From positions 1-28,455 of the IMG/VR virus record IMGVR_UViG_3300004097_002455: a stretch of DNA of 28,455 nt; one strand, given 5' to 3'. The stretch is from a virus. Shown in pieces: positions 1 to 28,455 of this stretch. Position 1 is the first letter of the stretch. Each line of letters begins with the position of its first letter. Below the pieces are notes generated by a model, which ran no database searches, was not told the origin of the DNA, and saw only the letters and a list, made by a program, of their open reading frames with translations. The position numbers were made by a program, and so were the translations under genes.

Positions 1-667
1 ACTTGGATTCGATGTGGGAGCTTATGATCTTCATTCTCTGGGCAATCTGGATCCATCCATCGGCGTTGACGGCGTTTTCCAAGAAGGCCGCGATAACGTC
101 ATCTGGTGCGGTAGCAATTTCGGATAAGTTGTGGGCGAAGTCGGCGGCGAGTGCCATTGCGCCTTTTTCGTATTTGCTATTGCTCTCGACCGAGACTTCA
201 TCTCTAAATTTTCTAACAGAATATTTAGGATTATTTATTTTATTTTCCTCTGCAATCTCTAGCAGCTTAATTGCAGATTCTCCTGTCCTAGTAGCTGCGT
301 CTGCGGCAACTTCATAGAAGGATATTTCCTTCAAATAGAACTTAGCGTCAGGGCCCATCTCCTGAAAGCGCGGCAATAGGATTTCTCTGTAGATTTTGCC
401 AAGTCGAGATATACGACTCTTATGCATCTCAAAAAGCCGGGCTAGCTCTTCGGTGACAGCTTCGCCGGGACCAGCTTTTTCTTGAGCCAAGCCTACGCAT
501 ACTGCCATGCTCATCCAAGATCCCTGAAATACATCTCTAACCTGTTTAAATGCTTCGGCGATAACTTCAACTGAGGCTTGCTCCAAGGACTGCTTCACCT
601 CAACGGGGTTGATCATTCGGTCTACATAGGAAACCTGATCAAAGAATTCGATATGCTTATTGTCCAT
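1..667 (-). CDS. Leftward helix-turn-helix-like protein, C-terminus cut by window edge
   Basis: An open leftward frame runs from the ATG at 665-667 to the window edge with no stop, giving at least 222 residues. The start overlaps the stop of the upstream small gene by one base (TGATG), which suggests translational coupling. The product is mostly predicted helix, with no membrane segment or signal peptide. A stretch around residues 65-95 (ending KSRISRLGKIYREIL) has the look of a helix-turn-helix with a recognition helix, so a DNA-binding or regulatory role is plausible. I do not recognise the family, and no catalytic motif is visible. It is transcribed away from the replication block together with the small membrane protein, a common arrangement for phage control or accessory genes. 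The gene is surely coding; the function is inference. Confidence 0.72.
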   Translation of the reverse strand, partial: MDNKHIEFFDQVSYVDRMINPVEVKQSLEQASVEVIAEAFKQVRDVFQGSWMSMAVCVGLAQEKAGPGEAVTEELARLFEMHKSRISRLGKIYREILLPRFQEMGPDAKFYLKEISFYEVAADAATRTGESAIKLLEIAEENKINNPKYSVRKFRDEVSVESNSKYEKGAMALAADFAHNLSEIATAPDDVIAAFLENAVNADGWIQIAQRMKIISSHIESK

Positions 668-873
668 CAGTGTTTCCTCCCACCATCTCGGTTTATCATT
701 GCCGCCGTTGCGGCTTGCGCCATAGCTTCTCTGAAGCTCCCTGCGGCCTCTGCCGCGAGTTTTCGTTTTTGACTTTCGCCCTTAGCGGCGAAATAGCCCG
801 CCACCAGCACAAAGGTGAATCCCACGAATCCAATTCCGGTAGCAAATCCAAGCATAAAAGTTATCCAGTCCAT
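667..873 (-). CDS. Small single-pass membrane protein
   Basis: This 68-residue leftward protein has one strongly hydrophobic segment at about residues 3-29 (rich in Gly, Phe, Val and Ala), followed by a charged, Ala-rich helical tail that would face the cytoplasm or lie along the membrane. There is no lipobox and no clear signal-peptidase site, so the segment is probably a retained anchor. A GGTGG stretch about seven bases upstream of the ATG could act as a ribosome binding site. Its stop overlaps the start of the next leftward gene by one base, so the two form an operon. The size and topology would fit a holin/spanin-like or host-takeover protein, but nothing in the sequence decides this. 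Function unknown. Confidence 0.62.
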   Translation of the reverse strand: MDWITFMLGFATGIGFVGFTFVLVAGYFAAKGESQKRKLAAEAAGSFREAMAQAATAAMINRDGGRKH

Positions 874-891
874 ATTTTTTCCACCGTAGTG

Positions 892-899
892 TTGATCAA
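892..899. promoter_or_regulatory. Palindrome TTGATCAA in the divergent region, possible operator
   Basis: A perfect 8-base palindrome lies between the two divergent transcription units and covers the -35 element of the rightward promoter. A protein bound here would occlude that promoter, so it is a candidate operator. An 8-base palindrome can occur by chance, so support is limited to its position. Confidence 0.25.
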
Positions 900-919
900 G
901 TTTTAGATTTAGGTATAAT
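892..919 (+). promoter_or_regulatory. Sigma70-like promoter for the rightward recombination/replication block
   Basis: TTGATC at 892-897 and a perfect TATAAT at 914-919 are separated by 16 bases. Transcription would begin near 926, ahead of the nuclease start chosen here (981). Because an ATG at 918-920 overlaps the -10 element itself, it is a poor start candidate if this promoter is real. Confidence 0.55.
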
Positions 920-980
920 GCTCAATCTAGAAAAACGTATAACACTTCTTGGATTAGAGCACAACGATAAGGGGAAGCGG

Positions 981-2090
981 ATGGAAGATATTCCAAGGCT
1001 CGACGCGATCTTGCCAGAGATGGCGCGAGAAGAAAAAGCAAAAGAGGATGAGCATTTTATCTACCGTCCTCGGGTCTCCAACTCAGGATCATGCCCACGG
1101 GCATTGACCTACGCAGCGAAAGGCTTTGAGCCTCGCCCTCATTCTGGTCGCATGGCGCTTCTCTTTGAAGATGGCAATGTTCACGAAGAAGTAACTATTA
1201 ACTGGTTAAAAAAGACAGACTACCGCGTTTCCTATAACCAGTTAGGATTGGACATTGCGGAGATCCCCGGTGCTCCAGAGGGGGAATGGCATTGTGAGTT
1301 TTGCAAAAGGGACATCCCTTTAAGCACTCTGCATGGTCACATTGACGGGCTGATATTAACTGATCAGGTTTCGCTTTTGTTTGAGCACAAGGGCTTGGGT
1401 CAGTTTGCCTTTGACAATTTGAACAACGAAGCTCCGGTGGGATATATCGGTCAATGCTGTTGCTACATCCACGGACTATGCAATATGGGAATGGATGTAA
1501 CTGAGGCGGTCTTGATCGTTAAGAACAAGAACACTTCAGAGTATAGGCAAGTAAATGTTTCCTACGATGCGGAAACGGACCAAGCGGTTGCGTATAACAC
1601 TTGGAGCGGGATTACTACCTACCACTACGATGTGATTAAGTCAGTGGTTGATCTCCACAGCACCGTTGAGGAGTTCCGATTCAAAGAGGGAGATCTTCCC
1701 GACCGTCCCTACGAGGCAAGTGATTGGCACTGTAAATTCTGCCGATTCAAGGATACCTGCTGGGATGAATATCCAGAAGAGTATCAAGCCTACGCCGAGG
1801 AAGAGGAAATTTCGGAAGATGACGAACTCTACCAGCTAGTAGACAAGTTAGATTTAGTTAAGGCAGAGGAGCGAGTTCTAAAAGCTCAGGCGAAAGACCT
1901 AAGATCTCAAGTGTTCTCTAGGCTGTCCGAACTAGAAGTTAAGTCGGGCAAGTGTGGAAATGTAAAATTTTTTTTGAAGAGCTTTAACAAGAAGAGCGTA
2001 GACAACTCTTTGATCCCCGAATCTGTATTAGAAAAAGCAACAAAGTTTCAGCAGATACAAACTCTCACAACCAAAAGATTGAAAGGATAA
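981..2090 (+). CDS. Cas4/RecB-like PD-(D/E)XK nuclease with probable iron-sulphur cluster
   Basis: This 369-residue protein carries the RecB/Cas4-type nuclease signature: GHID with Asp122, then FEHK (Glu135, Lys137), then a QCCCY segment at 158-162 in the place of the RecB-family QxxxY motif. One Cys near the N-terminus (Cys38, in SCPR) and three near the C-terminus (Cys251, Cys254, Cys260) match the four-Cys 4Fe-4S arrangement of Cas4 and AddB. An extra Cys pair (Cys105, Cys108) sits in an insertion before the active site. Such enzymes process DNA ends; with the adjacent RecA/Sak4-like ATPase and SSB it probably serves phage recombination, not CRISPR adaptation, since no cas1, cas2 or array is present. 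The start at 981 is preferred because AAGGGG lies six bases upstream and the in-frame ATG at 918 falls inside the promoter -10. The alternative adds 21 residues. Confidence 0.85.
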   Translation: MEDIPRLDAILPEMAREEKAKEDEHFIYRPRVSNSGSCPRALTYAAKGFEPRPHSGRMALLFEDGNVHEEVTINWLKKTDYRVSYNQLGLDIAEIPGAPEGEWHCEFCKRDIPLSTLHGHIDGLILTDQVSLLFEHKGLGQFAFDNLNNEAPVGYIGQCCCYIHGLCNMGMDVTEAVLIVKNKNTSEYRQVNVSYDAETDQAVAYNTWSGITTYHYDVIKSVVDLHSTVEEFRFKEGDLPDRPYEASDWHCKFCRFKDTCWDEYPEEYQAYAEEEEISEDDELYQLVDKLDLVKAEERVLKAQAKDLRSQVFSRLSELEVKSGKCGNVKFFLKSFNKKSVDNSLIPESVLEKATKFQQIQTLTTKRLKG

Positions 2091-2095
2091 GTTAA

Positions 2096-3103
2096 GTGGC
2101 CAAGATAGAATTTAACCCAGTAAAAGCGGAACGAAAGAATGCAAAGGCCAGAATCGCCTGCTGCGGACCAGCGGGTGCAGGAAAGACCCATAGCTCATTG
2201 CGACTAGCGGGGGAGCTTGGTGAAAGGATTCTTCTAATCGATACGGAGAACCACTCCGGCGAAATGGAAGCAGGTAAGCCGGGGATTCCCGAATACTTCG
2301 TATTTCCCATCGAGCCACCCTTTGAGCCTAATAAGTTCATTGATGCCGTTAAGGCTGCTGAAGAAAACGATTTCGATGTAGTTATCATCGATTCGTTGTC
2401 CCACGCTTGGGCTGGCAGTGGCGGCTTGCTAGATCAGCAAGGTAAGATTGCAGATCGTGGCACCAATTCCTTCACGGCATGGCGACAGATCACCCCCAAG
2501 CACAACTCTCTTGTTGACGCTATGCTTCAAAGCTCATGTCATATTATTGCAACGATGCGCAGTAAGCAGGAGTATGTGATTGAAGAAAACGAGCGTGGCA
2601 AGAAAGCCCCTAAGAAAGTTGGGCTTGCTCCTGTTCAGCGAGAAGGTCTTGAGTATGAGTTCACCATTGTTTTCGATATTGATCAGAAAACGCACACGGC
2701 GATCTCGACCAAGGATAGAACTTCCCTGTTCCCGCCGGATAGCTCCTTTGTCCTGAGCAACGAAATAGGCCAAAAGATCAAGGCGTGGCTGGAGTCTGGG
2801 GAAGCACCTGCTCCTGAAGAAGTTCCTGCGCCAGAGCCAGTGAAGGCAACAGCTGCCGCAACGAAAGAGGTAAAGGAAGAAGCCTCTGCGGAAGCCGCCG
2901 AAAAGCCTTTGACCAAAGCCGAGAAGAATAAGCTCGTCGTCTTGGCTAAAGAATCTGGATTCAGTGACATTAAGAAGGCGATCACTTTATTCCTCGGGGA
3001 ATTGGATGGTCAATTGAGCAGGTCTGATGCAAATACACTTGCTGCTAAAATGAAAGAACATTCGGAGTCTCCCGAGAAGACATCGCAAGAAGTCCCCTTT
3101 TAG
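2096..3103 (+). CDS. RecA/Sak4-like AAA ATPase, single-strand annealing or recombinase type
   Basis: A 335-residue P-loop ATPase. Walker A is GPAGAGKTH at residues 24-32 and Walker B is VVIIDS at 95-100, followed by SLSHAW, typical of the RecA-fold ATPases that phages use as Sak4-like recombinases. The core ends near residue 235. A Pro/Ala/Glu-rich linker (about 236-270) then leads to a small helical C-terminal domain. The start is GTG with AAAGGA about eight bases upstream; the gene follows the nuclease stop after five bases. With a Cas4-like nuclease before it and SSB after it, it likely promotes strand annealing or exchange in replication and repair. The ATPase fold is directly visible; the Sak4 assignment is from family knowledge. 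Confidence 0.85.
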   Translation: MAKIEFNPVKAERKNAKARIACCGPAGAGKTHSSLRLAGELGERILLIDTENHSGEMEAGKPGIPEYFVFPIEPPFEPNKFIDAVKAAEENDFDVVIIDSLSHAWAGSGGLLDQQGKIADRGTNSFTAWRQITPKHNSLVDAMLQSSCHIIATMRSKQEYVIEENERGKKAPKKVGLAPVQREGLEYEFTIVFDIDQKTHTAISTKDRTSLFPPDSSFVLSNEIGQKIKAWLESGEAPAPEEVPAPEPVKATAAATKEVKEEASAEAAEKPLTKAEKNKLVVLAKESGFSDIKKAITLFLGELDGQLSRSDANTLAAKMKEHSESPEKTSQEVPF

Positions 3104-3126
3104 AGGGCACAGAGAGGAATTTATAA

Positions 3127-3504
3127 ATGGGAAGCTTTAATAACATCACAATCGTAGGAAATCTTGGTCGCGATCCAGAGCAGCGAAGCGTTGGCGAAGG
3201 CGATCGTAGCGTAACTTCTTTTTCGGTAGCAACGTCCCGTAAGTATAAGACGCGAGATGGAGCGGACAAAGAAGATGTGCAATGGCACTCTGTTCAGGTT
3301 TGGGGCCCACAGGGAGAGAGCTGTGCTCGCTATCTCAGCAAGGGGAGCATGGTCCTCGTCACTGGCGAGATGCGCTATCGCAAGTATGAGAAGGATGGCG
3401 TGGAGCGAATCTCTGCGGAGATCAATGCCGATAGAGTTCAATTCCTCAGCACCCGAAACAATGAAGGATCCACTCAGGGCGGCGGCTCCGATCTAGATTT
3501 CTAG
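3127..3504 (+). CDS. ssb: Single-stranded DNA-binding protein
   Basis: A 125-residue SSB of normal size for a phage. The OB-fold pattern is clear: it begins FNNITIVGNLGRDPE, continues with VTSFSVATSR, then WHSVQVWG, and ends the domain with GSMVLVTGEMRYRKY. After a short Gly/Ser-rich linker the protein ends in SDLDF, the acidic, Phe-terminated tail that in bacterial SSBs recruits partner proteins. It coats single-stranded DNA at phage forks and recombination intermediates. AGAGAGGAA just upstream supplies the ribosome binding site. It is the last gene of the recombination block, with a terminator immediately downstream. Confidence 0.95.
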   Translation: MGSFNNITIVGNLGRDPEQRSVGEGDRSVTSFSVATSRKYKTRDGADKEDVQWHSVQVWGPQGESCARYLSKGSMVLVTGEMRYRKYEKDGVERISAEINADRVQFLSTRNNEGSTQGGGSDLDF

Positions 3505-3528
3505 ATATTGAATTAACATGCTTCATTA

Positions 3529-3569
3529 ATAGGGGGAGTGGCGATTGCTGCTCCCCCTATTTTTATTTT
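3529..3569 (+). terminator. Rho-independent terminator after ssb
   Basis: ATAGGGGGAG at 3529-3538 pairs perfectly with CTCCCCCTAT at 3551-3560 around a 12-base loop, and a T-rich run follows. It would end transcripts from the recombination block. The following genes would then need their own promoter or read-through; I see no convincing -35/-10 pair in 3570-3595, only an A/T-rich TATATT at 3582-3587. Confidence 0.82.
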
Positions 3570-3595
3570 ATAAAACTGTTATATATTAAGGCCCT

Positions 3596-4135
3596 GTGCC
3601 TAAAGGAGTAGATTACGATGCGCGTTGCAAAAAATACAGAGCGCGATTAACACGCAATGGTTGCGTTTATCATTTAGGTTACTTCGCAATAGAAGCAGAT
3701 GCTATTAGGGCCAGAAAAAAAGCGGAGAAGCAACACGAAAAAGGCAGTAAAATCAGCTATGTCCATAGCTACTCTACCTCCTCTCTTCCTGTCGAAGTAG
3801 AGAACGATCCCTATCTTTACTTTCTTTCATACGACAATAAAGAAAGCTCTGACGATCCTGAAAGAAACTTAAGGCTTGCAGTCTTGATACAAGCGATAAA
3901 AGACTCCCTCACAGACAAGCATCCAGACGAACAAAAAAATGCGAGGCTTTGGTTTAAGAACAAAATAAAAAGTGAGCCAACCTACAGCTTCAGCGACATA
4001 TGTGAAACACTAGGGCTCAGTGAGAGCTTTATAAATCGAGCCATGCGTAGAGCATATCGTAACAAGTCGAAGACTCTTCAAATGCTAGGTAGGAGATTAG
4101 TTAGATCAGGAGGCGCTGATGGAAATTCAGACTGA
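3596..4135 (+). CDS. AP2-like DNA-binding protein with C-terminal helical domain
   Basis: A 179-residue protein starting with GTG. Residues 1-45 (GVDYDARCKKYRARL, then HLGYF and EADAIRARKKAE) follow the three-strand-plus-helix pattern of AP2 domains found in phage DNA-binding proteins and homing endonucleases. No HNH motif accompanies it, so it is more likely a binding protein than a nuclease. Residues about 92-152 form a second domain whose SFSDICETLGLSES segment resembles a helix-turn-helix; a related segment occurs in the protein encoded at 7850-8212. The AAGG upstream is only weakly placed as a ribosome binding site. Its last 17 bases overlap the Hjc-like gene. A regulatory role is inference. 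Confidence 0.7.
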   Translation: MPKGVDYDARCKKYRARLTRNGCVYHLGYFAIEADAIRARKKAEKQHEKGSKISYVHSYSTSSLPVEVENDPYLYFLSYDNKESSDDPERNLRLAVLIQAIKDSLTDKHPDEQKNARLWFKNKIKSEPTYSFSDICETLGLSESFINRAMRRAYRNKSKTLQMLGRRLVRSGGADGNSD

Positions 4136-4628
4136 AGAAGGAAAGAAAAAACTTATAGAAGAATTTAAATCTACGAGCCTCGACCTAGGTCAATTTTGCA
4201 ATAAGAATAAAATTTCCACGACCAAAGTAAGAAAAATTGGGCGAGAACTTTTAGGTGAGGACGGTTGGGTTCTTTTAGTCGGATCGAAAAAGAAAAAACA
4301 ATCTCAATATGTACTTGGTAGGCAATTTGAATACCGAACAAGGGACATATTTGCAAAAGCGGGCTACTTCGTTTTTAGGTCAGCGCAGTCCAGAGGTGTG
4401 GCCGATATAATTGCTTTTAAAAAAGGAGAGGTATTATTCGTGCAGTGTAAGCGGAGCGGCGGAATAGAAAAGGCCGAAACGCTTAAGCTACTTAAGCAGT
4501 GCGAAGAAATTGGGGTCACCCCTCTGATTGCGGAAAGGCCAGATGGTCGCACTACAAAACTCTACAGCGTCCACCTAGAGAACGGAAAAATAAAGAAGGT
4601 GGACTACCCCATGCCCAAAAAGATCTAG
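4119..4628 (+). CDS. Hjc-like Holliday junction resolvase (PD-(D/E)XK)
   Basis: A 169-residue protein. Residues 67-165 match the archaeal-type Hjc resolvase fold: GRQFEYRTRDIF with Glu71, an RSAQSRGVADII segment with Asp96, then FVQCKR with Gln109 and Lys111 completing the E-D-QxK active site. Residues 1-60 form a helical, probably helix-turn-helix extension ending in a Lys-rich stretch. The expected activity is cutting branched DNA, such as recombination or replication intermediates before packaging. AGGAGG upstream of the ATG is a strong ribosome binding site, and the start overlaps the preceding gene by 17 bases. A simpler VRR-NUC-type structure-specific nuclease is the main alternative, but the small size and QCKR motif favour Hjc. 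Confidence 0.82.
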   Translation: MEIQTEEGKKKLIEEFKSTSLDLGQFCNKNKISTTKVRKIGRELLGEDGWVLLVGSKKKKQSQYVLGRQFEYRTRDIFAKAGYFVFRSAQSRGVADIIAFKKGEVLFVQCKRSGGIEKAETLKLLKQCEEIGVTPLIAERPDGRTTKLYSVHLENGKIKKVDYPMPKKI

Positions 4629-4705
4629 TCAATCCGCTTGAGCAAGAATCAATACTGTGGGAAAATGCAGGATCCACCAAGACCAAAAATGAATTGGAGG
4701 CAAAG

Positions 4706-5488
4706 ATGGCGCGTTCTGCGAACGTACTTCAGGAGTGGGGGATGCCCCTCTTCCTGAGCATGACCCCAGAGGCAAGAGACCTATACATGTTCTTGCTGTA
4801 CTCCCCACCCCCCACCTCCCCATTGGGGCTTATCTGGTACGGCGGCGATAGCGCCTTACCTATATCAGCTCGGAAGGCCGGGGTGGGCTTCGTCAGCGGG
4901 ATCCCCGCGCTAGAGTCTTCTGGGATGGCACAGCATGATCCCGAACTCGGGATTGTTTATTTGCCGCACGCTCTCAACGCAGCTTCGCTGGGCCTGTATT
5001 CTAGCCGCAATATAATTGCATGGGGCTCACGAGTGGGCAAAATGCCCGAATCTCCGCTGCGGGATTTATGGGTGAAGAATTTATTAGGGAAATCGAAAGG
5101 CTGCAAGAAGCAATTGCACGAAAAGGTCCAGCTTATTTTTGGGGGAGAAGCTGCGGGGGGCGAGAGCAAAACGAACTCCAAGGCTGTTGATATCGTCAGG
5201 CACTTCTCTGATAGATTCGCAGAGTCTGGATATGGGGATTATGTTGCTAATTGGGCGAGAGAAGTTGCAATAGCCAAGGAACTCCTAGTTACACTTGAAG
5301 CAGAAGATATAATAAACAGAATAGATCTTTACTTCAAGGACGAATGGCTATCCCAGAATGCTTCAATGGACTTTATATCCTTCAGGAGAAACATTAATAA
5401 GTTCGCTAAGAGCGCAAAATCTATGCCAAGTAAAAAAGATTATTCCGGTTATTGGGATATTATAAAGAACGTGGGTGAGTCTAATTGA
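4706..5488 (+). CDS. Probable replication initiator/helicase-loader-like protein
   Basis: A 260-residue protein starting at the ATG after GGAGG (4696-4700), an ideal ribosome binding site; the frame is open further upstream but that part overlaps the Hjc-like gene. Residues 15-100 follow the pattern of winged-helix replisome organiser N-termini: MTPEARDLYMFLLYSPP, an IPALESSGM turn, then a beta-wing reading DPELGIVYLPHAL. Residues about 165-255 are helical and charged, like loader C-terminal domains. The stop overlaps the TTG start of the primase-helicase (TTGA). Position directly before a replicative helicase supports a role in origin recognition or helicase loading. The family assignment rests on pattern resemblance only; no catalytic motif is seen. 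Confidence 0.6.
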   Translation: MARSANVLQEWGMPLFLSMTPEARDLYMFLLYSPPPTSPLGLIWYGGDSALPISARKAGVGFVSGIPALESSGMAQHDPELGIVYLPHALNAASLGLYSSRNIIAWGSRVGKMPESPLRDLWVKNLLGKSKGCKKQLHEKVQLIFGGEAAGGESKTNSKAVDIVRHFSDRFAESGYGDYVANWAREVAIAKELLVTLEAEDIINRIDLYFKDEWLSQNASMDFISFRRNINKFAKSAKSMPSKKDYSGYWDIIKNVGESN

Positions 5489-7308
5489 AAAATCAGATAT
5501 TGGCATACTTGGACAGCAAGGGCTGGAGATATGTGGAGCAGGGGGGCGAGATCCGATTGCGGGAATGCCCATTTTGCGGTTCCACCTCGCGGGCCCCATT
5601 CTCGATTGATCCACACGAGGGGTTTGCAAAATGCCACAGGTGCGATTGGAAGGGCGGGCTGACCGTACTAAAGAGATCCCAAGGAGACTTGGTGAGCAGC
5701 ATGGAGTCGGTCGCCCCAGTGAAGAAAAAATACGTCAAGCCCCCTCCGCAAATTGCATTGGATTTGCACCAAAGCCTTTTAGGAGATTCTAAAACTCTTT
5801 CCTTGTATCTGAAGTGGAGAGTATTGGATCTAGAGACCATAAAGAAATTTAAAATTGGCTTTGATAAAAAGAGGAATGCAATATCATTTCCTTACTACGT
5901 GAAGGGTGAATTGACCTCTATTAAATTCAAAACAAAAAAACAGGATGGGAGTAAGTTTATTACTCGGTGGACACCCGAAGGGGTTCAGGGAGCAAAGACA
6001 ATATCCACCCTTTACAACGTCGATTCGTTGCGAGGCAATGAAACGGTTTACGTTGTCGAAGGCGAAGAAGACTGCATGGTCCTAGAACAGGCTGGATTCA
6101 AGAACGTGGTAAGCATCCCCAACGGAGCCCAATCCTGCTCAGGGGATTTTCTTGATGCCATCGAGCCTTTCGAGGATATTGTCATTTGTTTTGATTCCGA
6201 TGAGGCAGGCCAAACTGGAGCGAAGAAATTGGCAGAATCGCTAGGTGAAGCGAGGTGCCGAATTACGTTGCTGCCCGAGGGAATCCCGATCGATGAGAAC
6301 GGAGAAGAGGCAAAGGATTTAACCGACTTTGCCCGCGCAGGTCAGCTCCCCATGGCTCTAGAGAAACTTGATGCTGCCGAAGGAGAGGCCCCAGAGAGCG
6401 TCCAGCATATCCGAGAGTTTCTTGAGGAGTTCAAGGAAAGCTTCCTGAACGGCGAAAGAAACAGGGGCGACACTACTGGATTCCCCAGTTTGGACAATCT
6501 AATTGGCGGCAGAAGGCCGGGAGAAATCACGGTGATTTCCGGTAATACTGGAAGCGGCAAGAGCACCTTTTGCTTAAATACTGCTCTCAATATAGCGGCC
6601 ACGGGTGAGGCCGTCCTTCTCGGGAGCTTTGAGCAGACAATCCCCGCCATCATGCGAAAGATGGCGCAGATGATTTCGGGTCGCTGGTTCCACATGCGAG
6701 AGGATGATCTCGGAAGAACTATGAGCGTCGATGATCTCGATAGCGTCATCAAAGTTTTTTCCGAGATACCGCTATATGTCATCAATGTGTTTGGGCAAAT
6801 GAGCACCGAGGAATTTGTCGAATGCGTTAAGTTTGCTCGTCGGAGACTAAAGGTGAAGACGATCATATTGGACCATATCCATTTCATGCTTCGTCACGAG
6901 AGGGCAGACTCTGAGCGCATGGAGATCGACAACACAATGCTCACGCTTAAGCAGTTGACGATTGAGCGAGACCTGTCCTGCTATGTAGTTGCTCATCCCC
7001 GAAAGAAGCAAGGGGATGAGAACCCCGTCATCGGCATTGAGGACTTCAGAGGGTCGAGCTTCATCAGCCAAGTGGCGGATAATGTTCTAGTCGTTTGGCG
7101 AGATAGGGATATATCAAAGCTACACCCGACTATGGGCAGGGCGCAAATACACTCTTTGAAGTGCAGATCGGAGTGTGGCTCTGAAGGAAAGATTGATATG
7201 GCTTTCTCCTATGCTGGTCAAAAATTCATAGACTCTCATACGGAAGAAATTAAGCCAGTATGGAACGACGACGAATACGAGGTGGACGACATTGGAAGCG
7301 AATTCTGA
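5485..7308 (+). CDS. Primase-helicase, T7 gp4/Twinkle-like
   Basis: A 607-residue fusion. The N-terminus is a primase zinc ribbon (Cys28, Cys31, Cys50, Cys53). A TOPRIM domain follows, with VVEGEED at about 190-196 and FDSDEAGQ at 236-243, the acidic residues that bind catalytic metal. The C-terminal half is a DnaB/RecA-type helicase: Walker A GNTGSGKS at 353-360, Walker B TIILDH at 459-464, VVAHPRK at 501-507 and DFRGSS at 520-525. It should unwind DNA ahead of the fork and make primers. The TTG start overlaps the preceding stop by three bases; an in-frame stop at 5476 rules out most longer starts, and the zinc ribbon requires this N-terminus. No DNA polymerase gene is visible in the window. 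Confidence 0.93.
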   Translation: MKNQILAYLDSKGWRYVEQGGEIRLRECPFCGSTSRAPFSIDPHEGFAKCHRCDWKGGLTVLKRSQGDLVSSMESVAPVKKKYVKPPPQIALDLHQSLLGDSKTLSLYLKWRVLDLETIKKFKIGFDKKRNAISFPYYVKGELTSIKFKTKKQDGSKFITRWTPEGVQGAKTISTLYNVDSLRGNETVYVVEGEEDCMVLEQAGFKNVVSIPNGAQSCSGDFLDAIEPFEDIVICFDSDEAGQTGAKKLAESLGEARCRITLLPEGIPIDENGEEAKDLTDFARAGQLPMALEKLDAAEGEAPESVQHIREFLEEFKESFLNGERNRGDTTGFPSLDNLIGGRRPGEITVISGNTGSGKSTFCLNTALNIAATGEAVLLGSFEQTIPAIMRKMAQMISGRWFHMREDDLGRTMSVDDLDSVIKVFSEIPLYVINVFGQMSTEEFVECVKFARRRLKVKTIILDHIHFMLRHERADSERMEIDNTMLTLKQLTIERDLSCYVVAHPRKKQGDENPVIGIEDFRGSSFISQVADNVLVVWRDRDISKLHPTMGRAQIHSLKCRSECGSEGKIDMAFSYAGQKFIDSHTEEIKPVWNDDEYEVDDIGSEF

Positions 7309-7597
7309 TTGGCGTGTTTTAAGAATTAGCAGCCCCGCTGGTATGTGGTACATAGCGAGAACACACGACGATGCTAAAAAGCTAGCCGGTAGGCCTAGGA
7401 ATAGAGCAGATGGGGGTAAAGAAACTAGAGCCGTGTTCTTCCGAGAAGAGCTGTCTGGCATGATTAAAACCATAGAACAGCTCTCCCCAGAAGAAAGGCA
7501 AGATTGGTTACGGGAAATGATAACCATTAAGAAGGAATTAGGTCTTGCCACTGTGACAAATTTTAAAACAAAGAGAGCTAAAAGTAGCAGGTTCTAG
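7292..7597 (+). CDS. Small hypothetical protein overlapping the primase-helicase end
   Basis: A 101-residue protein with a TTG start inside the last 17 bases of the primase-helicase gene; GGTGG at 7281-7285, six bases before the start, supports it. The N-terminal part (residues 6-45) looks beta-rich with aromatic residues; the C-terminal part is amphipathic helix with an Arg/Lys-rich end. No motif is recognised. Its stop abuts the stop of a leftward gene with no gap. The frame and ribosome binding site make it likely real; the function is unknown. Confidence 0.6.
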   Translation: MEANSDWRVLRISSPAGMWYIARTHDDAKKLAGRPRNRADGGKETRAVFFREELSGMIKTIEQLSPEERQDWLREMITIKKELGLATVTNFKTKRAKSSRF

Positions 7598-7786
7598 TTA
7601 GCCATAATCAAAATTGGATCTGCTTTTTTTAGATTTACACCGGATCGGCGCAAATACTAAGTAATAATTATCCGTCACAAAGCGTGAATTTTTTTCCATG
7701 TTGAACCCTCCGTATTTCAATTCTCCATTTTTTGCAATTTCCCAAGGTGTTTCAGCATAGTCAATTTGTGTAGTTATTGCATTCAT
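7598..7786 (-). CDS. Small leftward hypothetical protein
   Basis: A 62-residue protein on the minus strand, alone among rightward genes. AGAGGG lies about seven bases upstream of its ATG, and a good promoter (7803-7832) points at it, so it is probably expressed separately. It contains several aromatic residues (YGGFNM, NYYLVF) and a basic C-terminus (RCKSKKSRSNFDYG). No domain is recognised. Its stop touches the stop of the rightward gene without a gap, so the two transcripts must converge here. Single-gene units with their own promoter on the opposite strand are often late-acquired accessory genes; that reading is inference. Confidence 0.6.
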   Translation of the reverse strand: MNAITTQIDYAETPWEIAKNGELKYGGFNMEKNSRFVTDNYYLVFAPIRCKSKKSRSNFDYG

Positions 7787-7802
7787 TAATTACCCTCTGT
7801 GA

Positions 7803-7832
7803 ATTAAATAAGAACAAAAATAAAATTGTCAA
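7803..7832 (-). promoter_or_regulatory. Leftward sigma70-like promoter
   Basis: On the minus strand a perfect TTGACA (7827-7832) is followed after 18 bases by TTTAAT (7803-7808), five of six matches to the -10 consensus. It reads toward the small gene at 7598-7786. The predicted transcript start (about 7796) falls very close to the ribosome binding site, which lowers certainty. Confidence 0.5.
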
Positions 7833-7849
7833 GAAAGAATATATAAGAT

Positions 7850-8212
7850 ATGGACAAGGAATTACCAAGATGGGCAAGGGGTTTTGGAATTGTTTACCCC
7901 GCAGACGAACACTGCTCGGCGCAGTCTCAAGGCAAAATTGGAGCAAATAAGCAAGAACTAATGCTCAGAAGCGCTGTTGTTTCAAATGCGATAAATGATA
8001 TCAAGCTCGGGGAAGGTCGGAACTTTGAGGAGGCATGTGCTTGGGTTCGTGGGGAGACAGAATCCGCCGCAGGATTTTCATTCGCTGACATTTGCATGAC
8101 AATGCGAATTGACCCAAAGGCCGCAAAGGAAGCTATACTTGATAGGAAAAGCGCAAAGCCTATTAAGAATTGTTCAGGATTTAGCAAAAGGAAAATAACA
8201 TGCCAGACTTAA
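7850..8212 (+). CDS. Small protein with a helix-turn-helix-like domain shared with the 3596-4135 protein
   Basis: A 120-residue protein. The segment from about residue 39 to 100 (LRSAVVSNAINDI, then FSFADICMTMRID) lines up without large gaps with residues 92-155 of the AP2-like protein encoded at 3596-4135 (LRLAVLIQAIKDS, then YSFSDICETLGLS). The shared unit has the look of a helix-turn-helix. The N-terminal part is different and lacks an AP2 domain. No clear ribosome binding site precedes the ATG; the upstream region is very A/T-rich. It overlaps the next gene by 13 bases. A DNA-binding role is inferred from the shared domain only. Confidence 0.6.
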   Translation: MDKELPRWARGFGIVYPADEHCSAQSQGKIGANKQELMLRSAVVSNAINDIKLGEGRNFEEACAWVRGETESAAGFSFADICMTMRIDPKAAKEAILDRKSAKPIKNCSGFSKRKITCQT

Positions 8213-8535
8213 GAAATATGGAATACTACGATAAATCTTTCTCAGATCACCAGAACGAGAATACAGAAACTCCGATGCGCAAGCGAATCGAAGATAAGTG
8301 CGACGAGATAAAAGCATTGCTGGTGGACAAGAATCTGAAGTATGGGAACTCTGCGATTTCTCCCCTTCGGATTTTCAGCAACTCGAACGCCGCCGAGGGA
8401 CTGCTTGTCCGGTGCGACGATAAGCTTTCTCGGATTAAGACGACTGGCCTGAGCGAATCTGGAGAAGATCAAGTGACCGATTTGATCGGATACTTAGTTC
8501 TTATTTCGATTCATAGGGACTTGGGGAACTTATAA
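8200..8535 (+). CDS. DUF1599/Nmad1-like protein (nucleotide-modification-associated domain)
   Basis: A 111-residue, mostly helical protein. The sequence KYGNSAISPLRIF, followed by GLLVRCDDKLSRIKT and EDQVTDLIGYLVLISI, matches what I recall of the DUF1599/Nmad1 family, found in phages near nucleotide metabolism genes; the acidic helix pattern is reminiscent of all-alpha NTP pyrophosphohydrolases such as MazG. Catalysis has not been shown for this sequence. It lies just ahead of ribonucleotide reductase, which fits a role in nucleotide supply or modification. AAAGGA upstream of the ATG is the likely ribosome binding site; a second in-frame ATG at 8218 is possible. Confidence 0.68.
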   Translation: MPDLRNMEYYDKSFSDHQNENTETPMRKRIEDKCDEIKALLVDKNLKYGNSAISPLRIFSNSNAAEGLLVRCDDKLSRIKTTGLSESGEDQVTDLIGYLVLISIHRDLGNL

Positions 8536-8623
8536 TCACCAATGCAAATAGTATTTGGAAAATCAACGTTGACTTTCCAGCGCACTGTTGAGAGAACCTC
8601 CCTTTAACTTTAGGGGATAATAA

Positions 8624-10552
8624 ATGAAAAACACCATTCTTACTGATGAATTCCTTGCGCCTTATTTCAAGAAGGAGCCGCCTTTCGGCGGCAATGGGCT
8701 TGGGTATTTGGTATATAAAAGGACCTACGCAAGAGACATTGGTACCGAAGGACAAAAGGAGGAATGGTGGCAAACCGTATCTCGGTGCATTGAGGGTGCT
8801 CAAGACATCGGCGCGGGATACACGCGGCTTGAAGCCGAAAAACTTTTCGACCACGTTTTTAATTTGAAGTGCTCGTTTTCCGGGAGAGCGCTTTGGCAAT
8901 TGGGAACCGACATGATTGACAAGTTCGGTGGCCCCTCTTTATTGAATTGTTATTACACAAATATTGAGGATATTAAAGACTTTGAGTTTCTTATGACACA
9001 CCTTATGCTAGGTGGTGGCGTCGGGTTTTCGGTTGAGCGAGCAAGTGTGCATTCATTCAAGAAAATTAAAAGTAAAGTTGCTATCACTCATAAGAAAACT
9101 AATGACGCTGATTTCATCGTTCCTGACAGCAGGCACGGATGGGCAGCCCTGCTCTCCAAGGTCCTGACCTCTTTTTTTGAAACAGGGGAATCATTTAGTT
9201 ACTCGACTATCCTGATCAGAGGCAGAGGCGCACCTCTTAAAACTTTCGGCGGCACCGCAAGCGGCCCCGAGATTTTGATCGAAGGCATCGAGAACATTTG
9301 CGAACTTCTTTCCGCACGAGAGGGGAAGAAGATTCGCTCTATCGACGCTTTGGATATTTGCAACATCATTGGAAAGGTTGTCGTTGCTGGATCCGCAAGA
9401 AGGTCGGCCCAATTAGCGGCAGGCGATCCTGATGACTACCTATTTCTTCGAGCCAAGAGATGGGACAAGGGGAACATTCCTGCCTACCGATCAAACAGCA
9501 ACAACTCTATTCTTGCAGATGACTTTGATGAAATTATTGAAGAAGTCTGGAGCGGCTATCTTGGTAACGGCGAGCCGTATGGTCTACTTAATAGAAAGCT
9601 AGCAAGGCAAACGGGGCGACTTGGAGAAAAGGTAAACGACTCTAAGGTCGTAGGAACTAATCCCTGCAGCGAAATCTGGCTAGAGGACGGTGAGAACTGC
9701 AACCTTTCTGAAATATTCTTGCCAAACGTAGAGTCTCGTTCAGAGCTTTATGAAATTAGCCAACTTCTTTACAAGACTCAGAAGGCTATTACTTCCTTGT
9801 GGTTCCCCTATGAGAAGACTCGTGAAACCTCGTACAGGAATCGCAGGCTCGGGCTGGGAGTTACGGGCTGGCTGCAAGCAACTGAAAAGCAAATTGGCTG
9901 GCTGGATGGATGTTATAAGAATCTTCGCAAGTTCGATGAGTCGTGGTCAGAAAAGAAGGGCATTACCAAGTCCATCAAGCTGACTACGGTAAAGCCTTCT
10001 GGCACGCTCAGCCTCTTGCCCTTCGTGACGCCGGGGATCCATCCCGGCTACTCCAGATTCTTTATTCGAAGAGTTCGAATCGGAACGCATGACCCTCTGG
10101 TGCAGACGTGCAGAGACCTCGGATATCCGGTAAAATACGACAAGGGGATTGATGGGCGAGAGAACCATTCACTATCAGTTGTTGAGTTTCCTTGTGAATA
10201 TCCAGAGGGAACCACTCTCGCTTCCGATCTCACTGCGATTGATCAGTTAGAGTGGGTGGTAAGGGCACAGTCCCTCTGGAGCGACAACGCGGTAAGCGTA
10301 ACAGTTTATTACCGAAAGGAAGAACTTCCCGAGGTCAAGGATTGGCTCAAGAAGAATTATTCCAAGAAGGTTAAGTCTGTTTCTTTCCTTCTGCATCAGG
10401 ATCACGGGTTTGATCTGGCTCCATACGAGCCGATCTCAGAAGAAGAGTACGAGAAAGTTAAAGCTAAGATTACGCCGATGACAAGAATAGATGATATCGG
10501 CGGAGATGACTTAGGAGTTGAATGTGACGGTGGAGCCTGCCCCATCAAGTAA
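8624..10552 (+). CDS. Class II (adenosylcobalamin-dependent) ribonucleoside-triphosphate reductase
   Basis: A 642-residue enzyme of the monomeric B12-dependent RTPR type (Lactobacillus leichmannii-like), which makes deoxyribonucleotides from ribonucleotides. Visible active-site residues: Cys109 in LLNCYYT, the NPCSE motif with radical Cys348 and Glu350, Cys359 in NCNLSE, and a C-terminal CDGGACPIK with Cys634 and Cys639, the CxxxxC shuttle pair that re-reduces the site. TVKPSGTLS and the HPGYSRFFIRR segment are also typical. At 642 residues it is shorter than the roughly 740-residue reference enzyme, so part of the regulatory region may be missing. A good ribosome binding site (TAGGGGATAA) precedes the ATG. 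It depends on host cobalamin; no B12 riboswitch or cobalamin genes are seen. The end overlaps the next gene by 29 bases. Confidence 0.93.
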   Translation: MKNTILTDEFLAPYFKKEPPFGGNGLGYLVYKRTYARDIGTEGQKEEWWQTVSRCIEGAQDIGAGYTRLEAEKLFDHVFNLKCSFSGRALWQLGTDMIDKFGGPSLLNCYYTNIEDIKDFEFLMTHLMLGGGVGFSVERASVHSFKKIKSKVAITHKKTNDADFIVPDSRHGWAALLSKVLTSFFETGESFSYSTILIRGRGAPLKTFGGTASGPEILIEGIENICELLSAREGKKIRSIDALDICNIIGKVVVAGSARRSAQLAAGDPDDYLFLRAKRWDKGNIPAYRSNSNNSILADDFDEIIEEVWSGYLGNGEPYGLLNRKLARQTGRLGEKVNDSKVVGTNPCSEIWLEDGENCNLSEIFLPNVESRSELYEISQLLYKTQKAITSLWFPYEKTRETSYRNRRLGLGVTGWLQATEKQIGWLDGCYKNLRKFDESWSEKKGITKSIKLTTVKPSGTLSLLPFVTPGIHPGYSRFFIRRVRIGTHDPLVQTCRDLGYPVKYDKGIDGRENHSLSVVEFPCEYPEGTTLASDLTAIDQLEWVVRAQSLWSDNAVSVTVYYRKEELPEVKDWLKKNYSKKVKSVSFLLHQDHGFDLAPYEPISEEEYEKVKAKITPMTRIDDIGGDDLGVECDGGACPIK

Positions 10553-12023
10553 AGAAGAAATTAAGTCCTTGGCATTTGCGATAAGTGAATGCGATAGGGT
10601 TTTAATAATAGATGAAAACAATAAAGGGCATTTCGGTACCAGCCTAGAGGAGGCCCTTTATCTAGGAAAAGCATTTGCGATCAAGCCTCACGCAAGTGTT
10701 CTAGCATTAGACTTTGACGACCCAGATGACTTACTCCCATTGTTTAAGGAAGTAGTCGATTACCTAAAGTCCTCTGGGTTAAAGCCAGTAATTGCAAGCA
10801 GCGGGACAAAGGGACACATGCACCTGTTCTGCAGAGTGCAGGACTCAAACGTTCAAATTAAAATATCTGATTTCATATCAGCAAAGGGAGTTTCCCGATG
10901 GATGCGATCTAACACATTCATAAGACCCCCACTAGCACCTCACAGGGAGGGTAAGGAAGTTTTTCTTCTGGAGCCATCCTGCCCGAGCGCCGCAGCTGCA
11001 ATGCTGGCCAAAGATCAAAGTTCATCCGTGCTTCCGGAAAGCACAATAGAAAAAATCAAATACGGTATCAATAGATTTCCCAAGTACCTTAGCGGATCTG
11101 AGCTAACACAGGCAATAGTAAACTCATGTTATTCATCAGGAATTAAGTTTCATGAAATATACAGCATTCTAATAGACCCCCGAAACATGGGCGGGGATTC
11201 TCTTAGGAAACGAGAATTTGAAAAGGGGAAGACGGTCGCTCAAAATTGGCTCAGGAGCAGCTACGAGAAAGCGGCAAGATTTATAAAGTCCAAAGATCTA
11301 TCTGGCCTGCCGTCACAGGTTGAGATATGTTGTCGGATAATACAGGATTCAGATATTAATAGTAGGCGTAAGCTAAGTATGATTAAGCTTATAAAATCAC
11401 ACGCCGATATTGCAAGTAGATGTAGGTCGTATACCTACAACGCTAGCCTGCGACAACTCGCTGAGGCATCCAAGATCAGCAGCCTCATGACCATTCGGAA
11501 GGCGAATGAGGCCCTGATCGAGCAAAAGCTCTTATTCCGCCTGAACAATGGGCGAAATGAAAAGGCCACGAGATGGAGAATCTTCCCCTTAGAACGTATC
11601 GTAAGTAACACATCACTGTCACTTAGACCAAGCAAAACTAATAGGGGGTGTGGGTTTGATGTGCTAAGTGCGATACATTTTGATCATGAGTCTTTTCGAT
11701 ATTCGTTTCTCGGGAAGCGTGGATTGGGCACTTCGGCAGCGATTATTCTCGACTGCCTCTACCGCAATAGAGGGCTCAGGATCGCTCAGATTTGCTCCCT
11801 AACGGGATTTTCGAGGAGCACGGTGGCACGGGCCCTCCGGAGACTCTCCTCGGCTGGGGTGGCCATACAGGAGGGGAAGTCTTGGCACACTCCTCCGATT
11901 AATCTGGACGAGCAGTTAAATCGACACGCTGGAAGATTGGGTCTGGATAGGGCTGCCGAATTACAAAAAGAGCGGCACTCTATTGAGCGAGAGGGCTATC
12001 GTTCCTTGTATTCGGTGCGGTAG
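10524..12023 (+). CDS. AEP/PrimPol-like primase domain fused to winged-helix domains
   Basis: A protein of about 499 residues. The N-terminal domain has archaeo-eukaryotic-primase hallmarks: ALDFDDPD (acidic motif I, about 61-68), SGTKGHMHLF (motif II with His, about 93-102), then RPPLAPH at 134-140, like the RxP/aPxS region of PrimPol enzymes. A third acidic residue could be Glu150. The middle (about 200-290) is helical. Two winged-helix-like regions follow, one around 310-350 and one around 410-465 (GLRIAQICSLTGFSRSTVARALRRL). GTG at 10524 is chosen because TAGGAG lies six bases before it; TTG at 10518 is too close. There is no helicase domain. It could be a second primase or a replication initiator. 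Motif reading is direct; activity is inference. Confidence 0.68.
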   Translation: MTVEPAPSSKEEIKSLAFAISECDRVLIIDENNKGHFGTSLEEALYLGKAFAIKPHASVLALDFDDPDDLLPLFKEVVDYLKSSGLKPVIASSGTKGHMHLFCRVQDSNVQIKISDFISAKGVSRWMRSNTFIRPPLAPHREGKEVFLLEPSCPSAAAAMLAKDQSSSVLPESTIEKIKYGINRFPKYLSGSELTQAIVNSCYSSGIKFHEIYSILIDPRNMGGDSLRKREFEKGKTVAQNWLRSSYEKAARFIKSKDLSGLPSQVEICCRIIQDSDINSRRKLSMIKLIKSHADIASRCRSYTYNASLRQLAEASKISSLMTIRKANEALIEQKLLFRLNNGRNEKATRWRIFPLERIVSNTSLSLRPSKTNRGCGFDVLSAIHFDHESFRYSFLGKRGLGTSAAIILDCLYRNRGLRIAQICSLTGFSRSTVARALRRLSSAGVAIQEGKSWHTPPINLDEQLNRHAGRLGLDRAAELQKERHSIEREGYRSLYSVR

Positions 12024-12556
12024 AGCTGAACGAAGGTTGCTACGGCGTTGGCCATCGCGTTGCCGGTGGTCATCCCAGCTTTGTCCAGAGCGCCGCCTTT
12101 CAGCGTTCGCTTGAAGATCCCAAGCATTCCCTCGGTCCCATGCTTGTCAATTATTAGGTCGCAAAGTTTTTCAATCCTTATCCCCGCCATTCGTTCGAAC
12201 TCTGCTTGGAAAGGGACAGGCTCGAATTTTGATTCCCAAAACTGAGGTCGTCGCTGGAGCCATTCTATTTGGTAGTCATAGGGAGCAGCATCGGGTTGAT
12301 TGGTGTGACAGTTGTGGCAGAGAAGAAGATAGTTGGAAGGCAGATCGGATCCGCCTCGACTGAACGGTTCGATGTGTGCTTTTTCCAGAGATCCCGTAAA
12401 TTCTTTTCGGCAAGCCCAGCAAGTTGACGAAGCTAAATGATAAGGTATGTCTAGGGACTTAAGTAAATCAATTTGTCCCATAACTATATTGTCAGACGAC
12501 GGAGGCTTGCGCCTCCTTTTTTTTTCTTTTTTATCGTAATACATTATATAACTCAT
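11996..12556 (-). CDS. Leftward HNH endonuclease, probably a homing-type nuclease
   Basis: A 186-residue protein. Zinc-binding pairs CWAC (Cys46, Cys49) and CHNC (Cys80, Cys83) frame the HNH core: AHIEPFSRGG with His61, Asn75 and His84. A helical domain follows (about 120-186). Lone HNH genes in phages usually act as free-standing homing endonucleases. It runs against its neighbours, and its 3' end overlaps the AEP-like gene by 28 bases. The start at 12556 has GGGGA six to seven bases upstream and a perfect TATAAT on the minus strand at 12581-12586. Shorter in-frame starts exist, notably the ATG at 12481, which lacks a ribosome binding site but would leave the terminator at 12501-12530 outside the gene. 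The Lys/Arg-rich residues 9-18 come entirely from that terminator. Confidence 0.82.
   Translation of the reverse strand: MSYIMYYDKKEKKRRRKPPSSDNIVMGQIDLLKSLDIPYHLASSTCWACRKEFTGSLEKAHIEPFSRGGSDLPSNYLLLCHNCHTNQPDAAPYDYQIEWLQRRPQFWESKFEPVPFQAEFERMAGIRIEKLCDLIIDKHGTEGMLGIFKRTLKGGALDKAGMTTGNAMANAVATFVQLYRTEYKER
12501..12530 (+). terminator. Rho-independent terminator ending the rightward early block
   Basis: GGAGGC (12501-12506) and GCCTCC (12511-12516) form a perfect six-base stem with loop TTGC, followed by nine T bases and further T-rich sequence. It acts on the rightward strand, downstream of the AEP-like gene, separating it from the RRM and packaging genes. It lies inside the 5' end of the leftward HNH frame if that gene starts at 12556. 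Confidence 0.82.
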
Positions 12557-12601
12557 TAGTTTCCCCAATAAAAATGCGCAATTATATGGCAGGAGATTCG
12601 A

Positions 12602-12871
12602 ATGCCTATAATCAGACTTTTCTTTGCAAACATAGACTACGCTACAACTGAATCTGAAGTTAGGGAGTTTTTCTCAGAGGTGGGGAGGCCTACCGTCATA
12701 AATCTAATAAAAGACAAGGATACAAACAAGCCAAAAGGTTTTGGCTTTGTGACCTTGGACACGATGGAAAAAGACGAGAATTGCTGGAGAGATACTTTAC
12801 AAGGTAAGGACTTAGGCGGCAGGGCGATACATATTGATTTTGCAATACCAAAAGAAAAACCAAAAAAATAA
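12602..12871 (+). CDS. RRM-domain RNA-binding protein
   Basis: An 89-residue protein that is almost entirely one RNA recognition motif. RNP2 is LFFANI (residues 6-11) and RNP1 is KGFGFVTL (45-52), with the aromatic residues that stack on RNA bases present in both; the end GRAIHIDFAIPKEKP matches beta-4 and a basic tail. Size and layout resemble the small Rbp proteins of cyanobacteria and other bacteria. It should bind single-stranded RNA in the cytoplasm, for example phage or host mRNA. GGCAGGAG before the ATG is a good ribosome binding site. It is the first gene after the terminator at 12501-12530 and is followed within eight bases by the small-terminase-like gene. RRM proteins are common in bacteria but unusual in phages. 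Confidence 0.9.
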   Translation: MPIIRLFFANIDYATTESEVREFFSEVGRPTVINLIKDKDTNKPKGFGFVTLDTMEKDENCWRDTLQGKDLGGRAIHIDFAIPKEKPKK

Positions 12872-12879
12872 GGTGAAAA

Positions 12880-13212
12880 ATGTCTACTGAAAAAAAAGAT
12901 ACCAAATTTAAACCGGGCAATAAAGCTGCCGCAGGAAGTCGATCGGGCGGGCGTAGGCCTAAGGAGCTAAGTGAAGCTCTGGATGGATATACGCTTGAGG
13001 GCCTTGCGTTGCTGTGGAAAGTGGCGAACGACGAAGAACACGAGTGGCATAAGAAATTTGGCTTTGATGCTTTAAAGAACTTGGTCGGGCACTGTGCTCC
13101 AAAAAGAAAAGAAGTCTCGGGCAGTGAAGGTGGCCCTGTCGAGATTTCATTGGCCAATATGTTTCATAGCGATTCTCTTCCGGGTGAAGATGAAGAGCCT
13201 AGCAATGATTAA
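12880..13212 (+). CDS. Small-terminase-like DNA-binding protein
   Basis: A 110-residue protein. It begins with a basic stretch (KFKPGNKAAAGSRSGGRRPK) like the FKPGxSGNPGGRP starts found in many phage small-terminase-type and DUF5681-like proteins, continues with helices up to about residue 75, and ends in an acidic tail (PGEDEEPSND). It precedes the large terminase by 23 bases, the normal place for the DNA-recognition subunit that selects the packaging site. AAGGTG before the ATG is the ribosome binding site, the same pattern as before the prohead protease. The function is mostly inferred from position and composition. Confidence 0.65.
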   Translation: MSTEKKDTKFKPGNKAAAGSRSGGRRPKELSEALDGYTLEGLALLWKVANDEEHEWHKKFGFDALKNLVGHCAPKRKEVSGSEGGPVEISLANMFHSDSLPGEDEEPSND

Positions 13213-13235
13213 TAAAATAGTTCATAGTATCTAAC

Positions 13236-14675
13236 GTGAGTGCGATCAATGGCGAAATAGGCGAGAGGCTTAAAAGATACCGTTTGCATCCTGCTGCGTT
13301 TGCTAAAGATGTTTTCAATGTAGAATTAGACCCTTGGCAGAAGCAGGCGATGCAGGCCACTGCCGATAATCAAAAGATTGCAATCGCAGGATGCACTGGT
13401 GTTGGCAAAGATTTTCTAGCTGCAAATTTAATTTGGTGGTTTCTATGCACTCATAACTACCCAAAAGTTATTTGCACCGCTGTTAAGAAGGAGACTCTCA
13501 CCGACAACCTTTGGGGCGAAATGTCACGCCTCCAGAGAAGGTCGCCGCTGGTTCAAGAGCTTTTCATGTTCGGCATGACAAAGATTGCCGCGAAGGGCGC
13601 AGAGGAAGAATGGTTTGCGGTCGCTCGAACTACCTCAAAGAAATACTCGGCAGGTGGCGGCAACGCTCAGGCTGAGGGTCTCGCGGGTAAGTATGCAGAT
13701 GATACTTTAGCCGTGGTTGACGAAGCATCCGGCGTGGACGATGCGAACTTTGATGCGCTAGAAGGTAGTGCCAACACTCCTCGCCGTAAGATGCTGGTCA
13801 TTGGCAACCCTCTTAGGAGAACAGGGCGCTTTGCTAAAATTTTCTTAGACCAAAGATTTGGCGAGGGGTGGTACACTCAGCACGTTAGCTATCTCGATTC
13901 AGTTAGAACTTCGGGAACCCCCGAGGTGCGTGCGATCCGAGAAAAGTGGATTGAAATGTACGGCAAGGACTCGGCGTATGTTCAGGCGCGGGTGTTTGGC
14001 AAGTTCCCCGAGTCGAGCACGGATGACACTGTCTTTAGCCGCGAAGAGGTTCAGCTCGCGATGGAACGAGAAGCCGAAGAGGACCTAGAGCAACCCATTT
14101 GCATCGGAGTCGATGTTTCTAGGTTTGGAACGGATGAGACTGTTTATATTGTTAGGCGCGGGGCCAAGATGCTGGACATGGTGTGCGAGTCAAAAACAGA
14201 TGGTCCACATGTGGTTGGGCGATCTATTGCGCTTGCTGAGAAGTGGTCAAAGTCTTGGGAAGAGGCAAAGGATTGCGTTGAATTCCGAGTGGATGAAACT
14301 GGGCTCGGAGGCTCTGGCGTAGTAGATCCATTAGTCGAGCAGGGATGGATGGTCATGGGGGTTCACAATGGCTCAAGATCCTTTATGCCTGACGATTATT
14401 ATAATCTAGGAGCAGAGCTTTGGATGGAAGATGGTAAAGAAGCTCTCCAGACCTGTTCTGTCATCCCTGATGAAATTCTTGCTAACCAATTGGAAATTAG
14501 GCAATATAAGTTTACGGGAAAGTCTAGACAGCGAAGGTTGTCTACAAAAGATGAAATGCGAAGAAGCGGAATTGGTAGCCCTGATAGGGCTGATGCTTTT
14601 ATTTTAGCTTTTGCAGATTCTAAAAAAATAGGTTTGGGCGAAGCGATGCTGAAAGAGTCGATATCTTTTCTATAA
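13236..14675 (+). CDS. terL: Terminase large subunit
   Basis: A 479-residue packaging motor. ATPase: Walker A AGCTGVGKD (51-59), Walker B LAVVDEAS (158-165), coupling motif VIGNP (188-192). Nuclease (RNase H fold): IGVDVSRFGTDE with Asp293, RVDETGLGG with Asp353, and SPDRADAF with Asp453, the three metal ligands. It cuts concatemeric phage DNA and pumps it into the prohead through the portal. The start is GTG, without a clear Shine-Dalgarno sequence; the next in-frame candidates lie too far into the conserved N-terminus. The portal gene begins three bases after its stop. Confidence 0.95.
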   Translation: MSAINGEIGERLKRYRLHPAAFAKDVFNVELDPWQKQAMQATADNQKIAIAGCTGVGKDFLAANLIWWFLCTHNYPKVICTAVKKETLTDNLWGEMSRLQRRSPLVQELFMFGMTKIAAKGAEEEWFAVARTTSKKYSAGGGNAQAEGLAGKYADDTLAVVDEASGVDDANFDALEGSANTPRRKMLVIGNPLRRTGRFAKIFLDQRFGEGWYTQHVSYLDSVRTSGTPEVRAIREKWIEMYGKDSAYVQARVFGKFPESSTDDTVFSREEVQLAMEREAEEDLEQPICIGVDVSRFGTDETVYIVRRGAKMLDMVCESKTDGPHVVGRSIALAEKWSKSWEEAKDCVEFRVDETGLGGSGVVDPLVEQGWMVMGVHNGSRSFMPDDYYNLGAELWMEDGKEALQTCSVIPDEILANQLEIRQYKFTGKSRQRRLSTKDEMRRSGIGSPDRADAFILAFADSKKIGLGEAMLKESISFL

Positions 14676-14678
14676 ATT

Positions 14679-16712
14679 ATGTTTGAAAAAATTAAAAAAA
14701 CTCTAGGAATCGCTAACGCGGAAACAAGAACAGACGCTGCTCTAGTTCAAGCTTTCTTGCGAGGTGACGATCTTCCCTTCCAAGGCGATGGAGTATTCGA
14801 TCACGGCATAAAAAACCCATACCAACAAAACATTGCAGTATTTAGGTGTATCAACATTATCTCAAGTTCATTAAGTCGCGTTCCAATGAGGCTAATGAGG
14901 AGAGACAAGGAAATAAAAAACGGCAAAGTTTACAACCTTTTATCGGCCCCCAATGCAATTCAGAATCGAATTGAATTTTTGAACATGCTTCTTACCCAGC
15001 TGCATATCTCTGGAAATGTATATATTTACATCGATGGAAGAAATAGCTCTGGTGTTCCAAGGGCCCTAATCCTTGTTCCCCCAGAAAGGGTGTCCCCGAT
15101 CCGGGGGGCTGGCCTCTACGATCTTGAGGCTTGGGAAATTAAAGGCAAGGGCGTGGATACTATCCGAGTCAAAAAGGAAGACATTATCCATATCCGATAT
15201 GCTGCAGATCCCGTGGACCCTCTAACGGGTCTAGGTCCAGTTGATATATCGCAACTCGCAGTAGATACGGATTACGCGGCTGCTGTTTACAATAGAAGCG
15301 TGATGAAGAACGGTGGCCTGCCTTCGGGTATTTTGTCTTACAAGGGTCCGGGCAAATTGACCGAGGACATGAAGGAAGAAATTCGCCAAAGCTGGTATCG
15401 AACTTATGGTTCTCCTAGGGCCTCTTCTCGATTAGCGGTTACCAATTCAGATTGGACATTCCAGCCTACGGGCACGAGTCAAAAGGAAATGGAGTTCCTA
15501 GAGGCCCGGCGATGGAACTTGGTAGATATTGCGAGGGCGTTTAATGTTCCCGTAATGTATTTAAATGATGACTCAACAGGTGGGCTTAGCGAGGCTAGCA
15601 TTACGATTCAAAGACGAATGTTCTACGAAGAGAATCTAATCCCCTTAGCTAGGAAAATTGAAGAAATTATCACTTCGGAGCTTTTAGTTAAGCTAGATAA
15701 TATGTTGAGATTGGAGTTTGATTTCTCCAATATTGCCGCCCTCCAAGTTGATTACAACTCCAGAGTTAGTGCGGGCCATGACTTGCAAAAAATGGGCTTT
15801 AGCATTAACCAAATTAACAACAGGCTCGATCTAGGAATGACCGATGAGCCGTGGGGCGACGAGCACCTATCTCCGGTGAATATGGTTCCAACGCAAGATA
15901 TCTTAGATCACTCTGTTGTTTTGCCGAGCACTGGGGAGGAGGCGGCTCCGGAGGAGGAATCCTCAGAAGGCGTTGCGGAAGCAGCAAGCGGGATGGGCTC
16001 TGTTCGATGGGCCGCAACTGCTGCTGTTGCTCAGAAGATTGAAAAAAAATGTACAAATAAAATGCGACGCCTATTCCTCAAGCAGCGATCTAGTGTCCTA
16101 AGAGCTGCTGGCGAAATGGGGGATAATGGAGTTTCCAAGCTGCTTGATTCCGTTGATAGCATAGACTCTGGGGAATTCGCAGAAGGGATTGTTCCTTTTG
16201 TTATTTCTTCATATAGCGAAGGCGCAATCATCTCCTCCCTCGAAAAAAATGGGGAAACAGAAGACGCGGCTTCGGATGCTGGAAAATTTATTGGCGAGGC
16301 CACAAATTATTGCGCTAATCGGTATAGCTCACTGGTTAATTTAGCGGAAGAATCTAAAGAGATTGTACGACAAGAGCTTACCATCGGTTCTGGGATGGGC
16401 GAAGATCAAGCAGAGCTTTGTGTTAGGATTAGGAAAATATTCAACATCATAATCAGTCGAGCTAGAGTCCTCTCTAGGACAGAGGTATTTTCTGCGCATA
16501 ACGCTGCTCGATATATGGTGCTTAGTGCAAGTCCCGAAGAGGGGCAAAGAGCAGCTTGGCTTTCAGGAAACTGCAAAAATCACACAACACCTGCGAGATC
16601 GGTTCCTATCGGGAGCGCATTTGACCATGGGGTTGCATATCCGGGGCAAAATGCTGAAGATGATCCACAGAATATAGGTTGCACTTGTCTTATCGCTCTT
16701 GACCAAGATTGA
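14679..16712 (+). CDS. Portal protein fused to a C-terminal MuF-like domain
   Basis: A 677-residue protein. Residues 1 to about 400 match HK97-type portals (YQQNIAVFRCINIISSSLSRVP, an ISGNVYIYID segment, FNVPVMYLND). After a Glu/Gly-rich linker (about 420-440) comes a helical region and, near the end, RARVLSRTEVFSAHNAARY, the signature of MuF/SPP1 gp7 head-morphogenesis domains, ending in a Cys-containing segment (CTCLIALDQD). In most phages portal and MuF are separate neighbouring genes; portals alone are usually 400-500 residues. The portal ring forms the DNA entry channel; MuF-like proteins enter the head and assist early infection. No good ribosome binding site precedes the ATG, suggesting coupling to the terminase gene. 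Confidence 0.9.
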   Translation: MFEKIKKTLGIANAETRTDAALVQAFLRGDDLPFQGDGVFDHGIKNPYQQNIAVFRCINIISSSLSRVPMRLMRRDKEIKNGKVYNLLSAPNAIQNRIEFLNMLLTQLHISGNVYIYIDGRNSSGVPRALILVPPERVSPIRGAGLYDLEAWEIKGKGVDTIRVKKEDIIHIRYAADPVDPLTGLGPVDISQLAVDTDYAAAVYNRSVMKNGGLPSGILSYKGPGKLTEDMKEEIRQSWYRTYGSPRASSRLAVTNSDWTFQPTGTSQKEMEFLEARRWNLVDIARAFNVPVMYLNDDSTGGLSEASITIQRRMFYEENLIPLARKIEEIITSELLVKLDNMLRLEFDFSNIAALQVDYNSRVSAGHDLQKMGFSINQINNRLDLGMTDEPWGDEHLSPVNMVPTQDILDHSVVLPSTGEEAAPEEESSEGVAEAASGMGSVRWAATAAVAQKIEKKCTNKMRRLFLKQRSSVLRAAGEMGDNGVSKLLDSVDSIDSGEFAEGIVPFVISSYSEGAIISSLEKNGETEDAASDAGKFIGEATNYCANRYSSLVNLAEESKEIVRQELTIGSGMGEDQAELCVRIRKIFNIIISRARVLSRTEVFSAHNAARYMVLSASPEEGQRAAWLSGNCKNHTTPARSVPIGSAFDHGVAYPGQNAEDDPQNIGCTCLIALDQD

Positions 16713-16799
16713 TGTCAATGGCCTATTTACTTGTTTAATCTTTAATTATATTGAAAAATAAAAACATAGAAGCATTTGCTTCCTACAAAAGGTGAAAAA

Positions 16800-18659
16800 A
16801 TGTCACAAAAATCTGCAATGTTTAGCAAAACTAAATTAACTGAAGATGTCCAGATGGGCCCAGAGAGCGGGGACGCAGGTATCACTCGTTCTTCTTTGGT
16901 TGAGAGCCTAGGAATCGACACTCCTTCCGGCGATCTTTTTCAAGATCTAGGATCTAATAAGAAGGTTCTTTTGGAAAGGGGCATTTCGATTAAGCGAGCG
17001 GCCCCTGCCCCGGACATGGGGGAAGGCATTGTTCAGTTTGTGGCAAGCACCGAAGGGGTTAAGCGCGACGGGAATCGAGTTCGAAACGACGGATGGAGCT
17101 TTGAAAACTTTGCAAAGAACCCACAGTTCCTCTGGTGTCACGATTATAGCTCACTTCCGATCGGCAAACATGTTGATTGGCGAGTAGAAAAAGTTGACGG
17201 GGAGCCTGTGCTCCGCTTGTGGAGCAAGTTTTGCTCTGCAGATCTATATCCTTTCGCCGACAAGGTTCGCCGGATGTATGAAGAAGGATTCCTACAAGCT
17301 GGTTCAATTGGCTGGATCCCGACGAAGTATGAATCAATTCTAGATGAAAATGGGTACACTGTAGGTTTTGACTTTCTCGAAAACGATCTTTTGGAGTTCT
17401 CTGCGGTTCCAGTCCCGAGTGATCCCAATGCCCTTATTGAAGCGGTTCAGCGGGGCGTTTTGTCTTCTGATGACATGGAGAACTTAGTGAAGTTTAGGAA
17501 AAGCCCTGAAGAGCGGGACCTTTCTTATTCTTTGTCTAATCAAGATTTTGGGGTCGAAGAAGCCCCAAAAAGAGAAGCAGTTATTGGGACTGCGGAAAGC
17601 GCGGATTCTGAAATGACTAAAGTAGAAGAAGAGACTGTTTCTGTTGATGAGCCAGTAGATGCTGGCGGCGAATTGGACATGGCGGAGGTTCGTACCGAAG
17701 ACTCTGAGGCGGCGGAGGTCGAGACCGCTGAAGTAGCAGAAGTTGAGACTGCCGAAGCGGAAGAAGTTGAGACTGCCGAAGTGGCAGAAGTTGAGACTGC
17801 TGAAGCAGAAGATTCTTCTGAGGGAGTGGAAGAAGTCGCAGAGGAGCGCGACGCTGAGGAAGCGGCAGATCTTGAATCGCAAAACGAGCGCGGCGGCATG
17901 GGCGAGGATGACTATGATGAAGATCACCACGGAGGCGGAGGCGTCAAGGACAAGCTGGTCGAAGTTCTTCAAGAGGCTAGCAAGGACTTTACTACCAAAA
18001 TTGTAGCCGCCGTAATGGAAGTTGTCGGAGACGAAGAGGGCACTCGATCCGAAGAGGATTTCTGCGTTGAAAACAATTGCGCGGCAGATGCCGAATGTTG
18101 CGACGGAGAAGAGCGAGAGGCTACAGAAGCTTCGGAGCTTGTTGATCAGCTAATTGAGTCTACTGAGGTCTTTGCTAGCGCGGTTGAAAACGAGACGGAA
18201 ACGCGCATTGGCGCTAAGGTTTCACAGCGGAATAAGGATCGACTTTCCGGATGCCGAGACAAGCTTCAAGATGTGGTGAATGACATCACTGAATTGATGG
18301 AAGATCGTAAAGAAACGGATGAGTCCATGGATGTTGATTCTGATTCTGGGATTATGGAAGTTAAAGTGCCAGAAAATGATGATACTACTTTTGCAGTCTC
18401 AGAAGATACCGCAGAGCAGCGGATTGATTGGGGCAGAGCGGTGGATATTGCTTCCAAGATTCAACGAACTCTATCGAACGAGGAAGTTGCGGAAGAGCCC
18501 GCCGAGGAGCCAAAGGTCGAGATTGACTCAGTGGCCTCCAAGGCTCAAGAGATTCTCCGCTCCTTGGAAAAGAAAAACAAATCAGAGGAGAAGAAGTCGG
18601 AGATTAAATCTGACTATCTCAAAGAGTTAGTGCGTAGAGTGAAGTCTAATAAGGAGTGA
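16800..18659 (+). CDS. Prohead protease (S78-like) with long acidic, repeat-bearing C-terminal region
   Basis: A 619-residue protein. Residues 70-215 match the HK97-type prohead protease: LWCHDYS with catalytic His114, a GFLQAGSIGW segment with Ser169, and LEFSAVPVPSDP. The rest is very acidic: a four-copy repeat of EVETAEVA/EVETAEAE, a DDYDEDHHGGGG patch, a Cys-rich patch (CVENNCAADAECC), and helical segments up to the charged end. Protease plus a long helical acidic region suggests a fused scaffold that is digested as the head matures. The ATG at 16800 has AAGGTG in front and is preferred over the upstream TTG at 16776. GAAGC/GCTTC at 16769-16782 could form a small hairpin just before the ribosome binding site. 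Confidence 0.88.
   Translation: MSQKSAMFSKTKLTEDVQMGPESGDAGITRSSLVESLGIDTPSGDLFQDLGSNKKVLLERGISIKRAAPAPDMGEGIVQFVASTEGVKRDGNRVRNDGWSFENFAKNPQFLWCHDYSSLPIGKHVDWRVEKVDGEPVLRLWSKFCSADLYPFADKVRRMYEEGFLQAGSIGWIPTKYESILDENGYTVGFDFLENDLLEFSAVPVPSDPNALIEAVQRGVLSSDDMENLVKFRKSPEERDLSYSLSNQDFGVEEAPKREAVIGTAESADSEMTKVEEETVSVDEPVDAGGELDMAEVRTEDSEAAEVETAEVAEVETAEAEEVETAEVAEVETAEAEDSSEGVEEVAEERDAEEAADLESQNERGGMGEDDYDEDHHGGGGVKDKLVEVLQEASKDFTTKIVAAVMEVVGDEEGTRSEEDFCVENNCAADAECCDGEEREATEASELVDQLIESTEVFASAVENETETRIGAKVSQRNKDRLSGCRDKLQDVVNDITELMEDRKETDESMDVDSDSGIMEVKVPENDDTTFAVSEDTAEQRIDWGRAVDIASKIQRTLSNEEVAEEPAEEPKVEIDSVASKAQEILRSLEKKNKSEEKKSEIKSDYLKELVRRVKSNKE
17715..17810 (+). repeat. Four tandem 24-base repeats coding EVETAE(V/A)(A/E)
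   Basis: Units at 17715-17738, 17739-17762, 17763-17786 and 17787-17810 each code an eight-residue acidic unit. Copies 2-4 share GAAGTTGAGACTGC exactly; copies 2 and 4 end in AE and copies 1 and 3 in VA, so the array may have arisen by duplication of a 48-base pair of units. Confidence 0.85.
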
Positions 18660-18809
18660 ATTTGACACTCTAAATTAAATACTATACGTTAAGTATTGAC
18701 TGGTGGCGGCAACTAGATTTGCATCGACTACATCGTCAAGTTCATTTAGATTGAGAATAAACTAAGCAACTATAAACAAAACCATTTAACTATTGAAAGG
18801 GAAATTAAA
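18660..18809 (+). promoter_or_regulatory. A/T-rich leader before the capsid gene with a candidate promoter
   Basis: This 150-base gap is among the longest in the late region. TTGACA (18662-18667) followed after 15 bases by TATACG (18683-18688) is a possible promoter, although the spacer is short; TTGACT at 18696-18701 lacks a convincing -10. GAAAGGGAAA just before the ATG at 18810 is a strong ribosome binding site. A separate capsid promoter would fit the high demand for this protein, but the evidence is modest. Confidence 0.35.
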
Positions 18810-20027
18810 ATGGCTTCAGATAAAAATGTAATTATTCGCGGTGGCGAAGACGAGAATCTTCACACCATGATGGAGGTTCTCGAAGGAATCTCCGCACGTA
18901 CCAAAGAACTTGGTGAAGTAGGTAGTGATGTTGACGAGCTTAAGGGTGCAATCGAGCGCCTGAGCGCCCGTTGTGATCAGTTGGATCGTGAGCTTCCTCA
19001 GGGACAAAAAGTCTTCGAGGCAGAGACTCCTGTAAAGAACGTTGCTCTTCGTGAGTTTGGTTCGCAGATCTCGCAGGCTTGGCGGATCAAGCAGTTTGGC
19101 CGCGCAGCGGCTGGACAGACCTCGGATGCAACTGCTCCGGGTGGCGTGTTGGTCCCGACAATCACCTATGACAAGGTCGCTCGTATCGTTGAAGAGGCTT
19201 CCATCATCCGTAACATTGCTACGGTTGTGCCGATGTCCTCCAACACGATGGTGATGCCGACCCGTTCTAGCGGTCCTTCGGTTAGCTGGTTGGCCGATCA
19301 GCAGATTCTCGCTACCAAAACCTCCGTGATGTTCGATAATCCGACCCTCAGCAGCAAAACGCTGATGGCGATTGACGAAGTTTCGGCTGAGTTGGATGAG
19401 GATTCGATTGTTGCTCTTGAGCCTTTCTTCGCACAGATGTTCGCGGAGGCCGTTGGCAAAGAAGAGAACAAGCAGGCCTTCAACTCCACCACGCCTTTCA
19501 CAGGCGTTTCGAATGACACCAACATCACGTCGGTGCAGATGGGCTCGAACGCTGTACCGAGTGGCTTTAGCCGCGTTTCGCACAACGACCTGATTAACCT
19601 GCAGTACACCGCAGATCCTAAGGTAATTCACAAAGGAACCTTCATTATGCACCCTGACGCATTCAAAGAGTGCGTCGGTCTGAAGGATTCTAACGGTCGT
19701 CCCATCTATGCTTCGGCATGGTACGGTGGTGGCCCGAGCACTGGCGCAGATGCCGGTGATCGTCCTGATCAGCAGCAAGCGGCTCCTGCTGTCCTGCTGG
19801 GTCGCCCTGCGTACCTGACGGAGACCATGCCTTCTGACGGAACGAACAACACTATCTTTGGTGTGTATGGTGACTTCTCTAAGTTTGCATTTGGTGACCG
19901 TAAGCAGATGTCCATTGATTGGTCGGATCAGGTTTACTATGAGTACGGCAACCTTGCCCTTCGGGTTCGCGAGCGTATCGCGATGAAGACTCTCATCACG
20001 GGAGCCTTCTCACGGTTGGCTGTCTAA
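18810..20027 (+). CDS. Major capsid protein, HK97 fold
   Basis: A 405-residue protein with the standard layout of HK97-type capsid proteins. The first 75 or so residues are helical and charged (delta-domain-like). The mature fold follows, with APGGVLVPTITYDKVARIVEEASIIRNIATVVPM, a WLADQQ beta-hinge region, and a C-terminal VLLGRPAYLTETMP segment with a FGDFSKFAFGDR-like strand. The fused protease/scaffold upstream would cleave the N-terminal part. Codon choice is more uniform than in the neighbours (for example many CGT and CTC codons), as expected for the most highly expressed gene. It is followed by a strong terminator. Confidence 0.95.
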   Translation: MASDKNVIIRGGEDENLHTMMEVLEGISARTKELGEVGSDVDELKGAIERLSARCDQLDRELPQGQKVFEAETPVKNVALREFGSQISQAWRIKQFGRAAAGQTSDATAPGGVLVPTITYDKVARIVEEASIIRNIATVVPMSSNTMVMPTRSSGPSVSWLADQQILATKTSVMFDNPTLSSKTLMAIDEVSAELDEDSIVALEPFFAQMFAEAVGKEENKQAFNSTTPFTGVSNDTNITSVQMGSNAVPSGFSRVSHNDLINLQYTADPKVIHKGTFIMHPDAFKECVGLKDSNGRPIYASAWYGGGPSTGADAGDRPDQQQAAPAVLLGRPAYLTETMPSDGTNNTIFGVYGDFSKFAFGDRKQMSIDWSDQVYYEYGNLALRVRERIAMKTLITGAFSRLAV

Positions 20028-20051
20028 GTAGTAGATTCGGATAGCTGAATC

Positions 20052-20088
20052 AGAGGGGCGCGGGTTAATCTCGCGCCCCTCTTTTTTT
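20052..20088 (+). terminator. Strong rho-independent terminator after the capsid gene
   Basis: AGAGGGGCGCG (20052-20062) pairs perfectly with CGCGCCCCTCT (20072-20082) around a nine-base loop, followed by a run of T bases. It is the strongest hairpin seen in the window and would insulate the head operon from the genes after it. Confidence 0.92.
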
Positions 20089-20122
20089 GACCGATCATCG
20101 AGAATAAGATAGGCTATAAGCT

Positions 20123-20317
20123 ATGAAAGTTAGAATTATTGAAGAAGTCGATACTACTTCGGGAAAGCTAAAGCCCGGCGAGGTATTTCTCCCTAGGGAA
20201 GAGGCTTTGAAATTAATCCGCGAGAAAAAAGCGGAGGCAGTCGCTTCCGCTGGGCAGTTTGTTGCTAGTGGCTTCAAGGGCTCAGACCGCATTATTAAGT
20301 CAATCATCCACCGCTAA
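20123..20317 (+). CDS. Small conserved-type phage protein downstream of capsid
   Basis: A 64-residue basic protein. MKVRIIEEVDTTSGKLKPGEVFLPREEALKLI has the look of the small proteins often found near head genes (beta strands, a PGEV turn, then an amphipathic helix). The ribosome binding site is weak (TAGGC, about 12 bases upstream). TTGACC at 20087-20092 at the end of the terminator could be a -35, but no well-spaced -10 is seen. It precedes the glycosyltransferase cluster by 20 bases. Function unknown; a minor virion component is possible. Confidence 0.6.
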   Translation: MKVRIIEEVDTTSGKLKPGEVFLPREEALKLIREKKAEAVASAGQFVASGFKGSDRIIKSIIHR

Positions 20318-20337
20318 TCCCAAGAGGAACAAAGGCC

Positions 20338-20958
20338 ATGGATTGGTCCATACTGGTTGCCACCACCGACTCCCGCTTAAGCAAGTTCTTTGCTCCGCTA
20401 GTCAGCGAAATTAATCGACAAATTAAAATGGCTGGTCTGGAAGATAAGATCGAGGTCTTGGGATTCTACGATGCGGGGATGATGAGCATCGGGGAGAAAA
20501 GAAACGTATTGCTATCTGCGGCTAGAGGCAGTTATATATCTTTTGTGGATGATGACGATTACGTCTCTCCTAACTATATAAAAAACATATACAATATCGT
20601 AGCCAGTGGCGAGTGGGACGCTATATTGTTTAATATCCAGCGCGAGGGGATAGGCACAGAATCAATGCTTTGTCGCCACTCGGTTCAGATTGAGGGGGAT
20701 GGGCACATGGACCATCAACGCGACGCTTGGGTTTCTCCGCCCAATCACATAATGGTTTGGCGAAGCGAGATCGCTAAGTCCAAAAAGTTCCCCCATAAAA
20801 ATTGGATGGAGGATCACGAATGGTCCCGCTCGATTCTGAGTAAAGTCCAGAAGTCTTATTCAATAGAGATTGTTCTCTATTGGTATCGCATGAATATAGA
20901 ATTAGCTGAAGAAAAAGGAATAGAATGGAACTATCATGGCCGACACATAGACAAGTAG
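20338..20958 (+). CDS. GT-A (family 2-like) glycosyltransferase
   Basis: A 206-residue protein. It opens WSILVATTDSR, a GT2-type start, then reaches YISFVDDDDYVSPNYI with the DDDD metal/nucleotide-sugar motif at residues 71-74, and continues to NHIMVWRSEIA and NWMEDHEWS, which fits the acceptor-side acidic motif (EDHEW). It likely transfers a sugar from a nucleotide-sugar donor. It is short for the family, but the core fold appears complete. AGAGGAAC upstream gives a ribosome binding site, and its end overlaps the following glycosyltransferase gene by 34 bases. Donor and acceptor cannot be read from the sequence. Confidence 0.85.
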   Translation: MDWSILVATTDSRLSKFFAPLVSEINRQIKMAGLEDKIEVLGFYDAGMMSIGEKRNVLLSAARGSYISFVDDDDYVSPNYIKNIYNIVASGEWDAILFNIQREGIGTESMLCRHSVQIEGDGHMDHQRDAWVSPPNHIMVWRSEIAKSKKFPHKNWMEDHEWSRSILSKVQKSYSIEIVLYWYRMNIELAEEKGIEWNYHGRHIDK

Positions 20959-21893
20959 TCTATGGACCTCACCTAGGCTATGGCGCTGCGAACGTTAAGT
21001 TACGTGAGGCCATGGGGGGAATAGGAGTAGGGATCACAAAGCGCTCCAAAACAATTGTGCATCTCTGTCGCCCTGATGTATTTAAGCCTATAAAAAAAAG
21101 AAAAAATATTCTTTTTACGATGTACGAAGGCTATCCAGTCCCTGAGGAGTTTGCGAAATCCTTCAAGAGGGCGGATTTGCTGCTGACCCCTTCGAGCTTT
21201 TGCAAGGAAATGTTTGATCCCCTTTGCGACGGCAAGAAGTTCGCAGTCGTCCCTTTGGGTTTTGATGACGCGATCTACCGCTATAGTCCTAGATCTTGGT
21301 GCGATGGCGATCAGTTTGTTTGGCTCTGGGTGGGGGCCCCGAACGCTCGAAAAGGTTGGGATGTTTTGCTGCGCTGCTGGTCAGATTTCTTTGAGGGCGT
21401 TCCTTGGATGCGTCTTATAATGAAGACTACGGCTACCGAGGGAGAGGGCGAAGTAAAAACGTTAGGCAACGTCACTTTCGACAGCCGCCGATATACAGAA
21501 GAGGGGCTAGCCGATCTATACTCAAAGTGTGATGCTTTTGTTTTACCTACGGCGGGCGAAGGGTGGGGGCTAACTATCCTTGAAGCGTTGGTTTCTGGCT
21601 TGCCCATTGTGACCACTACCCATGGCGGGCAAATGGATTTCTTAAATGAAGATTTTGCCTACTTTGCGAACCATGAGATCAAAGAAGTGGTCACGACGGA
21701 AGGAAGCAAATTCAACGCTGCGATAGCGGATCCAAATGACCTCGCTCGAAAGATGCTTCAGGTTGTTTCGGACTACCCCAAGGCCACGCGAATGGCCAAG
21801 CTGGGAAGCGACAATGCCGTAAAGAACTTCACTTGGGCTAATTCGGCTAGTAAAGTTAAAGAATTGATATTGAATAAGTTTGGTGAAAGATGA
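20925..21893 (+). CDS. GT-B (family 4-like) glycosyltransferase
   Basis: A 322-residue protein. The C-terminal half has the GT4 pattern: VGAPNARKGWDVLLRCW (about 137-153), then YSKCDAFVLPTAGEGWGLTILEALVSGLPIV, where Glu212 and Glu220 form the EX7E motif that binds the donor nucleotide-sugar. The N-terminal half is an acceptor-side Rossmann-like domain (LLTPSSFCKEMF, FAVVPLGFDD). At 322 residues the N-terminal domain is somewhat small. The ATG has AGGAATAG before it and overlaps the preceding gene; the last bases overlap the next start (ATGA). It probably adds hexose to a growing glycan. Confidence 0.9.
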   Translation: MELSWPTHRQVVYGPHLGYGAANVKLREAMGGIGVGITKRSKTIVHLCRPDVFKPIKKRKNILFTMYEGYPVPEEFAKSFKRADLLLTPSSFCKEMFDPLCDGKKFAVVPLGFDDAIYRYSPRSWCDGDQFVWLWVGAPNARKGWDVLLRCWSDFFEGVPWMRLIMKTTATEGEGEVKTLGNVTFDSRRYTEEGLADLYSKCDAFVLPTAGEGWGLTILEALVSGLPIVTTTHGGQMDFLNEDFAYFANHEIKEVVTTEGSKFNAAIADPNDLARKMLQVVSDYPKATRMAKLGSDNAVKNFTWANSASKVKELILNKFGER

Positions 21894-22609
21894 AAAAGGT
21901 AGTAGTATTATTAACAACTTGGAATCGGCCAAATCTACTTCGGCAGTCTCTTCCTCAAATCATGGAGCAGGCTTCTAGCATTGGCGCTGATCTGGTTATA
22001 TCCGATGATCAATCTTCGGATACTGAGACTTTGACGCTTTTAGCGGAGGCGGAAAATTCGGGGGCTGTTGTGATCAGGCGCGATTATGACAGGTCGGGGA
22101 TGCGGGCGCATGATGCCACAGGATTAAATAACTTATTTGGATTTAAATACTTGTGCGATAATTATTCAGACTGTGATTTATTCCTGAAGGTAGACGATGA
22201 CACCTATCATGCTCCTGAATCATTTAGAACAATGATTGAGGCTTGGGACAAAGCGGAGTCTGAAGGGAGAGATATTCTCCACATGAGCGGTCTGGCGACG
22301 GAATTTGAGAAAAGGGTTGAGAACTTTGATGGCTATTCAGAAATTAGGAAAGGTTGCAACGCGGCAATACTTTATCGAGCCTCCGATTGGCAATTATTTA
22401 TTCGAGAAGCAAACCCCAAAAACGTTATGCTTGATGGGTTCGATGTTCACTTCATGAGGTTGCACTGGGTAAAGCATCGGGCGGCAGCAAGGCCCTATGC
22501 CGTAAATCCGAGCGTGGTATATCACACTGGCATAACCGGAGTTCACGTCTTGAATACAAATATTAATGTTGATTTCTCGGGTGATACCTCAGGAGTTATT
22601 TTGGAATGA
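21890..22609 (+). CDS. GT-A (family 2-like) glycosyltransferase
   Basis: A 239-residue protein. It opens MKKVVVLLTTWNRP, the classic GT2 start, continues LVISDDQSSD, and reaches LFLKVDDDTY, where VDDD (101-104) is the donor/metal motif. The C-terminal part contains a DGFDVHFMRLHW segment and YHTGITG, which fit the acceptor pocket. Both ends are coupled to neighbours by ATGA overlaps, so it is co-translated with the rest of the cluster. The donor sugar is unknown. Confidence 0.87.
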   Translation: MKKVVVLLTTWNRPNLLRQSLPQIMEQASSIGADLVISDDQSSDTETLTLLAEAENSGAVVIRRDYDRSGMRAHDATGLNNLFGFKYLCDNYSDCDLFLKVDDDTYHAPESFRTMIEAWDKAESEGRDILHMSGLATEFEKRVENFDGYSEIRKGCNAAILYRASDWQLFIREANPKNVMLDGFDVHFMRLHWVKHRAAARPYAVNPSVVYHTGITGVHVLNTNINVDFSGDTSGVILE

Positions 22610-23427
22610 AGAATAAAAAACTAAGCATAGTAATGGCCTACCATAACAGGCCGATTCATTTGAGGAATACTCTTGAGTCTTACTCCGAGCTTTACAATGA
22701 CATAAGGGATGATTTCGAAATTATAATTGTTGATGATTCTTCAGAGTACGAAGATGATCTACTGGAAGTGGTTGCCGATTTCAATTTAGATATAAAGACT
22801 AAATATATAGACAGGATCGATAAGGAGGTTAGGAATCCTTGCGTGCCCTACAATATTGCCATAAGCATGGCGTCTGGGGATTATGTTAATCTAACCAATC
22901 CAGAGAACGCGCACATAAAACCAATACTAAAGCATGCGCTGGATCACATGAATCATGGGAAGTACCTAGTTTATGGGTGTCTAAATTTAAGCACTTGCCC
23001 GCCAAGCTATAAAGATTTGATGACTAATCTAAAAATTTACACCTATCAAAATCTTGAACAAGCGTGGTACCAGCATTCAAGATTTCACAATCGGCTGTTA
23101 CATTTTTGCACTGTAATTAACAGAGATGAGTTAATCAAAATTGGCGGATTTGATGAGAGGTTTGCGGATGGGTCTGGTTACGATGACAATGATTTAATTC
23201 AGACAATTGTGTCGAACGATATTTTGGTAGAGACTGTTGATGACTATTACTGCGGACATCAAGACCACGCCCGTAGCTGGGATGAAGAAAGCACCATGTA
23301 CAATTACAGGATTCTGCACGAAAAGTGGGGCTGCTTCCCCATAAGCTCTTGGGAAAAAGGACGGGAAAAGGAACAACTAGAGGAGGCCGCTCGGGTCAAA
23401 ACTCGCTTAATTCAGTTTGGGGTATAA
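22606..23427 (+). CDS. GT-A glycosyltransferase with NPE in place of a clear DxD
   Basis: A 273-residue protein. The start KLSIVMAYHNRPIHLRNTL and IIIVDDSSE are GT2-like. Where a DxD motif would stand it has GDYVNLTNPENAHI (Asn98-Pro99-Glu100), a variant I associate with galactosyltransferase-like GT2 members. The acceptor side has IKIGGFDERFADGSGYDDNDLI, with the GFDE/DD pattern typical of the catalytic base region. It is coupled to the preceding gene by an ATGA overlap and followed after one base by the radical SAM gene. Activity is likely but the substrate is unknown. Confidence 0.83.
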   Translation: MKNKKLSIVMAYHNRPIHLRNTLESYSELYNDIRDDFEIIIVDDSSEYEDDLLEVVADFNLDIKTKYIDRIDKEVRNPCVPYNIAISMASGDYVNLTNPENAHIKPILKHALDHMNHGKYLVYGCLNLSTCPPSYKDLMTNLKIYTYQNLEQAWYQHSRFHNRLLHFCTVINRDELIKIGGFDERFADGSGYDDNDLIQTIVSNDILVETVDDYYCGHQDHARSWDEESTMYNYRILHEKWGCFPISSWEKGREKEQLEEAARVKTRLIQFGV

Positions 23428-23428
23428 A

Positions 23429-24553
23429 ATGGAAAAATTTAAAACTAGCGCAAGCGGACCATATTCTTCACACAAGGCTGCACACCATTCCGATAAAATC
23501 ATTGAGCTTAGGGAGGGGAAGCAAATTACCCCTTCTTTTATTCAAATCATGATGTCGGATTTGTGCAACGAGAACTGTTCATTTTGCGCATATCGGATGG
23601 ACAACTATACTTCTAATGAGTGGTTTGGTGAATACGATCCAATTAAAAAAATCATAAATAACAACCCCAAAAGGATGATTCCTTTCGACAAGGTAAAAGA
23701 AGTCATTGATGATTGTGTCGATATGGGCATCAAGGCTATTGAGTTTACTGGGGGAGGGGAGCCCACTGTCCATCCGAAGCACAGGGAGGTTTTTGAGTAC
23801 GCTCTAGAGAAGGGGATTGAGATTGGACTTGTCACAAACGGAGTGATCTTGCGCGATGGCATGCTTGATTTAATCCCTAAGTTTAAATGGATTCGAGTTT
23901 CGGTAGATGCGGCAAGGGCTGACACCTATTCTCAAATGAGGGAAGTCCCAGAAAACTTCTTTGAGAAAGTAATAATCCACTTAGAGAAAATTGTGGCGGC
24001 GAAAAAGCAATCAAAGTCAGATTTAGTTATTGGGGTAGGATTTGTTGTAACAAAAGAAAACTATAAAGAGATAGAAGATGGAGTGGAGCTTTTCCATAAT
24101 ATCGGAGTAGACAACATTAGGATGTCCGCAGTATTCCAGCCGGATGATGCTGATTACTTTTCCGAGTTCTATGAAGAAGCGAGGGATTCTGCTCGGCGCT
24201 CAGTCGCCAAATATCAGTCGAAAGACTATAGAGTATTTAATTTATTTGGAGATCGGCTAGGCGATCTTGAGCAGCAGAACCCAGAGTATAGCTTTTGCGC
24301 TTTTCAGCAGTTCCAGTGTATCGTGGGTGGGGACCAGAACATATATAGATGTTGTAATACTGCATACAATCCAGTTGGATTTTTGGGTTCCATTAAAAAC
24401 CAGTCTTTTAAGGAGCTTTGGGAGTCGCGAGAGAAGCAGAAGCTCATTGACGGGCTGGATGCAAAAGACTGCCCTCGATGTATGTTCAATGCGAAGAATC
24501 GTTTTATCAATTATTTAATTGATGACGAACCTCCGCATGTTAACTTCGTATAG
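23429..24553 (+). CDS. Radical SAM enzyme with SPASM-like C-terminus
   Basis: A 374-residue protein. The cluster-binding motif CNENCSFC (Cys46, Cys50, Cys53) is the canonical CxxxCxxC, followed by FTGGGEPT (about 106-113), the SAM-binding glycine-rich strand. The C-terminus has further Cys residues in FCAFQQFQC, YRCCNTAYN and KDCPRCMF with a LGSIKNQSFKELW spacer, as in SPASM domains that hold auxiliary clusters. Related enzymes modify peptides or carry out sugar epimerisation or dehydration. GGGGT lies about seven bases before the ATG at 23429; the upstream TTG at 23417 is less likely. Its place inside the glycosyltransferase run suggests action on sugars or on the glycosylated protein. Confidence 0.88.
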   Translation: MEKFKTSASGPYSSHKAAHHSDKIIELREGKQITPSFIQIMMSDLCNENCSFCAYRMDNYTSNEWFGEYDPIKKIINNNPKRMIPFDKVKEVIDDCVDMGIKAIEFTGGGEPTVHPKHREVFEYALEKGIEIGLVTNGVILRDGMLDLIPKFKWIRVSVDAARADTYSQMREVPENFFEKVIIHLEKIVAAKKQSKSDLVIGVGFVVTKENYKEIEDGVELFHNIGVDNIRMSAVFQPDDADYFSEFYEEARDSARRSVAKYQSKDYRVFNLFGDRLGDLEQQNPEYSFCAFQQFQCIVGGDQNIYRCCNTAYNPVGFLGSIKNQSFKELWESREKQKLIDGLDAKDCPRCMFNAKNRFINYLIDDEPPHVNFV

Positions 24554-24562
24554 TGTTTTGCT

Positions 24563-25618
24563 ATGTGGTACTTGTCTAAGATTCCGAAAGTTGCTCACTT
24601 TTATTGGGGCAACAAGTCCATGCCTTTTTCTAGGTTCTTTACAGTTGCTTCCTTTGCAGCGCTGAATAAAGATTGGGAGATTCGCCTGCATGTCCCTGAG
24701 GAGTTGTCGGATAGCCTGAAGCTCACATGGGCTAGCCATGAGCACAGGAGGTTGCCTCGACGGAAAAATGCTCCTGAGATTAAATGTTATTGGGACAAGG
24801 TAAAAGCAATCCCCAATGTTCGGATATGCGAACAGGATCTTGGATTTTTAAAGTCTGCCTCCGAGGTTCATAAATCAGATTTTCTGCGCTGGGGCTTGCT
24901 CTCCAAGGACGGCGGCCTTTGGAGTGATATGGACATTGTCTACTTCAGGCCAATGGATGATTTGTATCTCAACCGAAAAAGCCCCGAGGTCGTAAATGTT
25001 AATGGCCTGAAGCACTACGTTGACTCAAGTAAGGCAACTGAAGTAGTTAGTGTAATGGGGCATACGAATTCTATAGGGTTTCTCATTGCCGAACAGGGCT
25101 CTAATTTTTTCAGCGATGTGGAGGAAGGGTGCCTAGAAATGGTTTCGTCTAATGGTCTGGAGCTGATCGGAAAGGATTATCAATCTATAGGCAGGGAAAT
25201 CATGGACAACATGGTAAATGAGGCTACTCTGGATAAGAAAGTGCCATATTACACCGTAAAAAAAGATTGCAAATCAGGCGACAACGAGATTTTGATGATG
25301 GTCAAAGTTCATAATGATTCCGTTCATGGGGATTTTATAATGAAGGAATCTGAAGGAATTAATAATCTAGATATGGCAGTAGTGTATAGCCATACTGACC
25401 CAGTAATTCATTTGATGGTAGATCCTTCGCATGAATATGATGCTTTCGATGATGAGCCTTTTGCTATTGGTACGCATTGGTATGGGGGGCACCCCAAGAT
25501 GGGGCCATATATGGACATGCTGGACGAGCATAATGTGTACAATATGCAGCCAAACCCGATGATTAATATTATCAAAAGGGTGCTTGATGATCATCGAGAC
25601 TATTTATTCCCCGCGTAG
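24563..25618 (+). CDS. GT32-like (DXD sugar-binding) glycosyltransferase
   Basis: A 351-residue protein. It opens with KIPKVAHFYWGN, the IPKxIHxxWxG start of GT32-type enzymes, and has VHKSDFLRWGLLSKDGGLWSDMDI at about 102-125, where DMD (122-124) is the DXD motif. Downstream residues include HWYGGHPKMGP, a likely substrate-binding loop. It is the last enzyme of the cluster and lies nine bases after the radical SAM gene, without an evident ribosome binding site. Family members transfer mannose or galactose to surface or protein-linked glycans; the sugar here is not readable. Confidence 0.85.
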   Translation: MWYLSKIPKVAHFYWGNKSMPFSRFFTVASFAALNKDWEIRLHVPEELSDSLKLTWASHEHRRLPRRKNAPEIKCYWDKVKAIPNVRICEQDLGFLKSASEVHKSDFLRWGLLSKDGGLWSDMDIVYFRPMDDLYLNRKSPEVVNVNGLKHYVDSSKATEVVSVMGHTNSIGFLIAEQGSNFFSDVEEGCLEMVSSNGLELIGKDYQSIGREIMDNMVNEATLDKKVPYYTVKKDCKSGDNEILMMVKVHNDSVHGDFIMKESEGINNLDMAVVYSHTDPVIHLMVDPSHEYDAFDDEPFAIGTHWYGGHPKMGPYMDMLDEHNVYNMQPNPMINIIKRVLDDHRDYLFPA

Positions 25619-25637
25619 GCTTATATAAACTGGGCAT

Positions 25638-26195
25638 ATGCCCAACGCCAAATCAACTTTAACCGTAGATGGACTAACTAGCGATAGTGGATCTATTTCG
25701 GTTTCAAGTACCGCAGATAGTGGCTCGACTCTTCTGCCCGACAACCTTACACTGAATCAGACGAGTTCGTCATATTATGGGCGGTTAGATACTATATCTG
25801 CGCCTAATTTTACCATAGGAGCATCGGGAGATACAAAGTTGATATTTGGTGGATCGGCCTTCCCCGTCACGAGCGGGCAGACAGTATACTTGGGTTCTGG
25901 GATTGATGGCACCGAAGCTAACGCTCGGATTAGCCTTATTGCTTGTACAGCAAAGCAGATACAGGTTTCTTCTAGCGCTGCTCCGGGCACAGGGGAGAGC
26001 TTTGTGTATACAATTATGAAGAATGGATCTGCTGATAGCACCTTCGTCGTAACTGTAGCAAACTCAAGTACTTCGGGAAGTGCCAGCGATAGCTCTGGAA
26101 CATCGTTCAGTAACGGCGATTACATTTCTGTGCGGCTCGTAACCAGCAGCGGAGCTGCGACAGCGCACCACAGCTTTTCTATAAAGATTGAATAG
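25638..26195 (+). CDS. Ser/Thr/Gly-rich beta-structured protein, probable virion or fibre component
   Basis: A 185-residue protein with very high Ser, Thr, Gly and Ala content and almost no charged stretches, suggesting extended beta structure as in fibre or baseplate-decorating proteins. The last half reads like a beta-sandwich (FVYTIMKNGSADSTFVVTVAN, then YISVRLVTSSGAATAHHSFSIKIE). There is no signal peptide. It lies directly between the glycosyltransferase cluster and the long fibre, 11 bases before the latter. The abundance of Ser/Thr makes it a possible acceptor for O-glycosylation; that is inference. No recognised domain. Confidence 0.65.
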   Translation: MPNAKSTLTVDGLTSDSGSISVSSTADSGSTLLPDNLTLNQTSSSYYGRLDTISAPNFTIGASGDTKLIFGGSAFPVTSGQTVYLGSGIDGTEANARISLIACTAKQIQVSSSAAPGTGESFVYTIMKNGSADSTFVVTVANSSTSGSASDSSGTSFSNGDYISVRLVTSSGAATAHHSFSIKIE

Positions 26196-26206
26196 TTAGG
26201 TATCGA

Positions 26207-28455
26207 ATGAAAACAAAAATTAAAATCTTAGCTCTTTCAGTTTTTGCATGCATCGCCACTTCGGGTGATGCATTTGCTGTTCAAGCCACAGCTCCGATCA
26301 GCGCGAACAATGGGGTGATCGCTCTTCAGAGTTGCGCGGATGGCCAAGTGCTTAAGTGGGAAGATGACGACACCGCTTGGAAGTGCGCTTCGGATAACAA
26401 TAGCGGTGGTGGTGGTGGTGGTCAGCTTACCGAGGAGGAAGTTGAAGACTATGTCGGCGGAATGTTGGGCGGCACGGAAACTGGCATCTCGGTAGCGTAT
26501 CAAGACAGCACTAATGATATTGACTTTGTGGTTGCCGATATGACTGTGGCTGGCGACAGCGGCTCCACAGGGATCACCCCCGGCGATACGCTTACGGTGG
26601 CTGGATCGGGAACAGTAAGCACCGGAATGAGCGGTGATACTTTAACTATCACAGGGAGTGCGCACACTACTCCGGGGGGCTCTAACGGGGAGATCCAATA
26701 TAGGCAAAATGGCACAAGCTTCGCTGGGACCAGCCAGCTTACTTACGACGGTACTAACTTTTCGTACACGATTACAAGTGGCGATGAGTTTGCGGCGAGT
26801 AATACATTCAAGGAGGTCCGAAATGAGAGCGGGGCGACCATTTACAAATGCGCAGCCGTATATGTTTCAGGGTACGACACCTCCACGAATCTGCCATTGG
26901 TTAGTGTCGCAGATTCTGACGACTCGAACAAGATGCCTGCTATAGGCTTGCTCAATGAAGACTTGGCGAATAATTCAAATGGCTTTGTAATATCCGGTGG
27001 CACAGTATCGGGTTTGGATTCAAGTACTTCGGAATCTTGGAGCGAGGGTGGTTCGTTGTATGTTAACACAGCAGGGACATCCGGGAGCGATGATTGCGGG
27101 GAGACTCTTACGAGCACCCGCCCCACTGGCGCGAGCACGCGAATACAGTCGATGGGATTTGTAACCAGAGTTAATCCTTCGCAGGGCAGAATACTGGTGA
27201 ACAATGCAGGTAGGACCAATGACGTTCCGAATATAGCTAGCGGTAATATTTGGGTCGGGAATTCTAGTGGGATCGCAACTTCAACCAGTGTTTCTGGCGA
27301 CATCGCAATCACAAACACGGGAGTTGTTTCCGTACAGGCCAACTCTGTTGCTTTAAGCACGGATACCACGGGCAACTACGTCGCGAGTGCGACAAGCAAC
27401 GGCGGGCTGGCTCTCACTGGTACAGAGGGCGGATCTCTGGGGATAGCCTATGCCAACGTGCCAGATGACACGAACGATGGTGCCACTGGGGACTCTATTA
27501 TGGTGCTCGATGCAGACGATAGCAATGCGCTTAAGCGTATTACCTTGGCAGAGCTAGACACCCTAATAGACACGGACACTAATACCCAACTGACAGAGGA
27601 GCAAGTTGAAGACTTTGTTGGTGGGATGCTCGGCGGGACTGAGACTGGCATTGCTGTAACTTATAACGACACCGACAATGATATTGACTTCGCGGTTGCC
27701 GACCTGACTGTTGCCGGGGACAGCGGCTCTACGGCAATGACTCCGGGGGACACCTTAACTGTTGCGGGTTCAGGGACTGTGAGCACGGCCATGAGTGGGG
27801 ACACCTTGACCATTACGGGAAGCGCACATACCACCAATACCAATCTTAGTGTTGAGGCAGTAGAGGATATCGTAGGTGGCATGTTGGATGGGACTGAGAC
27901 TGGCGTTGCGGTTTCTTACGACGACGACGGCGGTGCGAACATTGATTTTGTGGTTGCCGACTTAACGGTGGCTGGCGACAGTGGCTCTACGGCAATGACT
28001 CCGGGGGATACCTTAACGGTAGCTGGGTCTGGCTCGGTTAGCACCGCCATGAGCGGCGACACCCTGACAATCACTGGAACTGACAACAATACGACTTACT
28101 CAGCTGGGGATGGATTGGACCTTAGTACCACTACGTTTAGTACTGATCTAAAGAGTGGCAGCGGATTGGTAATTACGTCCACTGAATTGGATATCGACAC
28201 CGACGTTATCCAAGCTAGAGTATCGGGAACATGTAGCGCGGGCAATTCGATCCGAGTAATCGCGGCTAACGGCACAGTTACATGTGAGGCCGATACTGAT
28301 ACTAACACAAATCAGCTCACTACTTTCACCCTGACAGGGGACTCTGGATCAAATCAGACTATCGAGCAAGGAAGTACTTTTGATATCGCTGGCGGGACCA
28401 ACGCGACAACCGTGGTCGGTGCAACTGATACTGTTACGATCAACGTTGATGACGC
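26207..28455 (+). CDS. Long repetitive tail-fibre-like protein with Sec signal peptide, 3' end cut by window edge
   Basis: At least 749 residues, still open at the window end. Residues 1-24 (basic start, hydrophobic core, SGDAFA before the predicted cut) form a textbook signal peptide. A six-Gly linker follows at about residue 67. Three copies of an 83-84 residue unit (about 73-155, 461-543 and 546-629) contain VGGML, GTETG, VAGDSGST, PGDTLTVAGSG and MSGDTLTITG. Between copies 1 and 2 is a domain with YVSGYDTSTNLPL, VNNAGRTNDVPN and GNIWVGNSSG, of the type found in tail fibres of environmental phages. Composition is dominated by Thr, Ser, Gly, Asp and Ala. It is probably the receptor-binding or lateral fibre; the signal peptide is unusual for a virion protein. 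Confidence 0.82.
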   Translation, partial: MKTKIKILALSVFACIATSGDAFAVQATAPISANNGVIALQSCADGQVLKWEDDDTAWKCASDNNSGGGGGGQLTEEEVEDYVGGMLGGTETGISVAYQDSTNDIDFVVADMTVAGDSGSTGITPGDTLTVAGSGTVSTGMSGDTLTITGSAHTTPGGSNGEIQYRQNGTSFAGTSQLTYDGTNFSYTITSGDEFAASNTFKEVRNESGATIYKCAAVYVSGYDTSTNLPLVSVADSDDSNKMPAIGLLNEDLANNSNGFVISGGTVSGLDSSTSESWSEGGSLYVNTAGTSGSDDCGETLTSTRPTGASTRIQSMGFVTRVNPSQGRILVNNAGRTNDVPNIASGNIWVGNSSGIATSTSVSGDIAITNTGVVSVQANSVALSTDTTGNYVASATSNGGLALTGTEGGSLGIAYANVPDDTNDGATGDSIMVLDADDSNALKRITLAELDTLIDTDTNTQLTEEQVEDFVGGMLGGTETGIAVTYNDTDNDIDFAVADLTVAGDSGSTAMTPGDTLTVAGSGTVSTAMSGDTLTITGSAHTTNTNLSVEAVEDIVGGMLDGTETGVAVSYDDDGGANIDFVVADLTVAGDSGSTAMTPGDTLTVAGSGSVSTAMSGDTLTITGTDNNTTYSAGDGLDLSTTTFSTDLKSGSGLVITSTELDIDTDVIQARVSGTCSAGNSIRVIAANGTVTCEADTDTNTNQLTTFTLTGDSGSNQTIEQGSTFDIAGGTNATTVVGATDTVTINVDD
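26423..26671 (+). repeat. Fibre repeat unit, copy 1
   Basis: An 83-codon unit beginning QLTEEEVEDYVGGML and ending LTITGSAHTT. It matches copies 2 and 3 at protein level almost throughout and at DNA level in stretches; it carries TGITPGD and VSTGMSGD where the other copies have TAMTPGD and VSTAMSGD. Confidence 0.88.
27587..27835 (+). repeat. Fibre repeat unit, copy 2
   Basis: An 83-codon unit beginning QLTEEQVEDFVGGML and ending LTITGSAHTT, same length as copy 1. It is closest to copy 3 in the central VAGDSGSTAMTPGD segment. Confidence 0.88.
27842..28093 (+). repeat. Fibre repeat unit, copy 3
   Basis: An 84-codon unit beginning NLSVEAVEDIVGGML and ending LTITGTDNNT, directly following copy 2 after two codons. 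It has one extra residue in the Asp-rich YDDDGGANID segment. Confidence 0.85.

Follow-up and report, generated by a model that had tools for sequence, protein, structure and literature searches.

Background

Freeman and colleagues are said to have described, in 2023, virion glycosylation by the mycobacteriophages Che8, Corndog and Myrna. Che8 gp108–110 form a module of three glycosyltransferases (GTs); glycosylation of the Che8 capsid is reported (PMC12363180, PMC11256854), and gp110 is the protein named as essential for it. In pelagimyophages, clusters of GT and radical SAM genes near fibre genes have been read as modifying the host LPS (PMC7029224). Glycosylation of phage virions and clusters of GT genes in phages are both known already, the former having been demonstrated mainly in actinophages so far. 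The locus described here suggests that compact, swappable glycan cassettes with a radical SAM enzyme may lie beside the capsid gene in environmental phages outside the actinophages.

Genomic context of the cassette

The window, by which we mean the whole analysed stretch, is a 28,455-base virus record with terminase, portal, HK97 capsid, recombination, primase/helicase and ribonucleotide reductase genes; its replication genes lie at 0.9–12 kb. The gene for the HK97-type major capsid protein (18810–20027, + strand; Pfam Phage_capsid 1.8e-39, phrog_10 4e-44) is located just 5′ of the site studied here, referred to as the slot, and a strong intrinsic terminator-like hairpin at its 3′ side (20052–20082, +; 13-pair stem with a T-tract) parts it from the downstream unit. 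The left border of the slot is o20123 (20123–20317, +), encoding a 64-aa conserved protein with homologues at the equivalent place in L001, L002, L003, L044 and L045, of which the L045 copy matches DUF7302 (5.7e-6). At the right border lies ST185 (25638–26195, +), with a Ser/Thr-rich N-terminal half and a C-terminal jelly-roll/C1q-like module. It is followed by a fibre-like protein (26207–28455, +) which is open at the window end, has a predicted Sec signal peptide and matches phage fibre modules at about residues 179–366.

Six genes, all on the + strand, fill the slot. The first, gtA (20338–20958), encodes a GT2/GT-A enzyme (Pfam GT2, 5.4e-6) of the subfamily of Che8 gp108, Avani gp105 and Ronaldo gp122. 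It is followed by gtB (20925–21893), a GT4/GT-B enzyme (Pfam GT4, 1.3e-14), and by two more GT2/GT-A enzymes, gtC (21890–22609; PF00535, 2.3e-5 in the window and 1.8e-6 in L001) and gtD (22606–23427; PF00535, 5.8e-10), the latter with a GT7-C-like part (PF02709, 7.5e-4). The last two are rsE (23429–24553, its ORF opening at TTG 23417), a radical SAM enzyme (PF04055, 1.1e-18), and gtF (24563–25618), a GT32-like enzyme with an Och1-type DXD (PF04488, 9.9e-6).

An earlier note, made from the letters of this DNA alone, had proposed the same six enzymes at 20338–25618 (+) and had placed them between head and fibre genes; Pfam backs each of the assigned classes, and the flanking capsid gene upstream, with ST185 and the fibre downstream, bears out the location. 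The genes from o20123 to the fibre are consecutive, with overlaps or short gaps. The single overlapping run that the note described holds for the first five cassette genes, gtA to rsE, which overlap or abut, but not for gtF, which starts after a gap of 9 bp. Its description of a complete multi-step set is too strong, because genes for sugar-nucleotide synthesis, lipid carriers and flippases are absent from the six. On the other hand, the two Ser/Thr-rich proteins that it saw directly downstream are clearly so, with Ser plus Thr at 32% in ST185 and 26% in the fibre, against 8–15% in 21 other window proteins.

Conservation of the cassette in a relative

In L001, another IMG/VR record, terminase, portal, capsid, o20123, the six cassette genes and an ST185 homologue are present in the same order as in the window. 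The cassette is neither a product of chance nor an assembly accident. Protein identities between the window and L001 are 53% for gtA, 61% for gtB, 69% for gtC, 52% for gtD, 76% for rsE and 35% for gtF, with 75% for ST185 and 80% for the capsid protein. Across the cassette codons, third positions are 32–42% identical and second positions 64–89%. Change is held back at positions 1 and 2 and has come close to saturation at position 3, which indicates purifying selection on the cassette proteins. The most divergent cassette gene is gtF, and its faster change would fit an enzyme that adds an outer, variable sugar.

Empty, filled and refilled versions of the slot

The backbone of this phage group is capsid, the small conserved ORF o20123, the cassette where there is one, ST185 and fibres. 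In L003, whose capsid protein is 60% identical to that of the window, the capsid gene, an o20123 homologue (about 5337–5543) and an ST185 homologue at 5658 follow each other with nothing between; the ST185 match outscores every one of 2000 shuffles in the comparison with the window protein. The L003 contig stops shortly after ST185, thus the site is empty there, which is not proof that a cassette is absent elsewhere. L045 (69% GC, capsid 40% identical) has the capsid gene, an o20123 homologue, a different enzyme set, an ST185 homologue (38%) and a fibre. Its slot contains a gtB homologue (38%), the only cassette gene common to L045 and the window, together with a weakly ATP-grasp-like protein whose match lies under the Pfam cut-off, two GT2 enzymes and a methyltransferase. 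The slot of L044 begins as in L045, and a Pfam search found no radical SAM gene in the L044 and L045 records. With the site empty in L003 and otherwise occupied in L045, o20123 and ST185 border a slot that may be empty or hold different sets of sugar enzymes, and it is probable that phages of the group exchange the sugars placed on their own particles.

Six other contigs (L002, L004, L005, L007, L019 and L020) end before or at the slot and are uninformative on the presence of a cassette. L002 breaks about 24 bp past o20123, and L004 and L005, which come from a single sample, each end at capsid residue 272. This variable locus tends to interrupt assemblies, hence cassettes there may be under-counted.

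Two observations concern other parts of the relatives. On the − strand and away from the slot, L026 (15061–16227) and L027 (15279–16475) encode a protein of 390–400 aa starting M(K/R)(S/T)AILFTGQLRTIQRTA, whose L026 copy had no Pfam match. The left end of a 33-kb relative (L028, 1–8000) is repetitive, GC-rich sequence with no clear genes, possibly foreign or mis-joined.

The cassette enzymes

No membrane segment was found in any cassette protein (maximum KD19 1.28), and the cassette has no flippase, polymerase or lipid-carrier enzyme. The membrane-segment scan found no GtrA flippase, GtrB membrane transferase or polytopic Gtr in the cassette, where matches to GtrB phrogs were weak and N-terminal. 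This argues against a Gtr or Wzx/Wzy route, and it bears on whether the enzymes alter the LPS core, O-chain or capsule of the infected host, so that competing phages are excluded or released virions are kept off debris. Such remodelling would account for a cassette near fibre genes, since both would concern the host surface, and both the cassette and the fibre vary; moreover, the pelagimyophage host-recognition clusters, which join fibre, GT and radical SAM genes, have been interpreted in this way (PMC7029224). A radical SAM relative in the cyanophage SynMITS9220M01 also adjoins ADP-heptose genes. Against it, the cassette has no Wzx/Wzy, no GtrB-type bactoprenol transferase or any other membrane protein, and expression with the late structural unit would come late for superinfection exclusion. 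Host-surface remodelling is the main rival reading, which we regard as possible but rather unlikely.

Among 50,697 phage records, all matches of gtA were to actinophages (35 of Mycobacterium, 22 of Gordonia and 2 of Actinoplanes). It is homologous to actinophage GT modules, with 30–32% identity to the gp108/gp105/gp122 subfamily over 182–195 aa and with DDDD and M-(S/T/L)-(I/L)-G-x-KRN motifs in common. No meaningful blastp match was found between the cassette proteins and Che8 gp109 or gp110, which leaves room for remote homology. The phage record searches gave no match for gtC, gtD and gtF. The PF04488 match of gtF is over the curated cut-off both in the window (26.6 v 23 bits) and in L001 (23.2 v 23 bits), and a profile match to Och1 (9n3s) was obtained at 0.0048; the AlphaFold model of gtF was set aside, its mean pLDDT being 38. 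In a comparison with serine-rich adhesin glycosylation loci, which have GtfA/GtfB and accessory SecA2/SecY2, gtB matches GtfA only weakly (TIGR02918; 18.5 v 574.6 bits), and the cassette has no Sec genes. A lone gtB-like GT (gp21) lies between head and tail-chaperone genes in the Arthrobacter phage DanielleIgnace.

In an alignment of six sequences, rsE has a CX3CX2C motif and four invariant C-terminal Cys residues, which, on the sequence pattern, would be expected to hold one auxiliary cluster. Its SPASM match (0.0016; 19.1 v 21.5 bits) is under the Pfam cut-off. In a PDB profile search MoaA, BlsE and peptide maturases appeared at similar scores, so the scores do not separate substrate classes for rsE. 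The nearest bacterial relative found (31%, L042) lies beside genes for PF01973 (a Maf-type domain), NeuB, a UDP-GlcNAc 2-epimerase and a CMP-sugar synthetase, and Maf-type loci are a setting for cytosolic protein glycosylation. In phages, the unrelated podovirus MW202801 has radical SAM, GT, PhyH, methyltransferase, deacetylase and GT genes directly past the capsid gene; HTVC008M has its radical SAM relative near a methyltransferase, a carbamoyltransferase and a UDP-glucose dehydrogenase-like gene; and LR756501 has one with a GT2 nearby. One distant rsE match (L036) had terminase-like neighbours and no sugar context.

A further reading is a role at the nucleotide level, such as DNA hypermodification, in which the GTs would glycosylate modified bases of the phage DNA, as some known phage GTs do. 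The scan of the window proteins recognised no enzyme that hydroxylates or hydroxymethylates bases, the cassette is in the late structural unit rather than with the replication genes, and in bacteria the rsE relative has neighbours of glycan synthesis. Such a role appears scarcely probable.

ST185 and fibres as candidate acceptors

ST185 is present in all four informative contigs (the window, L001, L003 and L045). Its AlphaFold model is confident for about residues 98–185 only, a beta-sandwich. Foldseek against viral proteins favoured collagen-like and tropism-determinant-type phage proteins (best E 9.5e-9), and matches to solved structures were weak (E 4e-3 or worse). The fold reached Z up to 8.5 against a phage spike knob and a BclA tip, and capsid cement jelly-rolls scored about 7.3; values of 7–8.5 to so many jelly-rolls do not separate a fibre tip from a capsid cement protein. 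As modelled, ST185 would be one or the other, a fibre tip or a capsid decoration. It had no match in the phage record searches. The end of the L003 contig (5770–5919), inside the ST185 homologue, has short tandem EVSGSYFGRIDTQS-like repeats, which may belong to a genuine stalk or stem from the end of the assembly.

The earlier note had asked whether the cassette and the Ser/Thr-rich proteins are gained and lost together. ST185 also occurs in L003, which has no cassette at this site. The L003 homologue is nearly as Ser/Thr-rich (0.29), thus we rejected Ser/Thr richness as evidence of glycosylation.

A stretch of 649 bp in the L001 fibre (12881–13529) is 95.4% identical in DNA to L045 8641–9289, with a GC3 of 0.88 against 0.44–0.60 in the neighbouring L001 genes. 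An assembly chimera was considered and judged unlikely, because L001-like sequence of lower GC flanks the segment on both sides. The exchange of this segment appears recent, across phages of about 45% and 69% GC, each retaining its own signal-peptide start. The window and L001 share the cassette and differ in their fibres; L001 and L045 share the fibre segment and differ in their cassettes. Fibres and cassettes are therefore unlinked, and the test that the earlier note had set for a fibre acceptor went against it in both directions. The fibre as sole acceptor was rejected as a simple idea.

Tail fibres assemble in the cytoplasm, and Sec signal peptides on them are unexpected. Sec-type starts of fibre-like proteins were seen in the window (26207–26280), L001 (12815 and 13563), L045 (8569), L050 (7354), L051, L052 (9794) and L053, of which the last looks lipoprotein-like; the cyanophage and Flavobacterium phage relatives of the fibre that were checked had none. 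Perhaps these signal-peptide-bearing proteins receive their sugars in the cytoplasm and then leave through the host Sec system to coat the infected cell and not the virion, much as bacterial serine-rich adhesin loci couple cytoplasmic glycosylation to later export. In favour of this, n-h-c signal peptides were detected in the window fibre, both L001 fibres and the first L045 fibre and in none of 22 other window proteins, by a basic scoring method whose false rate is not negligible; and L001 and L045 differ in the initial part of the signal peptide, yet its character is kept in both, while the remaining fibre is 95% identical in DNA. However, signal-peptide fibres also occur in L050–L053, with no GT cassette seen nearby, and ST185, which adjoins the cassette, has no signal peptide. 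We give such an exported glycoprotein little chance.

A proposed role for the cassette

A glycan built on virion proteins, as the earlier note had proposed, is the best-supported reading, given the late-operon position, the lack of membrane components, the Che8-type GT subfamily and the rsE relative in a Maf/NeuB-like locus; the part that did not stand is the fibre as acceptor. The cassette lies between the capsid gene and the ST185/fibre genes in the window, L001 and L045. Against this reading, gtA resembles Che8 gp108 by about 30% only, and gp110, not gp108, is the protein named essential; also, ST185 is Ser/Thr-rich in the cassette-free L003, and fibres and cassettes exchange independently. 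On balance, we lean slightly towards the cassette glycosylating virion proteins in general. That ST185 is the main acceptor is more tentative, a possibility short of probable, although it is the best candidate and the capsid protein the next.

In the scheme that we infer, with its acceptor, its sequence of steps, the part played by rsE and the gain for the phage, the late operon of a tailed phage would carry the cassette as a modular glycosylation island, whose soluble enzymes draw on host sugar nucleotides. During late expression, a short O-glycan would be built in the cytoplasm, directly on a structural protein from the same transcript; ST185, a constant neighbour with a Ser/Thr-rich stalk and a jelly-roll tip, is the candidate. 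rsE probably alters one sugar by radical chemistry and gtF probably attaches the variable outer sugar, and the phage may benefit from an altered virion surface as met by hosts, predators or other phages. A bolder version, which we consider unlikely, makes the slot a dedicated exchange site that switches the particle glycan, a phage serotype switch, with the independently swapped Sec-signal fibres perhaps exported; a single locus would then determine the coat of the virion as well as a coat that the phage gives to the infected cell. Because the slot occurs empty, filled and refilled, the locus lends itself to testing.

Comparison with known systems

Our literature search (open-licence papers) found no description of a compact capsid-side slot that has conserved borders, occurs empty as well as refilled, includes a radical SAM enzyme and goes with fibre exchange independent of the cassette. 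The earlier note had called the cassette unusual, which is fair for its composition but less so for the association of GT and radical SAM genes near fibre genes, as reported in pelagimyophages (PMC7029224). As in those host-recognition clusters, GTs, a radical SAM enzyme and fibre genes are mixed here in a variable region of marine phages; theirs, however, are islands of 30–45 kb in large T4-like phages, whereas the window has one compact slot between capsid and ST185, with conserved borders, in an HK97-type phage. The podovirus MW202801 (Manatee Spring podovirus ctQWt234) likewise has a radical SAM and GT cassette immediately past the capsid gene, but its backbone is non-homologous, its enzymes are different (PhyH, methyltransferase, deacetylase) and its radical SAM protein is 25% identical to rsE. 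The Maf/NeuB-type flagellin glycosylation loci, in one of which the L042 relative of rsE resides, also use soluble enzymes that act on protein, while the phage cassette has no Maf, NeuB or CMP-sugar genes. With Che8, Corndog and Myrna the locus shares phage-encoded soluble GT modules, gtA being homologous to Che8 gp108 (30%). In Che8, by contrast, the three GTs are at the far genome end, away from the capsid gene and without radical SAM, GT4 or GT32 enzymes, whereas the six genes of the window form part of the late unit and occupy a slot that relatives have empty or refilled.
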